Assembly (NCBI RefSeq): GCF_013410065.1
Contig: NZ_JACCCW010000001.1
Span: 248,001-312,000 of the forward strand
Reading direction: 5' to 3'
DNA: 64,000 bases
Source of the DNA: Granulicella arctica
Lineage (GTDB): Bacteria > Acidobacteriota > Terriglobia > Terriglobales > Acidobacteriaceae
Position numbers and translations under genes: made by a program. The first letter of the stretch is position 1; each line of letters begins with the position of its first letter. Below the pieces are notes generated by a model. That model did not search any database. It was not told where the DNA came from and worked only from the letters and a program-made list of their open reading frames with translations. Shown piece by piece: positions 1 through 64,000 of this stretch.

Positions 1-641
<641 letters not shown>

Positions 642-779
642 CTTGGTTTGCTTGCCGCACATCGACAGGGGTCGGTGCGGATCAAGCGCCTTCAGTGCTC
701 GAAAGACCGAAGGTTTAATACTAGTGAGAATGACTAAACCAAATTTCGCATCATCTCACGACTGGCACGTTCAACTATG

Positions 780-792
780 TTGTCAAAGATCC
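780..792 (-). promoter_or_regulatory. boxA-like antitermination element in the rRNA leader
   Basis: On the minus strand the leader reads GATCTTTGACAAC about 140 bases upstream of the 16S 5' end. This resembles the boxA antitermination element (consensus close to TGCTCTTTAACAA) seen in bacterial rRNA leaders, where the NusB/S10 complex binds. The position between promoter and 16S fits that role. The identification rests on motif similarity only. Confidence 0.55.
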
Positions 793-955
793 TGACTGCA
801 TCCGCCTAAGCGGGCAGCTTTGGATCAAGGACTCACCAGGCAAAGCCATGGTTATGTCCTCGAACTTGGTAGCACTGTTTATCGTCTTGATTTGCCGCTT
901 CAGGAGTCGCTATTAGCGTTACTCAGCAGCGTTCGACGTTTCAGCGAACTTTCTA

Positions 956-984
956 AGACTATCGAAACTCGATGTCAATGTCAA
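956..984 (-). promoter_or_regulatory. Probable rRNA operon promoter
   Basis: Read on the minus strand there is a perfect -35 box TTGACA (979-984), a 17-base spacer and a -10-like TAGTCT (956-961). Transcription would start near 949, giving a leader of about 310 bases that includes the boxA-like element. A second TTGACA (973-978) directly abuts the first, which could be a duplicated -35 or chance. The position upstream of 16S and the perfect -35 support the call. Confidence 0.6.
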
Positions 985-1599
985 GCCTTTATTTTCAACT
1001 CTCTTACTTTTCTCTTTCGAAAGCAAGATGCTCGACCGCTCGCACAGCGCAAAAACTCAAAACACCGTAACGACAGAAAGCTGTCGCGGAGCACTAAGCT
1101 CCTGATACTTCAACTGCAGTGGCTTGGGTTTGGATCGGCAGGCCTTAGGCTCTGCACTTTGATCAAACGCTTGGACTGCGCTCCGACTTCCCTTTCGCTC
1201 ACTTGCTATCCAGAGCCGAGGTGCGAAGCTTGTTTCTTATTTCTTCAACTCACTCAGAGTAACTTGCTTTTCACATCTCTGCAAGTCTTTTGTTTTCTCA
1301 CTTGTAAGCTCCACATTGCCCGCTTACAAGCTCGTTACCTCTTTGCGACTTCCTGAGATTATCAGCGGTGCTGGATCCATGCAAGTCCCAGCCTGTTGAT
1401 AACGCGTCCTTTTTGTAGAAAAGCCAATTTGACCCAATAAAGACGCATCTTTAAAACTTTGAGAAATATTCGAAAACGTCTTCATTCGCGAGAATGACCT
1501 GCTCGAAGAGGCCACCTTTCCCTCGTGCAATAGCGTCTTCCACATTGTGCGTACAACATTGGGAGAGTGTTTCTGGCATGTCAGAGCTAGAATTCCTCC
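985..1599. other. Intergenic region upstream of the rRNA promoter
   Basis: About 600 bases between the rRNA promoter and the next protein gene. It is pyrimidine-rich on the + strand and contains open frames without any recognisable protein or ribosome binding site. It may hold further rRNA promoters or upstream elements, but I see no second convincing -35/-10 pair. Confidence 0.5.
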
Positions 1600-2151
1600 A
1601 TGGAAGCCAACGAGATACAGGAATTCTCCAACCAGTTGAAGGAAGCCGGCGAAGGCAAGCACGAGGAATCGCTCACCAAGATCTCCCTGGCTATCTCTAT
1701 TCTTGCCGTCCTTGTTGCTATGGTCACTGTGCTTGGCCATCGCACTCACACCGAAGCCGTGCTTATGCAGTCCAAGGCTGGCGACCAATGGAACGAGTAC
1801 CAGGCAAAGAAGATTCGCCAGGACAATCTGGCCGTCGTCGTTGACACGCTTGGGCTACAGCCCAACCCAAGCCAGACGACCCAGCAAAAGGTCGTCGAGT
1901 ACAAAGCCCATATTGCGAAGTGGAGGGACGATCTGACCGAAGAACAGGCCAAAGCGCGAGAGCTCGAGGCAGAGGTGCATCATGCCGAGACCCAGGCCAG
2001 TTGGTACGATCTCGGCGAAGCCCTATTGCAGATCGCCGTCGTACTCTGCTCCGTCACGCTATTTACGCGCAATCGCGGTTATTTCTTTCTCGGACTTGCT
2101 CTTGGAATCGGCGGCCTGGCAGTCGCCGCCACCGGCATGATTGTGCATTAA
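1600..2151 (+). CDS. DUF4337 family membrane protein
   Basis: A 183-residue protein of the DUF4337 type. After a short polar N-terminus there is a membrane segment at about residues 27-45, then a long Lys/Glu/Gln-rich helical stretch (about 60-135, probable coiled coil). Two closely spaced hydrophobic segments follow at the C-terminus (about 143-181). This arrangement, with an ALTxAxFAVLAA-like first helix, is the usual DUF4337 layout; the function of the family is unknown. The ATG at 1600 lacks a strong Shine-Dalgarno sequence, but the upstream ATG at 1578 is out of frame. The gene ends 3 bases before the stop of the convergent MarC gene. A competing minus-strand frame at 1324-1788 has no protein-like features. 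Confidence 0.85.
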   Translation: MEANEIQEFSNQLKEAGEGKHEESLTKISLAISILAVLVAMVTVLGHRTHTEAVLMQSKAGDQWNEYQAKKIRQDNLAVVVDTLGLQPNPSQTTQQKVVEYKAHIAKWRDDLTEEQAKARELEAEVHHAETQASWYDLGEALLQIAVVLCSVTLFTRNRGYFFLGLALGIGGLAVAATGMIVH

Positions 2152-2154
2152 CTA

Positions 2155-2835
2155 TTAGGAAGGCTTCGTAATTACACCCAGGTCTACCATTCCGTTGACG
2201 AAATACTGCACGGCCAACGCGACCAACAGCAGGCCCATGATGCGGACTAGGATGCGAATGCCCGTGTCGCCCAGCACGCGCGCCACCTTGTCCGAATTTC
2301 CCAACACCAGATAGCACACCAACGCGGTAATAAAGATCGACGCAAGGATGGCAACCATCTGCCAGCGCGTCTGCGCTTGTCCAACGAGTACCATGACGCT
2401 TGTGATCGAGCCAGGTCCGGCGAGCATCGGTATGCCTAGTGGCACTATGCCCGCGTCTTCCTTGCTTGCCGCAGCTACCGTATCGCCGCTGGACTCCTGC
2501 GTCGCCGAACGTTTTGCCTCAAGCATATCGAGCCCGATCAGCAGCAGGATAATCCCGCCCGCGATCTCGAACGCCGGCAGTGTGATGCCGAACATGCGGA
2601 AGATGTACTGACCGCCAAGAGCGAACGCGGAGAGAAACAGCCATGCCGTAAGTGAGGCCTTGCGGGCCATGCGACGGCGCCGTACCGTGTCAGCGCCATC
2701 GGTCACCGCCAAAAATGTCGGTAGCGCAGCAAACGGATCGACGAGGAAGAAGATCGAACTCAGCGCCAATAACGAGAAGCGCACGTAGGCCGATCGCTCG
2801 AGAACCATCAGGCTTACGCTATGTGGATCAAACAT
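2155..2835 (-). CDS. MarC family integral membrane protein
   Basis: A polytopic inner-membrane protein of about 226 residues with the six-helix pattern of the MarC family (UPF0056). The first helix contains the family's FFLVDPFAALPTFLA segment (Pro-Phe motif), and the middle carries the typical PLGIPMLAGPGSITSVM stretch. MarC proteins have no firmly established function; the old link to multiple antibiotic resistance in E. coli was not upheld. The ATG at 2835 is preferred because GAGGGAG lies just before it. A longer form beginning at 2862 would add 9 residues but has poorly spaced ribosome-binding signals. The gene converges on the DUF4337 gene. Confidence 0.9.
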   Translation of the reverse strand: MFDPHSVSLMVLERSAYVRFSLLALSSIFFLVDPFAALPTFLAVTDGADTVRRRRMARKASLTAWLFLSAFALGGQYIFRMFGITLPAFEIAGGIILLLIGLDMLEAKRSATQESSGDTVAAASKEDAGIVPLGIPMLAGPGSITSVMVLVGQAQTRWQMVAILASIFITALVCYLVLGNSDKVARVLGDTGIRILVRIMGLLLVALAVQYFVNGMVDLGVITKPS

Positions 2836-3008
2836 CACTCCCTCATTATCTCGCGAGTTCATATCCTGCGAGCAGAGAACGATTTCTCTTCTTCAAAATC
2901 CAACACGAAGATCATGAAGCTGTCACGACAGGCTTTTCCTGAACCCGTGCGTATTTCCAACACATCACGCTTGTTTCCCGCGCTGAAATCTCCGACGCTA
3001 GAGATCGC

Positions 3009-3014
3009 TATAAT
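3009..3014 (+). promoter_or_regulatory. Possible -10 box for ilvE
   Basis: A perfect TATAAT hexamer lies 40 bases upstream of the ilvE start. No good -35 is found at 17 bases, so this is a partial promoter match only. Confidence 0.35.
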
Positions 3015-3053
3015 TGTTTCACTTTTAGTTTCGCTACCGAATGGAGCACCATC

Positions 3054-3995
3054 ATGCCTTTACAGACCACCGAAAACATCTGGCACAACGGACAGCTCAT
3101 CCCTTGGGACAAGGCCCAGATCCATGTGATGAGTCATGTCATCCACTACGGCTCCTCTGTCTTCGAGGGCATCCGCTGTTACACGCAGCCGGGCGCGGCA
3201 GGCATCTTTCGCCTTCCGGAACACATGCAACGCCTTATCGACTCCGCGAAGATCTATCGCATGCCGCTACCCTATACCGTCGACCAGCTTATCGCAGCCG
3301 TAGTCGATGTCGTAGAGGCAAACGGTGTAGCCCCTTGCTATGTCCGTCCCATTGCCTTCCGCGGTTACGGCGAGATCGGAGTCAATCCACTTAAGTCGCC
3401 CGTCGAGGTGTATATCGCGAACTTCCCTTGGGGTAAGTATGTCCCGGGCAACGAGGGCGCAGACGTCTGCGTCTCCAGTTGGAGCCGGCTCGCTCCGAAC
3501 ACCATGCCGTCGCTCGCCAAGGCTGGCGCGAACTATATGAACTCGCAGCTGATCCGCATGGAAGCCGAAGTCAACGGCTACTCCGAAGGAATTGCGCTCG
3601 ATGTGAACGGCTATCTGTCTGAGGGGTCGGGCGAGAATCTCTTCCTCGTCCGTGGCGGAGTGCTCTACACCACACCTCTTGCCAACTCGGTATTGAATGG
3701 GATCACCCGCAGCTCCGTCCTTACACTGGCACACCATCTCGGTATTCCCGTGGTTGAACAGGCACTTCCTCGCGAGATGCTTTACATCTGCGATGAGGCA
3801 TTCTTCACCGGAACTGCAGCCGAAGTGACGCATCTGCGTTCGGTCGATCGCATCCTCGTAGGCGATGGCACCATGGGTCCAATCACTAAGGCGCTTCATG
3901 ATGAGTTCTTCAATATCGTCAATGGCCTCAAGGCCGATCGCTACAACTGGCTCACGCCAGTACGGGTCAAGGTCGCAGAGCCCGTCGGAGCATAA
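3054..3995 (+). CDS. ilvE: Branched-chain amino acid aminotransferase (fold type IV)
   Basis: A 313-residue PLP enzyme that interconverts leucine, isoleucine and valine with their 2-oxo acids, using glutamate/2-oxoglutarate as amino donor/acceptor. The family signatures are clear: HYGSSVFEGIR near residue 31, the PLP lysine K156 in LAKAGANY, and the late GLNGITRSSVL/EVTHLRSVD-type segments. Length is normal for prokaryotic IlvE. The ATG at 3054 has GGAG seven bases upstream and a TATAAT further up. It is monocistronic, with a hairpin directly after the stop. The enzyme is cytoplasmic and closes the branched-chain biosynthesis pathway; other ilv genes are not in the window. D-amino-acid transaminase or ADC lyase are less likely given the full IlvE-type signature. 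Confidence 0.95.
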   Translation: MPLQTTENIWHNGQLIPWDKAQIHVMSHVIHYGSSVFEGIRCYTQPGAAGIFRLPEHMQRLIDSAKIYRMPLPYTVDQLIAAVVDVVEANGVAPCYVRPIAFRGYGEIGVNPLKSPVEVYIANFPWGKYVPGNEGADVCVSSWSRLAPNTMPSLAKAGANYMNSQLIRMEAEVNGYSEGIALDVNGYLSEGSGENLFLVRGGVLYTTPLANSVLNGITRSSVLTLAHHLGIPVVEQALPREMLYICDEAFFTGTAAEVTHLRSVDRILVGDGTMGPITKALHDEFFNIVNGLKADRYNWLTPVRVKVAEPVGA

Positions 3996-4014
3996 ACACT
4001 TGCGTAACCGCAAC

Positions 4015-4042
4015 AAAGGGCGGCCTCTCAAGGCTGCCCTTT
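4015..4042. terminator. Hairpin terminator between convergent genes
   Basis: An 11-base stem (one G-T mismatch) AAAGGGCGGCC / GGCTGCCCTTT with a six-base loop lies 20 bases after the ilvE stop and just before the stop of the convergent monooxygenase gene. The T tract is short on both strands, so it may serve both genes weakly. Confidence 0.65.
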
Positions 4043-4058
4043 CATTCATGCCACCTCT

Positions 4059-4364
4059 TCATACCAGCAGCTTCAGCACCACCAGTTTCAGATCTCCATC
4101 GAGCAGTGGCTCTGCCTGCTCCAGCGTCTGTTTCGCTCGACCCAGGTGCTCTTCGAGCAGAGCCTCGCTGGCCCACTCCTCACAAGTATCAAAACTGCCG
4201 GGGTTCTTTGTGTCTTCGTGCAGATGGTACTGTTTGCAGCCGTTCTCCTTGCGAGAAGGTACAACCAGCGCCGTCAGCATGGCTCGAACAGCCTCCTTGC
4301 ATCCAGTCCTCGCATGAATCTCCGCAACCACCTGAACCTTTTCGCCACCACCGAAAAACGCCAT
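4059..4364 (-). CDS. Antibiotic biosynthesis monooxygenase (ABM/YgiN-like) domain protein
   Basis: A small (101 residue) protein with the ferredoxin-like ABM fold pattern. It opens with a beta strand VQVVAEIHARTG, followed by a helix with AVRAMLTALVVPSRKENGC. The KQYHLHEDTKNPGSF strand and FDTCEEWAS segment follow, then the closing helix of ALLEEHL. Family members such as YgiN are small quinol or substrate monooxygenases that act without cofactor; the actual substrate here cannot be deduced. The ATG at 4364 is chosen because GGAGGA lies seven bases upstream, while the frame could be extended to 4409 without such a signal. The gene is convergent with ilvE. Confidence 0.85.
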   Translation of the reverse strand: MAFFGGGEKVQVVAEIHARTGCKEAVRAMLTALVVPSRKENGCKQYHLHEDTKNPGSFDTCEEWASEALLEEHLGRAKQTLEQAEPLLDGDLKLVVLKLLV

Positions 4365-4725
4365 CACCAAATCCTCCGTTATGTCAGTATGCTCGCTAAC
4401 CCGTGTCACGAAGGATCTTCATTTAAGCGACGAAGATCCACGTCCTTCATTCAAGAGAGAAGACAAGCCGATAAGAACTTCCAGCGGGGTAAATCTCTCC
4501 GAACCTTTCCGTTACTTTTGGCGTATATTAAATTATACTTTAGTAACAAAATGCGGTCGTTTTGCAGTTCGGAAGCGCCCAATAGAGCGACCTTAGACCT
4601 GTCTGGACAGATTTGCTCTCGCAGCATATTGTATTCGTGCTTATGAAGAAGCTACTTGAACTGATTTTTTTGACCTTCTGGTCATGGCTCTGCCTTGAAT
4701 CAATATAAAAAGAGAGGTTTTTGAT
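4365..4725. other. Divergent intergenic region
   Basis: A 361-base gap between the divergently transcribed monooxygenase and zinc-ribbon genes. An AT-rich patch at 4523-4545 contains a TATACT -10-like box (4534-4539) but no good -35. I see no gene or structured RNA. Confidence 0.4.
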
Positions 4726-4950
4726 ATGCCTCAAACAGCATGTCCGAAGTGCGAAGCCTTACAGGCTAGGCGTGTGAAACAGGATGGTTTCTTTCAGAAG
4801 TTCATCCTGCAAAGGTTGGGGTTCTATCCTTGGGAGTGCCGCTTCTGCAAAGCCACTTTTGTCCTTAAGAATCGTGGCCACCGTAAGGGCGAAGGCAAAC
4901 AGGGACGATCCGTGGATGATCAGCTCAGCCATAAATTGGCAGCCGACTAA
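4726..4950 (+). CDS. Small zinc-ribbon-like protein with two CxxC motifs
   Basis: A 74-residue cytoplasmic protein. C6-x-x-C9 and C38-x-x-C41 form two knuckles about 29 residues apart, the spacing expected of a treble-clef or zinc-ribbon metal site. Between them is a basic/aromatic stretch (QDGFFQKFILQRLGFYPWE), and the tail is basic and polar. The ATG has GAGAGG about nine bases upstream, so translation is likely. I do not recognise a named family. The protein could bind nucleic acid or act as a protein-protein adaptor, but that is inference. Its stop lies 26 bases from the end of the convergent oxidoreductase gene. Confidence 0.75.
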   Translation: MPQTACPKCEALQARRVKQDGFFQKFILQRLGFYPWECRFCKATFVLKNRGHRKGEGKQGRSVDDQLSHKLAAD

Positions 4951-4976
4951 CCTACTATCTCGTCTCGTACTACGCA

Positions 4977-6362
4977 TCAATTCGATTTCGGCGAGCCCAG
5001 ATCCAGCGGCCGGGAGGGTGGGTTTCCGGAGAGATCATCCTTCGTCTCCCATCCCGGCAGTTCTTGTGAACCAGTGATCAATCTCACCCCATCCTGCTCC
5101 CCAACATAGGTCCATGCCCACGACCAGAAGACCGAAAACCGGTTCTGGAATCCGATAAGGAAGAAGATGTGGACGACCAGCCAGGCGGCCCATGCTGGGA
5201 ATCCGCTCCAATGCGCCTTGAACGGCCAGCGCAAGTTTGCAACCGCCGCCTTTCGTCCGATTGTGGCCATATCGCCTTTGTCGAAGTAGCGGAACCCTTT
5301 GTTTCTGCCCGTTCCCTCGCTACCGTGGCTCAGACCAATCAGCCGTCCAATGCGGGCTGCAGCATAATCGCCCATCTGCATGGCTGGCTGAGCCACTCCA
5401 GGAACCTGTTTACCGTCCTGCATCACATGCGCCAGATCACCGCAGATGAATATCTCAGGATGCTCGGGCGGATTCAGGTATTCGTCCACCATAACGCATC
5501 CTCGCTTGTCCGTCTCGACGCCCAGCAGCTTGCCCAGCGGTGATGCCTGAACGCCCGCCGCCCACAGCGTCACCACGGCATCGATCCGCTCATCGCCTAC
5601 CATGACATATCCGGGTTGCACGTCGGTGACATGGGCACCGGTCCTCAGTTTGACGCCTAGCGCTTCCAATTGTCCCCGCGCCTTCGCCTGTAGATCCGGC
5701 GGGTAGCTTCCGAGGATGTACGGCGATCCTTCTAGAATCATCACTTGAGCCGTAGAGGGATCGATGTGACGGAAGTCTCTCGCCATGTAAAGCTTCGCGA
5801 TATCGCTAATAGCACCGGCAAGTTCTACCCCGGTCGGCCCGCCCCCAATAACGACAAAGTTCAGCGCGGGATGCGAGCCAGTCTCAAGCATCTGCCGCTC
5901 TGCCAGCTCAAAGGCCAATAGAACACGCCGCCGTATCTCGGTCGCATCCTCCACTGTTTTGAGTCCTGGAGCCAGCTTCGCCCACCCATCATTGCCGAAA
6001 TAAGAGTGAGTTGACCCGGTCGCAATCACTAGGTAGTCATACTCCAACCGAGCGCCCGTCTTCAGCAGAACCAGCCTCTGTTTTAGGTCGAAACCGGTAG
6101 CTTCATCCATCAACACTTCAATGTTTTTCTGATGGCTGAGGATCGATCGAATTGGCTGAGCAATGTCAGCTGGAGAGAGTACCGCAAGCGCCACCTGGTA
6201 CAGCAACGGCTGAAACGTATGGTGATTTCTACGATCGACCAGCGTCACATCCACTGGCAGCTTACGAAGCCCCATAGCGGCATGCAATCCGCCAAACCCA
6301 CCACCAAGAATCACGACGCGCTTGCGCACCTTGCCACCCAATGCTGTTGCCACAACTGTCAT
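4977..6362 (-). CDS. ndh: Type II NADH dehydrogenase-like FAD/NAD(P) oxidoreductase
   Basis: A 461-residue flavoprotein of the NDH-2 family, which passes electrons from NADH to quinone without pumping protons. The FAD-binding dinucleotide fold begins with VVILGGGFGGLHAA, and the second Rossmann motif (VVIGGGPTGVELAG) binds NAD(P)H. FICGDLAHV near residue 345 is the C-terminal FAD motif, and AQPAMQMGDYAA matches the quinone-site region. The C-terminus has a hydrophobic, Trp-rich stretch (about 395-440) suited to membrane anchoring. The ATG at 6362 has GGAGAA eight bases upstream. The frame extends to a GTG at 6455 that overlaps the previous stop by four bases, so coupled translation from further upstream is possible. 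Confidence 0.9.
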   Translation of the reverse strand: MTVVATALGGKVRKRVVILGGGFGGLHAAMGLRKLPVDVTLVDRRNHHTFQPLLYQVALAVLSPADIAQPIRSILSHQKNIEVLMDEATGFDLKQRLVLLKTGARLEYDYLVIATGSTHSYFGNDGWAKLAPGLKTVEDATEIRRRVLLAFELAERQMLETGSHPALNFVVIGGGPTGVELAGAISDIAKLYMARDFRHIDPSTAQVMILEGSPYILGSYPPDLQAKARGQLEALGVKLRTGAHVTDVQPGYVMVGDERIDAVVTLWAAGVQASPLGKLLGVETDKRGCVMVDEYLNPPEHPEIFICGDLAHVMQDGKQVPGVAQPAMQMGDYAAARIGRLIGLSHGSEGTGRNKGFRYFDKGDMATIGRKAAVANLRWPFKAHWSGFPAWAAWLVVHIFFLIGFQNRFSVFWSWAWTYVGEQDGVRLITGSQELPGWETKDDLSGNPPSRPLDLGSPKSN

Positions 6363-6451
6363 ACGTTGAATTCTCCAGCCGTCTCTACGATTAAGGTCCA
6401 TGCTTCCTCTAGTGTGATGCCGAAGCAGGCCAGTCGCACCATCTTTTCCAC

Positions 6452-9418
6452 TCACGGATGCTTTTGCAAGCTCAGCGATACAAAGCCTTGCGTGCCGGAG
6501 GTCACAACAATATCCGTCACCTCTGCACCGGAGATCTGGAGCGGTGTCAATGTCATCATACCGTTGCTGTCGGAGGTCCCCGCAGTAGTCAACGCCTCAT
6601 AGGTTGGCGCGACAGGGCAGCGACCTTGGGCCGGACACGGTGCCGTCCACTGGCTCACCGTCTGATGAATCCGTAGCGCCGCTCCAGCCACAGGATCTCC
6701 CACTCCATTCGTGACTTTGATCGTCAATGGCAGCAGGCTCCCCGTAGCTGGAACAGATTGCCCCGCACCACCTTCGAGCACCACGACAAACTGCGAGGAG
6801 TCTACTCCCTGGGCTGCAAAACTCCCGCAGACACCCCCCCACGCGCACGCTGATCCAGCCACTTGCTCCCCAGAGGCCAGAGGGCCAGCCGACACCATCG
6901 TCTGCACTGATCCCTGGGAGTCGGTAAACACCTGCGTCGCTGAAAGCGTCATCGAACCAGGAACCGTCCACACCACCGCCTCTCCTGTTGCCGCAAGCCC
7001 CTGCTGAAAAAAACTCGCCGTCGTGCTCCAACTCACAATCGCACCCTCCGCCAGATACTCCAGCGGAGGGTCCATCGTGACGGCACGGACCAGAGGCACA
7101 GCCTGAAACGAGACCGACTGGGTCAACCCAAGTGCGGCAGCCTGCAACGTCACAGCTCCAACAGTCGACGGCGTGACCGGTGCCGATGCCTGCCCATTTG
7201 CATCCGTCACCACCGTACACACAACCGTCCCACAAGCCTCCCACACGACCGATCCCACCGTCGCTGAAAACACTACAGGCACACCCGTCAGTGGTTTTAC
7301 TCCATCTACATCCAATACCTTGACAACAAATGGTTCTGTTGCGGGCAACGTGATGGGTAGACTGCCCGACGGTCCCGAGACCAGGAGCAACGTATAAACC
7401 GGAGCCGTATAGACATACTGGAACGCCCCGCTCATCACCGTCGTGCCCTGGGTTGACAGGTCGGTCACAACTACATCCACTGCCACCGTTGTCCCCACTG
7501 GCACGGCTTTCAGAAAAGGTACGGTCGCAACAATCGTCGTAGATGTCCAGCTCGTCACCTTCGCCGCTATCCCATCGATGGTGACTGTATTTCCCGAGCG
7601 AAATCCCACCCCTGTAATTGTCACCTGGGCCCCAGCTCCGCTGATAGCCGGAGCAACGCTGTCTGCATAGAGTATCCGTGCCTGATAGGAGAAATCGGGG
7701 CGCCCAACGCCTCGCTCATCCGAGATGGCAATGCGAAAGGTATCGGCTTGCGAGCTCTGCGCAGCCAGCGTCGTCATTCCCGTGGACACACTATTGAACG
7801 CCGTCACCACAGCTGCCACGCTGGGAGTGGATCCGGTTGCATCCGTCGCATGCCACACCCCCATCACTGGCCTCAGTTTATTAGCCGTTGCCGTGCCAGT
7901 CTCATCCAGCGCCGTCACCTCAATAGTGAGGCTGCGGTTCGCTTGTATGGGAAGAGAAGTCCAGGCTGAATGGGCAAAGGACCAGCGATTCGAGTTCGAT
8001 CCGCAGATAAGATCGGTCCACCATCCTCCCTGCGGCACGGCAGCCGGCGAGGTCTGTGTTCCATCTCCTGGTGTCGAACAGGTCGTTGCGGTGTTCTGCG
8101 CTATCTCTTGAAAAAAGCGAGACCACCCCGGCGTGATGTCATTGAAACGCCAAGCCGTGCTGCTTCCAGAGGGAGTTACCGTGGACGCCGGATAGGGGCC
8201 AATCGAGTACTCCCCTGTATACAAAGGATTGATCGCCTCGGTATGCATCAGGATGTCCTGGCCTGTCTCCCCGCTAGGCAACGGTATCCAAGGGAAGATG
8301 AAGTAGCCTTCCGGGTCTTGAAGATAGCCGCGAGAAGTGACTGGAGTGAGAGCCCCCAGGCTTCCCGCCATGCTCGTAGGTTTGGGAGTAATCGGATTCC
8401 CAACAATCTGTTGAAAGTCAAAACCGCTGACCGCGGATACATCGTCCCACGTATCCGTCACTTGTTGCGGGAGAGCGTTACGGCGGAGAACAACATTCAC
8501 GCCCGCCATGCCCTCTAAGGAAGGGAAGAGTATAACCCCGTCGAGAGTGCTCGACCGGGTTGTACTCAGCTGCTTTCCCGCGGCAACATTTCCTGCCGTA
8601 ACCGGATACAACATCGTGATCGACGCCACATCATCGTCACGTAGCTTGAAGGGTTGCTGCAAGCACTGGTAGGTGTACAGGCCACAGATCACGTCGATCG
8701 GGTGCATGATCGGCCAGTTCAGGTTCTGCGCGAAGGTCGGCTGCGGAGTTCCTGTAAAAACGTTGTCGTTCAACTGCGACCACCCCAGGCCAAGGACACG
8801 CCCGAAAGCACGCTCCAACTGATACTGCATCTGGAGTTGCTGCTCGGGATCGGGCCCGGTGCACAGGCCATTCAAGATCAACACCGCATGCTGGATAAAG
8901 CCTGCCGGCGTAATCGAGTCCACGCTCTCGGTCACAGCGTTCTGGCGGCAACCATTTGGATTGCTCGCACCGCCTCCTAACAACAGATCAGTTACCGACC
9001 CATCACTGTCATAAATCACAGCAATCTGAACGGAAGCGTAGTTTGTACTCTGAACATCTGGTGGGAACACCAGTCCGTTCGAGCCGAGATAGACGTTCGC
9101 TCCACTCACATGCTCGGCGAGTTCCCCTCCCTGTTGCAGGACGATTCGCGCGCTTGGCACATTCCAGACCGAGGCAGCGGCTGCAACCATCGCATCAGCC
9201 GCCGCATGATTCACCGATGCGCTCAGATCACCAGAATCGGTGAAATAGGCTGGCTGATCGACATACCAGATAACCGGGGTTTGAACAGTAGTGAAGTACG
9301 GCGGCCCCGTTATCCAGCGCGGGCTCGATGCCTCTGCGCCGTCTGCACCCGCAAGGGCAAACGCCATCAACCCGAGCGCCGCAGCCAGACTTCGTCGTCC
9401 CCGTCTACCGCGCAGCAT
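6452..9418 (-). CDS. Exported protein with degenerate matrixin-like domain and Ig/TIG-like repeats
   Basis: A 988-residue secreted protein. An N-terminal signal peptide (about 1-30, basic MLRGRRGRRS then a hydrophobic run ending at Ala) precedes a region resembling matrixin-type zinc peptidases. At residues 203-213 the HExGHxxGxxH zinc motif is recognisable, but H203, E204, H207 and H213 are Arg, Ala, Arg and Trp; the glycines are kept. Further on is an IPT/TIG-like domain (ISGAGAQVTITGVGF), then repeated Big-1/Ig-like modules with the TDANGQASAPVTPS type of signature. The ATG at 9418 has GGAG seven bases upstream and overlaps the preceding gene by 14 bases. A frame extension to 9592 would run far into that gene and remove the signal peptide. 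Likely a structural or binding protein rather than an active protease. Confidence 0.8.
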   Translation of the reverse strand: MLRGRRGRRSLAAALGLMAFALAGADGAEASSPRWITGPPYFTTVQTPVIWYVDQPAYFTDSGDLSASVNHAAADAMVAAAASVWNVPSARIVLQQGGELAEHVSGANVYLGSNGLVFPPDVQSTNYASVQIAVIYDSDGSVTDLLLGGGASNPNGCRQNAVTESVDSITPAGFIQHAVLILNGLCTGPDPEQQLQMQYQLERAFGRVLGLGWSQLNDNVFTGTPQPTFAQNLNWPIMHPIDVICGLYTYQCLQQPFKLRDDDVASITMLYPVTAGNVAAGKQLSTTRSSTLDGVILFPSLEGMAGVNVVLRRNALPQQVTDTWDDVSAVSGFDFQQIVGNPITPKPTSMAGSLGALTPVTSRGYLQDPEGYFIFPWIPLPSGETGQDILMHTEAINPLYTGEYSIGPYPASTVTPSGSSTAWRFNDITPGWSRFFQEIAQNTATTCSTPGDGTQTSPAAVPQGGWWTDLICGSNSNRWSFAHSAWTSLPIQANRSLTIEVTALDETGTATANKLRPVMGVWHATDATGSTPSVAAVVTAFNSVSTGMTTLAAQSSQADTFRIAISDERGVGRPDFSYQARILYADSVAPAISGAGAQVTITGVGFRSGNTVTIDGIAAKVTSWTSTTIVATVPFLKAVPVGTTVAVDVVVTDLSTQGTTVMSGAFQYVYTAPVYTLLLVSGPSGSLPITLPATEPFVVKVLDVDGVKPLTGVPVVFSATVGSVVWEACGTVVCTVVTDANGQASAPVTPSTVGAVTLQAAALGLTQSVSFQAVPLVRAVTMDPPLEYLAEGAIVSWSTTASFFQQGLAATGEAVVWTVPGSMTLSATQVFTDSQGSVQTMVSAGPLASGEQVAGSACAWGGVCGSFAAQGVDSSQFVVVLEGGAGQSVPATGSLLPLTIKVTNGVGDPVAGAALRIHQTVSQWTAPCPAQGRCPVAPTYEALTTAGTSDSNGMMTLTPLQISGAEVTDIVVTSGTQGFVSLSLQKHP

Positions 9419-10244
9419 TGGCCTGCTCCGCCTCCCACGCCCCAAGCATCGCCAAAACGCCGCGCAAGGTTGCCCCCAACGCCAAGTCACCGGAGCTGGT
9501 CTGATTGACCGCGTCTTCCAATCCCGCAGAAGCCGGGACAAACCCGCTTCCGCTTGGAGCATTTGCCCCCAGGCGCTGATTATTCCTCGCATCCAGGATC
9601 GGGACCTTGCGCGTCACCATCGGCGTCCGTTCCCTACCGACGAAGACAGGATCAAGAGGAGCGATCGGCTTACCGTGAAACCTTTCCCTGTTGGAGGTCG
9701 TCCGCTCGAGCCGCGTCTGCACCCAGCGCAGGTCCACCGCCTGCTCTCCAGCGGTGACAAACTCGTCCTTCGGCCCCGGCGCGGCTCCGTCTCCTGTAAT
9801 CGGAATCGCCCCAACCTGTCCACCCACAGGAGACGTCAAGCCAGAGGCACTCGGCGTATGGAGCAGCATCAACAGTCTCTGGCCCACACGGTAACGGTCT
9901 CTCCCCCCGGTCCACAGACCAGCCCACTCACGCAGAACGTATACCCCCTGGCTGGTGCATCCGCGAACCGCTTGCGCGATCTGAAAGTCGACCTCTACCC
10001 AGCCGGTCCCCTCCCCCAGGCTCTCTTGCCGATGGATCGCCAGAACCTGCCCGGCAAAGATGACGCCCGCTTGCTGCGACATCCGGTAGAGCTCATCCTC
10101 GAGCGTGAATTCTAATGGAACCCTCGCGGTCGAAGTTCTGAGCTGAGAGTTCTCCGGTTGCCCTGGCGCTCGCACAGCTAGACCAGATGCCGTCAGCACC
10201 ATCGACAACGCCCAGAAGAATAGCTTCCTGAGAAACAAGCCCAT
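9405..10244 (-). CDS. Exported protein of unknown function, possibly NTR/TIMP-like
   Basis: A 279-residue exported protein with a signal peptide (FLRKLFFWALSMVLTASGLAVRA). Residues about 50-140 alternate beta strands: GVIFAGQVLAIHR, VEVDFQIAQAVRGC and YRVGQRLLMLLHTPSASGL. This order resembles OB-fold netrin/TIMP-like (NTR) modules, but I cannot confirm it from sequence alone. The C-terminal third is low in pattern. GGAGGG lies six bases before the ATG. It is translationally coupled to the matrixin-like gene downstream (14-base overlap), so the two products probably act together outside the cytoplasm. Confidence 0.75.
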   Translation of the reverse strand: MGLFLRKLFFWALSMVLTASGLAVRAPGQPENSQLRTSTARVPLEFTLEDELYRMSQQAGVIFAGQVLAIHRQESLGEGTGWVEVDFQIAQAVRGCTSQGVYVLREWAGLWTGGRDRYRVGQRLLMLLHTPSASGLTSPVGGQVGAIPITGDGAAPGPKDEFVTAGEQAVDLRWVQTRLERTTSNRERFHGKPIAPLDPVFVGRERTPMVTRKVPILDARNNQRLGANAPSGSGFVPASAGLEDAVNQTSSGDLALGATLRGVLAMLGAWEAEQANAAR

Positions 10245-10326
10245 ATACGCCCTCCAGCCTCTCTTCCTTCTTCATCGGAAGAGGTGCCCAAAGGCATCAA
10301 TGTCTCAATTCAACACAACCACTCAG

Positions 10327-10527
10327 TCAGATTTCGGGGTAGAAGTCGAAAAACGCGTCGATGCTCAACCGAAGCTGCTTCTCGATCTGCTCTCGCGAGC
10401 CTTCGAGCACATGCATTGTCACATGCGCCTCGTTACCGTTCTTTAACGCTACAGGAGCCTCACCGACGCTCACAACCTCATCCGCCGGAAGCAGCCGCAT
10501 TCCATACACCAGTGTCAGATTCGCCAT
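10327..10527 (-). CDS. Small hypothetical protein
   Basis: A 66-residue soluble protein with an N-terminal strand-like segment (LTLVYGMRLLPADEVVSVGEA), a central strand (HVTMHVLEG) and an amphipathic C-terminal helix (SREQIEKQLRLSIDAFFDFY). I recognise no family. GGAG lies very close (2 bases) to the ATG. It is a stand-alone gene divergent from trxB. Composition and secondary-structure pattern look like a real protein, but support is modest. Confidence 0.55.
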   Translation of the reverse strand: MANLTLVYGMRLLPADEVVSVGEAPVALKNGNEAHVTMHVLEGSREQIEKQLRLSIDAFFDFYPEI

Positions 10528-10611
10528 AGCTCCAATTCTTTCACCAATCTCCCCGGCGAATGGCCCATGAATCCTTTTCCTCTGCGCCGCATTTACACTA
10601 GTGGAGCCAAT

Positions 10612-11565
10612 ATGTCTGAAATCACGACTCGCGATACCGTTATCCTCGGCTCAGGTTGCTCCGGACTCACCGCCGCCATCTATGCTGGCCGTTCAAACCT
10701 CAAACCGCTCGTCCTCGAAGGCCACGAACCCGGCGGCCAACTGTCTATTACGACACTGGTGGAAAACTTTCCCGGCTGGCCCGAAGGCATTCAGGGACCC
10801 GAGCTCATCGAGAACATGAAGAAGCAGGCCACCCGCTTCGGGGCTGAGCTGCGCATGGCCCACCTGAATTCCATCGATCTCTCGAAGCACCCCTACGAGC
10901 TCACCGTCGGCAAAGAGGTCATCCACACCCGCACGCTCATCATCGCCTCCGGTGCGAGCGCCCGCTGGCTCAACCTGCCCTCCGAGCAGGCCCTCATTGG
11001 CTACGGCGTCAGTTCCTGCGCTACCTGCGATGGCTTTTTTGCCTCAGGCAAAGAGATAGCCGTCATAGGCGGTGGCGACAGCGCGATGGAAGAGGCCCTC
11101 TTTTTGACTCGCTTTGCCAGCAAAGTCACTCTCATCAATCGCACGGAACGCTTTCGTGCCTCGCAGATTATGCTCGAACGCGCCATGGCCCATCCCCAGA
11201 TCAAGTTCATCTCGAACACCACCGTCGAAGAGGTTCTCGGCGTTGAAGAGAAGGATGTTAAGGGTCTCCGTCTCAAGAACCGTGTCTCCGGCGAGGAGTC
11301 TACCCTTCCCGTGAGCTTCATGTTCCTCGGCATCGGCCATATCCCCAACGCCCACGCCTTCAAGGGCATCCTCGACCTCGACGATGACGGCTATATCCTG
11401 ACCAAAGACAATGTCTTCGTCACCCACGAAGGCAAGGTTATTCCCGGCGTCTATGCCTGCGGCGACATTCAGGACCGCCGCTACCGTCAGGCCATCACCG
11501 CGGCAGGCAGCGGGTGCATGGCTGCACTTGAAGTAGAGAAATACCTCGAAGAACATGGCCGCTAA
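10612..11565 (+). CDS. trxB: Thioredoxin reductase
   Basis: A 317-residue homodimeric flavoenzyme that uses NADPH to reduce thioredoxin. The FAD site begins with VILGSGCSGLTAAIYAGRS, and the redox-active pair is in the classical CATC motif (SSCATCDGFF, near residue 138). The NADPH-binding motif is IAVIGGGDSAMEEA, and the C-terminal FAD segment VYACGDIQDRRYRQAITAAGSG is complete. The start at 10612 has GGAG five bases upstream; an ATG at 10567 in the same frame has no such signal and would add a non-conserved leader. The gene is followed by a strong hairpin. It works with the peroxiredoxin and other thiol systems of the cell, although no thioredoxin gene is present here. Confidence 0.96.
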   Translation: MSEITTRDTVILGSGCSGLTAAIYAGRSNLKPLVLEGHEPGGQLSITTLVENFPGWPEGIQGPELIENMKKQATRFGAELRMAHLNSIDLSKHPYELTVGKEVIHTRTLIIASGASARWLNLPSEQALIGYGVSSCATCDGFFASGKEIAVIGGGDSAMEEALFLTRFASKVTLINRTERFRASQIMLERAMAHPQIKFISNTTVEEVLGVEEKDVKGLRLKNRVSGEESTLPVSFMFLGIGHIPNAHAFKGILDLDDDGYILTKDNVFVTHEGKVIPGVYACGDIQDRRYRQAITAAGSGCMAALEVEKYLEEHGR

Positions 11566-11580
11566 ACCCGGCAGGTGCTG

Positions 11581-11612
11581 GCAAAGGGCGCGACTTCGGT
11601 CGCGCCCTTTGC
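11581..11612. terminator. Strong hairpin after trxB
   Basis: A perfect 14-base stem (GCAAAGGGCGCGAC and its complement) closed by the very stable TTCG tetraloop lies 15 bases after the trxB stop and 10 bases before the stop of the convergent gene. It should end transcription from trxB and may serve both directions; the T tract is limited. Confidence 0.75.
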
Positions 11613-11622
11613 TGCTTTGCTG

Positions 11623-11979
11623 CTATTTCGCCATATTTTCGACGAATGGACCAATGAACGGCAGCTTGAATATCTTGCCCTGATAGGCATTGACGATGCA
11701 GAGGACCCAGGCGACGAAGAAGACCGGCATGAGCAACAGACCGATGATCCAGCCAAGGATCGGGATGATCCAAATCATCGAACCGACGAAGGCGCAGACG
11801 CTGAGGCCAAGGCATTGAAAGGCGTGGAAACGTATGAAAGCATTGCGGTTATACGGTTCCAGCACAAGGAAGACGATGGCCGGAATGATGGTAACGTAGG
11901 CCAGTGCACCCGCGACGTTGTCGGTCAAACCGGAGGCATGAGGGGTGACTGCCTGGGGGCCCTGGGAGAAATCTGACAT
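11623..11979 (-). CDS. DUF4870-like small membrane protein
   Basis: A 118-residue protein with a polar N-terminus followed by three hydrophobic segments (about 23-40, 56-72 and 74-98). The first has the form AGALAYVTIIPAIVFLVLEPYNRN, and the second follows FIRFHAFQCLGLSV. The pair of an LAYxxxxxPAIxFL helix and an xxxFIRFHAxQ loop is typical of the DUF4870/Tic20-like small membrane proteins, whose role is not established. The ATG at 11979 has AAGGAG seven bases upstream. The frame is open to 12156, but that extension lacks a start signal. Confidence 0.8.
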   Translation of the reverse strand: MSDFSQGPQAVTPHASGLTDNVAGALAYVTIIPAIVFLVLEPYNRNAFIRFHAFQCLGLSVCAFVGSMIWIIPILGWIIGLLLMPVFFVAWVLCIVNAYQGKIFKLPFIGPFVENMAK

Positions 11980-12164
11980 GGGAGAACTCCTTCGAGAGTT
12001 TGAATTTGCGGTGGAACAGGGCCCGTGGACGCCACAATAGTCCCACAAAATAAGGGGAAATGCACAGAGGAAATCAAAACAGGATGAAATAGGGCTGTGG
12101 CGTCTGAGGTGAAAACTTGACAAAAGTCTGTCACGGAGAGGGCATGCAATTCGCAATTTCGGGT

Positions 12165-12218
12165 GTGTAACTACAAAAGCGGAGTTACGGTTTTGTAGTT
12201 ACACTTTTGTAGTTACAC
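12165..12218. repeat. Three copies of a 14-base element, two forming a perfect dyad
   Basis: GTGTAACTACAAAA (12165-12178) is exactly complementary to TTTTGTAGTTACAC (12191-12204). A second copy of the latter follows immediately (12205-12218). The first two can form a 14-base-pair hairpin with a 12-base loop. The TGTAGT/ACTACA half-sites resemble those bound by BlaI/MecI-type repressors, but no such gene is nearby. The element lies about 190 bases upstream of the DUF4870-like gene and downstream of the peroxiredoxin gene. The remaining bases between 11980 and 12164 show nothing else recognisable. Confidence 0.7.
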
Positions 12219-12231
12219 TTTGGCGAGAAAG

Positions 12232-12266
12232 AAAAAGCCCCATCCTCTGTCGAGGATGGGGCTTTT
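12232..12266 (-). terminator. Terminator of the peroxiredoxin gene
   Basis: A perfect stem (AAAAGCCCCATCCTC with its complement, four-base loop) lies about 16 bases beyond the peroxiredoxin stop. On the minus strand it ends in a run of five T, a textbook intrinsic terminator. The + strand side also ends in TTTT. Confidence 0.9.
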
Positions 12267-12281
12267 GGTTTGGTCGTTCAG

Positions 12282-12914
12282 TTATTTAGGCTGGGCTACG
12301 GTACGGAGGTAGGGCTTGATGGTCTTGAAGCCCTCGGGATACTTCGCGTGGGCTGCTTCGTCGGAGACGGCTCCGCTGATGATGACGTCGTCGCCGTTCT
12401 TCCAGTTCACGGGTGTTGCTACCTGGTGCTTCGCGGTGAGCTGGAGAGAGTCGATGACGCGGAGGACCTCGTCAAAGTTGCGGCCGGTGGAGGCGGGGTA
12501 GTTGAGGCTAAGTTTGACCTTCTTGTCCGGTCCGATGACGAAGACGGAGCGCACGGTGAGGGTGTCGGAGGCGTTGGGGTGGATCATGCCGTAGAGATTG
12601 GCGATAGTGCGGTCGGTGTCAGCGATGAGGGGGAAGTTCAGCGCGGTTCCCTGCGTCTCTTCGATGTCCTTGCCCCAGGGCTCGTGCGACTCGAGCTGAT
12701 CGACGCTGAGGCCGATGACTTTGACGCCACGGGCGTCGAAGTCAGGCTTGAGGCGGGCGGTGTAGCCGAGCTCGGTGGTGCAGACGGGGGTGAAGTTTTT
12801 GGGGTGCGAGAAGAGGACCGCCCAGTGGCCGTCGATGTAGTCGTAGAAATTGAGAGTGCCTTCGGTGGTCTGCGCGGTGAAATCAGGCGCGGTGTCGCCA
12901 ATCAGGATAGACAT
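12282..12914 (-). CDS. 1-Cys peroxiredoxin (Prx6-type AhpC/TSA)
   Basis: A 210-residue cytoplasmic peroxidase that reduces hydrogen peroxide and organic hydroperoxides. The peroxidatic cysteine is C45 in the motif FTPVCTTELG, preceded by HPKNFTP. No resolving cysteine of the 2-Cys type follows, and the C-terminal half has the extra Prx6 domain (GDDVIISGAVSDEAA, then KYPEGFKTIKPYLR). Length fits the Prx6 class. The start has a purine-rich GGAAAGGA about nine bases upstream. The gene is divergent from the yggS homologue and carries its own terminator. Its reductant partner is not visible. Confidence 0.94.
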   Translation of the reverse strand: MSILIGDTAPDFTAQTTEGTLNFYDYIDGHWAVLFSHPKNFTPVCTTELGYTARLKPDFDARGVKVIGLSVDQLESHEPWGKDIEETQGTALNFPLIADTDRTIANLYGMIHPNASDTLTVRSVFVIGPDKKVKLSLNYPASTGRNFDEVLRVIDSLQLTAKHQVATPVNWKNGDDVIISGAVSDEAAHAKYPEGFKTIKPYLRTVAQPK

Positions 12915-13092
12915 GGTAAAAAATCCTTTCCCTTGTGGGAGGTGTTGATGCGTGGAGTTCGTAACGGATGGAGCATCTGCGAGACAGCGCCCTCAGCTCA
13001 ACATCGTTCGGAATTGGCGGGGGTCGTCGGACAACATCGCAGGCTGTACATGAACTCTCCGAAATATCTTCTAAGGATAAGATGCCACTAGG

Positions 13093-13788
13093 ATGACCAT
13101 TGAAGCAAACTTGAACCAATTGCGTGACCAGATTGCGCTTGCCTGCCGGCGCGCCAACCGTTCCGAAACCGAAGTGGCGCTGATGGCGGTGAGCAAGGTG
13201 CATCCAGTGGAGGCGCTGCTGGAGGCCTATGCGGCCGGACAGCGGCTGTTCGGCGAAAACCGTGTGCAAGAGTTCCAGGAGAAATCGGCGTCGCTGGGAG
13301 GGCAGAGCGACCTGGAGATGCACCTGATCGGGCCGTTGCAGTCGAACAAGACGGCGAAGGCGGCGGAGCTGTTTGCCGCGGTGGATACGGTGGATTCGCT
13401 GAAGATTGCGCAGCGGCTGGATGCGGCGGCGAAGGCTCTAGGAAAGAAGCTGCCGGTGCTGATCGAGGTGAAGCTGAGCCATGAGGAGTCGAAGCATGGG
13501 ATTGCTCCGGAGGAGCTGACGAGGCTGCTGGCGGCGATGCAGGGGCTGGAACACGTCGTTCCGCATGGATTGATGACGGTGCCGCCTTGGTCGGAGGATG
13601 CGGAGGTGGCGCGGCCTTATTTTCAACGACTGCGAGAGCTGCGGGACGAGGCGCAGCGGACGTGTTCGACGGTGGTGGAGCTGTCGATGGGGATGTCGAA
13701 TGACTTTGCCGTCGCGATCGAAGAGGGTAGCACGTGCGTGCGGGTGGGAACGGCGCTGTTTGGAAAACGGCTGTATCCGGCACCATGA
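13093..13788 (+). CDS. yggS: YggS/PLPBP family pyridoxal phosphate homeostasis protein
   Basis: A 231-residue TIM-barrel protein that carries PLP on K35 (motif LMAVSKVHPVEAL) but has no known catalytic activity. Family members keep free PLP and amino acid pools balanced. Supporting motifs are LFGENRVQEFQEK, HLIGPLQSNK, SKHGIAPEEL, GLMTVPPW and the phosphate-binding LSMGMSNDF...GSTCVRVGTALFG. Length is normal. The ribosome-binding site is weak (AAGGA well upstream). A yggU-type gene follows after 28 bases, mirroring the yggS-yggT-yggU cluster of other bacteria with yggT missing. Confidence 0.93.
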   Translation: MTIEANLNQLRDQIALACRRANRSETEVALMAVSKVHPVEALLEAYAAGQRLFGENRVQEFQEKSASLGGQSDLEMHLIGPLQSNKTAKAAELFAAVDTVDSLKIAQRLDAAAKALGKKLPVLIEVKLSHEESKHGIAPEELTRLLAAMQGLEHVVPHGLMTVPPWSEDAEVARPYFQRLRELRDEAQRTCSTVVELSMGMSNDFAVAIEEGSTCVRVGTALFGKRLYPAP

Positions 13789-13816
13789 GCTACGTCGGGA
13801 TGCGACGGATGGGTGC

Positions 13817-14083
13817 GTGGTGAGCGTGCGGGTACATCCAGAGGCGCGGAAGAATGCGGTGACGGGCGTGCATGCGGAGGCGGTGAAAATCTCGCTGACG
13901 ACGCCTCCGGTGGATAGGCGGGCGAATGAGGCGCTGATTGCGTTTCTGGCGGATAGGTTGCGGGTGACGAAGGGGCGGATCGTCTTGCTGAGTGGGACTA
14001 CTAATCGCGCTAAGGTGTTGCGGATTGTGGGGATGCGGGCGGATGAGGTGCGGGTGGTGCTTGATCCGGTGGTGGTGTGTTGA
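13817..14083 (+). CDS. DUF167 (YggU) family protein
   Basis: An 88-residue protein of the DUF167 family with the usual [12 protein letters not shown] start, the central [23 protein letters not shown] and the [13 protein letters not shown] end; length matches the family. The function is unknown. No ATG is available in this frame, so a GTG near 13817 (or 13820) must be used, with a poor Shine-Dalgarno sequence. It sits directly behind yggS and is probably co-transcribed with it. Confidence 0.85.
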
Positions 14084-14154
14084 AGCTTTGATTCTTTGTG
14101 TGGACGGTTTGGGTGCTGTCATATCAAGAACGAACAATAGCAAAAGCGAATGTA

Positions 14155-14193
14155 GGTCCTTCGACTCCGGCTGCGCCTTCGCTCAGGATGACA
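14155..14193. repeat. Possible dispersed intergenic element
   Basis: A roughly 39-base GC-rich stretch beginning GGTCCTTCGACTCCGG and ending CTCAGGATGACA lies between yggU and the aldehyde dehydrogenase. I recall closely similar sequences as common intergenic repeats in related genomes. Only this copy is seen in the window, so the call is tentative. Confidence 0.3.
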
Positions 14194-14306
14194 GTTTTTG
14201 GGATGCGTTGAGGGACGACGCGACAGGGGATGCGCTGGAGGACTACACTTTCGCCCGTTGGCGGTCTGCATGTGTGGCCGTCCTATTTCTAAGAGGAGTG
14301 ATTCAA

Positions 14307-15836
14307 ATGGCTACAATTCCCCAGATTCATCCCGGTAAGTATGGCTACCTTGTCGAGTTCAAGACGCGCTACGGCAACTTTATTAATGGGAAGTGGGCTG
14401 CTCCTGAGGGCGGCAACTATTTTGAGAATATCTCGCCGGTGACGGGCAAGCCGTTCTGCGAGGTGCCGCGCTCGACGGCGGCGGATATTGAGCGTGCGCT
14501 GGATGCGGCTCATGCGGCGAAGGGTGCGTGGGGCAAGACTTCGACGGCGGCGCGGGCGCGGATTCTGGAGCAGATCGCGACGCGTATCGACGAGAACCTG
14601 GAGCTGCTGGCGACCGTGGAGACGTGGGATAACGGGAAGCCGATCCGCGAGACGACGGCGGCGGATATTCCTCTGGCGGCGGACCACTTCCGCTACTTTG
14701 CGGCGGCGGTACGGGCGCAGGAGGGGAGCATCTCGGAGATCGACGGTGATACGGTGGCGTACCACTATCATGAGCCGCTGGGTGTGATCGGGCAGATCAT
14801 TCCGTGGAACTTTCCGATCCTGATGGCGGCGTGGAAGCTGGCACCGGCGCTGGCGGCGGGCAACTGTGTGGTGCTAAAACCAGCGGAGCAGACACCGGTA
14901 TCGATTCTGGTGCTGATGGAGTTGATTCACGATCTGCTGCCTGCGGGTGTGCTGAATATTGTGAATGGTTTTGGGTTGGAGGCGGGCAAGCCGCTGGCGT
15001 CGAATGCGCGGGTAAACAAGGTTGCGTTTACGGGGGAGACGACGACGGGTCGGTTGATTATGCAGTATGCGTCGCAGAATATTATTCCGGTGACGCTAGA
15101 GCTGGGTGGCAAGTCGCCGAACATCTTTTTTGCGGACATTATGAGCGCGGACGATGCGCTGTTCGACAAGGCGCTGGAAGGGTTTGTGCTGTTTGCGTTC
15201 AATCAGGGCGAGGTGTGTACGGCACCGTCGCGGGCGCTGATACAGGCGTCGATCTATGACGCGTTTCTTGAGCGGGCGATTGCTCGGGTGAAGAAGATCA
15301 AGCGTGGCAACCCGCTTGATCCGGCGACGATGATTGGGGCGCAGGCGTCGAGTGAGCAGTTGGAGAAGATTCTTTCGTACATCGACATTGGCAAGCAGGA
15401 GGGCGCGAAGCTGCTGACGGGTGGGAAGCGCGCGGTGCAGGAGGGCGATCTTGCGGACGGCTACTACGTCGAGCCGACGGTGTTTGAAGGGCATAACAAG
15501 ATGCGCATCTTCCAGGAGGAGATCTTCGGGCCGGTGCTGTCGGTGACGAAGTTCGAGAACGATGATGAGGCGCTGGCGATTGCGAACGATACGTTGTATG
15601 GGCTTGGTGCTGGCGTGTGGACGCGGGATATTCATCGTGCGTACCGGTTTGGGCGGGGCATCCAGGCTGGACGTGTGTGGACGAACTGCTATCACCTGTA
15701 CCCGGCGGGCGCGGCGTTTGGTGGGTATAAGGCGTCGGGGATCGGGAGAGAGAATCACAAGATGATGCTCGATCATTATCAGCAGACGAAGAATCAGTTG
15801 ATCAGCTATAACCCGAATGCTTTGGGGTTCTTCTAA
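14307..15836 (+). CDS. NAD-dependent aldehyde dehydrogenase (ExaC/AldB/AcoD type)
   Basis: A 509-residue aldehyde dehydrogenase that oxidises acetaldehyde or related short aldehydes to acids. The catalytic cysteine is C304 in [12 protein letters not shown] and the general base is E265 in [11 protein letters not shown]; the NAD-site [19 protein letters not shown] is complete. The C-terminus ([14 protein letters not shown], then [11 protein letters not shown]) is characteristic of the ExaC/AcoD acetaldehyde dehydrogenase branch. The ATG at 14307 has AAGAGGAG eight bases upstream; the frame is open to 13992 without a better start. A DUF779 gene follows 161 bases downstream on the same strand, the usual neighbour of this branch. 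Confidence 0.94.
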
Positions 15837-15895
15837 GGTGCTGTCAAAACTGAGGGCGAGCTTGGGGATGATGTGAGAACACAAATATTCCCTCA

Positions 15896-15968
15896 GGGGC
15901 TGAAGCCCCCCACTCTCTTCTGCTATTTGCGGCACGGCTGAAGCCGTGCCCTTTCAAAACAGCTCTTT
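15896..15968. repeat. Tandem TGAA-loop palindromes (REP-like element)
   Basis: Two hairpins share the same TGAA loop: GGGGC-TGAA-GCCCC (15896-15909) and GGCACGGC-TGAA-GCCGTGCC (15931-15950). The second, with flanks (15923-15968), recurs at 27130-27174 with about 90 percent identity. Intergenic, palindromic and repeated sequence of this kind fits a REP-type element. Confidence 0.7.
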
Positions 15969-15997
15969 AGCCGCAATTTTTGGATAGGTTTTAGACG

Positions 15998-16381
15998 ATG
16001 GAGATTGTCACTATTCCTGAACAGGTGCTGGCGACGGAGGCGGCGCGAGCGTTGATCGCGAGCCTTGAGGCTGAACATGGTTCGCTGATCTTTCATCAGT
16101 CGGGTGGTTGCTGCGATGGGAGCTCGCCGATGTGCTATCCGGCGGGCGACCTGATGATCGGAGACGTCGATGTGCTGCTGGGGAAGGTGGCGGGGGTGCC
16201 GTTCTATATGAGCCAGGGTCAATTCGAATACTGGAAGCATACGCAGTTGACGCTGGACGTGGTGCCGGGACGTGGCGGCATGTTTTCGGTGGAGGGGCCG
16301 CGTGGGTTGCGGTTTCTGATTCGGTCGCGCGTGTTTACGGATGCGGAGATTGCGGCGCTGCGCGAGGCGGGGCGGATCTAG
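15998..16381 (+). CDS. DUF779 family protein
   Basis: A 127-residue protein of the DUF779 family, recognised by HQSGGCCDGSSPMCYP near residue 33 (three conserved cysteines), then GDVDVLLG, FYMSQGQFEYWKHTQLTLDVV and GRGGMFSVEGPRG. Members are commonly encoded next to ExaC/AldB-type aldehyde dehydrogenases, as here, but their role is unknown; the cysteine cluster suggests metal binding. A strong bidirectional hairpin follows the stop. Confidence 0.9.
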   Translation: MEIVTIPEQVLATEAARALIASLEAEHGSLIFHQSGGCCDGSSPMCYPAGDLMIGDVDVLLGKVAGVPFYMSQGQFEYWKHTQLTLDVVPGRGGMFSVEGPRGLRFLIRSRVFTDAEIAALREAGRI

Positions 16382-16425
16382 CGGCTTTCGTTCGCAGGCG
16401 CGGACGAGCTATTGAGCGGATCAAT

Positions 16426-16456
16426 AAAATAGCCGCGCTCGAAGCGCGGCTATTTT
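16426..16456. terminator. Bidirectional terminator
   Basis: A perfect 14-base stem (AAAATAGCCGCGCT and its complement) with a CGA loop has A and T runs on opposite sides, so it works in both directions. It separates the DUF779 gene from the convergent aldo/keto reductase gene. Confidence 0.9.
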
Positions 16457-16476
16457 GTAACTAGTATAGTAGCAAT

Positions 16477-17343
16477 TTACTTTGCGGAGGTTTCGATCTC
16501 CGCCCACTCTGCTTCTGTGAGCTTTAGGTCTGATGCGGCTACGTTCTCTTCTAGGTGGTCCACAGAGGATGTGCCGGGGATGGGAAGGATGACGGGTGAA
16601 CGGTGGAGGAGCCATGCCAGCGATAACTGGCTGACGGTGGCGTTGTGTTTCTTTGCAGCGGCATCGAGTTTGCCACCGGGTTGTGCGAGTTTGCCGGCGG
16701 CTACGGGGAACCATGGAATGAAGCCGAGGTTGTGCTTCGCGCAGTATTCGACGACGTCCTCGTGCTGGCGGTCGCCGAGGTTGTACTGGTTCTGCACGCT
16801 GACGATGTCGACGACCTTGCGGGCCTGATCGATCTCGTGCGGTTTGACCTCGGAGAGGCCGACGTGGCGGATCTTGCCCTCTTGCTGGAGCTTCGCGATC
16901 TCGCCGAGGGATTCTTCGACGGGGACCTTGGGGTCGATGCGGTGGAGCTGCCAGAGGTCGATGCGCTCAAGCTTGAGGTAGCGGAGGCTTAGCTCGACCT
17001 CCTGGCGGAGATACTCGGGACGCCCCAGGGGGAGCCACTTGTTGGGCCCCTGTCGGGTGAGGCCACCTTTCGTCGCGATGATGACGCCCTTTGCGTAGGG
17101 CGAGAGGGCATCGCCGATAAGCCGCTCGTTGACGGCGGGGCCGTAGGCGTCGGATGTATCGATGAAGTTGACGCCGAGTTCGACGGCACGCTGGAGGACT
17201 TTTTTCGCGCCTTCGATATCTTTGGGTTCGCCCCAGATGCCTTCGCCGGTGAGGCGCATCGCTCCGTAACCCAGGCGGTTTATGTGCAGATCGCCACCGA
17301 GGGCGAAGGTTCCACTTGCTTTTGCGTTGGTCGTGTTTGCCAT
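16477..17343 (-). CDS. Aldo/keto reductase
   Basis: A 288-residue NADPH-dependent oxidoreductase with a TIM-barrel fold. The active-site motif is INFIDTSDAYG-like (D62, Y67), with the lysine in IIATKGGL (about K96) and a histidine in LWQLHRIDP. The cofactor-binding region near the C-terminus (LPIPGTSSVDHLEENV) is complete. The group resembles the YakC/oxidoreductase AKR branch acting on carbonyls; the true substrate is unknown. The ATG lies only two bases after the stop of the metallo-hydrolase gene, so they form an operon with probable coupled translation. The long open frame running to 17814 is overlap with that upstream gene. Confidence 0.93.
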   Translation of the reverse strand: MANTTNAKASGTFALGGDLHINRLGYGAMRLTGEGIWGEPKDIEGAKKVLQRAVELGVNFIDTSDAYGPAVNERLIGDALSPYAKGVIIATKGGLTRQGPNKWLPLGRPEYLRQEVELSLRYLKLERIDLWQLHRIDPKVPVEESLGEIAKLQQEGKIRHVGLSEVKPHEIDQARKVVDIVSVQNQYNLGDRQHEDVVEYCAKHNLGFIPWFPVAAGKLAQPGGKLDAAAKKHNATVSQLSLAWLLHRSPVILPIPGTSSVDHLEENVAASDLKLTEAEWAEIETSAK

Positions 17344-17345
17344 GG

Positions 17346-18299
17346 CTATAGGATGTCTCCTTTGGTGGAAAGACTCAGGGTTGCGCCTTCCGCCAGGACT
17401 TCGATGCGGCTCTGGATGCCGAGGCGGCGGGCTTCGGCTTTGAGGCGCTGGACGGGCTCGTCCATGGGCTCGCGGCCGAGGCGGAAGGTGCCGAAGTGCA
17501 TGGGGATCATCCAACGGGCGCCGCAGTCGATGAAGCCGCGAACGGCCTCTTCGGGGCTGGTGTGGACGGTGCGGTAGGTATCGGGGAAGTAGGCTCCGAT
17601 GGGCAGGAGGGCCACGTCTGGCTTGAGGCGCGTGCCGATCTCGGCGAATCCGCTGAAGTAGGCGGTGTCGCCTGAGTGGTAGATGGACTGGCCGCCGCCG
17701 GTGATGCAGTAGCCGCCGTAGCCACGGTGCGTGTCGCGGAACATGCGTGCGCCCCAATGACGGCAGGGGGTCATGGTGAGGCCGAGGCCCTGGATTTCGA
17801 GGTAGTCCCACCATTGCATGGCATGGACCTTGCGGAAGCCCATGCTGGCTACGAGGTCGTCGACACCGTGGGGAACGACGACCTCGGGGGTTGTCCCGGT
17901 GAGCCGGCGGGTGGCACGGATGACGGCGCGGAGGGATGCCTTGTCGAGGTGGTCCATGTGGGCGTGGGTGAGGAGGATGAGGTCGATGGGAGGAAGGGAT
18001 GCGACGGTGACACCAGGACGCCGTTGGCGACGCAGGACGACGAGACGCGTGGAGAAGACGGGGTCCACGAGAATGTTCTTTCCGGCGACCTGTAACAGGA
18101 AGGAGGAGTGGCCGATGAAGGTGACACCGGTCTGGCCGGGCTGGACGAGTTCGACCGGGTGGGGCTCGCCTTGAAGCGGCTCGGCGTGGCTTTCGTGTAC
18201 GAGCTTTACCAGTTGCTCGATCTTCTGGACGGCGAAGGGGCGGTGTTTCCAGAGTCCCCGAGGAGGAGGTGCGGCAGGAGGAGCGGCTATCGTGCTCAT
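17346..18299 (-). CDS. Metallo-beta-lactamase fold hydrolase (NAPE-PLD/UlaG-like)
   Basis: A 317-residue metal-dependent hydrolase. The zinc motif HxHxDH is H112-A-H114-M-D116-H117 (LLTHAHMDHLD), and GHSSFLLQVAGKNILVDPVFS precedes it. CRHWGARM, YHSGDTAYF and PMHFGTF provide the remaining ligands. The pattern with WWDY and SGDTAYF is that of N-acylphosphatidylethanolamine phospholipase D-like proteins; an actual lipid substrate is not shown. The start at 18299 gives an Ala/Pro-rich N-terminus with no signal peptide, so it is cytoplasmic. It is first in an operon with the aldo/keto reductase. Confidence 0.92.
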   Translation of the reverse strand: MSTIAAPPAAPPPRGLWKHRPFAVQKIEQLVKLVHESHAEPLQGEPHPVELVQPGQTGVTFIGHSSFLLQVAGKNILVDPVFSTRLVVLRRQRRPGVTVASLPPIDLILLTHAHMDHLDKASLRAVIRATRRLTGTTPEVVVPHGVDDLVASMGFRKVHAMQWWDYLEIQGLGLTMTPCRHWGARMFRDTHRGYGGYCITGGGQSIYHSGDTAYFSGFAEIGTRLKPDVALLPIGAYFPDTYRTVHTSPEEAVRGFIDCGARWMIPMHFGTFRLGREPMDEPVQRLKAEARRLGIQSRIEVLAEGATLSLSTKGDIL

Positions 18300-18469
18300 T
18301 TCATGTCCTCAATTGAATAGATGCGCCGTGGAGGTGGAACGTTCCAAAGGACGAGCGATACGTCCACCTTGGGTGCGGGAATTCATATCTATTTCACGTG
18401 GATGTCCAGATCGACGTGAACCGACGGCAACGAGCTACGCGCATAACCCCTATACAATTTCCTCACACT

Positions 18470-19924
18470 ATGAATCTTTATGCTGCCGTTCTCGCTGTCA
18501 TCGTCGTTACCTTGCTGACCGTATCGCTGACGCGGCTCGGCAAGGTTAAAACCAAGGCAGATTATCTGGTCGCGGGACGCTCGCTTCCGGCGTTTGTGTT
18601 GGTGTTTACGCTGCTGTCGAGCTGGATCGGATCGGGCTCGCTGCTGGGCGGGGCGGAGAATGCGTATCGGCATGGTTTTGCGGCGCTGTGGCAGGGCGGC
18701 GGCGGATGGGCCGGGCTGCTGCTGATCTACTTCATCGCACCGCGGGCGCGGAAGTTTGCGCAGTTCACGATTCCCGACCTGCTGGAGGCGCGGTACAACC
18801 AGACCGCGCGGGTGCTGGGGGTGATCGCGATTCTGTTCACGTATACAGCGGTGACGAGCTACCAGTTTGTAGGCGGCGGAGATATTCTGCACCTTATCTT
18901 TCCGACAGTAATTACGCCAGTGCTTGGGCAATTTATTCTTGCGGCATTCGTCATTGTGTTTACGGCGATTGCGGGGATGGCTTCGGTTGCCTATATGGAT
19001 GTGGCGATTGGGCTGCTGGCGACGTTTACGATGCTGGCGGCGCTGCCGGTGTTGATCCATCGCGCGGGCGGGTGGGCTGCTGTCCATGCGAGCCTTCCGG
19101 CGACGCACTTTCAGGTGCTCGGGGACCTATCGCTGATGCAGGGGTTTGAGCTGTTTCTTCCGACTTGCCTGCTGCTGCTGGGCAACCAGTCGATGTATCA
19201 GAAGTTCTTTTCGGCAAGGTCAGAGAAGGATGCGACACGGGCGGTGGTCGGATGGATTATCGGCACGGTGATTCTTGAAACTGTGATCGTTGCGCTTGCG
19301 TTGGTGGGGTCGAGCCTGTTTCCAACGGGTGAGGTTCATGAGCGTCCCCGCGAGATTCTTGCCTACCTTGGGCTGCACGGCTTTTCCGGGTCGCCGATGC
19401 TGCAGTTGCTGGGCGCGCTGCTGATGGGGGCGATCTTCGCAAAGATTATCTCGACTGCTAACAACTGGATCTTCTCTCCGGCTACGAACCTGGTCAATGA
19501 TATTTATTTGCGTTATATGAAGCCGGATGCATCGAATAAAAAGATTCTGATCGTCAGCAGACTGATGGTGGTGCTGCTTGGCATCTGGGCTCTGTACCAG
19601 TCGCAGCATATTCAGTCGGTGCTGAAGAAGTCGCTGTATGCGTATACGATCTATTCCGCTGCGCTGACGCCGGTGATTCTTGCGGCGTTCTTCTGGAAAC
19701 GGGCTACGGCGCAGGCAGCGGTGGCTTCGATCGCAGCGGGAACGGTCGTGACGATATTCTGGGATACGGCGTTTATCCATGCTCACGTTCCGGCAGTGCT
19801 GGCGGAGCGGGATGCGATCTTTCCGGCGCTGCTTGCTTCCATGCTATGCCTGGGGATCGTGAGTCTGTTCACGCCAGCGCCCCGCGCCGAGCAGTTACAG
19901 CCGTTCGCCGAGGAAGCTGCTTGA
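18470..19924 (+). CDS. Sodium:solute symporter family transporter
   Basis: A 484-residue inner-membrane protein with about 13 hydrophobic helices and the SSS-family signatures. TKADYLVAGRSLPAFVLVFTL follows the first helix, SSWIGSGSLLGGAENAYRHG is in the second, and a broken helix lies near FAQFTIPDLLEARYN. Members couple sodium entry to uptake of sugars, amino acids, pantothenate or other small molecules; the substrate here cannot be told. The ATG at 18470 has no Shine-Dalgarno sequence, but a TACAAT box lies about 12 bases upstream, so the mRNA may be almost leaderless. The frame is open to 18398. The gene diverges from the metallo-hydrolase operon. Confidence 0.9.
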   Translation: MNLYAAVLAVIVVTLLTVSLTRLGKVKTKADYLVAGRSLPAFVLVFTLLSSWIGSGSLLGGAENAYRHGFAALWQGGGGWAGLLLIYFIAPRARKFAQFTIPDLLEARYNQTARVLGVIAILFTYTAVTSYQFVGGGDILHLIFPTVITPVLGQFILAAFVIVFTAIAGMASVAYMDVAIGLLATFTMLAALPVLIHRAGGWAAVHASLPATHFQVLGDLSLMQGFELFLPTCLLLLGNQSMYQKFFSARSEKDATRAVVGWIIGTVILETVIVALALVGSSLFPTGEVHERPREILAYLGLHGFSGSPMLQLLGALLMGAIFAKIISTANNWIFSPATNLVNDIYLRYMKPDASNKKILIVSRLMVVLLGIWALYQSQHIQSVLKKSLYAYTIYSAALTPVILAAFFWKRATAQAAVASIAAGTVVTIFWDTAFIHAHVPAVLAERDAIFPALLASMLCLGIVSLFTPAPRAEQLQPFAEEAA

Positions 19925-20056
19925 TTCGGGAAGACGGATTTTGAAAATACGAGTTGCATGAACAGCAATTCAACATTTTTCCACCATTCTCTTGCTATCC
20001 TCTTCGGGACGAATGCATCCAACCGCAAGCAGTCAAACCGCACCAGGAGATCAATC

Positions 20057-20404
20057 ATGGCAACGACCGCACAGGATATGGAACTCATCGACAGCACATT
20101 TCTTATGGGCATCGACCCGAGTTCACTTTACGACCCAACCTCAGTCCTGACGGAGCACGCGAGTGAGGAGGCGCTTCATGCTGCAAAGAGCCCGCTCGAT
20201 GAGGATGAAGAAGACGAGGACGATGAGGAAGACGACGAAGAAGAAGATGATGATGATGATTTTGAGGATGACGATCTCGACGATGAGGACGAGGATGACG
20301 AAGAGCTTGAGGATGACGACGACGAGGACTTCGAGGATGACGATGAGGAGGAGGAGGAAGATGACGACGATCCCAAGCCTCTTCGGGTTAAGACTCGGTT
20401 GTAG
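20057..20404 (+). CDS. Extremely acidic low-complexity protein
   Basis: A 115-residue protein. The first 46 residues are ordinary (MATTAQDMELIDS onward), with no signal peptide. A stretch of 58 residues follows in which 54 are Asp or Glu, interrupted only by two Phe and two Leu at uneven intervals; the tail is PKPLRVKTRL. The DNA is a run of GAT/GAC/GAG/GAA codons and so looks like a degenerate triplet repeat. GGAG seven bases before the ATG indicates real translation. No family is recognised. Comparable acidic tails bind basic proteins, metals or calcium, but this is inference. Confidence 0.75.
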   Translation: MATTAQDMELIDSTFLMGIDPSSLYDPTSVLTEHASEEALHAAKSPLDEDEEDEDDEEDDEEEDDDDDFEDDDLDDEDEDDEELEDDDDEDFEDDDEEEEEDDDDPKPLRVKTRL

Positions 20405-20999
20405 CCGAGCACTTTACCGCGCCCCTTTACTTCCATTCTGACGAACATTGCGCTGGTTGCTGCCCGGGAGAACTTCGGGTGTGGGTGACAACCGGCAGAA
20501 CACGTAGACGATCAGCGGCAAGCATTCGCGGATGTTCGCGCTACCTTCGCTACGACACTCTGTTGTGTTCTCCGGCACCATAACTGCGGGGGGACACAAC
20601 AGAGGCTTCAATTAGACCAGGGGCTATTGCCGAAGCAGACTCTCTGCACGCGCTTTGTGTGCTTCGAACGATCTTCCTTGTCCTTCTTGGTTTCCTGGCC
20701 TCCTATTTCCATTGGCCGAGAAGGTGTTGGACGAGGATAGCGAAGTCCACCTCGCTTCTATCAGTTAGCAGAGTCGAGGCCTATTTCCGGAGCCTCCTTC
20801 GCGTTTTTATCCAAGTAGCTTAACTCCTGCGATAGAAAAATAACCTAATTTTCTTGACAAAGCGCGACACTCACCGCACCATGAACTAAATCTATTCACT
20901 TTTTTGCAAGTTACTCGACGTCTGATTCACCCAGAATCGCCATGACGCCTATATTGCTGCAACTTAAAACATGCTTTTGAGCTCCATAAGGGGAACTAC
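20405..20999. other. Intergenic region with one long hairpin
   Basis: A 595-base gap after the acidic-protein gene. The only clear structure is an inverted repeat CTCTGTTGTGT (20559-20569) / ACACAACAGAG (20594-20604), extendable to 16 pairs with G-T pairing. A lone TTGACA near 20855 has no matching -10. No gene is supported. Confidence 0.45.
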
Positions 21000-23018
21000 T
21001 TGAAAAAGCAGTTGACTATCTTTGCGTTGCTACTTAGCTGTATCTCTCTACCTTTTACTGCAATGGCTGTTTTGCCCAGTGTCCATCATCCTCTCGATGC
21101 GCTTACGCCGCAGGAGTACTGGACGATTTACCAAACCCTGCGCAGCGAAGGCCATGTGCATGAGAAGACATTGTTCGCCAGCGTTCTGCTGCATGAACCA
21201 GATAAGCAGGCGGTGTTACAGTGGACGCCCGATAGCCCTATCGACCGCAAAGCAGATGTAGTTTTGCTCGATGAAGGTAAGTCGTACGCTGCAATCGTGG
21301 ATATCACGTCGAAGAAGGTTGACGACTTTCATGCTCTGAAAGGGGAGCACGCACCTTACACGGACACAGAAGAGCATGAGGTGGGCGAAGCGATCAAGCA
21401 CGATCCGCGGATCATCGAAGCGCTCAAGAAGCGCGGCATTACGGATCTGAGACACGTGGAGTGCTATCCAGAGCCCGCAGGTTATATCGCCCTGCCGGAG
21501 CAAAAGGATCCGGAGGACCGTATTGCGTGGGGCGGCTGCGCCGACTCAGAGGGTGCGATCTCCGGCTCGTGGGATCGCGAGGTGTCCGGACTCTTTTTCG
21601 TCGCCGACATGAAGACCAAGAAGGTGCTTCGCGTCTCTGATTTCGGCAGTGTTCCACGCACACCGACGACGGGAATCTATGACGAGGTAGGCGGTGAGGC
21701 GTTACCCGGAACAAAGCCCATCACCGTCATGCAGACGGAAGGGCCTAGCTTCACCATCGACAAGGGTCTTGTGTCGTGGCAGAACTGGCGTTTCCGTTTT
21801 CGGCTTGATCCACGCCAAGGACCTGTGTTGAGCACCGTTGGCATTGAAGACAACGGCAAGCTTCGCTCAGTCATGTACGAGGGTGCACTGTCTGAGATGT
21901 ATGTGCCGTATCAAGATCCGGAAGAGACCTGGAACTCGCACGTGTTTATCGATGGCGGCGAGTACTTCATGAATACAGGCCTCGGTCTTATCAAGCCTTT
22001 GATCGCGGGCGTCGACTGCCCCGATTATGCAACTTTCTTTTCCGGATTTTTCTATAAGGAAGATGGATCGCCGTTCGAACGGCCGCAGCTCGCTTGCCTG
22101 TTTGAGCGCACAAAGGGCGATCCTGCGTGGCGTCACAGCGACCCGAATGGCGTCTTCGGACGTCCCACGCGTGAGCTTGTACTGCGCACTGTTGCCACGG
22201 TAGGCAATTACGATTATGTGCTCGATTGGCGCTTTGGTCAGGATGGCGTGATTACCGGTGCAGTTGGCGCTACGGGCATTCTTGAGGTGAAACCTGTTTC
22301 AGATACGGACGTGAGTAAGGGGATGTCCGATGGACTGGCGGATAAGAATGCTCCGGGAGGGCCGGTGGAGTTTGGCCATCTCGTTGCACCTGGAACCGAT
22401 GCCGTCAATCACGATCACTTCTTCTCGTTCCGATTGGATCTCGACGTTGACGGACCGAAGAACTCGTTCATGGCGGATAAGCTTGTGCAGTACAAGATCC
22501 CCTCGAACAAGACCGACTATGGACGCCATGTGATCTGGGCGATGAAGCCGACGATGCCGATGACGGAGAGCGAGGCCAAGATGGATATTAGCCTGCAGCA
22601 TCCTTCGATGTGGCGCTTCGTTAGCTCGGATACGAAGGGACCTCAGGGCTATCCGACTAGCTATGAAATCATGGCTGGCCAGACGGGGACGTCGTTGCTG
22701 CCTTCCGATGAGTGGCCGCAGAAGCGTGCTGGCTTCTCGGAGCACCAGCTTTGGGTGACGCCTTATGAGCCCACCGAACGCTTTGCCGCTGGCACTTATG
22801 TCAGTGGTAGCCGTGGCACGGATGGCGTGGCGATCTGGACGAAGAAGAACCGTTCCATCATGGACACAGATATTGTGGCCTGGTACACGGTTGGATTTCA
22901 CCATACCCCTCGCACGGAAGACTGGCCGCAGATGCCCATCATGTGGCATGAGTTCCAGATTCGTCCGTTCGACTTCTTCACGAAGAACCCCGCACTCGAT
23001 CTACCGATGAAGCCGTAG
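21000..23018 (+). CDS. Secreted copper-containing primary-amine oxidase
   Basis: A 672-residue exported enzyme that oxidises primary amines to aldehydes, releasing ammonia and hydrogen peroxide. A signal peptide (about 1-23) is followed by the copper amine oxidase core. The TPQ-precursor tyrosine is Y404 in TVGNYDYV (T-x-x-N-Y-D). The copper ligands are H471 and H473 (HDHFF) and H650 (MWHEFQIRP), and the probable catalytic base is D318 in FIDGGEY. Length fits the family, similar to TynA. The start is a TTG with AAGGGG about seven bases upstream. A hairpin and then a TonB receptor gene follow on the same strand, suggesting amine release and substrate uptake are linked. Confidence 0.93.
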   Translation: MKKQLTIFALLLSCISLPFTAMAVLPSVHHPLDALTPQEYWTIYQTLRSEGHVHEKTLFASVLLHEPDKQAVLQWTPDSPIDRKADVVLLDEGKSYAAIVDITSKKVDDFHALKGEHAPYTDTEEHEVGEAIKHDPRIIEALKKRGITDLRHVECYPEPAGYIALPEQKDPEDRIAWGGCADSEGAISGSWDREVSGLFFVADMKTKKVLRVSDFGSVPRTPTTGIYDEVGGEALPGTKPITVMQTEGPSFTIDKGLVSWQNWRFRFRLDPRQGPVLSTVGIEDNGKLRSVMYEGALSEMYVPYQDPEETWNSHVFIDGGEYFMNTGLGLIKPLIAGVDCPDYATFFSGFFYKEDGSPFERPQLACLFERTKGDPAWRHSDPNGVFGRPTRELVLRTVATVGNYDYVLDWRFGQDGVITGAVGATGILEVKPVSDTDVSKGMSDGLADKNAPGGPVEFGHLVAPGTDAVNHDHFFSFRLDLDVDGPKNSFMADKLVQYKIPSNKTDYGRHVIWAMKPTMPMTESEAKMDISLQHPSMWRFVSSDTKGPQGYPTSYEIMAGQTGTSLLPSDEWPQKRAGFSEHQLWVTPYEPTERFAAGTYVSGSRGTDGVAIWTKKNRSIMDTDIVAWYTVGFHHTPRTEDWPQMPIMWHEFQIRPFDFFTKNPALDLPMKP

Positions 23019-23024
23019 TTCGGA

Positions 23025-23058
23025 GGGGAGAGCACATCGTCTGTGCCTCTCCCCTTTT
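23025..23058 (+). terminator. Hairpin between amine oxidase and TonB receptor genes
   Basis: GGGGAGAG-CACA pairs with TGTG-C-CTCTCCCC and is followed by TTTT. It lies 7 bases after the amine oxidase stop and about 40 bases before the receptor gene. It could end transcription or attenuate read-through into the receptor. Confidence 0.75.
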
Positions 23059-23100
23059 GCATTGTGTCTTTCCCACAATTCGATATCACAGGAGTGACCC

Positions 23101-26100
23101 ATGCCATACGTCCGTCTGGTACGCAGAGGTGCATGTCTTTCTGGAACGACCTTTGTTATCGTCTTCGCGCTGTTTTGCTGCTTGTTGAGCTCGGCCCATG
23201 CCCAATCCACCTTTGGAAATATCGTCGGCACGGTGACTGATCCCCAAGGTGCTGCTCTTCCCAATGCGACCATCACCCTGACCAACAAAGGAACCTCGGC
23301 CCGGCGCACCGGAAACACGAACAGTAGCGGCGAGTACGTCTTCAATATTCTCGACGCTGGAGAGTATCAACTCACGGTCGAGTTGTCCGGCTTCTCCAAG
23401 GCGGAGTTTGCCAGCATTCCACTGCTGGCTCGTGAGACAAAGCGTATCGATGCGCACCTGGCACTCGGGACTGCGATAGAAACGGTAGAGGTAACAAGCG
23501 GCACTGGCTCCGTCATTACAACCGATACCTCAAGCTTGGCGACGACGAAGACGGGACAAGAGCTTGTGGATCTCCCGGTCGCTATCTTTGCCCATGCAAA
23601 TGGTTCGACTAGCCCGATCTCGACGTTGACGACGAACCCTGGTGTTCAGACAGACGACTCAGGCAATCTCGTTATCGCTGGTGCGACACCGGCGCTGCTC
23701 TCTGTCACGATTGATGGTATTTCCAGTGTGGATGTAGAGAACAGCGGTCCAGTGAATGAACTATTTCCCTCTTTCAACTCGATCTCTGAGATACGCGTCT
23801 CTGAGACCAACAATAATGCCGAGTACTCTGGCGTGGCGGATATTACAACAACCTCACGCGGCGGCACTAACAGCTATCACGGCGGCATCTTTGAGAATCA
23901 TGAGAACACGGTGCTGAATGCCGGTAATACATCTACCGGATCGAAGCCGAAGATTATTATGAACAACTTCGGCGGCTTTCTTGGTGGCCCACTCTCCGTT
24001 CCACACCTCTACAGCGGTCACGACAAGACGTTCTTTTTCCTGAGCTACGAAGCACTTCGTCTTCCCCGCGAGACTCCGCTTGTTATAAGCGTGCCTACGC
24101 TTGCAATGCGCTCCGGCAATGTTGCGAATTATCTGGCAAAACAAGGGGTTACACAGATATACAACTACGACGGCACAACGCTTGATCCAACGAATGTGCC
24201 GGTTTCGCCGACAGCCGCCAGCCTGCTCAGCACCTTGTATCCCTTGCCGAACAGCGGCAGCGCGGACAATGATCAATTCAACTACGCCGTTAATTTTCCG
24301 GCGCCGATTAGCAGTAACCAGGGCGATCTGCGGCTTGACCAAAACATTACTTCGAAGCAGACTGCATTTGCTCGATTGACGTACAAGAACCGCCAGGTTT
24401 TGAGTGCGCCGAATCCGACGTGCGCGGGATTTTGCACGAACTCAGGCTCGCCGCTGACGGGCGGCTTTTCGGAGCCTGAGACAGATGTAGGCTTGACCTT
24501 CGCGCACACCTATCTTCTGACTTCGGCGCTCATTAATGAGTTCCGTGGGGGCTTTAATATGACCAAGGTCGATACGGCACTGAACGCGAACACTGCTCAG
24601 TTGCTCAATGAGACTGGGATTACAGGCGTGAACAATCCCGATCCTGTGGCTGCTGTCCCGAATGTCATCATCAACGGATTTATGGTGAGTGGTGGCGCGA
24701 ATCCCTCTAAGCAGCGCTCCAAAGTCATGCAACTTCTCGACAACGTTACATTCAATAAGAGCGGCCACACGATGAAGTTCGGCTTCGACTTCCGCAGGCT
24801 TACCGATCACGACGATAACGTCTTTGGGAGTCAGCGTTCTGGCCAGTTCAACTTCAATGGTTCGACTGATGTCGGGATCGCAATCGGTGACCCCTACACG
24901 CAGTTCCTGCTCGGTTACCCGGACTATACGGTGCTCGCCGATGTTACGAATCCGAACATGGATGGTCTGGGCTACTCCTACGCATGGTTCGCGCAGGACG
25001 ATTGGAAGATAACGCCCAAGCTCACGTTGAACTTCGGATTCCGTTATGAGTTGCATCCACCGTTGAAGGAGATTCACTACGATACCGCTGCGTTCGATCC
25101 TAATTACGTGAATGGGGCTACACATGGTGCCGTGGTTGTTCCGAATGCACAGGCGCTTACCTATACCGACACTCTTTTTGCGCAGTCGATCGCACCTACG
25201 CCAATCCTTACCGCCGCACAGGATAATCTTCCGGAGAAGCTGCGCTACACAGCGTTCAACGACATTGGGCCACGCATTGGCTTTGCGTGGCGACCGTTTG
25301 CGAAGACGGTGATCCGCGGGGGATGGGGACGTTTTATCGAATCTCCGCTTGGCTTCTCGTTGGTTTCAGGATGGAGCGTCCATGCGAGCTTTGTGCCGTA
25401 TTACTACAATGACTACGACAATAACGGAGTACCGCTCTTGTCGTTCCCTAGCCCATTTCCGACAGATCGAGCGACGGCTGGGGCGGCAAGTTTCTACTAT
25501 GCCTTTCCTATCCACTATAAAGACCCATCTGTACAGCAGTGGAACCTGACTTATGAGCGCGATCTCGGCTTCAGTACAGGTCTTCGGCTTTCCTACACGG
25601 GCTCGCATGGCTCGAATCTTGAGACGATGGAAGATCTGAATCAGGTACCTGCCAACAGCGTCGGCTACTACGATACGGGTACTCCCGGCACTCCCGGCTA
25701 TATCCATGGCGTCTATGATTCCCGGCCGTACACCGACTGGCAGGTTCTGCAAAGTGTCTATAACAGTGCAGAGAGCAACTACAACTCTTTCTCTGCGGTC
25801 GTCGAGAAGCAACCGTCCAAGGGGCTTCAATTCCAGAGCTCGTATGTCTACACGCGTGATCTATCAAACGAAGGGGGTGCTGCACCTACGAGCTTAGTAG
25901 GGGCAGGCGGCAACTTTCTGACGGATCGATTTCATCCTGGTCTTGACTACGGCAATGTTATTTACGACCGGCGTCATCGCTTCCTGACGACGGGGCTGTA
26001 CGACCTACCCCTGGGCCACAACAAGACGTTCGTTGCGAACGGCGGACGGTTCATGGAAGGCCTGGTGAGCGGCTGGCAGGTTGGCGGCGTCTTCATCTGG

Positions 26101-26550
26101 CAGAGCGGCCCCTTCCTGACTCCCTATGAGCAGTCCGATGATCCGGCGGGTACGAATATGGTCAATGTGGTCGGCTTTACACGACCCGACCGTGTAGCGC
26201 ATACGTCGTTTTATGCGCACGGCAGCCAAGGCAGGTATCCGCTGTTTCTGAATGCCGCGGCTTTCACGCTCCCGGGCAGCAACATCGGACGGTTTGGTAA
26301 TTCAACTGTGGGCAGTGTGGTCGGGCCGGGGACTGTGGCGCTCTCCTCGTCGGTCATCAAGGGGGTGAATCTCTCCGAGACGTTGAAGCTGCAATTTGGC
26401 ATCTCAGCCGCCAATCTGTTCAATCATCGCAACTATGCCCCGCCAAACATGCAGGTCGATACCAGCTCGTATGGAGAGAGCTCTGAGCTTCAGAGCGCAG
26501 AGGGTACTGGACCGAGGAATGTACAGATCACGGCTCGGCTTAGTTTTTGA
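23101..26550 (+). CDS. TonB-dependent receptor with carboxypeptidase-regulatory-like domain (Oar-like)
   Basis: A 1149-residue outer-membrane protein. A signal peptide (to about residue 35, ending AHAQ) is followed by a carboxypeptidase-regulatory/CNA-B-like domain (GNIVGTVTDPQGAALPNATITL, residues about 38-120). A plug-like region (SVTIDGISSVDVENSG, then ITTTSRGGTNSYHGGIFE) comes next, then a long beta-barrel ending in ARLSF with the terminal Phe used for outer-membrane assembly. This layout is the Oar/SusC-like type common in acidobacteria; the imported ligand is unknown. AGGAG lies six bases before the ATG. Its position behind the amine oxidase suggests a role in uptake of related molecules. 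Confidence 0.93.
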   Translation: MPYVRLVRRGACLSGTTFVIVFALFCCLLSSAHAQSTFGNIVGTVTDPQGAALPNATITLTNKGTSARRTGNTNSSGEYVFNILDAGEYQLTVELSGFSKAEFASIPLLARETKRIDAHLALGTAIETVEVTSGTGSVITTDTSSLATTKTGQELVDLPVAIFAHANGSTSPISTLTTNPGVQTDDSGNLVIAGATPALLSVTIDGISSVDVENSGPVNELFPSFNSISEIRVSETNNNAEYSGVADITTTSRGGTNSYHGGIFENHENTVLNAGNTSTGSKPKIIMNNFGGFLGGPLSVPHLYSGHDKTFFFLSYEALRLPRETPLVISVPTLAMRSGNVANYLAKQGVTQIYNYDGTTLDPTNVPVSPTAASLLSTLYPLPNSGSADNDQFNYAVNFPAPISSNQGDLRLDQNITSKQTAFARLTYKNRQVLSAPNPTCAGFCTNSGSPLTGGFSEPETDVGLTFAHTYLLTSALINEFRGGFNMTKVDTALNANTAQLLNETGITGVNNPDPVAAVPNVIINGFMVSGGANPSKQRSKVMQLLDNVTFNKSGHTMKFGFDFRRLTDHDDNVFGSQRSGQFNFNGSTDVGIAIGDPYTQFLLGYPDYTVLADVTNPNMDGLGYSYAWFAQDDWKITPKLTLNFGFRYELHPPLKEIHYDTAAFDPNYVNGATHGAVVVPNAQALTYTDTLFAQSIAPTPILTAAQDNLPEKLRYTAFNDIGPRIGFAWRPFAKTVIRGGWGRFIESPLGFSLVSGWSVHASFVPYYYNDYDNNGVPLLSFPSPFPTDRATAGAASFYYAFPIHYKDPSVQQWNLTYERDLGFSTGLRLSYTGSHGSNLETMEDLNQVPANSVGYYDTGTPGTPGYIHGVYDSRPYTDWQVLQSVYNSAESNYNSFSAVVEKQPSKGLQFQSSYVYTRDLSNEGGAAPTSLVGAGGNFLTDRFHPGLDYGNVIYDRRHRFLTTGLYDLPLGHNKTFVANGGRFMEGLVSGWQVGGVFIWQSGPFLTPYEQSDDPAGTNMVNVVGFTRPDRVAHTSFYAHGSQGRYPLFLNAAAFTLPGSNIGRFGNSTVGSVVGPGTVALSSSVIKGVNLSETLKLQFGISAANLFNHRNYAPPNMQVDTSSYGESSELQSAEGTGPRNVQITARLSF

Positions 26551-26588
26551 TAGCAAGTTACCTGCGGCGGGATGCGGGGACTGCTCCC

Positions 26589-27065
26589 TTATTCCTCGTC
26601 GCAAACTTTCTTTTTGTGAAGGCCGCTCTGCTCAAGAGCCGCCGCCTGCTCTTGAGCTTCCATCCACCCGCGCAGAATCACTACTGCGGCGACTTGGTCG
26701 ATCACATACTTGCGGTCGCGCTGGCTATGTCCGGCTTCGTTGAGGATTTCGTGCGCGGCAACTGAACTCAGCCTCTCATCCCATAGCTGTACGGGCAAAC
26801 CAGAGCGTTGACGCAGTTCTTCTGCGAACTCTTGCACCTTTGCCGCCCATGGGCTTATGTCTCCCGACATATGCAGCGGATTCCCGACTACGATCTTGAC
26901 GACATCATGCTTGCGAATCAGCCGCAGCAGGCTGCGCATATCTTCGCCGCGGCCTTTGCGCCAGAGCGTCAGTAGTGGTTGCGCTGTGTAGCCAAGTGGG
27001 TCCGATAGCGCCACGCCTACGCGCACTTTACCCACATCCAATGCCATTACGCGACCGGCCGCCAT
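26589..27065 (-). CDS. ruvX: Putative Holliday junction resolvase RuvX (YqgF family)
   Basis: A 158-residue RNase H-fold nuclease of the YqgF/RuvX family, involved in recombination or rRNA processing. The N-terminal ALDVGKVRVGVALSDPLG carries the first catalytic aspartate. VVGNPLHMSGDISPWAAKVQEFAEEL and WDERLSSVAAHEIL carry the next acidic residues, and IDQVAAVVILRGWM is the C-terminal helix. Length is slightly above the usual 140-150. It ends 38 bases from the TonB receptor stop (convergent). Expression signals upstream were not seen. Confidence 0.92.
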   Translation of the reverse strand: MAAGRVMALDVGKVRVGVALSDPLGYTAQPLLTLWRKGRGEDMRSLLRLIRKHDVVKIVVGNPLHMSGDISPWAAKVQEFAEELRQRSGLPVQLWDERLSSVAAHEILNEAGHSQRDRKYVIDQVAAVVILRGWMEAQEQAAALEQSGLHKKKVCDEE

Positions 27066-27129
27066 ATGCTTAGTTTACCGCTGCGACTCTTGCTTGCTCG
27101 ATCGGAAGCTAAAGCTCACTTCTTTTTTA

Positions 27130-27174
27130 GCTCTTTGCGGCACGGCTGAAGCCTTGCCCTTCCGAACAACTCTT
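27130..27174. repeat. Second copy of the TGAA-loop palindrome repeat
   Basis: This stretch matches 15923-15968 at about 90 percent, with the core GGCACGGC-TGAA-GCCTTGCC (27139-27158); the stem carries one mismatch. It lies between ruvX and the next gene. Confidence 0.65.
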
Positions 27175-27193
27175 CACCATCTGAAGCGGAAAG

Positions 27194-27234
27194 AAAAATG
27201 GCCAGACAGATTGCATTCTGTCTGGCCATATTTT
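27194..27234. terminator. Terminator after the TonB receptor operon
   Basis: ATGGCCAGACAG and its exact complement form a 12-base stem with an eight-base loop, flanked by A- and T-rich runs on both sides. It lies 14 bases beyond the stop of the minus-strand TonB receptor gene, so it ends that operon and could also stop opposite transcripts. Confidence 0.85.
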
Positions 27235-27247
27235 CTGCGATTACGGG

Positions 27248-30200
27248 TTAGAAGGTGAGCTTTAGTGCGGCCTGGGCGACTCGTGCGGGGATGGCCCCGG
27301 TAGAGGTGATCTGACCGAAGTTCGAGTCATCCGGGTTTGAGTCCGGCTGACCGTAGCTGGGATGGTTGAGTGCGTTGAAGGCTTCGAAGCGGAACTGTAG
27401 CCCATAGCGTTCCTGGTACTTCCAGACCTTCTGAACGCCGAGATCGGCGGTGTAGATCGGAGCGCCCTGGATGAGGTACTTGGGAGAGTTTCCGGCAGTG
27501 TTGACTGCATTCTCCTTGAACGCTGCCGCATTGAAGTAATGGTTGAGCCAGTTCGATTTGTTTCCCTGACGAACCTGGAGTGGCTGACCAGTGAGGTCGG
27601 CACGATCCTGGTAGACCAGGAAGCCGGAGTTATTGTTTCCGTTGCCGCCGTTGATGGTGAAGGGTGGTCCGGACTGCAAAGTCACTAGTCCGCTGAGCGA
27701 CCAGCCACCGATGACATTGCGTACAAGTGGGTTGAAGCCTTCGAACTTCGGAGCTTCGTAGGTGAAGTTGGTGACCGAGACGGTCGGATAGTTGAGACTG
27801 GACGGGCCGTGGTCGTGGCCGATGTTATGCGGGTCGCTGACGCTCGACTCGAAGGATGGGTCGCCTGATCCACCTACATCAAAGGTATGAGACCAGGTGA
27901 AGTTCGATTGCACCTGGATGTTATGCGATAGACGCTTCTCGATGCCTACCTGAAGTGAGTTGTAGCTGGAGGTGCCACCGATCTGTACCTGAATGATCGA
28001 GCCAAAGTTTGTCATGGAGCGGTTGTCGTTGGCGTAGGTCGTGACGCCGCTGGTGGTGGTGGGATCGCTGTTGGCACCGGGGTTCAGTTCGATCGGTGTG
28101 GCGAGGTGATAGGTTTGGCTGCCCACGTAGGCGACGTGAAGGGCGAGCGTATCGGTGAACTGCTGCTCTACCGATAGATTCCAGCTTTGCACCATAGCGA
28201 CACGGAAGTTTTTCGGGAAGACTGCGCCGAGTTGCATGGGTGTCGTGAAGGTGGAGGTAGAAGCCGGCACTACGCTCGGCGAGGCGAATGGAGGAAAAGG
28301 GCTCGAGTTCGTGGAGTTGAATCCGTTCCAGGGGTGATCGAAGGAGATAGGGCTTGACCCGGCGTTGAGGGAGAAGGATGGATTGAAGGGTGCGGTGTCG
28401 TAAACGTGGTTGTAGCTCGCGTCTTCGAGAGGCGTTGTGAACATCCCGAAGCCTGCGCGGACGGAGGTCTTCGGAAGAGGTTGGAAGGCAATGCCGATGC
28501 GCGGCTCAAAGTAGAGCCACGACGTGGGCATGATAGCGGAGTTGATGCCCGTGTCGCCCGGGAAGACAACGCCTACGGGGGCATTGGGATAACGGGTGCT
28601 CTGTTGGCCGGGGACGAAGGCAGCGCCACGGCCGCCCTCGATGCTAAGCGGCGTGTAGGGATCCCAGCGCAGGCCCGCGTTGATGGTCAGGTTGGGACGC
28701 AGCTTGTACTGGTCCTGCGCGTAGAAACCCGTCATCCAGCCTTTGACGCTGCCGCTCTCACCTGCGTTCTGCGAGAAGCTCTGGACGTCACCCATGAGGA
28801 AGTCCGAGAGGGTAAAGCCAGTAAAGGAGTTGGCGATGTTCAGGCCAGGATTTGCACCGTAGCCGGAGCTCTCGTGCGTGTAGCGGTGCAGGACATCGGT
28901 TCCGAAGTACATGGTGTGCTTGCCGTGAGTAAAGGTCAGGGTGTCTGAGAAGCCCCAGTTCCTCCGCTTCGTATCGTTGACGGATCCACCGAAGAGGGTG
29001 AAGCCTAGAGCGCCACCATAGAGTGAGTTACCGTCGATGGCGGAGATGCCGCCCATGTAGCAGGAGCCCGGAGGATCGGATACATCGATGTAGTTCGAGA
29101 GGCACTCCTGTACGCCGCTCTTGCTGAAGAGGGGTGTGCCGGAGCCAAAGTCGAAGGACTGGTAGAAGGCGGTGATGCTGTTGAGGAGATTCTGGCTGAT
29201 GGTCCAGGAGTGATTGACGGCGTCATTGATATAGATACCGTGCAGGCCCTGTACGCCGGCCAGAAGATTGCCGGGGATGCCGGCTCCGGGTTGATTGAAG
29301 TTGTACATGAAATTGCGCACGAAGACGCGTTGGCGATCGTTGATGTTGTAGTCGATGCGGCCGGTGCCCTCATCGAAGCTAGCGCGTTTCTTGGGGCTAA
29401 CGAAGTTGGTCAGGCCGGTTGCGGCGTCTCCACCGAGGGGAAGCGAGGCTGCGAGTGCGACAGCGCCAGGGCTGAACAGGGCTGGGTTGATCTGGTTGCG
29501 CTTGCCGTTGACGGTTGCGAAGGGCGCTTTGAGATCGACGGCGACGGCGCTGAAGTCTCCGTTGAGCATGGCTTGTGTGGGCGTGTAGGTGGTGTTCTCG
29601 GTGGCCACGGTGCTGGCGCGGGTGCCCTGGTAGTTGGCGAAGAAGAAGAGCTTGTCCTTGATGATTGGACCGCCGAGATAGCCACCAAACTGGTTACGCT
29701 TCAGCGAGTCGACCTGATGGCTGAAGTAGTCAGAGGCGTTAAGTACGTCGTTGCGGAGGAACTCGAAGGCCCCTCCGTGGAAGGAGTTCGAGCCGCCCTT
29801 GCTCTGGATGCTGACGACTGCGCCTGGCGAGAAGCCGTAACGAGCGTCGAAGTTGTTTGAGATAACACGGAACTCCTGGGTGGCGTCGGCGTTGGGGAAT
29901 GGCGCGGCGAGCAGCGCGAAGTAGTCCATGTTGGTGACGCCGTCGAGCAGGTAGTAGGTGCTTCCCTGCCGTCCGCCGCCGGCTGAGCCGCTGGACTGGG
30001 TGGGGAAGGAGTTGGTAGTGGGCAAGGTAGAGGCTTGTGACTGGAGCTCGTTGGTGACACCCGTTGTGAGGAAGACGAGGCTTGAAGGATCGCGACCGTT
30101 CAACGGCAGCTCTTTGATCGAGTCTTCGTTGACGACCGCGCTGATCTCAGCGGTGCTTGCGTTGATGATTGTGGGGTTCGAGCTGACGGTAATGGTGTCG

Positions 30201-30550
30201 TTCGTGCCCCCGGTCTTGAGGACGATGTTGAGCGTGGCGCTTTGTCCGATGGTAAGGGTGATATTGGTTTGCAGGGTCTCCGCAAAGCCGGTTGCAGTTG
30301 ATGCGATTTTGTAGGGTCCGGCAGGCAAGGAAGGCACAGTGTACTCGCCCTGCGCGTCTGAGACGACTCTGGTGGTTGCGTTGGTTCCGGTGTTCGTGAT
30401 GGTGATCTGAGCTTGCGGGATGGCTGCGCCGGTTGCATCTGTGACGAGGCCAGTGAGTCTAGCGCCGGTGACCTGCGCCCTGACTCCTGGACAGAATAGG
30501 ACGATGGCGAATAGCGCCAGTGCGGAGATGAGTCGTGAGAGTTGTTTCAT
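27248..30550 (-). CDS. TonB-dependent receptor with carboxypeptidase-regulatory-like domain
   Basis: An 1100-residue outer-membrane receptor. The signal peptide (MKQLSRLISALALFAIVLFCPGV..., cut near RAQ) precedes a regulatory-like domain (GARLTGLVTDATGAAIPQAQ). The plug has KELPLNGRDPSSLVFLTTGV and GGSNSFHGGAFEFLRNDVLNA. The barrel ends in AALKLTF with terminal Phe. ATG 30550 is chosen over 30643 because it places the signal peptide at the N-terminus and has GGGG six bases upstream. It is the last gene of an apparent operon with the acetyltransferase-like and GH89 genes, so its ligand is probably a glycosaminoglycan-like or GlcNAc-containing oligosaccharide (inference). Confidence 0.93.
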   Translation of the reverse strand: MKQLSRLISALALFAIVLFCPGVRAQVTGARLTGLVTDATGAAIPQAQITITNTGTNATTRVVSDAQGEYTVPSLPAGPYKIASTATGFAETLQTNITLTIGQSATLNIVLKTGGTNDTITVSSNPTIINASTAEISAVVNEDSIKELPLNGRDPSSLVFLTTGVTNELQSQASTLPTTNSFPTQSSGSAGGGRQGSTYYLLDGVTNMDYFALLAAPFPNADATQEFRVISNNFDARYGFSPGAVVSIQSKGGSNSFHGGAFEFLRNDVLNASDYFSHQVDSLKRNQFGGYLGGPIIKDKLFFFANYQGTRASTVATENTTYTPTQAMLNGDFSAVAVDLKAPFATVNGKRNQINPALFSPGAVALAASLPLGGDAATGLTNFVSPKKRASFDEGTGRIDYNINDRQRVFVRNFMYNFNQPGAGIPGNLLAGVQGLHGIYINDAVNHSWTISQNLLNSITAFYQSFDFGSGTPLFSKSGVQECLSNYIDVSDPPGSCYMGGISAIDGNSLYGGALGFTLFGGSVNDTKRRNWGFSDTLTFTHGKHTMYFGTDVLHRYTHESSGYGANPGLNIANSFTGFTLSDFLMGDVQSFSQNAGESGSVKGWMTGFYAQDQYKLRPNLTINAGLRWDPYTPLSIEGGRGAAFVPGQQSTRYPNAPVGVVFPGDTGINSAIMPTSWLYFEPRIGIAFQPLPKTSVRAGFGMFTTPLEDASYNHVYDTAPFNPSFSLNAGSSPISFDHPWNGFNSTNSSPFPPFASPSVVPASTSTFTTPMQLGAVFPKNFRVAMVQSWNLSVEQQFTDTLALHVAYVGSQTYHLATPIELNPGANSDPTTTSGVTTYANDNRSMTNFGSIIQVQIGGTSSYNSLQVGIEKRLSHNIQVQSNFTWSHTFDVGGSGDPSFESSVSDPHNIGHDHGPSSLNYPTVSVTNFTYEAPKFEGFNPLVRNVIGGWSLSGLVTLQSGPPFTINGGNGNNNSGFLVYQDRADLTGQPLQVRQGNKSNWLNHYFNAAAFKENAVNTAGNSPKYLIQGAPIYTADLGVQKVWKYQERYGLQFRFEAFNALNHPSYGQPDSNPDDSNFGQITSTGAIPARVAQAALKLTF

Positions 30551-30588
30551 GAGATGCCCCTTATATGAAAGCTGAATACGAGTTCTAG

Positions 30589-31740
30589 TTAGAGCTTGAT
30601 GAAGATGCGTTTGCGATGGAGCAGCCATGCCGGGATGAAGCATATGGCGACGAAGAGGATGGAGTAGACGAGAGATCCGAGGGCTGGCGTGCCGAGGTGC
30701 ATGAAGTAGTTTAAGTAGACGTACTCCTGGAAGCTTTGCGTCTGGTTGACCTTGAAGACTGAGACGGCAGAAGAGAGAAGCTCGGAGATGACGTACGCGG
30801 TGATTGCGTTTGTGCCGAAGACGAGCAGAGGGTAGGTCCAGCGACCACGCGACTGGCGGATCTCTACGATGTAGTAACTGACGGCAAGTAGAAGCATGCT
30901 GAGGCCGCCGGCGTAGAGCACGTAGGAGCTGGTCCAGAGCTTCTTGTTGAGAGGGAGGTTTTGGGACCAGAGCAGACCGGCGACGACCAAGACGATGCCT
31001 GCTCCAAGCAGGCCGAAGAGCTTTTGTCCTGCGGGACGCGCTTGCTTGATCCAGGCTCCGGCCAGGAGTCCGAGGAGCGTTGTGCCGAAGGCTGGGAGAT
31101 CGCTGAGGAGACCTTCTGGATCGCGTGTGAGCTCAAAGAGGCGATGCGGGAAGATGTGACGATCAAGCCAGGCGACCAGGTTGATGTCGTGATCAAGGAG
31201 CGGAAAGTCTCTACCAGGAACACCGTGGCCCGGTACTGGGACGAAGCGTAGAAGCACCCAATAGCCAAGCACGGCAGCTATGAACAGCGCGACGCGAGGT
31301 GCGATGCGGTCGGTCACGAGCTGTAACAGCGCAGCGAGCAGATAACAGACGGCGATGCGCTGGAGGACTCCGTAGATGCGCAGGGTGCCGAGATGGAAGT
31401 AGGGAAAACCATTGACGACAAGGCCGAAGAAGACGAGTAGAACGAAGCGTCGCACGATGCTGGTGAGCATAACGGCGTTGCTCGTGGCTTTGGCGCGGTG
31501 TGCGCTGAAGGAGAGCACCATTGAGATGCCCATGATGAAGAGGAAGGTGGGGAAGACGAGGTCGGTTGGAGTGAAGCCGTTCCATGGCGAGTGGTTCAGA
31601 GAACGGTACGCCAGGTCGTTGTTCCCGTTGTTGTTGACGAGGATCATGAAGGCGACGGTGAGGCCGCGCAGGACGTCGATCGACAGCAGACGCGTCTTCG
31701 GTTTGATGGAGAGGGACGGGGGTGCGGTCGCTGTCGACAT
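30589..31740 (-). CDS. HGSNAT/NagX-like membrane acyltransferase
   Basis: A 383-residue polytopic membrane protein of the heparan-alpha-glucosaminide N-acetyltransferase family (HGSNAT, DUF1624/DUF5009). The first helix carries RLLSIDVLRGLTVAFMILVNN, followed by FTPTDLVFPTFLFIMGISM, the most conserved part of the family. About ten further helices follow, and LRIYGVLQRIAVCYLLAAL is also typical. In animals HGSNAT moves acetyl from cytosolic acetyl-CoA to terminal glucosamine on the other membrane face. The ATG at 31740 (GGAG ten bases upstream) is preferred over 31788, which would overlap the GH89 gene. It sits 31 bases after the GH89 gene and 38 bases before the TonB gene. Confidence 0.88.
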   Translation of the reverse strand: MSTATAPPSLSIKPKTRLLSIDVLRGLTVAFMILVNNNGNNDLAYRSLNHSPWNGFTPTDLVFPTFLFIMGISMVLSFSAHRAKATSNAVMLTSIVRRFVLLVFFGLVVNGFPYFHLGTLRIYGVLQRIAVCYLLAALLQLVTDRIAPRVALFIAAVLGYWVLLRFVPVPGHGVPGRDFPLLDHDINLVAWLDRHIFPHRLFELTRDPEGLLSDLPAFGTTLLGLLAGAWIKQARPAGQKLFGLLGAGIVLVVAGLLWSQNLPLNKKLWTSSYVLYAGGLSMLLLAVSYYIVEIRQSRGRWTYPLLVFGTNAITAYVISELLSSAVSVFKVNQTQSFQEYVYLNYFMHLGTPALGSLVYSILFVAICFIPAWLLHRKRIFIKL

Positions 31741-31771
31741 GAGATGTTCGCTCCTTTCCGTGGAATCGGTG

Positions 31772-34054
31772 CTAAGACAAACGTTCAATTTCGGTCAACA
31801 GGGCGTGTGATTCGGCGATGAGATCGGGGACCGGGAGCGGCTTGCTGGGCCGGTACGGAGAGGAGAGCCAGGTCTGTTGCCAGAGGTCGAGCGAGAAGGA
31901 GCGGCCGGTGTGACGGCTTGAGAACCATGCTTCCCAGCGAGCGGCGTAGTAGTCGCGGATGAGGCCGGACCAGACGCGAGAGGCGTAGTCCGAGAGCTCT
32001 GGCCATCCCCAGGTGGTGATTAGCAGGCGGGCATTCTCGTCGTAGAAGGTTGCCTCATCGTCTGCCTTGGCGTAGGCGCGTGCCGCCTGTATCCAGGTCT
32101 CGAGGCGCCGGTCGGGTCTGAGATTCATCAGCCCGTCGATGCGGCGCATCCATTCCACGGCGCGGCCTGCGTGCATGACGGCGACTTCGTCTTGTTTTGC
32201 GTCACCGGCCTGAACTGCAAGAGCGAGGGCCTTATCTACGCCGCCTCCGGCTGCTTGAGCGATGAGCTCGATGAGGTCGTTACGATAAAGCTCGTTCTGC
32301 CCAAGCTGAGGAGCACAGGAGAGGAAGAGCTCCACGGCGTGTTGGAAGGTCGGGCCGGAGTCGACCGAGGCGGCGATTGGGTGCACGCTCGGCTCTCCCT
32401 GCCATGCCTGCTTGGTCATCCAGATGTGCGAGCTGTAGGCGCTTTCGAGCAGTAGAGTCCATGCCTGCTGCATCGCGGGCGGACAGGCACCGTAGCGCGA
32501 GCGACAGTAGGCTGGGATCCAAGTGGACAGGTCGATCGCTTCGGACTGCCATCCTGCATCGGTCATCAGCTCGTAGACGACCTCGTTGGTCTCGATGCCC
32601 TCGGGGCATATGCCCCAGCCGACGAGGTTGCCGTGTTCGGGGCTGGCGAGGACGGTTGAAGGCTCGGTCGCCATCAGCTTCAGGTTGCCCTTGATGTTGT
32701 TGTTGCCACCGAAGGTGTGGGCCATGCCATTGATCCACTGTTTGCCGAAGAACGCCTTCTGGAGCTTCCACTGGCCGGGCGAGTATTTTCCCTGGACTGC
32801 GGGCGTGAGGTCGTTGGCGTAGTCGATGATGAGCATGCGGTCGTTCGGAATGCCGCGCAGGAGTGCCTCGACCGACTCGTTGTTCCAGAAGACGGAGTCG
32901 TATACGAAGAGCCAGCCCTGCATGACCCAGGTTCCCTTGGGATCGCCGGCCTGGATGCCTTCGAAGACGGTTCGGCCGAAGCGTTCGAGATCTTCGTAGC
33001 GGTGGTCTTCGCGGACTGGGACAGCGAGCTCGTTGAAGGTGTCGGCCAGGTAGTACTCGACCTCGCCGTACTCGGCTTTGTACTCGTCGATGAACTTCTT
33101 GCCGATCTGGCGGTATAGCTCCTGCTGGTCGGGATGGAGGATGAAGGTGCGCGTGCTGCGCGGGATGGTCTTGAACTCCTCGGGGAGCCAGAGCAGGGTA
33201 AATGTTTCGACGTTCGGGTGGAGGCGTTTGAAACCCTGGGGGACGAAGCCCGCGAAAGCTGGCGCGACCGGCTTCATGCCGAGCTCGCGCATGCGGTCCA
33301 GGACCATGCGCTGTAGGAGGCGTTTTTCTTCGATGAAATGCTGCGGCAGGGGTCCGGCGAGGTTATTGATGTTACCCATACGATGCCAGGGCAGGTGGGC
33401 GGGCCCGACGGAGAAGGTGTCGATCTCAGCTTGTGTCAGTCCAAGCGAGAGCCAGACACGGTTCCAGATGACCTCTTGACCTTCGAGAGCCAGGGGCATG
33501 TTGATGCCACGAAGGGCCATCCAGTCGAGCTCGCGTTCCCAGCGCGGCCAATCCCAGAAGGCCATTGTGTAACCGTAGGTGCAGGGGTTCAGATACTGGA
33601 CGAACTTATATGGGCAGATGACGCGATGGTGGGCGACGTCAGGGAGCTGTGCGGGGAGGTCGAGATTGCGGCCGCTCCAGGTGATCATGGCATGGCACTG
33701 CTGGCGGAGGTAGCTGTAGACACCTCGGCACAGGCTGACGCCACTACTGCCGGAGACAGTTACACGTCCGTCGCTGGCGGAGAGCTCGTAGACCTCGTGC
33801 CCGTCGACGGATGGCAGGAGGTGCAGATCGAACTCCGCTGCCCGATTGCCGAGCTGGCGGTTGAGGACGCCACGACAGGCTTCGACGGCAGCCTCGGACG
33901 CTGGCCTGATTGCTCCTCTCTCTGGGGCCTTGCCAGGAGCAGGGCTAGAGGTATCCAGGCTCTTGCTGGATACAGCCGACTCTCCAGAAGCAGGGGAAGC
34001 GGCGAGCGCAGCTCCGGCGCAGGAGAGCTCGATGAATTTACGTCGCGTCCACAT
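31772..34054 (-). CDS. GH89 alpha-N-acetylglucosaminidase
   Basis: A 760-residue exported glycosidase of family GH89 (relatives of human NAGLU), which removes terminal alpha-linked N-acetylglucosamine. The N-terminus MWTRRKFIELSC resembles a twin-arginine signal. After an N-terminal domain, the catalytic barrel starts at about residue 150 (NPCTYGYTMAFWDWPRWERELDWMALRGINMPLA). The two catalytic glutamates are probably E342 (ADTFNEL) and E485 (CPEGIETNEVVY). The GGNNNIKGN and WELL-like motifs fit, and an all-alpha C-terminal domain follows. It starts an apparent operon with the acetyltransferase-like gene and TonB receptor, and a LacI-type palindrome lies about 50 bases upstream. Confidence 0.94.
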   Translation of the reverse strand: MWTRRKFIELSCAGAALAASPASGESAVSSKSLDTSSPAPGKAPERGAIRPASEAAVEACRGVLNRQLGNRAAEFDLHLLPSVDGHEVYELSASDGRVTVSGSSGVSLCRGVYSYLRQQCHAMITWSGRNLDLPAQLPDVAHHRVICPYKFVQYLNPCTYGYTMAFWDWPRWERELDWMALRGINMPLALEGQEVIWNRVWLSLGLTQAEIDTFSVGPAHLPWHRMGNINNLAGPLPQHFIEEKRLLQRMVLDRMRELGMKPVAPAFAGFVPQGFKRLHPNVETFTLLWLPEEFKTIPRSTRTFILHPDQQELYRQIGKKFIDEYKAEYGEVEYYLADTFNELAVPVREDHRYEDLERFGRTVFEGIQAGDPKGTWVMQGWLFVYDSVFWNNESVEALLRGIPNDRMLIIDYANDLTPAVQGKYSPGQWKLQKAFFGKQWINGMAHTFGGNNNIKGNLKLMATEPSTVLASPEHGNLVGWGICPEGIETNEVVYELMTDAGWQSEAIDLSTWIPAYCRSRYGACPPAMQQAWTLLLESAYSSHIWMTKQAWQGEPSVHPIAASVDSGPTFQHAVELFLSCAPQLGQNELYRNDLIELIAQAAGGGVDKALALAVQAGDAKQDEVAVMHAGRAVEWMRRIDGLMNLRPDRRLETWIQAARAYAKADDEATFYDENARLLITTWGWPELSDYASRVWSGLIRDYYAARWEAWFSSRHTGRSFSLDLWQQTWLSSPYRPSKPLPVPDLIAESHALLTEIERLS

Positions 34055-34100
34055 TCATATTTCTCCGATGGCGAAACGTTCGCATCCTAGGGTGTGGACC

Positions 34101-34142
34101 TCAAAGCGTTTTCACCGTTTCGGCTTGGTTTTCACCGTGAAA
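34101..34142. promoter_or_regulatory. LacI-type operator candidate and adjacent palindrome upstream of GH89
   Basis: TCAAAGCGTTTTCA (34101-34114; complement TGAAAACGCTTTGA) matches the general LacI-family operator shape TGxAAxCGxTTxCA. About 15 bases further, TTTCAC-C-GTGAAA (34130-34142) is a perfect palindrome; TTTTCACCGT occurs twice. They lie 45-90 bases upstream of the GH89 start, where repressors bind. No LacI-family gene is in the window. Confidence 0.45.
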
Positions 34143-34303
34143 TACGATGTTGTGACAGATTCTGAAGGAGTTACAGCGTCGGACTAAGATGTCTACAGTC
34201 CGCTTTTTGGGCTTCCAGGAGGGGGAAATGCTGTCTGCGCGACATCCGGACGCATGGGATCACCTGCCTTTGAGTAAGCAGGACTTGACGCCTGGATGTT
34301 CTA

Positions 34304-35566
34304 TCAGGGCTTGATCAGTCTGTAGTTTACGACCCGAGCCTCTGGCGCGTTGCCACCTATGCTGGAGGTCTCGAGCAGGACTTCGAAGTACGGCATGTGG
34401 TCCCGGGTCGCCCCGATCGCTTGAGCGAAGTTTTTAAACTCGACGGAGCTGAAGGGAAAATCGGCGGCAGATTCGGTACCCGCCATGCCTGTTCCCTGGA
34501 ACAGAAGAGCTTCCCCATTGCCTTCGATGCCGGGAAGAAAGGCAAGAACGCCATAGCTCTGCCTCGCTCCATCCGAGACCCGATCCCGATAGATTGGCAA
34601 CTCACCCTTTTCGGGATGCTTATTAAGGACATACCCCTCTGCCGCTTTCCAATCCCAGTTGACATCGAAGTTCAACCGATCTTTGAAAAGCCCAACCCAG
34701 GGGTTTGCTCCAATGCCGCCGATCAGAATGACATTGCGGCTCTTCAGATCATCGATCCGAAGCACGCGGGCGTTGCGGGTCTCGACATCGGCCTTGCTCG
34801 CCTGGGGTAACCTGCCCAATCTCAGCGCCAGGTTGAGATCGGCGGAACTTGTGTACTGGTGCGAGGCAAACCATTCGCTAGTCAGCGACGCCGTACCGAT
34901 ACTCGGCAGATTTGCTTTGCTCAGATAGGTGCCGCTCAGATATTCGTCCAGTTGAACTGGACTTTTCGTAAACTCTTGAAACAGCACGAGGGCATCGTCC
35001 GACGGAACGATTAATACCGGCCGGTTCGGGGTAAAGAGCTCTGACCAAAGCGCATCCGCGGCAGTTCGAGGTTGTGGGTTGCCAAACCGCAGGTAAACGA
35101 GTGCGATTCCGACCAGCAGAACCATTGCAGCGAAACCAGCCCAAAGAAGTCCAGGGCGCGGCCACCGTCTCTGCGCCGGGGAGCTTACTGGTAGCGCGGC
35201 ACGCGTGGGTTCGTCCAGGACCGCCTCTGCCGCCATTGCAGGATGTCTCCCGCTCCTGGATAGAGCGGCTCGCGGTTCGAAGACAGGGACATAGCCTCCC
35301 TTAGGGATTGTTACGATCAGCGCACTATGTGGGCACTCGTGCTCAAAATATTCTTCGAGCCGTTGCCGCAACAAGCGTGCCTGACTTCGCACGATACTGT
35401 CATCCGAGGCACTATAAGCCGCCGAGCGACCGAAGACATGGATGCCAATCTGCTGCTCGTTAATCTCTCGAGCGCGGTCTTCAATCAACCATAAGCAGAT
35501 GAACTCAAGGAACTTCGTCAACCGCGGAGATTTTGCGAACGTCCGCGAGGCTGCAATCTGTTGCAA
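34304..35566 (-). CDS. Membrane-anchored regulator-like protein (paralogue of 60302-61648)
   Basis: About 420 residues. The N-terminal domain (about 12-97) has the pattern IGIHVFGRSAAY...DSIVRSQARLLRQRLEEYF...IVTIPKGGYVPVF. This pattern recurs widely in bacteria before cyclase, kinase or TPR domains and resembles a winged-helix DNA-binding fold. A linker and one membrane segment (about 139-159) follow. The extracytoplasmic domain contains VILIGGIGANPWVGLFKDRLNF and closes with YFEVLLETS...VVNYRL. The paralogue near the right end shares the whole layout. The start shown is a TTG with no clear ribosome-binding site, so the N-terminus is uncertain. A one-component sensor-regulator role is inference. 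It lies 250 bases upstream of the GH89 operon, same strand. Confidence 0.75.
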   Translation of the reverse strand: MQQIAASRTFAKSPRLTKFLEFICLWLIEDRAREINEQQIGIHVFGRSAAYSASDDSIVRSQARLLRQRLEEYFEHECPHSALIVTIPKGGYVPVFEPRAALSRSGRHPAMAAEAVLDEPTRAALPVSSPAQRRWPRPGLLWAGFAAMVLLVGIALVYLRFGNPQPRTAADALWSELFTPNRPVLIVPSDDALVLFQEFTKSPVQLDEYLSGTYLSKANLPSIGTASLTSEWFASHQYTSSADLNLALRLGRLPQASKADVETRNARVLRIDDLKSRNVILIGGIGANPWVGLFKDRLNFDVNWDWKAAEGYVLNKHPEKGELPIYRDRVSDGARQSYGVLAFLPGIEGNGEALLFQGTGMAGTESAADFPFSSVEFKNFAQAIGATRDHMPYFEVLLETSSIGGNAPEARVVNYRLIKP

Positions 35567-35719
35567 TAGCAGCAGTCGTTCGTCACTTTGATGCTGTGAC
35601 CGTGCGCCTGCGAGTGACGACTCAGGCTTCGAAGTGGAATGGATCGCAATGCGTTAAATTTACCATCCGCATCCGAGGCTTCACAGTCGCTTCTGAGAGG
35701 GGAACAGAGAAAAAGAGCC

Positions 35720-36538
35720 CTATCGGCTGGCTGTTCTATCTGCCGACAGGGAATTCATGCGAAGAGCTGCCTTATTCCGCAGCAGCTTCCGCAGATGGTC
35801 GCTATATGTCCTACTTACGCGCAGGGCTGTTCCATTCTGTAGCGTCACACAGCAGTCGCGGTTGGGCAGCGAAGAGATGCTTGCAATGCGGTTGACGCGC
35901 ACGATGGCCCCGCGATGGATTCGGATGAACGCGGCGGCGTCGAGTCGGCTGCTCAGTACACTCAGTGACTCACGAATCAGGTGAGTGCGTGTTCCTACAT
36001 GAATTTCGGCATAGTCGCCCTGTGCTTCAATCCAATCGATTTCGTCTACGTTCACGAAGCGCACTTGTTTGCCAATGCGCACGCTGAGCTCACGCAGCTG
36101 AGGTTGTGTGGTCTCTTCCTGGTCTGTGCGTAGTAGCTTCTGCATCCGTTCGCGATACTCTGCTGCTCCCTGATTGTCTAGAACACGCCGCGCGTGCTGT
36201 AGCGCTGCGGAAAAACGTGCGTCATCCACTGGTTTGAGCAGGTAATCGATCGCATGCACTTCGAATGCTCGCAACACATATTCATCGAACGCCGTAAGAA
36301 AGATGACGAAGGGATGCGCTTCCAGGGGCAAGGAGCGCAGGAGATCGATGCCATTCAGATATGGCATTTGGATATCAAGAAAGACGAGGTCCGGCTTTTG
36401 TTTGAGGATGAACTCCTGAGCTTCACGCCCATTGACACACTCCCCGATGATCTCGATGTCCCGGTGGTGTTGCAGCCGAAGTGCCACGCCTTGTCTGGCA
36501 AGCGGTTCATCATCGACAACAAGTACCCTGATCTTCAT
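35720..36538 (-). CDS. LytTR-type response regulator
   Basis: A 272-residue DNA-binding regulator. Residues 1-120 form a receiver domain (acidic pair D9-D10, phosphorylatable D55 in DLVFLDIQMPY, then FLTAFDEY and YLLKPVDDARF). Residues about 145-250 form a LytTR domain: VDEIDWIEAQGDYAEIHVGTRTHLIRESL, then FIRIHRGAIVRVNRI. LytTR proteins bind direct repeats and control secreted or cell-surface functions. The start overlaps the stop of the kinase gene by four bases, so the two are co-translated and form a two-component system. Confidence 0.94.
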   Translation of the reverse strand: MKIRVLVVDDEPLARQGVALRLQHHRDIEIIGECVNGREAQEFILKQKPDLVFLDIQMPYLNGIDLLRSLPLEAHPFVIFLTAFDEYVLRAFEVHAIDYLLKPVDDARFSAALQHARRVLDNQGAAEYRERMQKLLRTDQEETTQPQLRELSVRIGKQVRFVNVDEIDWIEAQGDYAEIHVGTRTHLIRESLSVLSSRLDAAAFIRIHRGAIVRVNRIASISSLPNRDCCVTLQNGTALRVSRTYSDHLRKLLRNKAALRMNSLSADRTASR

Positions 36539-37662
36539 AGGCCTGACTGCGATAGATTGTACTCGGTGCTATTCCTATTCATTGATAGCGGCATCCGCAA
36601 CACAACCTCGTAGTTGCCGCGCGCATTGCTGGTGGTGTGCATGCTGCTCTCAGCGCCGTACATCTGCTCGAGCCGCTTGCGCACATTTTCGAGACCAACG
36701 CCGCCTATTCGTGGGACTCCGTCTAACAGCATGGCTGCGGACTCTTCCGGCGGCTCATTTTCAATCAACAACTCCAGGCGGTTTCCTTCGCGGCGCGTCT
36801 TCACAAGAATAAATCCTCCCTGCGGCCGACGCGCAATGCCGTGGCGCACCGCGTTTTCAACCAGTGGCTGCAGGATGAGCCGAGGCACGATGGTATCAAC
36901 GAGCGTCTGATCGATGTCCCAACGCACAGTGAGACGGTCACCAAAGCGAACCTCCTCGATCGCGAGATACTCCTCGGTGACCGCAAGTTCATCGCTCAAA
37001 GGAATTGTGTGGAGATCTGGCGCATCCAGCGTGCTGCGCAGCAGGTGCGCGAGTTTCCCAATCATTTCGGTAGCGGCGAATGGTTGGTTGTTGAGTACCA
37101 GGGTTGAGATCGCGTTCAGAGTATTGAAGAGGAAATGCGGTTGCAGCTGAAAGCGGAGTGCGCGCAATTGTGCTTCCTGCGCCATAATTTCTGTTGCAAT
37201 CAGTTGACGGTGCTTCTCTTCGAGTGCGAGGTAGTGCTTGATGCCGAAGTAGAACGAAACCCAGGCGATAAGCGCATACCACCCGCTGGGCGTGGCTGTA
37301 ATGACATCGACCCACTTGAACGGCGGCCGTCCCCGGCCGAGTTGCACTGCTGCTTCAAAGGCGCTTGCCGAGCACAGCATCCCAAGCGGAAAAGATGCCA
37401 GCATGCACGCGAGAGCAACCGTCCAAAAGCGTGCATGGCGCTTCCAGAGGAGGTGGCAAAGCCAATACATGGGGAAGCTTGCGAGAAAACTGCTCAAGAG
37501 GAAGGCGCCGCGAAAGGCATCGTAATCGAGCCTGCGCCACCAAGGCAGAGAGCACAACACATTTACGCCGATGTAGGTTCCCCACCCCGTCAGTTGCAAG
37601 GGCCAGAAGCGCAGAAAACGCAGATTGGAATCAGTTCTTTTCAATGGTCTTATTGTAGGCAC
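36535..37662 (-). CDS. LytS/YehU-type sensor histidine kinase
   Basis: A 375-residue membrane sensor kinase. Four hydrophobic helices occupy about residues 23-145, with no large periplasmic domain. The His_kinase domain carries the phospho-acceptor H176 in RFQLQPHFLFNTLNAIS. The ATP-binding part includes LILQPLVENAVRHGI (N box) and GGVGLENVRKRLEQMYG (G box). It pairs with the overlapping LytTR regulator. The stimulus is unknown. Such short-sensor LytS kinases are often near transporters or glycan genes, as here. Confidence 0.93.
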   Translation of the reverse strand: MPTIRPLKRTDSNLRFLRFWPLQLTGWGTYIGVNVLCSLPWWRRLDYDAFRGAFLLSSFLASFPMYWLCHLLWKRHARFWTVALACMLASFPLGMLCSASAFEAAVQLGRGRPPFKWVDVITATPSGWYALIAWVSFYFGIKHYLALEEKHRQLIATEIMAQEAQLRALRFQLQPHFLFNTLNAISTLVLNNQPFAATEMIGKLAHLLRSTLDAPDLHTIPLSDELAVTEEYLAIEEVRFGDRLTVRWDIDQTLVDTIVPRLILQPLVENAVRHGIARRPQGGFILVKTRREGNRLELLIENEPPEESAAMLLDGVPRIGGVGLENVRKRLEQMYGAESSMHTTSNARGNYEVVLRMPLSMNRNSTEYNLSQSGL

Positions 37663-37950
37663 ACAACATAGGCATTACAGTCATCGGTTCGGCGCAGGAA
37701 GTGCACGGCTCGGCGCATATCGCGTTTTAAGTGTGATTACAGGAGCGTTACGGGTTGTACGCTCAGACGCAAGTAAGGACTCACCCCACAATTTTCGAAA
37801 TGCATGCTGCCGGCGCGCATCACCATCCTCGGTGCTGTCGTCCGGGACTCGGCAACTTAAGCCTGAAGGTTCCGGGTACTGCTCATGATGGCGGTTCCCC
37901 ATTTCTCGAGAGCCAAGGAAGTACCTGATGTTTCTGAAGGAGTTTGATCG

Positions 37951-40900
37951 ATGAATCGCAATGCACTGTACAGCTTTCTATGGACAACAGCTACGCTTGC
38001 CGCTTGCACTTTGTTTCCCATTGGGGCTCGCGCACAGATCTCACCGGCAGTCCGGCTTATCACTACATCGATCAACGATGGGGATCGTGTTCTGCTGGCA
38101 AATGGAATCCGTCCGCAGCTAAGGCTGTCGAAGGATCTCGGAGCCGTGTTGGGCTCTACGCCCGCTCGCCACATACTGATGGTGCTCGCTCGCAGTGACG
38201 CCCGCCAACAGGCGCTGACGCAGTACCTGGGCGATGTGCAGAACCCAGCTTCGTCGAGCTTCCACAAATGGCTGACGCCTGCGGAGTACGGCTCCATGTT
38301 CGGCGCGTCCACAGACGACATCGTCACGCTCTCATCGTGGCTTCAGTCCAAAGGATTCACGGTGGAGAAAGTCTCAGCCGCAGCCAATCTCATTCAGTTC
38401 TCCGGCAACGTTGCACAGATGCAGAAAGCCTTCAACACAGAGATCCATGCTCTCTCGGTGGACGGGGAGCAGCATATGGCCAACACCACGTCACCGGAAG
38501 TGCCACGTGCGTTCTCGTCTGCGGTGACAGGTCTGGTAGGGCTCGACGACTTTCATCCGCGCCCCACATTACAGAAGGGGCCGAGCGCAAAGTTTGACCC
38601 CAACACGAAGACCATTCGCCCGGACCTCACACTCTTTTCCAGCTCAGGCACTCCGTATCTCTACATGAACCCGGCAGACGCGGCAACGATCTATAACGTA
38701 CCGAACAGCCTGCTGAACCCGAACTATTCGGGGACAACCTATGACGGCACCGGCGTTACAGTTGGTGTCGTGGGCGACTCGAATGTCGACCTGACTCCTG
38801 TGAGCATCTACCGCGAGGACTTCCTCGGCGAGACCTCGGCCAATGTTAACTTGCCGACGGTCATCATTGACGGCGCAGACCCCGGTATCAATGGTGACGA
38901 GGTCGAAACCTTCCTTGATCTCGAAGTGCTTGGCGGCATTGCACCCAAAGCGAAGATCAACTACTACGCGTCCGATGATAGCGACCTTTCGGCTGGCCTG
39001 TTCAATGCAATCGAACGAGCTGTGGATGACAACACGGTCAGCGTCCTCAGTATCAGCTTCGGCCAATGCGAGGCAGGATTGGGAAACGCGACGAATCAGT
39101 TTCTCGCGGAGAAGTATCAACAGGCCGCGGCGCAGGGCATCACGATCACGGTTTCCTCTGGCGATAGCGGAGCCGCAGGGTGCGATTCGGATGCTTCTAC
39201 GACAGCGACGCAGGGCCTTGCGGTGAACGGGCTCTCTTCCACGCCATACAACATTTCTGTTGGCGGTACGGACTACGACGTGCTTGCCACAAACTTCACC
39301 AACTATGTACAGGACTCCTTGAATGGCGTTTCCTATAGCGGTACGGCACCATATTGGCGTACCGCTCTGAGTTACATCCCGGAGCAGCCGTGGAATGATT
39401 CCACGACTACGAACGGTGCGCTGGCTAATAATTCTCCGCTCTCCAACGGCGGCGTGACCGACATTATCGGTGGCGGTGGTGGAGTGAGCACCGTCTACAG
39501 TAAACCTGCGTTCCAGACTGCGCTGACGCCAGCGGACGGCAAACGCGACTTGCCTGACGTTGCGTTCATGGCGGGCAACGGCTTATACGGCGCAGTATGG
39601 CTCGTCTGCGGCAGTGGTTCGCTATCCTTTGGACCCGATTGCCAGATGAGCAACGGCAACTTTACTTCAAGCACGACCTTCTCGGGCGCTGGTGGCACCT
39701 CAGCGGCGACGCCCGCATTTGCCGGTATGCTTGCGCTCGTTGTGCAGGCCACGGGCTCTCGTCTCGGCCAAGCGAACGACGTGCTCTACCAACTTGCAGC
39801 TAGCAAGTACAGCACGGTTTTTCATGACGCGACTACGGGCAACAACGCCGTGGTATGTACCAGCGGCAGCCCCAATTGCGGCTCCAACGGCTTCACGACT
39901 GGCTATGATGCAGGCACTGGCTATGATCTCGCGTCGGGCCTCGGCAGCGTCGACGCGTCGGCTATGCTCGCCAACTGGAACTCGGTGGCGGCAAGCGGCA
40001 CATCCACATCGCTGGAGATCGACGGCTCCACGTCGCCGGTAAGCGTCACTCATGGCACCAGTCTGAACTTCAGCGTTGGTGTTACTCCTTCCACAGCGAC
40101 CGGCTCAGCTGCGCTTGTTACCACGCAGATAGCCGGCGCAGCCCAACCGATCAATAATGGACAGATCACCGTCCCTCTCAGTACTGGTTCGGGGGCTCTC
40201 AGCTACAACGGCCTGCCGGGAGGAACGTATACCGTCTATGCGCGTTACAGTGGCGACACGGCTGATGCCTCGAGCAGCTCAACACCTATCAGCGTGAACA
40301 TCGCAGCCGAGGCCAGCAGCTCGCTCCTGACGGTGAATGCATACGGTACTGCGGGTGGCAGTGCGCCGCTCCCCAGCCTCACCGCTATTCCTTATGGCTC
40401 CTATATCTTTGCGGACGCGTCCGTCTACGGTACGGCAGAAGGCTATGATGCCTCACTCGGCCTTGCGACTGGATCCTTCACTCTTATGGACAACGGAGCC
40501 ACGCTCGGCACTGCGCCGATGAGCAGCGGCAACGTCGCTTCATTTCCGAGTATGGCCGCGGGTGTGTACCCGTTCGCGGTAGGCACTCACAAAATGGTTG
40601 CTACGTACCCAGGGGACGCCAGCTACAAGCCCAACACCAGCAATGCAGTGCAGTTCACTGTCATCAAGGGAGCTACGAGCGCGCATGTTTTCCCTGCAAG
40701 TGCGACGCTGAAGTCGACGGCTAGCGAGGTGGTGCAGGTCGACGTCGGAACCAGCAGCTTCGCTTTGGCTCCAACCGGCACCATCACGCTGATGGCAAAT
40801 GGTGTCACTCTTGGCAGCAGCTCTAACTTCTTCGCCGGCTCTTCAAACGATGGCACGGCTGTCTCGTATGTGAACTTCACCGTGCAGGGCAGCCAGCTTC

Positions 40901-41889
40901 CTGCCGGCCCCAACACACTATCGGCGACCTATACCGGCGATAGCAGCTATCAGGGATCGTCGGCTACGGGAAGCATTACAGTCTCGCAGGCAGGCTTCAC
41001 ATTACAGGCTGGCGCGATTGCGATCGCCGCTGGAAGCGGCACAGGCAATACGGCCATCATCTCCGCGGCACCCACCAACGGCTTTGCCGGAGTGATAAAC
41101 CTGATCTGCGCCGTCACCTCGACCCCCACCAATGCAACTAGCCCCATCACGTGCAGTGTGCCCTCGACGATCAACATCACAGGCACCGGTGCAGCGACCG
41201 GGACGCTGACGGTCGCTTCGACGGCCTCGACTACCGGTGGCAGCTACACCGTGACTATCTCCGGCGCGGACGCGACAACCGGTAAGATCACGGCCACCAC
41301 CACTACGCAAGTAACAGTTGCGGCGGTGGCGAGTATCGCGCTCACCAATAGCGGAGCCCTCAGTATCCAGGCGGGTGCCACTAGCGGTAACACAGCGACG
41401 ATCAATGTCACACCAACGGCCGGATACACCGGTACGGTGGGTCTTTCGTGCGCCATCGCCAGCGCTCCAACGGATGCGGTCAACCCTGTCACCTGTGCGA
41501 TAGCACCTTCTTCGGTGAGCATCACGGGAGCGGCCGCGGCTACTTCGACGCTGACGATTAGCTCCACGGCTCGCACGACTAGCTCACTCTACCGGTCGCA
41601 CGAGCTATTGCGCGGTGTCAGTGGGACGATCCTCGCCGTCAGCGTCTTCTTCCTTGTACCGATACGGCGCCATCGTCACCTGAGGTTGCTCGCGATGCTG
41701 GTTGTGCTGGTATCGTTGGGCTCGCTCTTAGGGTGCGGGGGTGGTGGCAGTTCAGCCGCGAGCAGCGGCGGCAGCGGTAGTAACCCATCCAGCTCCGGTA
41801 CGACGGCCGGCACCTATGTCATCACGGTGACCTCGTCGGCGGCGGGTGTGAGCGCGCAAACCACCATCGTCAACGTGACGGTCAACTAG
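37951..41889 (+). CDS. Secreted S53 (sedolisin/pro-kumamolisin) peptidase with Ig-like repeats and lipobox-like tail
   Basis: A 1312-residue exported acid serine peptidase. Signal peptide to about residue 29 (GARAQ). The pro-kumamolisin activation domain (about 50-205) is followed by the catalytic domain with the expected triad: E319 and D323 (DEVETFLDLEVLGG), oxyanion D405 (SSGDSGAAGC) and S584 (GGTSAATPAFAG). Several bacterial Ig-like modules follow (SYTVYARYSGDTADASSS type). The last 110 residues hold a hydrophobic segment, a basic loop (PIRRHRHLR) and a second hydrophobic segment. This ends SLLGC (C1262), then a Gly/Ser-rich linker and a short beta-rich tail ending NVTVN. A good AAGGAG lies before the ATG. 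The neighbouring gene has a similar tail. Confidence 0.92.
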   Translation: MNRNALYSFLWTTATLAACTLFPIGARAQISPAVRLITTSINDGDRVLLANGIRPQLRLSKDLGAVLGSTPARHILMVLARSDARQQALTQYLGDVQNPASSSFHKWLTPAEYGSMFGASTDDIVTLSSWLQSKGFTVEKVSAAANLIQFSGNVAQMQKAFNTEIHALSVDGEQHMANTTSPEVPRAFSSAVTGLVGLDDFHPRPTLQKGPSAKFDPNTKTIRPDLTLFSSSGTPYLYMNPADAATIYNVPNSLLNPNYSGTTYDGTGVTVGVVGDSNVDLTPVSIYREDFLGETSANVNLPTVIIDGADPGINGDEVETFLDLEVLGGIAPKAKINYYASDDSDLSAGLFNAIERAVDDNTVSVLSISFGQCEAGLGNATNQFLAEKYQQAAAQGITITVSSGDSGAAGCDSDASTTATQGLAVNGLSSTPYNISVGGTDYDVLATNFTNYVQDSLNGVSYSGTAPYWRTALSYIPEQPWNDSTTTNGALANNSPLSNGGVTDIIGGGGGVSTVYSKPAFQTALTPADGKRDLPDVAFMAGNGLYGAVWLVCGSGSLSFGPDCQMSNGNFTSSTTFSGAGGTSAATPAFAGMLALVVQATGSRLGQANDVLYQLAASKYSTVFHDATTGNNAVVCTSGSPNCGSNGFTTGYDAGTGYDLASGLGSVDASAMLANWNSVAASGTSTSLEIDGSTSPVSVTHGTSLNFSVGVTPSTATGSAALVTTQIAGAAQPINNGQITVPLSTGSGALSYNGLPGGTYTVYARYSGDTADASSSSTPISVNIAAEASSSLLTVNAYGTAGGSAPLPSLTAIPYGSYIFADASVYGTAEGYDASLGLATGSFTLMDNGATLGTAPMSSGNVASFPSMAAGVYPFAVGTHKMVATYPGDASYKPNTSNAVQFTVIKGATSAHVFPASATLKSTASEVVQVDVGTSSFALAPTGTITLMANGVTLGSSSNFFAGSSNDGTAVSYVNFTVQGSQLPAGPNTLSATYTGDSSYQGSSATGSITVSQAGFTLQAGAIAIAAGSGTGNTAIISAAPTNGFAGVINLICAVTSTPTNATSPITCSVPSTINITGTGAATGTLTVASTASTTGGSYTVTISGADATTGKITATTTTQVTVAAVASIALTNSGALSIQAGATSGNTATINVTPTAGYTGTVGLSCAIASAPTDAVNPVTCAIAPSSVSITGAAAATSTLTISSTARTTSSLYRSHELLRGVSGTILAVSVFFLVPIRRHRHLRLLAMLVVLVSLGSLLGCGGGGSSAASSGGSGSNPSSSGTTAGTYVITVTSSAAGVSAQTTIVNVTVN

Positions 41890-41950
41890 CCCAATTCTCA
41901 AGCTTGTAGGTTTCTTTGCGAATTAACAGATGAAATTCAGGAGGTTGTGT

Positions 41951-44900
41951 ATGTTGCATAGACTGTTCCACGGTGCGAAGACTCTCGTGCTGCTCTCCTC
42001 GATACTTTCGGCATTCGCCATTGCGCAGAAGCAGCCGCCACCCACTCGCACGCAGACGCCACCCGTGCCTGGAGCGCTTCAACACTTCCAAACACCTGCG
42101 CAGCAGGTACTTCTTCCATTCCTGAAGGCACATCCCATGCAGACTGAAAGCAGTGGCGAGTTCCACGCCCAGGATGCGACCAGCTACGTCGCTTCGCCGA
42201 ATTTCGGCGGCTATGTGAACGCGCCTCTCTATGACGCACGTACTACCGCATCGCTTGATACCGGCTCCTTCAATAACGGCGTGACGGTGGAGCTCACTGC
42301 TGACTTTAACAAAGACGGTAAACCGGACATTGCCGTTCTACAGCAGGATGGCACTATGAATGTGTTGCTCGGCAACGGGAGCGCCGGTCTGTCCGCGCCG
42401 GTAAGTTACTACAATCCGAACTATCTAACATCAAGCGTTAACAACGCCTACGCCGTTGACATTAACGATGATGGATTTACTGACATCATCGGGTTCGACT
42501 ACAACAATAATACGATGATCACGTGGCTGAACCTTGGCAACGGTACGTTCAATGCCGCGGTTACCACCTTGCTTGATACCACCTATGGTTATCCGAATGA
42601 CGTTCTTGTCCAGGACGTGAATGGCGATGGCAAGCCCGACCTCATCTTCACCATGTCGCAGCGAGTTTCTCTTACCAGCGCAAACATCTTCCTGGAAATA
42701 ATGCCCGGCAAAGGCGATGGCACCTTCTCAACGCCAACCACCTCGCAAGTACAGGAGTTCTCGGTTGCCGCTTCGGTGGTTCTTCCCTCTTACAACGGCG
42801 TTGCGGTAGGCGATATTAATGACGACGGCAAGCTCGACATTGCGGTCGCCATCGATGAACGGCTCTCGCAATCTACTGGACAATACGTGGTCACCACAGC
42901 ACTTGGCAATGGCGATGGTACGTTTGGCCAGCTCGGCACGACCATTCCTGTCTCCGTCCCGGCCACGTCATCCAATGGCTTTACCGTGGACTATAACAGC
43001 ACTGGTGTGCAGTTCGTCGATTTGAACAATGACGGCAAGCTCGACGTAGCAACGGACATCAACGGAGCTCTGATGGCTGCGCTGGGACAGGGCAATGGAT
43101 CATTCAGCACCGCAGTATCGAGCACGTTCAGCCAGATTGTCGGTGTAACGCAGATGCTCTTCGCTGACCTCAACGGCGACGGCAAGCCCGATCTCATTGC
43201 TGGTGGAGACACACTCGGCATCTATCTGGGAAACGGCGATGGAACCTTTGCAGCACCATTAACTACCGCGCAGTATGTCGTAGATCCGACAACAGAGCAA
43301 GGAATCGCGCTTGCTGATTTCGATGGTGATGGGATTCCGGACGTTGCTCAACTTGGCGGAGACTATAAGCAGGTAGCTCTGTTTTTCGGCAACGGCAAGG
43401 GCCAGCTGCACGGAGCTCCGCTCATTACCGCTGCCAGCGATCCGGAGGGCGTCGATTGGAAGATGGAAGTTACTGGGAAGTACACCTCCAGCGGATACAG
43501 CGATGCGGTCTTCCTCCATTCCATCGCAACAGGGGTGGAAATGCTGACAGGAGTCAACGATGGTAAGGGCAACTTTACCTTTGTGCAGTCGCTCGCCGAC
43601 GGTGTGCCATCGGACCTACAGTACATCCAATCAATCCACGCTGACTTCAACGGCGATGGCAAGGAAGATCTGGTGTTTACAGGGGCAGCTGGCAATGTGA
43701 CGATTGCGCTGTCTAAGGGCGACGGCACATTTGCGGCACCCGTGTCCGTAAATCTTCCTTCCACACTTGCCTGCCCGGTATACTACGCCGCGGCTGGCGA
43801 CTTGAACGGCGATGGCAAGACTGATCTGGTCATCCCCTATGGCGGTGATTTGGCCTGTGGCTCTGCGGCTGGCAGCTCGTCGGGTTACTACGTCCTATTG
43901 GGCAATGGCGACGGCACGTTCTCCACACCTGCGTTTACGACAACAGGCACGGAGCTGTACAGCGCGACGCTCGGCGACATCAACGGCGACGGCAAGCTCG
44001 ACATCGTCCTCGACGATGCGCCGTTTGTCTCTGGCTCGGGCTTTAGCATCTTGCTAGCGACGGGCAATGGCGACGGGACCTTCGGCTCCCCGAACACCAT
44101 TCTGTCTAACTATCTCGTCAGCACTGTTGCTATCGGCGACATCAACGACGACGGCAAGGCCGACATCGTGCTCAGCGCAGAAGAGGTGGAGGGAAGCAGC
44201 GTGGCAACCGGAGGAATTCTCACCATCACCGGAAACGGGGACGGAACCTTCAACCCACCTTCGCTCATCGCGGGCGGCAACTTCTTTTTTGGTATGCAGC
44301 TGGCAGACATGAACACTGATGGCAATCCCGACATCGTTGCCACGCTGTACTCCACCAATGGCCAGCCGAATGATTACTACGGCATGGTGACACTCCTTGG
44401 GTTGGGCAACGGTCAGTTCACCGCGCCGGTCAATCAGTTGGAAAGTCTCGCCAGCACTCTTCCGCAGGTTGGCAATTTTTATAACGACAACGCGCTGGAC
44501 GTAATGACACAGACCGGCTACGGTCCGGCGCTCTTCGTGGGCCAAGGCTCCTCCACCTTGACACTGACTGCTTCTACTCCGTCGGCTGTTTTTGGCTCGA
44601 GCGAAACCTTGACAGCAACGATCACGCCTGGAATAAGCACTCGTCCTGCACCGACAGGCTTAGTCTCGTTCTATGACGGCAGTACGCTGCTGGGCAAGGC
44701 AGATGCGACGAATGGTGCCGCAACCTTTACGACAGCTTCGCTCGCTGTCGGTGTACATAGCGTCACGGCGACCTATGCTGGTGATGCGAACTTCAACCCC
44801 GCAATCTCCTCGCCGACGGTTATCACGATTAGCGCGCTCTTGCCGGCGTTGTCGCTAACAGGCACACCTGCGACGCTCTCCATTAGCAGCGGGGCAAACG

Positions 44901-45370
44901 GTATCGTTACGCTCAACGTCGCGGCAAATGCGAGCTTCAGCGGCACGGTCAACCTGGCATGCTCGGGTGCTCCCTCGAACACGACCTGTACGGTCAACCC
45001 CGGAAGCGTTACACTCGCGGCGGGACAGTCAGCAATGGCAACGCTGGTCATCGGCACCACGACGACTCTCGCCGAGGTGCACGGTTCGGCGCCGCCCTGG
45101 GGGACGACGGGTGCTACAGCGGGGTTTGCGATGCTATGCGGTGTCTTCTTCGGCCGCCGCAAGCGCATGCGGATGTATGTTGCGCTCGGCCTCGGCGTCA
45201 TGCTTTCACTCGGAACATTGCTCGCTGGTTGCAATAACGGAAGCACGGCGGCGACCACGACAACCACTGCTACTGGCCCGACCAGCTTCACGGTTACAGT
45301 CACAGCCACACCGGCTAGCGGAAGCACAGCATCGCCGGAAACCACAACGGTCGACGTCACGGTTAACTAA
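41951..45370 (+). CDS. Exported FG-GAP/VCBS repeat protein with lipobox-like tail
   Basis: A 1139-residue exported protein. After a signal peptide (about 1-26), about 13 calcium-binding repeats of the form DxNxDGxxDxxx occur at regular spacing (for example DVNGDGKPDLIF, DLNNDGKLDVAT). These probably form one or two integrin-like beta-propellers. Two Ig-like modules follow (about 860-960, 965-1040), then a tail with hydrophobic segment, RRKRMRMY loop and second hydrophobic segment ending LLAGC (C1094), then a linker and TTTVDVTVN. The ATG at 41951 has AGGAGG six bases upstream, while the ATG at 41930 has none. It follows the S53 peptidase by 61 bases and may be co-expressed; binding of surface polymers is inference. 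Confidence 0.9.
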   Translation: MLHRLFHGAKTLVLLSSILSAFAIAQKQPPPTRTQTPPVPGALQHFQTPAQQVLLPFLKAHPMQTESSGEFHAQDATSYVASPNFGGYVNAPLYDARTTASLDTGSFNNGVTVELTADFNKDGKPDIAVLQQDGTMNVLLGNGSAGLSAPVSYYNPNYLTSSVNNAYAVDINDDGFTDIIGFDYNNNTMITWLNLGNGTFNAAVTTLLDTTYGYPNDVLVQDVNGDGKPDLIFTMSQRVSLTSANIFLEIMPGKGDGTFSTPTTSQVQEFSVAASVVLPSYNGVAVGDINDDGKLDIAVAIDERLSQSTGQYVVTTALGNGDGTFGQLGTTIPVSVPATSSNGFTVDYNSTGVQFVDLNNDGKLDVATDINGALMAALGQGNGSFSTAVSSTFSQIVGVTQMLFADLNGDGKPDLIAGGDTLGIYLGNGDGTFAAPLTTAQYVVDPTTEQGIALADFDGDGIPDVAQLGGDYKQVALFFGNGKGQLHGAPLITAASDPEGVDWKMEVTGKYTSSGYSDAVFLHSIATGVEMLTGVNDGKGNFTFVQSLADGVPSDLQYIQSIHADFNGDGKEDLVFTGAAGNVTIALSKGDGTFAAPVSVNLPSTLACPVYYAAAGDLNGDGKTDLVIPYGGDLACGSAAGSSSGYYVLLGNGDGTFSTPAFTTTGTELYSATLGDINGDGKLDIVLDDAPFVSGSGFSILLATGNGDGTFGSPNTILSNYLVSTVAIGDINDDGKADIVLSAEEVEGSSVATGGILTITGNGDGTFNPPSLIAGGNFFFGMQLADMNTDGNPDIVATLYSTNGQPNDYYGMVTLLGLGNGQFTAPVNQLESLASTLPQVGNFYNDNALDVMTQTGYGPALFVGQGSSTLTLTASTPSAVFGSSETLTATITPGISTRPAPTGLVSFYDGSTLLGKADATNGAATFTTASLAVGVHSVTATYAGDANFNPAISSPTVITISALLPALSLTGTPATLSISSGANGIVTLNVAANASFSGTVNLACSGAPSNTTCTVNPGSVTLAAGQSAMATLVIGTTTTLAEVHGSAPPWGTTGATAGFAMLCGVFFGRRKRMRMYVALGLGVMLSLGTLLAGCNNGSTAATTTTTATGPTSFTVTVTATPASGSTASPETTTVDVTVN

Positions 45371-45414
45371 GCGGTGTTCAAGCTGCACAGCAGAATCGCT
45401 CCTTGATAACAGCC

Positions 45415-45442
45415 AGAGCGGCCTCAGGATAGAGGCCGCTCT
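45415..45442 (+). terminator. Hairpin after the FG-GAP gene
   Basis: A perfect 11-base stem AGAGCGGCCTC / GAGGCCGCTCT with a six-base loop, 45 bases after the stop. The T tract is weak, but position and strength support a transcription end. Confidence 0.7.
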
Positions 45443-45546
45443 ACTTATGAATGCGGTACCAGCTTCGACCGTGCTTGCTTTTAGCGAGGTCATTCTGACT
45501 ACTCCGAACATGCATTGGAGTTCTGCCGGTTTATGTAGTGAATGCG

Positions 45547-45584
45547 AAAAAGGCTGCGGAATTTTCCTCTGGAAGACCGCAGCC
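45547..45584 (-). terminator. Terminator of the siderophore receptor gene
   Basis: On the minus strand GGCTGCGG pairs with CCGCAGCC and is followed by TTTTT, 17 bases past the receptor stop. A classical intrinsic terminator. Confidence 0.85.
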
Positions 45585-45600
45585 ATGGCAAAGATTCGCA

Positions 45601-48006
45601 TCACCATCTATAGCGGACGGTTCCATACACGGTTCGCTTCATCCCGAAGTAACAGCCGCTGGTGCTGAAGCAGGAAGCTATATAGGTTCGATCACCCAGG
45701 TTGGTCGCATTCACCTGCAACTGTACTCCATGCAGAACTGGCTGATCGCTGTTGAAGTCGTAATGGAGAGCAGCATCGAAGAGCGTTGCTCCGGGGACTT
45801 TGAACGAGTTCACATTGTCACCCCAACTTGCGCCAACAAATCTGCTTCCGCCGCTCAGACCGGTGCCGCGGAGCAACGCGAACGGAAGAGTGTAATCAAG
45901 CCAGAAAGACGCGGTGTTGAGAGGAACACTGTATTGATACTTTCCCTGAGTGGAAGAGGTGATCCCGTCGATGCCGATCCCCGTGATATTCGATTTGCTG
46001 TATTTCGAACTGGTGTAGGCGTAGGTTGCGATTGCATTGAGATGGCGCGCGAGGCTAGTGTGCGCCTGGAACTCAGCACCGCGCGACCGAATCTCTCCGA
46101 CGGGAATGCTGAAATTGGGGTTGGTGGGATCGGTGGTCCCAACATTCTGCTGCGCAAGATCATAGACCGCGGCAGTAACAAGAAGGTTGGTGCGATCCGG
46201 TTGGTACTTCAAGCCTCCTTCGTACTGGCTTCCAGTTGTAGGTGGCAGAGCTGTGCCAGCAGCCGTAATGCCCAGATCAGGTTGAAAGGACTTGGCATAG
46301 CTAAAGTAGGGCGCGAACCCATGAGGCAGAAGATAAGAGACTCCTGTCCGCCAAGTGAATTTGTTGTCGTTTTGATTCGTTGTGCTTCCGTTGGTGACAT
46401 CGTTGTAGGTGAGCCAATCCTGGCGTCCTCCAAAGGACGCACGAAGACGTCCAACTGCGATTTGGTCTTGAAAGTAAATGCCTGCCTGTTGGCTTGTCGT
46501 GAACTCGATGCCTGAAATCTCAGGTACGGAAATCGTTTGATAGTAGACGGGGTGAAAGACATTGATTGGCGGTTCGTTGACTGAGCCCCAGTTCCAGTGA
46601 TCCCGATAGTGACGGTAGTTCACACCGACCAGAAGCGTATGGCGAAAAGTGCCGGTACGAAGCTGTTTGACGACGCGATTATCGGAGAGGATTGAATCGA
46701 AGGTCGTGCGACGAATAAAGGAATATCGATCGAGGGTTGCGTTATCGGATTCAAAGTTCAGAGGCCAGATCATGTTCGCGTTGTTCTTGCTTGTGGTGTA
46801 GCGGAAGTCCTGCTCGATTCTCCAGTCGTGGTCGAACGCGCGAATGAACGCATCTCCCAACTGGAGGAACGATTGCTTCGTCTGATTGAAGTTTGGATCT
46901 CCAGAGAAGAAGCCGAACGCAATCTTGCCGTTCGGATTTGGTAGGGCTGTGCCTAACGCCGGCACATAGGCATAAGCACCAACAGACGGATTGTAGGTGT
47001 AGTTCGACAGAAGAGCGAGGTTCGTCTTGTCATTCGGAATCCAACTCAGTGCCGGAGCGATCGCGAGTCTCTTCGCATCGATGAACCAGGTCTGCGTCCC
47101 TTCGGTAAATCCGACACCTGTCACCCTATAGAGGAGATGTGGGCTCTTGAAAGGTCCGCTGAAGTCGAACATGCCCTGATACCGGCCGAAGCTGCCGAAA
47201 CCGATCTGGAGCTCTCGCAACGTAGACGCCATTGGCCGCTTACTCTCGACATTGACGATACCTCCAGGGTTGGCCTGCCCATAGAGCACGGATGAAGGGC
47301 CGGCAAGAATCTCGAGCCGCTGATAGAAGTAAGAGTCCAGGGCGTTGTTTCCGTTGGCATCGTCCTGCAATCCGTTCAGATAAACCTCCGGAGCGAAGCC
47401 CCGTAACAGCAAGCTGCCTGCGCCCCAGAATGTCGAGGTTGCACCCTGCGATTCGGCGACAACTCCTGGGCTATATCGTAGTGCCTCGTTGAGGCTTTGG
47501 GGTTGCTGCGCGTCCAACTGATCTCGGGTCACAACAGAGATCGACTGCGGAGTCTCAAGAAGCGGCGTATTTGTTTTCATTGCGGAGTCACCATCACTCG
47601 CAACGTATCCTGCTTCCGTCTGAACGGTGACAGTGCTGCCTGCATTTTGCACTGTGAGCGTGACGTCGACGGACGGTGATTCAGTCCCAAAGTGCAGGAC
47701 CTTCTGACAGGCCGTGAATCCCGCCGCTTCGACACGGAGCAAAAAATCTCCCGGGGGAACTTGGATCACGAATCGTCCTGCGCCATCCGTGCGTGCCTGA
47801 TACATGCTGGCACCGCACTGTAGGAAGACACTCGCCGATGTCACCCGGGCTTCGGTGGAATCGGACACTGTCCCATTCATGGGACGCCGTAGGTCGCCAG
47901 CCGATGGACCACATGGCGGAGGAATTTCTTTTGTTTGGCCATGAGCAAGTGCACTCACGGAGAGCAGAGAAGCAGCTGCAAGCGTACGCCAGGAGTTTGA
48001 AATCAT
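45601..48006 (-). CDS. TonB-dependent siderophore-type receptor
   Basis: An 801-residue outer-membrane receptor of the FhuA-like class. Signal peptide to about residue 23 (ALAHGQ). A short carboxypeptidase-regulatory-like domain (about 40-115; FVIQVPPGDFLLRVEAAGF) precedes the plug, which starts PLLETPQSISVVTRDQLDAQQP, an almost perfect match to the siderophore-receptor plug consensus. LLLRGFAPEVYLNGL and RLEILAGPSSVLYGQANPGGIVNVESK follow. The barrel ends in TVRYRW with a terminal aromatic residue. The ATG at 48006 (AAGG five bases upstream) places the signal peptide correctly; longer forms from 48021 or 48045 are possible. Iron-siderophore uptake is the family role; the ligand is unknown. 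Confidence 0.93.
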   Translation of the reverse strand: MISNSWRTLAAASLLSVSALAHGQTKEIPPPCGPSAGDLRRPMNGTVSDSTEARVTSASVFLQCGASMYQARTDGAGRFVIQVPPGDFLLRVEAAGFTACQKVLHFGTESPSVDVTLTVQNAGSTVTVQTEAGYVASDGDSAMKTNTPLLETPQSISVVTRDQLDAQQPQSLNEALRYSPGVVAESQGATSTFWGAGSLLLRGFAPEVYLNGLQDDANGNNALDSYFYQRLEILAGPSSVLYGQANPGGIVNVESKRPMASTLRELQIGFGSFGRYQGMFDFSGPFKSPHLLYRVTGVGFTEGTQTWFIDAKRLAIAPALSWIPNDKTNLALLSNYTYNPSVGAYAYVPALGTALPNPNGKIAFGFFSGDPNFNQTKQSFLQLGDAFIRAFDHDWRIEQDFRYTTSKNNANMIWPLNFESDNATLDRYSFIRRTTFDSILSDNRVVKQLRTGTFRHTLLVGVNYRHYRDHWNWGSVNEPPINVFHPVYYQTISVPEISGIEFTTSQQAGIYFQDQIAVGRLRASFGGRQDWLTYNDVTNGSTTNQNDNKFTWRTGVSYLLPHGFAPYFSYAKSFQPDLGITAAGTALPPTTGSQYEGGLKYQPDRTNLLVTAAVYDLAQQNVGTTDPTNPNFSIPVGEIRSRGAEFQAHTSLARHLNAIATYAYTSSKYSKSNITGIGIDGITSSTQGKYQYSVPLNTASFWLDYTLPFALLRGTGLSGGSRFVGASWGDNVNSFKVPGATLFDAALHYDFNSDQPVLHGVQLQVNATNLGDRTYIASCFSTSGCYFGMKRTVYGTVRYRW

Positions 48007-48045
48007 AGACACCTTTCCATGCATCCGAAGGCAGTCACGATCCAT

Positions 48046-48391
48046 CTATCATGAGATAATCGTCAGCCTTCGGGTTATCGATCTCAGAGCCCTCGCGGTG
48101 CTTCGCCAAAAGACTGCCGCGGAGTTCCCATATACGACCCAATTGGTCTTATTTAGAATAACGGAGAAGAGACGACTGTGCTCCGCGTAAGGAGCCACGT
48201 TCTACTTAAATCGGACCATGGCGGAGCACTTCAAAGTGCCACGAATACTTACAGACAGTTCCGCGTCGTATTTTGGCGATGGCAAAGGACTACCCGCGCA
48301 GTATGTCGGGTATCTTGAGGTGCTTCCCGGCTGTAGTAGTCTGCTATGCCTCGCGCATCGTGGCAGACGGTGGGAAGCACCATCGCTCAGG
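48046..48391. other. Intergenic region with a long compound hairpin
   Basis: The gap holds no convincing gene. At 48226-48239 is the palindrome GCACTTCAAAGTGC. At 48319-48381 an imperfect hairpin is seen: outer stem GGTGCTTCCC / GGGAAGCACC, inner stem GTCTGC / GCAGAC and innermost ATGC / GCAT. It starts 11 bases beyond the stop of the downstream minus-strand gene and could be a transcript end or a REP-like element. Confidence 0.5.
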
Positions 48392-51300
48392 TCAACTTGT
48401 AACCATAACGGAGACGGTCGTAGTGGAAGGTTGAACCAATCTACTGCTTCCTGACAAAGTCAAGGTGTAGGTTCCGGTAGGGGGCAGTGTAGGCGCACTG
48501 CCGTTCCTGGCTCCGCTTCCGCAACCGTTTATTACAACAAATGAGATGAATGTTCCCAGAGCCAGTACGACGCAGACAGCCGGCCGCCGCGGCCTTCTGA
48601 AAAACAGGAATGCAAGACCTCCAGACAGCATGGATAGCCCGGCTTGCTGAATGAACGAGGATTTCGACTGCGCTCCTTGGCTGTGTGCGAGGGCGGATGT
48701 CACGGCAATCGACACGGTGACATTGCTGGGCGAAGAGCCCACGGTTGCGGTCGACGGAAGACTACAGGTGATGAAGCTCTGAGGGCTGGAGCAACTGAGA
48801 GCGACGGTTCCTGCGAGTCCATCTCCTGGCGTAAGGGCAAGCTGGACAGTAGTTGAGCTGCCCGCTTGGAGTGACACGTTGTCCGGCGCCGGTGTGAGCG
48901 TGAGTGACTGATTAACGGCTGCGGCTCCTGTACCGGTCAATGCAATCGTCTGCGCGGTCGAATTCGCGGATGTTTTGAGATTGAAGGTTGCGGACCGTGC
49001 GCCGGTCGACTGAGGCTTGAAGGTGAAGGTGAAACCGCATGAAGCGTTGACGGCCAGCGTGGCGCTGCACGTGGTGGCGTAGGTGAAGTCCGAAGCATTT
49101 GTACCCATGATGTTGGTTGTTCCGATCAACAGTGGACCGGTGCCGGAGTTCTGCAAGGTAACTGTTTGCCCAGCAGAAGATGAGGCGACTACCGTTGAAC
49201 TGAACGCGACCGAAGAGGCGCTCAGGGTTGAGGTGGGCAGGTACTGGAAGAGTGCGACTGCGCCACCTGCTGGTACCGAGACGCTGGTTGTGGTCGCCAG
49301 GTTGTAGGTGGTGCCGGAGACCAGGTCGGTGGCGATGTCGCCCGAGGTCTGCATATCGGGGGGCAGCGTCATGGTCGCCGCGTTCGATTGCCAGTTCAAG
49401 CCCACCAGGTAGCTGCCGTAACGTGCCACGTACAGTGTTCCGAACGAGCCCGAGGTATAGTTGCCGGAGGCTCCTGTAGCCGCGCTGGCCGGCATCTCGA
49501 CGTTAGCGATGCGGTCCATCGTCGCGGTCGTGTCGTGCACCCGTGCCAGGTTATTGACGCACTCCTTCGAAGCGGAGGGGATGCCGCTGCTGTGCCACAT
49601 GAGGGGACGCCAGTTGAGCACCATGGCCAGCTTCTCGCCGTTGTTCTGGATCGTGATGGTGCTGCCGGTGGGATCGGCCCACACGCCGTTGCCATGCGCC
49701 GTCTCGTTCAGGAACGTAACACCGCTGAGGTCCGACTCCGAGTTCACCATGTTGCACATCGTCACATAGTCCGTGTACCAGCGCAGGTAATTGTCCACCG
49801 TGCCGTCCCCGTTGTCCCCGAACGCCGGCATATTGTTCCACGCTCCGGTAGCCTCCATCGATTGGATAATGCCGTTCGCCTGTTCCAGGTAGAACGCGTG
49901 AATCGCATAGGGATCGTTGAACTCGGCCGAGGCGATATAGAACGTTCCCGCGTTGATCTCTCCGAGATTAAGATTCTTGCGGAAGGTGAGCGTCTCCTCC
50001 TCACGCAGCGTGTTCGCGTAGCCCGAGCCAGAGGTTGTCAACGAAGGATAGATGAAGTTAGAAAACGCATGGACCGTATTGAGTGCCACATCGCGCACCG
50101 GATGCGAGCTGGACGTCTCGATCCCATTGTCGTTCAGGATCTTTGCCAGCTTCACCAGATAGTTGGCACCATCCCATCCATAACTGCCGTCGTAGCTGCC
50201 GTTGCCGGTGCCGTGGAACTCGAGGCTCAGTCCTCCGTCGCTGACCCACACGCCGCCATACTGGTTGGTCGTAAGCCCCGCGACCACGTTCAGGTAGTTG
50301 CTGTACATGGCGGCGTTGCTCTGTGCCAGGCTGGTCCCGTAGATCTTATCCAGCGCCCGCAGAGCCAGGTTCGCGTAGACATACGCTATGGCCTGGAGTT
50401 GGTCCGTGTTCGGAGAGTGTCCATGACCGCTCGCGCTGGTCAGGAAGTTGATGTGGTTGACCAGCATCGTCTGGTAGGCCTGGTAGCGCAGGACCCCCGG
50501 CTCGAGCGAGCTGCTGATCGGCTGGTTGAGCGCAGCAAGGAAGGAGGAATCGTTCTGCATCAGTGTGATCGTCGAACCAAGGGACCATGTACCTGCGCCT
50601 TCGAGCACACTGCACGGTGCATTGGTGCGCCCATAAGGATTGGACGAGGAGGCCGAGGTCGCGCCCACACCGGCCCACGCCGTCATGCCGCCCCAGCAGC
50701 CGTTCAGCGACTGCATATAGGAGTAGGCATCGAGTGCGGCGACGATCGCCTGTTCCGTCGTGCTGTTCTGATAGAAGCTGCTCAGGAGGTTCGGCGTGGC
50801 ATAGGCGTATGCCAGCGAGTCAAGCCGATTCATCGGAGCATTGTTGCTGACGCTGGTGTCCACGGCCGCGTTGTTCAGCCACTGCGCGGTGGTGTAGCTG
50901 TCGGTGGGATGCTTGTAGGTGTCGAAGTAGCCGATGATCTGTACCGGTACCGTGCCCGCGTTCACCGCCGCCGTCCAGGACGAGCCATACACCTGGTATT
51001 TCTCCTCCATGTTCAGGTAGCTCGTCATGCTTTTCTGGATCGCCGAGAAGTACGCGCTGTTGTAGGTCGCCGGCGTGGCTGCTGCCGCGCTCGGAGCCGA
51101 GCCCTGCGGGTCGGTCGCAGCTACCGTCAGGTAGGGATCGGTGGGGGTGAACGCCGCGTAGATCGGCCGCGAGGTCGCGCCGGCGGGCAGGTCCGTCGTA
51201 GCCGTGCTGGGATCCAGGTAGTAGTTGTACGCCTGAGCCGCATTGAGCGTTAGGGTCACCGTGCTGTTCCCTTGCGTCATCGCCATCGGAATCGCGATCG

Positions 51301-51814
51301 TCTCATACACGAACCGGCCCGGCAGGACCGGCGTGTTGTACTTCTGAAAGTCGATCTCCGGCTGACTGGTGGAGTAGTAGTTGCTCACCAGATAGCCCTG
51401 TTCTGGCGTGTAGAGGTAGATTACGTTGAGGATCGTGTCCGATCCCCAGACCTGAATCGTCAGGTAGTTCTGTACGCTCGGGCTGCACGCCATCGTGAAC
51501 GTCAGCACCTCGTTGTCCGCAGGGTTCCCGACGTTCGCCGCAGTGGCCGAAGGCGCGATCTCGCGATAGGTCAAGCCCAGCGCGCCACTGCCGGTGGGTT
51601 GGCTCATGTTCACGAAACTGTGGCTGCTCTCCGAGTACGCGTCATGGGCGGTATCGCCAAAATTGATCCGGTCCAACGCATTCGAACTGCTAAAGATCGT
51701 CTGAGCTCGAAGTTGTACTGAGCACGCAAAACAGAGGAAGAATGCAATCTTCAATAGAAGATTTTTGACGACAGATATGGATAGAAACCTCGGATCGATA
51801 TACGAGTAGAGCAT
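48392..51814 (-). CDS. Exported probable carbohydrate-active protein with lipobox-like tail (family not recognised)
   Basis: An 1140-residue protein. The N-terminal hydrophobic stretch (about 17-38) acts as signal peptide. Residues about 45-150 form a beta-rich module (INFGDTAHDAYSESSHSF...LTIQVWGSD) resembling carbohydrate-binding modules attached to glycosidases such as GH127. About 230-740 is mostly alpha-helical with many Trp, Tyr, His and Asp residues (for example SLEFHGTGNGSYDGSYGWDGANYL, WYTDYVTMCNM). The pattern suggests an alpha/alpha-toroid lyase or hydrolase, but I do not recognise the family. Ig-like modules follow, including an ASPM/HYDIN-type one (DFTYATTCSATLAVNASCGFTFTF). The tail has two hydrophobic segments with an RRPRRP loop, C1098 in NGCGSG, and a short beta tail. 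The start has no Shine-Dalgarno signal. Confidence 0.8.
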   Translation of the reverse strand: MLYSYIDPRFLSISVVKNLLLKIAFFLCFACSVQLRAQTIFSSSNALDRINFGDTAHDAYSESSHSFVNMSQPTGSGALGLTYREIAPSATAANVGNPADNEVLTFTMACSPSVQNYLTIQVWGSDTILNVIYLYTPEQGYLVSNYYSTSQPEIDFQKYNTPVLPGRFVYETIAIPMAMTQGNSTVTLTLNAAQAYNYYLDPSTATTDLPAGATSRPIYAAFTPTDPYLTVAATDPQGSAPSAAAATPATYNSAYFSAIQKSMTSYLNMEEKYQVYGSSWTAAVNAGTVPVQIIGYFDTYKHPTDSYTTAQWLNNAAVDTSVSNNAPMNRLDSLAYAYATPNLLSSFYQNSTTEQAIVAALDAYSYMQSLNGCWGGMTAWAGVGATSASSSNPYGRTNAPCSVLEGAGTWSLGSTITLMQNDSSFLAALNQPISSSLEPGVLRYQAYQTMLVNHINFLTSASGHGHSPNTDQLQAIAYVYANLALRALDKIYGTSLAQSNAAMYSNYLNVVAGLTTNQYGGVWVSDGGLSLEFHGTGNGSYDGSYGWDGANYLVKLAKILNDNGIETSSSHPVRDVALNTVHAFSNFIYPSLTTSGSGYANTLREEETLTFRKNLNLGEINAGTFYIASAEFNDPYAIHAFYLEQANGIIQSMEATGAWNNMPAFGDNGDGTVDNYLRWYTDYVTMCNMVNSESDLSGVTFLNETAHGNGVWADPTGSTITIQNNGEKLAMVLNWRPLMWHSSGIPSASKECVNNLARVHDTTATMDRIANVEMPASAATGASGNYTSGSFGTLYVARYGSYLVGLNWQSNAATMTLPPDMQTSGDIATDLVSGTTYNLATTTSVSVPAGGAVALFQYLPTSTLSASSVAFSSTVVASSSAGQTVTLQNSGTGPLLIGTTNIMGTNASDFTYATTCSATLAVNASCGFTFTFKPQSTGARSATFNLKTSANSTAQTIALTGTGAAAVNQSLTLTPAPDNVSLQAGSSTTVQLALTPGDGLAGTVALSCSSPQSFITCSLPSTATVGSSPSNVTVSIAVTSALAHSQGAQSKSSFIQQAGLSMLSGGLAFLFFRRPRRPAVCVVLALGTFISFVVINGCGSGARNGSAPTLPPTGTYTLTLSGSSRLVQPSTTTVSVMVTS

Positions 51815-52181
51815 CGAATATTGGAAATGCAGAAAGTGATTGCGGTGACAGCCAGCTTCTGGAAATGAAGGGTGCCGACCTTTGTTCAGAATAACTTAGC
51901 AGTAAAAAATGGCATAAAAGCGAGTCAGCGGATGTACGCCGGATAGAGATTACGGAGACATTTAGATAGCGCTCCTTTATGTTTTCCTGGGTATTGCGGA
52001 GAGAAATATCGAGGCATGATTTGAAATTATCGGATGTACACGGTTTCGATGGCTCTGGAGCAAAAGCAACGCAGTACGGAGGTAACCCTGTGAGGCGCTT
52101 GCGCGTCGTTGCCTCATTTTCTTCCGATGAATACCGATGCCATACGTTTTGTGCACAAGATGCGCGTGACTCCTGACTCTT
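51815..52181. other. Intergenic region between two large exported-protein genes
   Basis: 367 bases, both neighbours on the minus strand. It should contain the promoter of the 1140-residue protein. The only structure seen is a weak GAGGC/GCCTC hairpin near 52091-52114. No gene or known riboswitch pattern is recognised. Confidence 0.4.
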
Positions 52182-55100
52182 TCAATTCAGTTGCACGTTG
52201 ACTGTTGACGAGTTAGCAGAGGCGTAGTTGCCTGATGGACCCGTTAGATAGACTGCTGAGAAAGCTTGCGTTCCGGCGCTCAATCCAGTGGCATGAAAGC
52301 TTGCAGTGGCTCCGGCAGGAAGGGTACCCAGCAATGTGGTTCCGTCGTAGAATGCGACGGTTCCGTCCATGGGCACGCTGGCGCTCCAGGAGGTCAGCGA
52401 CGCGGTGAGCGTCAATGGAGTGGAGGCAGGCTGATCGTAACTTGAAGGCGTTAGCTGAACCTGTGTCGGTGCCTGAGTTACGGTAAAAGATTCGGTTACC
52501 GGAGCTGCGGCGGCAAAGTTACCTTGCGCCGCATCGCTGATTGTGACCGAATGGTTTCCGGCATTGGGCGTAGGGACAGAAAACTGCGCGCTACCATTGC
52601 TGATCGTAACGGAATTGATACTACCGCCGTCGACGACGTAGCTCAGTGAGCCCTGTGCCGATCCGGCATTGGAGCTGAGACTTACTGTGCAGGTGTAGGA
52701 ACCCCCATAAGCGAAGGAGGCGTTCCAGCAGGAAGCCGACAAGGTCACCGGGACCGGACTGACCGTTACCGTTACCGGGACCGATGTTCCACCCACGTTG
52801 TTGTTATCTCCGGAATAGACCGCTGTGAGGGAATGTGTTCCTGCATTCAAGCCGGGCGAGATATACCAGTAGGCGCAGCCGCCGCCTTGCAAGGACCGGG
52901 TCGTGAGCAAGGTTGTCCCGTCGTAGATTTGTGCGATTCCAGTTGCCGTTGCCGATGTGGCTGGCGTAACGCAAACAGTTATATTGGTTGCGCCGGGATA
53001 TACCAATTGAGTGCTGGCCGACTGAAGCACGACTGCGGGATCGTAGACAAAGAGCGTGGTCGTGGCGGAGCTGGTGAGATGATTCGCGTCGCCCTGGTAC
53101 TGTGCCGTAAGCGTCTCGCTTCCGGACCCAGTAGGAACGAACGAGCAGGTCGCTACACCGGAAGCGTTGAGCGTGGCTGTACAAAGCGTGGATGCTCCAG
53201 ACGTGAAAACAACTGTGCCTCCAGGCTGGCCTGCACCGGCCACCGTCGCTGTAAGTGCTTCTGAGCGTCCCTCAATGGGACTGGCAGGATTGGCGCTGAA
53301 AGTTGTGGCGGCCAGCGCCTTTGCGATCACCAGCGTTCCAGTGGCAGAGCCCGCATAGTTGGGATCGTTGATCGTCGCGATGACGGTATAACTACCCGCC
53401 GTTGTTGGCGCAGTCGCGGAGCCGTTGTAGGTCAGCCCTACGGCGAGTCCCGCGGGTGACGTAGTTACACTCGTGGACTCCGGCGAACCGTCGTAGGTTG
53501 GCGACAGCTCCCCAAGAGTGACGGTTGCCATCGCGTGGCCTATCGTTATTAAGAGTGAAGCGCTCCCACTGGCAACGCCATTCACTGCGCTCGCGGTGAC
53601 GGTGTAGTTTCCCGCCGATGTAGGGATTCCCGAGATGATGCCTGTGCTCGCGTTGAGACTTAAGCCAGGCGGAAGGGCGGTCGCGCCATATGTCGCAGGA
53701 AGGATCGCGCTGGTAATCGTAAAGCTGAACGGGGCTCCTACCGTGCCATTTGCAGTGCTTGGGCTATTGATGAGTGCAGCGGATGCGCTTGTGATGGCAA
53801 GATTGCTGTAGGTTCCCGTTGAAGTGTTACTGACACTACTGTCTACCGGCGCGGCGTCAAGGCCGACATAGACGGTTGGATTCATCCCAATCGTCTGCGA
53901 TGTGATGACGTTCCAAGTGCTGCCGTCCGTGGAGTAGGACGAGGTGAAAGTATTGCCGGAGCGAGTAATCTGAAGATGGGCAGGCAGGGTCAGATTGGTG
54001 CCCGCAACGACTGGACCATCCAGATAATCGAAGACGCCCGCGTTTGCGGCTGAGCGGTAGGCGCTGACGAGAGCGGTTGAGCCGCCGATGCCTGAATGAG
54101 CATCAATCATTTGCGAATCGCAAGTAAGCGTGTTTCGCATCATAATGCCAGTTGCCGCCAACGTGGTTGCTGAGCTGGCGGTTGTAACGCTGTTAAGGTT
54201 GACAACAATGCTGCCGTCGCCAGTGAGCTGGTAGTAGGCAAAGTGGAGAACATCGCAGACGGTGCTCGGGCCAGATCCCGTTCCCGTGTTGACGATGGTG
54301 CCTCCGCTCGTACCCGCAATTCCAGGGGCCTGCAAAAAACCTATATCGACCTGCTGCATACCGACTGGCAATGCAGCGCCCACAATCGTGAAAGCATAGG
54401 TCCAACTGTCCAGGCCAGCTGCATTGGTCGCCGTAACCACAGGATTGAATAAACCACTTTGCGTGGGCGTGCCGGAGATGGTCCCCGTACTCGAGTTGAT
54501 CGTCAAGCCGCCGGGAAGCCCTGTGGCGCTGAAGGTTCCGACACCAGCAAGTCCGACTTGATAAGTTAGCGGGACGCCCACTGTGCCCACAACGTAAGGA
54601 ATGCCCACACTGTCGGCGAGAAAAGGCGCGGTCACTGCCGGTGCAACTGCGCTCACAATTGCAGATAATGAACCTGTGCCGCCGGCTCCCGAGGCAGAAA
54701 CCGCATACGTGTTGGTGCTTCCCGCCGCCGCGGTGTAGTCGATGTAGTACATCGTCCCGGGCGCCGATGCGTAGAGACCGGCAACCGGAGCGGCCACGCT
54801 GGCCATGTTCACTCCATTGCGTTGGATGGTATAGCTGGTAGCACCGACCGGAGCACTCCACGTAAGCTGGACACCTTTGGCGGCAACCGCGGTCAGATTC
54901 GCCGGAGCTGCGGGAACAGTGGGAGCCTGCGTCCAACCCGGGGCTCTGACCTCGTCGAAAGTCGCTGTCGTCGGGAGCGTAGTGTTGCCCGAGGCCAGTG
55001 CCAGGCCAGCGTAGATCGTTGCCGGCATGGTAATGGTCTGCTGGCTGACCTGAGTCCAATTCACGTTGTTGGCGGAGACGGATGCGGTGAAGGTGTTCCC

Positions 55101-56291
55101 GGCGCGAGTGAGTTGAACCCAATAAGGAGCTACCAGAAGCGAACTCGAATCCGCCAGTGCGGTAGCCGCCGTGCTGATGCTGACCGGCCCACTGGTTACG
55201 GCTGCGACGCCGGATGCAGTCCGCGAGGTGGTAGAGGCCAGACCGTTGTACTGAACCATATTGGCGATCATTGCGTCATCGGAGTTCAGAGAGCTGCGCA
55301 TCATCAGGCCGGCCGATGAGGTTACGGGAGAGAGCGGCGCGTTGACCCGTGCGACGATCTGTCCATCTCCGTTCATCGCAATATAGGCAAACTGCATGGA
55401 GTCAGTCATCGGCGTGACGCTTTGCGGAACTACGTTGTAGACCGTATTGCTCTGGTCGTAGTATTCCGTGGCCGACGAATTGCCTACGACAGCACCAGAA
55501 GCGCGAAGCGTGAAGGAACTAGCTCCAAGGTAGTCGGAGCCGCCAGCCCCACCCAGGCCGAGTGTTCCGAGATCGCCATTAGCCCAAGGTTCCGGAAGGC
55601 CTACGCTCGCTCGTGCTTCGGCACCGGGGGCGCTCTGGCCGTAGTTATTGGAGGCCGTTACGATGTAGTAGTACGGGGTTCCGGCACCCGAAGCGCTGGT
55701 ATCTGTGTAGGAGTACGTCGATTCTCCGCTGACCGTGCCGATCGTGCTATATGGTCCACCGCTGGTTGTACTGCGCTGGATGGTGTAAGAGGTTGCACCA
55801 ACTGACCCGACCCAGCGAAGCAGAATGCCCGATGACGTGCCATAGCTCGAAAGGATAATCGGAGTCACCGGAGCACTGGTGACCGGATCTGTATCCCCAG
55901 CGCTTCGCGTGTAGAGCAACGTTCCGGGACCACTATCGCTATATGTGACAGGTTCGGGTTGGTAACCAGGAGAGTTGACGACGGAAGCCGTATTCGGAGC
56001 GCTCAGTCCCTGAAGGTTGGCGTAGTGGTTGTAAACCATCTCCCAGGGCCCGCCTGTCTGGGCAACTGGCTCTACATTGGAGAGCGTGTAGTACGAGTTC
56101 AGCGGATTGTCCCATGCATCGCGATTGGGCACGAACGCTGGGGTCGTACCCAACAGATAACCTCCTGTATACTCAAACCCCGCCAAGAGAAGGTTGTCGT
56201 AAGCGCCATAGAGATCCAGTCCCTGGTGCCAGGCGATCTGAGCCCCCCTCGGCAGTGCTACCGATGCCGTCGATGGTATGCGCTTGATCAC
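52182..56291 (-). CDS. C-terminal part of split alginate-lyase/Ig-repeat protein
   Basis: An open frame of up to 1369 residues that continues the frame interrupted at 56243-56248. From about residue 18 it has the end of an alginate lyase-like domain (AQIAWHQGLDLYGAYDNLLLAGFEYTGGYLLG). Next come a fibronectin III-like domain (LRWVGSVGATSYTIQRSTTSGGPYSTIG) and two DUF1349-like concanavalin domains. A second fibronectin-like domain, putative Ig domains (SATGLPGGLTINSSTGTISGTP) and an MBG-like domain follow. At least three Ig-like repeats then lead to the end TVNVQLN. It has no signal peptide or start signal of its own: the ATG at 56291 falls inside the coding region of the preceding frame. It is therefore best read as the downstream part of one gene. 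Confidence 0.8.
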   Translation of the reverse strand: MIKRIPSTASVALPRGAQIAWHQGLDLYGAYDNLLLAGFEYTGGYLLGTTPAFVPNRDAWDNPLNSYYTLSNVEPVAQTGGPWEMVYNHYANLQGLSAPNTASVVNSPGYQPEPVTYSDSGPGTLLYTRSAGDTDPVTSAPVTPIILSSYGTSSGILLRWVGSVGATSYTIQRSTTSGGPYSTIGTVSGESTYSYTDTSASGAGTPYYYIVTASNNYGQSAPGAEARASVGLPEPWANGDLGTLGLGGAGGSDYLGASSFTLRASGAVVGNSSATEYYDQSNTVYNVVPQSVTPMTDSMQFAYIAMNGDGQIVARVNAPLSPVTSSAGLMMRSSLNSDDAMIANMVQYNGLASTTSRTASGVAAVTSGPVSISTAATALADSSSLLVAPYWVQLTRAGNTFTASVSANNVNWTQVSQQTITMPATIYAGLALASGNTTLPTTATFDEVRAPGWTQAPTVPAAPANLTAVAAKGVQLTWSAPVGATSYTIQRNGVNMASVAAPVAGLYASAPGTMYYIDYTAAAGSTNTYAVSASGAGGTGSLSAIVSAVAPAVTAPFLADSVGIPYVVGTVGVPLTYQVGLAGVGTFSATGLPGGLTINSSTGTISGTPTQSGLFNPVVTATNAAGLDSWTYAFTIVGAALPVGMQQVDIGFLQAPGIAGTSGGTIVNTGTGSGPSTVCDVLHFAYYQLTGDGSIVVNLNSVTTASSATTLAATGIMMRNTLTCDSQMIDAHSGIGGSTALVSAYRSAANAGVFDYLDGPVVAGTNLTLPAHLQITRSGNTFTSSYSTDGSTWNVITSQTIGMNPTVYVGLDAAPVDSSVSNTSTGTYSNLAITSASAALINSPSTANGTVGAPFSFTITSAILPATYGATALPPGLSLNASTGIISGIPTSAGNYTVTASAVNGVASGSASLLITIGHAMATVTLGELSPTYDGSPESTSVTTSPAGLAVGLTYNGSATAPTTAGSYTVIATINDPNYAGSATGTLVIAKALAATTFSANPASPIEGRSEALTATVAGAGQPGGTVVFTSGASTLCTATLNASGVATCSFVPTGSGSETLTAQYQGDANHLTSSATTTLFVYDPAVVLQSASTQLVYPGATNITVCVTPATSATATGIAQIYDGTTLLTTRSLQGGGCAYWYISPGLNAGTHSLTAVYSGDNNNVGGTSVPVTVTVSPVPVTLSASCWNASFAYGGSYTCTVSLSSNAGSAQGSLSYVVDGGSINSVTISNGSAQFSVPTPNAGNHSVTISDAAQGNFAAAAPVTESFTVTQAPTQVQLTPSSYDQPASTPLTLTASLTSWSASVPMDGTVAFYDGTTLLGTLPAGATASFHATGLSAGTQAFSAVYLTGPSGNYASANSSTVNVQLN

Positions 56292-59200
56292 GACCGCTTT
56301 CTTGTGTCTGTCCTGCGGAGTTGATTACATAGTGGCTCACGCGGCCATTGCCCTGACCAAACAGAAGATAATTAACTGCGCGATTGTACAACTCTCGATC
56401 GTCCAGGAAGACTGCCATTTCCATAGTCCCAGCGGCGCAGAAGGTCTCCCAATTGCCGTTGGGAACACTGCTTTGAGCGAAGTTGCGAGCAATTTGGGCA
56501 AATAGCCGGATCATGTTCTGCGCACGCGCTTTGTTCGGCCAGGCCGGATTCGCGTAAGCGCAGATCTCTGCCGATTGCGCTAGATAGCCTCCCAAGAGGC
56601 CTGAACGCAGGGTCGCGTCCGTGCCATCTATGGTCGTTAGAGTGGCTGACCATCCATCAATACCGTTACAGAGAGCCGTCGCATAGGCCTGATTCCCTGT
56701 AGCCACCCACTTGACGGCAAGAAGCCAGATATTCTTCGAATCGCTCTGCAAGCTACTATAGGTAGAATTGTTTACCGCGCCAACGGTAACTACCGGACCA
56801 GGAGAAGGCGTAAAGGTTGTGCCTGGCGAAGAAGGCAGTGCTAAATAGGCTGAATAGTATGGCGCGGTTTGATTCGCAACCGCTCCGCGAATCCGGCTTA
56901 CATCGCTCGCGGACAGCCAGCCGCCCGGATGCACAAATGCGACGTTCTCGATATTGACTGTCACACTGACTGCGTTTGAAGTGCCCACGTTGTAATTGCT
57001 GTCTCCGCTGTATGTGGCAGTGAGATTGCTCGCGCCCCCAGGCAGAGTGGTGGTGGAGAGCGTCGTCGTGCCCGATGTCAGGGTTCCGGTGCCCAGGACA
57101 GTCGATCCGACGTAAAACGTGATGCTGCCAGTGGGAATGATCCCGTTGCCAGCCACTGTGGCAGAAAGCGTTTCATTGAGCCCTTGATTGATGATCGTGG
57201 AGGAGGCGGACAGGGTAATGGTGGGAGAGCCATAGACCTGCACCCTTGCCGCGGAAGATGATGCGGCGTAGGTTGCGTCTCCCAGATAGAACGCCTGAAC
57301 GCTATTCGGTCCTACGGGAAGTGCCGTGGTGGAAAGCATTGCAATGGCGGAGGTATTCAGCGAGACGATTCCCAGGGAGATCGAACCATCGGTAAATGCA
57401 ACGCTACCGGTGGGCGTAGCGCCGTTCCCGCTCACGGTCGCCGCAAGCGTCACGCTTTGTCCCTGATTGACGGTCGTCACCGATGTCGTCAGGACCGTAG
57501 AAGATATGGTACCGCCGGTTACATTCACAGAAACGGCATTCGAACTCGATCCCGCGGTGTTCGCGTTACCCGAGTAAGTCGCAGTGACCGAGAGAGAGCC
57601 GGTGGTCGTCGTGGTGTAACCAAAAGTGGCCACTCCTGCGGTCAGTGTCGTTGTCCCCAACACGGAACTGCCGTTTGAGAAAGTCACCGTGCCGGTCGGG
57701 TTAGCAACGCCGGTGACGGTGGCTGTGAACGTTACTGCGGAACCCTTAACCACACTCTGCGATGAAGCCTGCAATGTTGTTGCAGTGGCCGGAAGCACGA
57801 GGCCCATGAGTGTAATCTGCTGCGGCGAGAGTGCTCCGTCGGTCGTGTAGGAGAGCGTAGCCGCACTCGTTCCAGAGCTCAAGGGAGTATAGATGATCGC
57901 CAGGGTGCAGCTTGTCGCAGGCTGTAGTGGCGTCAGATTGCATGTATACGACGGCGAAGAAGTATCCAAAGCGAAGTCGCTGACATTTGTGCCCGCAAAA
58001 GTTGGAGAGCCGCCGGTGAAGTCCAGCGCGGAGTTTCCATTGTTACTCAGCTGAATCGTCTGCGGCGCGCTGGTTGTGTTCACTGCCTGACCAGGGAAGA
58101 CAACCATGCCTTGCGAAACCTCGCGCACTCTCAAGTTGGTGGCGTCTGTAATGTAGACACGTCCGGCTGTGTCCACGGCGACGCATCGGATCCCGTTCAT
58201 TTCAGCGCTAACAGCCGAGCCGCCGTCTCCTGCGTACCCCGCGGTCGAATTGCCGGCAATCACAGTCAGTGCGCCGGTGAGAGGATTGACTTCATCGATC
58301 ATCGTGCCGGCGGCAACATATATATCTCCTGCGGCATCCAGAGCGACCATGGTGGCAGTGACTAGCTTGGAAGAGGTGGCAAGTCCCCCATAGGGATAGG
58401 TCGCTTGACCGCCACCAGCGATAGCGTAGAGGTATCCGATAGTCGGATTGGTGATCGATGGATTTTCAAGCGTAATCAGCGCCGCCCCCGCGACGCCGCC
58501 CGCGTAGACCATTCTGATTTCATTGACGCTGCCCTTGTCGGCGATGTACAGATTGCCGTTGGCGTCGACCGCGATTCCGTAGGGCTGGTCGAGTTCCGTC
58601 GAGATTGCCGGTCCGTTATTTGCCTGGACGGCGCAGGTGCCATTTCCAACGATGGTGGTGAGGTCCCCATTCGATACACTCACTTCGCGGATGGCGCAGT
58701 TCCCCTGATCGACGATATACATATCGCCGCCAGCATCGAATTTCATGTCGTTGATGCCATGAAATTCTACGCCGCTCGATGTAGCCAGAACTCCGTTGCC
58801 GGCATAGCCAAGGCCGCTGGAGCCTCCGGCAACCGCATAGATATAGCCGAGCTGCGGAACAGTAATTCCCGCTTCTAAAGAGATCAGGTTAGTCCCTGTG
58901 GTTTCCGAACCACCGGCGTAGATGATCCATACTTTATTGGTGCCGGTATCGTTGAAATAGACATCCCCGACCGCGTCGATCGCCAGACCTGCACCGGGTT
59001 TTAGCCGGGCGTTCGTCCCTAGAACCCCATTGGACGGAGTGCCCGAACTTCCTTCGCCCCCTGCCAGGACGTAGATATAGCCCACTTGCGGCGAGGTAAC
59101 ACTGGGGTTTTCCGCAGTGATGAGTTGCGCAGCCGTCGCCCCCCCCTCATAGACAACACGAACCGTATCGTTCGTATCGTCCACAAAGAAAACATCACCC

Positions 59201-59448
59201 GCCGCATCCGCCGCAATCCCGCGGATGCCGTTGGTGAGCTCAGCGCTCGGTGCAGGGCCACCATCGCCCGTATGTCCGGAGACACCACTGCCCGCAAGCG
59301 TAGTCATGATTCCCGGCTGAAACACCAGGGCCGATTGTGGCGAGCTGACTCCGAGCTGCTGCGCCGCGACTTGCATCGTCATCCCTGCGATGAAGAACGC
59401 ATACATCGCGACGCTTACCTTCAGATTGACTGTTCCGTGATATTTCAT
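56173..59448 (-). CDS. N-terminal part of split NHL/Ig-repeat alginate-lyase protein
   Basis: An open frame of 1091 residues beginning with a signal peptide (to about 29, VAAQQ). Residues about 40-430 hold NHL-type repeats (GIAVDANGNLYIADKG, VALDAAGDIYVAAG), a beta-propeller. An ASPM/HYDIN-like module (about 460-545) and three Ig-like repeats (about 548-810) follow. The first part of an alginate lyase-like domain comes next (GGWLSASDVSRIRGAV..., then NWETFCAAGTMEMAVFLDD, ending QESGRDQAHTIDGIG). After that the frame diverges and stops. Removing one base from the C6 run at 56243-56248 joins it to the next frame and gives a continuous protein of about 2,420 residues. GAGAGG lies about 15 bases before the ATG. 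Confidence 0.85.
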   Translation of the reverse strand: MKYHGTVNLKVSVAMYAFFIAGMTMQVAAQQLGVSSPQSALVFQPGIMTTLAGSGVSGHTGDGGPAPSAELTNGIRGIAADAAGDVFFVDDTNDTVRVVYEGGATAAQLITAENPSVTSPQVGYIYVLAGGEGSSGTPSNGVLGTNARLKPGAGLAIDAVGDVYFNDTGTNKVWIIYAGGSETTGTNLISLEAGITVPQLGYIYAVAGGSSGLGYAGNGVLATSSGVEFHGINDMKFDAGGDMYIVDQGNCAIREVSVSNGDLTTIVGNGTCAVQANNGPAISTELDQPYGIAVDANGNLYIADKGSVNEIRMVYAGGVAGAALITLENPSITNPTIGYLYAIAGGGQATYPYGGLATSSKLVTATMVALDAAGDIYVAAGTMIDEVNPLTGALTVIAGNSTAGYAGDGGSAVSAEMNGIRCVAVDTAGRVYITDATNLRVREVSQGMVVFPGQAVNTTSAPQTIQLSNNGNSALDFTGGSPTFAGTNVSDFALDTSSPSYTCNLTPLQPATSCTLAIIYTPLSSGTSAATLSYTTDGALSPQQITLMGLVLPATATTLQASSQSVVKGSAVTFTATVTGVANPTGTVTFSNGSSVLGTTTLTAGVATFGYTTTTTGSLSVTATYSGNANTAGSSSNAVSVNVTGGTISSTVLTTSVTTVNQGQSVTLAATVSGNGATPTGSVAFTDGSISLGIVSLNTSAIAMLSTTALPVGPNSVQAFYLGDATYAASSSAARVQVYGSPTITLSASSTIINQGLNETLSATVAGNGIIPTGSITFYVGSTVLGTGTLTSGTTTLSTTTLPGGASNLTATYSGDSNYNVGTSNAVSVTVNIENVAFVHPGGWLSASDVSRIRGAVANQTAPYYSAYLALPSSPGTTFTPSPGPVVTVGAVNNSTYSSLQSDSKNIWLLAVKWVATGNQAYATALCNGIDGWSATLTTIDGTDATLRSGLLGGYLAQSAEICAYANPAWPNKARAQNMIRLFAQIARNFAQSSVPNGNWETFCAAGTMEMAVFLDDRELYNRAVNYLLFGQGNGRVSHYVINSAGQTQESGRDQAHTIDGIGSTAEGGSDRLAPGTGSLWRLRQPSLGGV

Positions 59449-59536
59449 GATTTCTTGCCTGCCTCTCTATGAAGTCTCCCTTTCGTTAGTGACAGAACTG
59501 GAAACATGCGTATAGCGTGAGCGTTACCCTTCTGCG

Positions 59537-59550
59537 GTAAAGCGCTTTCC
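59537..59550. promoter_or_regulatory. LacI-type operator candidate upstream of the NHL/alginate-lyase gene
   Basis: GTAAAGCGCTTTCC contains the perfect palindrome AAAGCGCTTT (59539-59548), the core of LacI-family operators. It is about 90 bases upstream of the start at 59448, similar in type and position to the site before the GH89 gene. Confidence 0.45.
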
Positions 59551-59660
59551 ACTGTTCCCTCTCGAGCGCATTACGCCTGGCATCAATGATTGAAACTGAG
59601 ATTTCGAAACCCATCGCTTGCCTTCATGCAGTCGCAATAGCCTTTTTGAGAAGCGCCGAA

Positions 59661-59730
59661 GAATCGCTAGCAGAGACCACGAAGGTCAAGTCAATTTGCG
59701 GTGCCGCCCACTGTGGTGTCCACAGTGGAC
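59661..59730. repeat. Inverted repeat, copy A
   Basis: About 70 bases matching the complement of 61982-62051, with an almost identical core GGTCAAGTCAATTTGCGGTG followed by CCCACTGTGGTGT. Copy A also contains the perfect palindrome CCACTGTGG-TGT-CCACAGTGG. The two copies flank the regulator-like gene. Confidence 0.7.
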
Positions 59731-60301
59731 GCTGCTCATTGGACAGAATGCTGCTCGACGAACAATGCGTGGAACTTATTTCTATCCAAGGAGTTACCTC
59801 GGCTAGCCTAGGCCCTATCTCGAACGATGGTTGAGGGAGATTGCGCTGCAAAGCCAGTTCAACCTCCCGCTGTAGACGGTTGGTCGGAGAGGAGACGCGC
59901 ACTGGATTGAGTAAAACGACGACCGTACCGGGAACGGAAATGCGACCGGAAAGCCGGACGGCTCGTGTTATCGCAGCCTGGGAACTTCATCACCGCAGGC
60001 AAGGTACTGGCGATGGGCAGGAGCCAGAGCAACGGCGTTGTCAGGCCGCTTGTGCAAGGACGTGAGAGGGTGCGAGATTTTCATTCCAGGTTAAATCTCT
60101 GGATGATGGAAAAGACGATGCGGCCCACCGATTGCGGAGACGTTTGGCCCAAGGGAAATTTGGTCTGAAGGAAGAATGACAAGGTGAACCGGCCGGCGAA
60201 CTCGGCGTGGCGAATATGGGAGGCTCCAGATGGTGCCAGTGACACTTCCAATCCTGTATCGCCTACGACAAGGTTCGCCGACAGCTCAGCACGCTGTCCG
60301 C

Positions 60302-61648
60302 TTAATGTAGGTTGGGATAGATGCGGTAGGCGACAATTGTCGCGGTGATCGGGGTATTCCGTACCTGCGATGTCTTCAATAGCACTTCAAAATACGGAAA
60401 TTTGGCTGCATGCAACGTCCTCTGGAAGTTAGATAACTGATCTTCAGACAGAAGGAATTCACCGCCAGCCTCCGTTGCCTCCGAAGAGGTTCCTTCGATC
60501 AGCAACACTTTGCCATTCTGGCCTGTATTGGGAAGATACGCTATTGCGCAATATCCGACAGCGTAGCCGCTTGTATCGGTCACCGTATAAGCACTCTGTT
60601 CGCCGACGGTGGGAGTGCGGTTTGTTACGGTTTGAGGATGACTGAAATCCGCTGCCAGCGCGAAGTTCAATCGATTGTCAAAAAGCTCCACCCAAGGATT
60701 TGAGATCTTTGACCCAATCAGAATGACACTGTCTTGCCTGAGAAGAGCAGGTATGTATTCGCGGGCGTTATACAGACGAAGGGTCTTGCTACCAGGCTCC
60801 AACGCCTGAATCCGTTGCGCCAGCCTGAATTCGCTGGAGTTGCCCAGGCTCTTGGAAGTAAACAGGCTCAGAGCTAAACTCTTGTCGGAGCTCAGTCTCT
60901 CGGCCTGTAGGTGGCTGAGGTAGCCACGGCTGAGATAGTCATTGAATGAAAACGACTGCTCGTTCATGCTTTGGATCAGCAAAAAGGAAGAATCGGAGAG
61001 AACAATATCCGCATCGTGATGAGTGTCGAAGAATCCCGACCACAAGTCCGCGACTGCGGGCGAGTACCTCCACGGATGGAGCGATTTTTGGTCAGCGCGG
61101 TTCTCGATCCACAGCGCCACGCAGCATGCGGCAAGAATGCAAAAAGCAGCAGTCGTGGCGATCCGCTTGAGATTCTGCGCCCCCCTGCCGACCGCAGAAT
61201 CCTGTCGGGCCTCAGGAAGCGCAGCTAACGGTTCAGCCCCAATAGCAACCGCCATCTCCTCCGGTTCCGCCGTCTCCCGAGGATCAACTGGGCGATAGCG
61301 AAAGACAGGGATATAGCTTCCGCGGGGGATTTCCATAATCACGGGTTCCTGCAAACCCTCCCCGTCAAAATAGGCCTCAATCCGCTTGCGCAAATCGCTG
61401 ACATTCGTGCGGACAATGTTGTCCACCGCAGTGTCATAGGCTTGGAGGCGCCCAAAGACTTCGATACCTATCTCTTGCTCGCGGACCTGGATGCAGCCAT
61501 CTTTCAGCGAGCGCCTCCCGACAAAAAGCAAAAGTTCGCGCAACCGGACCGCACGCTTCAGTTGGGAACTCGATGCAACGCGCTCCAATAAGCTCCAACA
61601 GGTCTTCGAATCGAGAGCTAAGACTTCGTGCGGGATAGACAGTGTCAT
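60302..61648 (-). CDS. Membrane-anchored regulator-like protein (paralogue of 34304-35566)
   Basis: A 448-residue protein with the same layout as the first copy. The N-terminal domain (about 20-117) has REQEIGIEVFGRLQAYD...NIVRTNVSDLRKRIEAYF...MEIPRGSYIPVF. A variable linker and a membrane segment at about 163-181 follow. The outer domain has DSVILIGSKISNPWVELFDNRLNF and FPYFEVLLKTSQVRNTPI. The ATG at 61648 has AGGA about eight bases upstream; a longer form to 61684 is possible. DNA binding by the N-terminal domain is inferred from its winged-helix-like pattern. The gene is flanked by inverted 70-base repeats, with the NHL/alginate-lyase gene downstream on the same strand. Confidence 0.78.
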   Translation of the reverse strand: MTLSIPHEVLALDSKTCWSLLERVASSSQLKRAVRLRELLLFVGRRSLKDGCIQVREQEIGIEVFGRLQAYDTAVDNIVRTNVSDLRKRIEAYFDGEGLQEPVIMEIPRGSYIPVFRYRPVDPRETAEPEEMAVAIGAEPLAALPEARQDSAVGRGAQNLKRIATTAAFCILAACCVALWIENRADQKSLHPWRYSPAVADLWSGFFDTHHDADIVLSDSSFLLIQSMNEQSFSFNDYLSRGYLSHLQAERLSSDKSLALSLFTSKSLGNSSEFRLAQRIQALEPGSKTLRLYNAREYIPALLRQDSVILIGSKISNPWVELFDNRLNFALAADFSHPQTVTNRTPTVGEQSAYTVTDTSGYAVGYCAIAYLPNTGQNGKVLLIEGTSSEATEAGGEFLLSEDQLSNFQRTLHAAKFPYFEVLLKTSQVRNTPITATIVAYRIYPNLH

Positions 61649-61684
61649 TGGCGTTTTCCTCAGCTCTCGTTCCAGATGCAACAA

Positions 61685-62089
61685 AAATGACAGCGTTCCC
61701 CGAATCGGCCGTTCAGTTCGCGGTCGCCCTTACTCTTAGCCGCTCGGCAGCCTCTCAACTGAGCCTAGGCTTTAAAGCTGCGACTATATCTGCCCACCTG
61801 GTCGTGACTCTGGTGGGAATCATTCTACTCAATTGAGCGCAGCGCTTCCTATCCGGCCAAACCTTCGCCAATTCACTACCGCAATGCTATCAGTCCAACT
61901 GCAACTCTGAATAAAGGCTGTCATCAGTATCTCATTGAGCAGGAAGAGGTTCTGCCCAGGCAAACGGCACAAAAACCATCACTTCACGGTGTACACCACA
62001 GTGGGCACCACCGCAAATTGACTTGACCCCTCTTGTTTCAGCAAGCGACGCTGGCATGTTTTTCGGACAGACACTTTGGAGGCGGATTG
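61685..62089. other. Divergent intergenic region
   Basis: 405 bases between the divergent regulator-like gene and TonB receptor gene. It holds the second copy of the 70-base inverted repeat (61982-62051). No gene or clear promoter is seen. Confidence 0.4.
61982..62051. repeat. Inverted repeat, copy B
   Basis: Inverted counterpart of 59661-59730, about 75-80 percent identical over 70 bases and nearly perfect over the central 35. It ends about 40 bases before the TonB receptor start. Confidence 0.7.
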
Positions 62090-64000
62090 ATGGTTGGAAG
62101 ATTAGGAAGTGTATCGCTCTGCGGCAAGACATATAGGTTGCTGAGTTCAATTCTTGCTGTGAGGAGCTCAAGTAGGCGCCGCACTTTCCTACGCTTGTGT
62201 CTATTGCCAGTAATATTGTTGGGGGGTGCCACCTTCCTGCAAGCTCAGCGAATTACGGCCTCTCTTGGTGGAACCGTCCGCGACCCAAATCAGCTCAACG
62301 TTCCAGGTGCCGACATCCAGGTCACCAGCCCCGCCACGGGCCAGAGCTTCACAACGCAGAGCAACGCCGACGGTCTATTTCAATTCTCGAACCTCAGTCC
62401 AGGGTCGTACACTGTCACGATCAGCGCGGCAGGCTTTCGAACGCTTGTCCAGACGGGCATCATCCTTCAAGTAGATCAGAGCGCAACGATCGACTTCAGC
62501 CTGACGCTCGGGGCAACGTCGGAGACGATCCAGGTCACAGGCACAGCGCCGCTTCTTGAGACGCAGAGCGCGGAAGTCGGGCAGGTAATCAGCAACAAAA
62601 GCATCGTCGACTTACCTCTGAACCAAAGAAATCCTTATAGTTTGATCCTCCTGGTACCGGGGGTTTCCGGCTCCGTGGGACAGAGTGGCAATGGTTTACA
62701 GTTCAACGTGAATGGCGGCCGGGCTGGAACGACCGACGTGCTCTTAGATGGAATCCCTTCCGTGCCACCCACGGATGGTTTCAATAATCTGGCTATCTTC
62801 CCGTCAGTCGATGCGACCCAGGAATTCAAGGTCATGACGAGTAATTACTCGTCGCAATTTGGACTGAGTGGCGGTGGAATTATCAACGTCGTCTACAAGT
62901 CTGGCACCAATCAGCTTCATGGGAGCGTTTACGAATTCCTCCGAAACTCGAAGATGGATGCCAATACTTATTTCAATAACCAATCGAACGTCGCCAAACC
63001 CCACACAACCCGAAGCCAGTTCGGATTTAGCCTCGGCGGCCCCGTCTTTATTCCAAAGCTCTTCGACGGACGAAACAAGCTCTTCTTCTTCGCCGATTAC
63101 GAGGGCTTGCGGCAGCAGCAGGCAACAACCCTCCTGGCAACCGTGCCCACTCTGGCCGAACGAAACGGCGATTTTTCGGCAGACACTACTTCAACCGGAG
63201 TGCCCATCATCGTCTATGACCCTTTCACGACAAGCTCCGCCAGCCCTTACACGCGAAGCCAAATTAGCTGCAACGGTGTGTTAAACGTAATTTGCCCTGC
63301 ACGTTTCGACGCGGTTGCGAAGAATCTAATTGGCTATTTCCCCAATCCCAATCGACCTGGGATCAACGGAACTCAGATAAACAATTATGCCGCCAGCGGA
63401 AGCGTTCCCTACAACATCAACCAGTGGGATGTAAAACTGGATGGAAACATGAGTGATCGGCAGCATCTGGCATTTCGCTATTCGGTCAGAAACCCCACGA
63501 ATGGAACAGCCGTACTGTTTCCAGCCGCAATTGCGATCGCACAAAATGCAAGCTCAAATACTCAGGACGCAATCGCCGGAGAGCTAGACTATACGTTCGC
63601 GCAGAGTGCGAAAAGTCTCTATGAGATTCGGTACGGAGTGACTCACCTCTATAGCCGGGTCACGACGAGAGCAGACGGATTCGATCCGACTCAACTTGGA
63701 TTTCCGTCGTACCTCGCTCAGTCCGCTCTCGCAACCTCACCAAACACACTTACCTTTCCCGGCATTGAGATGACGGGATATCTGAGTCTAGGCGACGGCA
63801 ATAGTCTGGGCAAGGGCAATCTCGGTCTACTGACACAAAGTTGGCAAATTGACAATGTTCGTGCACTCGCGCGCCACACGATTACTTACGGTGGAGAAGT
63901 TCGGAGCTTTGCGAATAACACCGGCCAGGTTGGGAGGGCAACAGGCGACTTCAACTTCAACGCGGTCGTAACGCAAGGACCCCATGCGCAGACTGCATCG
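62090..64000 (+). CDS. TonB-dependent receptor with carboxypeptidase-regulatory-like domain (3' end outside window)
   Basis: The first 637 residues of a large outer-membrane receptor that runs off the right edge. GGAGG lies seven bases before the ATG. The first 30 residues precede a signal peptide (SSRRRTFLRLCLLPVILLG, cut near LQAQ), so the leader is unusually long at about 52 residues. Next is a regulatory-like domain (ASLGGTVRDPNQLNVPGADI). The plug follows with VDLPLNQRNPYSLILLVPGV, VNGGRAGTTDVLLDGIP and VVYKSGTNQLHGSVYEFLRNSK, and then the barrel. No stop or frameshift was found in the available part. The substrate is unknown. Confidence 0.92.
   Translation, partial: MVGRLGSVSLCGKTYRLLSSILAVRSSSRRRTFLRLCLLPVILLGGATFLQAQRITASLGGTVRDPNQLNVPGADIQVTSPATGQSFTTQSNADGLFQFSNLSPGSYTVTISAAGFRTLVQTGIILQVDQSATIDFSLTLGATSETIQVTGTAPLLETQSAEVGQVISNKSIVDLPLNQRNPYSLILLVPGVSGSVGQSGNGLQFNVNGGRAGTTDVLLDGIPSVPPTDGFNNLAIFPSVDATQEFKVMTSNYSSQFGLSGGGIINVVYKSGTNQLHGSVYEFLRNSKMDANTYFNNQSNVAKPHTTRSQFGFSLGGPVFIPKLFDGRNKLFFFADYEGLRQQQATTLLATVPTLAERNGDFSADTTSTGVPIIVYDPFTTSSASPYTRSQISCNGVLNVICPARFDAVAKNLIGYFPNPNRPGINGTQINNYAASGSVPYNINQWDVKLDGNMSDRQHLAFRYSVRNPTNGTAVLFPAAIAIAQNASSNTQDAIAGELDYTFAQSAKSLYEIRYGVTHLYSRVTTRADGFDPTQLGFPSYLAQSALATSPNTLTFPGIEMTGYLSLGDGNSLGKGNLGLLTQSWQIDNVRALARHTITYGGEVRSFANNTGQVGRATGDFNFNAVVTQGPHAQTAS

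What the first reader, a model, noticed from the sequence alone, without database searches (positions are those of the whole stretch)
41601..48655. Shared C-terminal tail with internal lipobox-like cysteine in three unrelated exported proteins
The S53 peptidase, the FG-GAP protein and the 1140-residue enzyme-like protein end in the same way. Each has a hydrophobic segment, an Arg/Lys-rich loop and a second hydrophobic segment ending in a lipobox-like cysteine (SLLGC, LLAGC, INGC). A Gly/Ser/Thr linker and a short beta-rich tail ending in alternating V/T follow. The cysteine is 50, 45 and 42 residues from the C-terminus. The basic loop puts the second segment in the topology of a lipoprotein signal peptide, but at the wrong end of the protein. 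This suggests an undescribed sorting or anchoring module, perhaps with internal signal peptidase II cleavage (inference).
Basis: partly seen in the sequence, partly recalled or inferred. Interest (0 to 1): 0.82.

Follow-up and report, generated by a model that had tools for sequence, protein, structure and literature searches.

The report
Lipobox hairpin inside split Ig domain
Three exported proteins of a soil acidobacterium end in an immunoglobulin-like domain cut in two by a membrane hairpin with an invariant, lipid-acceptor-like cysteine, probably a way to fasten big secreted enzymes to the cell envelope from the wrong end.

Summary
The three C-termini are one homologous module, already catalogued (untested) in NCBIfam as NF058595, 'lipo-invert putative C-terminal anchoring domain'. 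Its first strands lie before the hairpin; hairpin, cysteine and linker are inserted between the fifth and sixth strands. An intact copy lies next door in the S53 peptidase, and two AlphaFold models rebuild one Ig domain across the insert. The cysteine is invariant: 118 of 118 genome tails, all with Gly/Ala/Ser at -1, and 317 of 317 hairpins found without using cysteine (sets may overlap). The genome has 9 copies over the curated cut-off; 49 of 50 listed genomes of the family have it, as do Aminicenantes and two Burkholderiales records. Best reading: an internal type II signal peptide, lipidated and cut by housekeeping Lgt and LspA, whose lipidated stub stays bound by completing the Ig fold. 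Anatomy is shown by sequence and prediction; lipidation, cleavage and final membrane are inferred.

The parts
37951..41889 (+). Exported S53 (pro-kumamolisin) peptidase, 1312 aa, with Big_3_5 domains and lipo-invert tail
   Evidence: Pfam PF09286, PF16640; NF058595 52.6 bits, residues 1197-1312
40993..41322 (+). Intact Ig-like repeat directly upstream of the split one (residues 1015-1124): natural control without insert
   Evidence: BLASTP 50% identity, E 3e-23 over the first part; colinear alignment resumes after a 75-residue insert
41332..41571 (+). First strands of the split Ig-like domain of the S53 protein (residues 1128-1207)
   Evidence: AlphaFold2 model, block means of pLDDT 87-97; coordinates
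41614..41736 (+). Inserted hairpin: segment 1 (1222-1237), basic loop IRRHRHLR (1238-1245), segment 2 (1246-1261), lipobox cysteine C1262
   Evidence: helices in model
41737..41886 (+). Gly/Ser linker (1263-1283) and last two strands of the split Ig-like domain (1284-1312)
   Evidence: model strands 198-208 and 211-222, block means of pLDDT 89-96
41930..45370 (+). Exported FG-GAP/VCBS repeat protein, 1146 aa, with lipo-invert tail
   Evidence: Pfam PF13517, PF16640; NF058595 31.6 bits on protein scan, 37.8 bits in genome scan
44846..45064 (+). First strands of the split Ig-like domain of the FG-GAP protein (973-1045)
   Evidence: alignment of tails; coordinates
45101..45232 (+). Inserted hairpin of the FG-GAP protein: segment 1 (1058-1075), RRKRMRM, segment 2 (1083-1100), C1101
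45233..45367 (+). Linker and last two Ig strands of the FG-GAP protein (1102-1146)
   Evidence: alignment of tails; coordinates
48392..51814 (-). Exported enzyme-like protein, 1140 aa, with a choice-of-anchor D domain and lipo-invert tail
   Evidence: NF012200 choice_anch_D, residues 860-952, and NF058595, residues 1031-1137; 37.3 bits in genome scan
48695..48910 (-). First strands of the split Ig-like domain of the 1140-aa protein (969-1040)
   Evidence: AlphaFold2 model, block means of pLDDT 95-97
48521..48643 (-). Inserted hairpin of the 1140-aa protein: segment 1 (1058-1072), RRPRRPA, segment 2 (1080-1097), C1098
   Evidence: helices 109-122 and 130-147 of model
48395..48520 (-). Linker (1099-1111) and last two Ig strands (1112-1140) of the 1140-aa protein
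   Evidence: model strands 165-174 and 181-190, block means of pLDDT 88-97

Best explanation
The tail is a C-terminal anchoring module built from an ordinary Ig-like domain into which an internal type II (lipoprotein) signal peptide has been inserted, between strands five and six. The protein is exported by its N-terminal type I signal peptide. The first strands of the last Ig domain emerge outside the inner membrane; segment 1 then stops transfer and brings the chain back so that the Arg-rich loop lies in the cytoplasm; segment 2 leaves again as the h-region of a lipoprotein signal peptide and presents the lipobox cysteine at the outer face. Housekeeping Lgt lipidates that cysteine and LspA cuts before it. 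The C-terminal lipopeptide (34-54 residues) then holds the protein because its two strands complete the Ig fold, so the body is tied to a lipid through beta-strand complementation rather than through its own N-terminus. Shown by sequence or prediction: insertion in the Ig domain, topology pattern, invariant cysteine, lipobox, distribution. Inferred: lipidation, cleavage, survival of the two-chain domain, final membrane.
Against: No experiment shows lipidation or cleavage. If LspA cuts, the large N-terminal part still carries segments 1 and 2 in the inner membrane, so transfer to the outer membrane needs a further, unidentified cut near segment 1; no conserved motif there was found. 20 of 118 tails miss the lipobox pattern, 11 of them by Asn or Pro at -2; the window's own INGC is one. 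Two tails (P0130, P0131) have Asn or Arg at -1. In one search the residue before the first cysteine was Gly/Ala/Ser in 66 of 72. 9 of 118 tails gave no second-part match. The intact domains were collected with half-profiles made from the tails themselves, so those calls show colinearity more than independent homology; BLASTP alone finds the second part of the S53 pair only weakly (E 0.22). 32 of the 175 long gaps are not C-terminal, probably skipped domains. Coupling evidence can be inflated by shared ancestry. Confidence of hairpin and linker in the models is low (block means of pLDDT 43-74), and Foldseek alone gave no match under 1e-3; the sialidase is tied within 1 Z with several other Ig-like rows. 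The Burkholderiales records are or may be metagenome bins.
Confidence: 0.58

Rival explanations
1. An uncleaved re-entrant transmembrane hairpin anchors the protein in the inner membrane. The cysteine is lipidated without cleavage, or not at all, and the Ig domain folds normally around the hairpin as around any loop insert.
For: Hairpin and basic loop accompany the cysteine throughout. Both linkers look flexible enough for the Ig domain to close without a cut. No second cleavage signal found.
Against: A plain hairpin would not need an invariant cysteine with Gly/Ala/Ser at -1 and mostly Gly/Ser at +2 (118 of 118 and 105 of 118). Cysteine is otherwise near background level in these proteins.
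Confidence: 0.25
2. A clade-specific C-terminal sorting enzyme, as myxosortase for MYXO-CTERM, recognises the cysteine and processes the tail, instead of LspA.
For: For MYXO-CTERM a C-terminal cysteine plus helix plus Arg cluster is cut by a CPBP protease, with lipidation proposed (PMC11980579, passages read). Segment 1 plus basic loop looks like the end of such tags.
Against: In four single-copy Aminicenantes-type loci no neighbour gene is shared by all; two genes are shared by 2 of 4 (L130, L131), a TPR protein and a DUF7948 piece, neither protease-like by Pfam. No common gene within 1.5 kb downstream in 38 loci, by eye. Occurrence in Burkholderiales records. No signature motif besides the lipobox. 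No phylogenetic profiling for proteases was run.
Confidence: 0.12
3. The module is a release device: lipidation and cleavage cut the last two strands off, and the body is freed or handed to secretion while the stub stays behind.
For: Many carriers are peptidases or repeat proteins of extracellular type: S53, subtilase, C1 peptidase, FG-GAP.
Against: The last two strands are kept as Ig strands (109 of 118 recognised by an intact-domain profile) and stay at the very C-terminus in the two own-genome proteins where a whole Big_3_5 domain follows the cysteine, as expected if they must rejoin the domain.
Confidence: 0.08

Closest known systems
NCBIfam NF058595 invert_tail (lipo-invert putative C-terminal anchoring domain)
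   Same: Same module; the model spans from the strand before the hairpin to the C-terminus and hits all three tails.
   Different: Only a profile and a name were visible; no function test and no paper found. The split-Ig architecture and strand-complementation idea are not in the name; the full curator text was not seen.
Bacterial lipoprotein signal peptide (Lgt/LspA substrates)
   Same: Basic region, Leu/Ala/Val-rich segment, small residue at -1, Cys, Gly/Ser at +2, Gly/Ser-rich linker after the cysteine.
   Different: Lies near the C-terminus behind a first hydrophobic segment, in a protein that already has a type I-like signal peptide.
MYXO-CTERM / myxosortase
   Same: C-terminal cysteine-based attachment of exported proteins; helix with Arg-rich cytoplasmic cluster (PMC11980579, passages read).
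   Different: There the order is Cys, one helix, Arg cluster at the end, without a defined lipobox and with inverted topology; here helix, Arg cluster, helix, Cys, then Ig strands.
Ig-like domain of Micromonospora viridifaciens sialidase (2BER, residues 404-502)
   Same: Same fold as both predicted terminal domains.
   Different: Contiguous; no insert between strands.

Membership tests
NF058595 invert_tail | Profile score at or above the curated cut-off of 37 bits | tested here: met
   S53 protein 52.6 bits and 54.5. FG-GAP and 1140-aa proteins 31.6 and 31.1 on the whole-protein scan (below) but 37.8 and 37.3 in the genome scan (above): met for the first, borderline for the other two.
NF058595 invert_tail | Anchoring function | not testable with these tools
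   The name says putative; needs the bench.
Lgt/LspA lipoproteins | Lipobox with Gly/Ala/Ser at -1 and Cys at +1 behind a hydrophobic segment and basic region | tested here: met
   118 of 118 for -1 and Cys; 98 of 118 for the full PS51257-like pattern, written from memory; basic loop. Of the window's three, INGC misses the full pattern.
Lgt/LspA lipoproteins | Signal peptide at the N-terminus | tested here: not met
   Cysteine lies 34-54 residues (inclusive) from the C-terminus in 107 non-redundant tails; own-genome N-termini are type I-like by eye. It may work like one, but is not an ordinary member.
Lgt/LspA lipoproteins | Diacylglyceryl modification and cleavage | not testable with these tools
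   Needs mass spectrometry.
MYXO-CTERM (TIGR03901) | Cys motif, then one helix, then Arg cluster at the C-terminal end | tested here: not met
   Order reversed; TIGR03901 not listed at E up to 1 for the three proteins.
PEP-CTERM, GlyGly-CTERM, LPXTG | Signature motif, helix, basic cluster at the extreme C-terminus (recalled) | tested here: not met
   C-terminus is two beta strands; no such NCBIfam model listed at E up to 1; no invariant column other than the cysteine in 40 tails.
Ig-like beta sandwich | Strands before and after the hairpin form one domain | tested here: met
   By prediction; by homology to intact domains.

The most novel reading that the evidence does not exclude
A protein-lipid anchor that works by split-domain complementation: LspA releases a 34-54-residue N-terminally lipidated peptide from the C-terminus of the same chain, the hairpin is removed by a second cut, and the peptide supplies the last two strands of the protein's terminal Ig domain, so that very large exported enzymes are held on a membrane, perhaps the outer one, by a non-covalently bound lipopeptide.
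Probability: 0.33. Interest if true: 0.88.

Novelty: new variant of a known kind. Interest (0 to 1): 0.7.

Why it matters
Type II signal peptides are taken to be N-terminal. An internal one placed inside a folded domain would be a new way to fasten large secreted enzymes, would explain how these Acidobacteria attach many S53 peptidases, FG-GAP and propeller proteins, and gives a concrete test (lipid label plus native two-chain domain). Predictors that look only at N-termini would miss a class of proteins that numbers 2 to 11 matches per genome in this family, 11 being the scoring limit. If cleavage is confirmed, the split Ig domain is a natural lipid-tagging scaffold.

Tried and rejected
Chance likeness of three tails: rejected. 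Confinement to this window or genome: rejected.

Cysteine conservation as an artefact of the profile: tested with a hairpin finder blind to cysteine on three protein sets and one genome-contig set; rejected. What each set was: best 120 listed of 190, all 110, best 120 listed of 577, best 80 kept of 92. Hairpins: 120 of 120, 31 of 110, 94 of 120, 72 of 80. Rows set aside: 2 of 80 loci (L175, L183) were not classified because the pattern was not refound, and 6 of 80 had no hairpin by the criterion (L219 truncated; L220 has a long loop and a lipobox-like end; L196, L198, L203, L213 show neither). In one search, 26 of 120 had no hairpin by the criterion, of which P0262, P0306 and P0325 do end in lipobox-like tails. 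P0067 and P0117 look frameshifted behind the hairpin and were counted. The protein and locus sets may overlap. The 118 genome tails are 9 of the own genome plus 109 of the strongest matches listed (29 loci and 80 further places fetched); L010 and L011 were left out because they carry an extra domain.

Conserved proline before segment 1 (a possible protease motif): alignment artefact. Dedicated neighbour gene: none shared by all four single-copy loci; two shared by 2 of 4 are a TPR protein and a DUF7948 piece; no common downstream gene by eye. Extra Lgt copies as a dedicated lipidase: the genome has 3 Lgt-like matches, but copy number does not follow the tail over 54 genomes, by eye. Pfam gave no match over its cut-off for the Ig repeat or the tails. 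PDB sequence searches gave nothing under 0.01. Literature searches without a hit on the module: (listings only); one search listed the myxosortase paper; the Haft 2024 paper on C-terminal cysteine signals is not held. One search listed papers on lipoprotein sorting; only the listing was seen. Foldseek against PDB gave no match under 1e-3.
Full report
WHAT IS THERE. Three exported proteins, an S53 peptidase (37951-41889, +), an FG-GAP/VCBS repeat protein (41930-45370, +) and an enzyme-like protein with a choice-of-anchor D domain (48392-51814, -), end alike. Each tail has a hydrophobic segment, a basic loop, a second hydrophobic segment ending in a lipobox-like cysteine (C1262, C1101, C1098), a linker and two strands. 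All three match NCBIfam NF058595, 'lipo-invert putative C-terminal anchoring domain' (52.6, 31.6, 31.1 bits on proteins against a cut-off of 37; 54.5, 37.8, 37.3 bits in the genome scan). So the module is catalogued as putative, and I found no paper on it.

The 'beta-rich tail' is the end of an Ig-like domain whose beginning lies before the hairpin. In the S53 protein an intact copy stands just upstream (residues 1015-1124). It aligns with the terminal domain at 50% identity over the first part and again after a 75-residue insert that carries the hairpin, the cysteine and most of the linker (the second part is reached by 10 of 2000 shuffles; BLASTP alone sees it only at E 0.22). Over 230 proteins the distance between the two domain parts is bimodal, 440 intact and 175 with 55-130 residues between; 143 of the 175 end at the C-terminus, the other 32 are probably skipped domains, and 100 proteins have both forms. 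A profile trained on 318 intact domains matches 118 genome tails in the first part before the hairpin in 117 and in the second part after the cysteine in 109, one of these doubtful. The intact domains were found with half-profiles made from tails, so these two counts show colinearity more than independent homology. Coupled positions between the two parts are more alike in intact and split domains than after re-pairing (r 0.218 against at most 0.076 in 60 shuffles), with the caution that shared ancestry contributes.

THE CYSTEINE. In 118 genome tails it is invariant; -1 is Gly85, Ala22 or Ser11; +2 is Gly80, Ser25, Ala8, Asn4 or Thr1; 98 fit a PS51257-like pattern written from memory, and 11 of the 20 misses have Asn or Pro at -2. 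It is the only invariant column in 40 tails with a mean column identity of 30%. To avoid circularity I searched for hairpins with cysteine given neutral hydropathy: 151 of 151 in two protein sets, 72 of 72 in named genome contigs and 94 of 94 in a third protein set have a cysteine at the end of segment 2; 19.8 of 151 were expected from composition and 22 of 151 occur at segment 1. In the proteins 243 of 245 have Gly/Ala/Ser before a cysteine there, the exceptions being P0130 and P0131; the first cysteine has it in 66 of 72. The Ig part often has its own cysteine pair (columns at 84-85% of 107 tails), and the lipobox cysteine persists in a tail without that pair (L027), so it is unlikely to be a disulfide partner (inference).

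SPREAD. The genome has 9 tails over the cut-off and 2 weaker ones. In a sample of 395 genomes of the phylum, 79 match at 1e-5 and 58 over the cut-off. By the listing, 49 of 50 genomes of the same family match (2 to 11 matches per genome, 11 being the scoring limit) and 30 of 345 elsewhere, of which 9 pass the cut-off. One strong hit per genome occurs in 4 genomes of a family whose protein is named Candidatus Aminicenantes. A scan of the named genome collection gave hairpin tails in many Terriglobia and Aminicenantes records, and in bins labelled Ideonella (1.06 Mb contig), Gammaproteobacteria (111 kb) and Rhodanobacteraceae (7.9 kb, possibly misbinned); a second Burkholderiales protein lies on a 1.6 Mb contig (P0233). 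Homologous domains in other phyla can end intact without hairpin, for example a Verrucomicrobiae S53 protein (P0235).

MECHANISM. The N-termini are type I-like signal peptides by eye in 11 of 11 own-genome members, and the loop carries the positive charge (120 proteins). With export of the body, segment 1 must stop transfer and segment 2 must leave again, which is the orientation Lgt and LspA need (established knowledge of these enzymes). LspA occurs in 60 of 60 family genomes searched, once in 58; Lgt in 54 of 54, its copy number unrelated to the tail by eye. No neighbour gene is shared by the four single-copy loci. The +2 residue is never Asp (0 of 118), which in E. coli would mean retention at the inner membrane (recalled), so outer membrane sorting is possible. 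After cleavage the stub would be too short to matter unless it stays in the Ig domain, and its strands are kept at the very C-terminus even where a whole Big_3_5 domain follows the cysteine (own-genome proteins in L127 and L128). I therefore favour anchoring by strand complementation. The weak point is that the body keeps segment 1 in the inner membrane unless a second protease acts; no motif for one was found.

COMPARISON AND VERDICT. It works like a lipoprotein signal peptide but fails the N-terminal criterion; it resembles MYXO-CTERM in using a C-terminal cysteine (PMC11980579, passages read) but with reversed order and a lipobox. The module is a catalogued, unproven family; the insertion inside a folded Ig domain and the two-chain anchor that follows from it were not found in print, in a library that lacks most subscription journals.

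Noticed in passing
L127 (own genome C2:1478200-1486000) and L128/L011 (C1:1861000-1866000): Two own-genome members have a complete Big_3_5 domain (Pfam 62.5 and 66.6 bits) between the lipobox cysteine and the two final strands; the final strands are still at the very C-terminus.
   Followed up: yes
window 41930-45370 and 48392-51814: NF058595 scores two of the three window proteins below its curated cut-off on the whole-protein scan (31.6 and 31.1 against 37), so routine annotation would likely miss them.
   Followed up: yes
P0264 (protein search): A protein with this tail is labelled MYXO-CTERM domain-containing by one source, apparently a mislabel of the helix plus Arg part.
   Followed up: no
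own genome C2:1292915, C1:1031289, C1:1665960: Three Lgt-like matches in one genome; extra copies are common in the 54 genomes searched but do not follow the tail.
   Followed up: partly
window 45601-48045 (-): FhuA/FoxA-like TonB-dependent siderophore receptor between the tail-bearing genes; no link to the module seen.
   Followed up: no
window 21000-23018 (+): Primary-amine oxidase-like protein with a possible N-terminal export signal by eye (PRK11504, 538.6 bits, below its cut-off of 651).
   Followed up: no
L178 (Ideonella bin, 1.06 Mb contig) and P0233 (Burkholderiales, 1.6 Mb contig): Lipo-invert tails on FG-GAP proteins in records labelled Betaproteobacteria, outside the module's home phylum: possible transfer, and a hint that housekeeping enzymes suffice.
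   Followed up: partly
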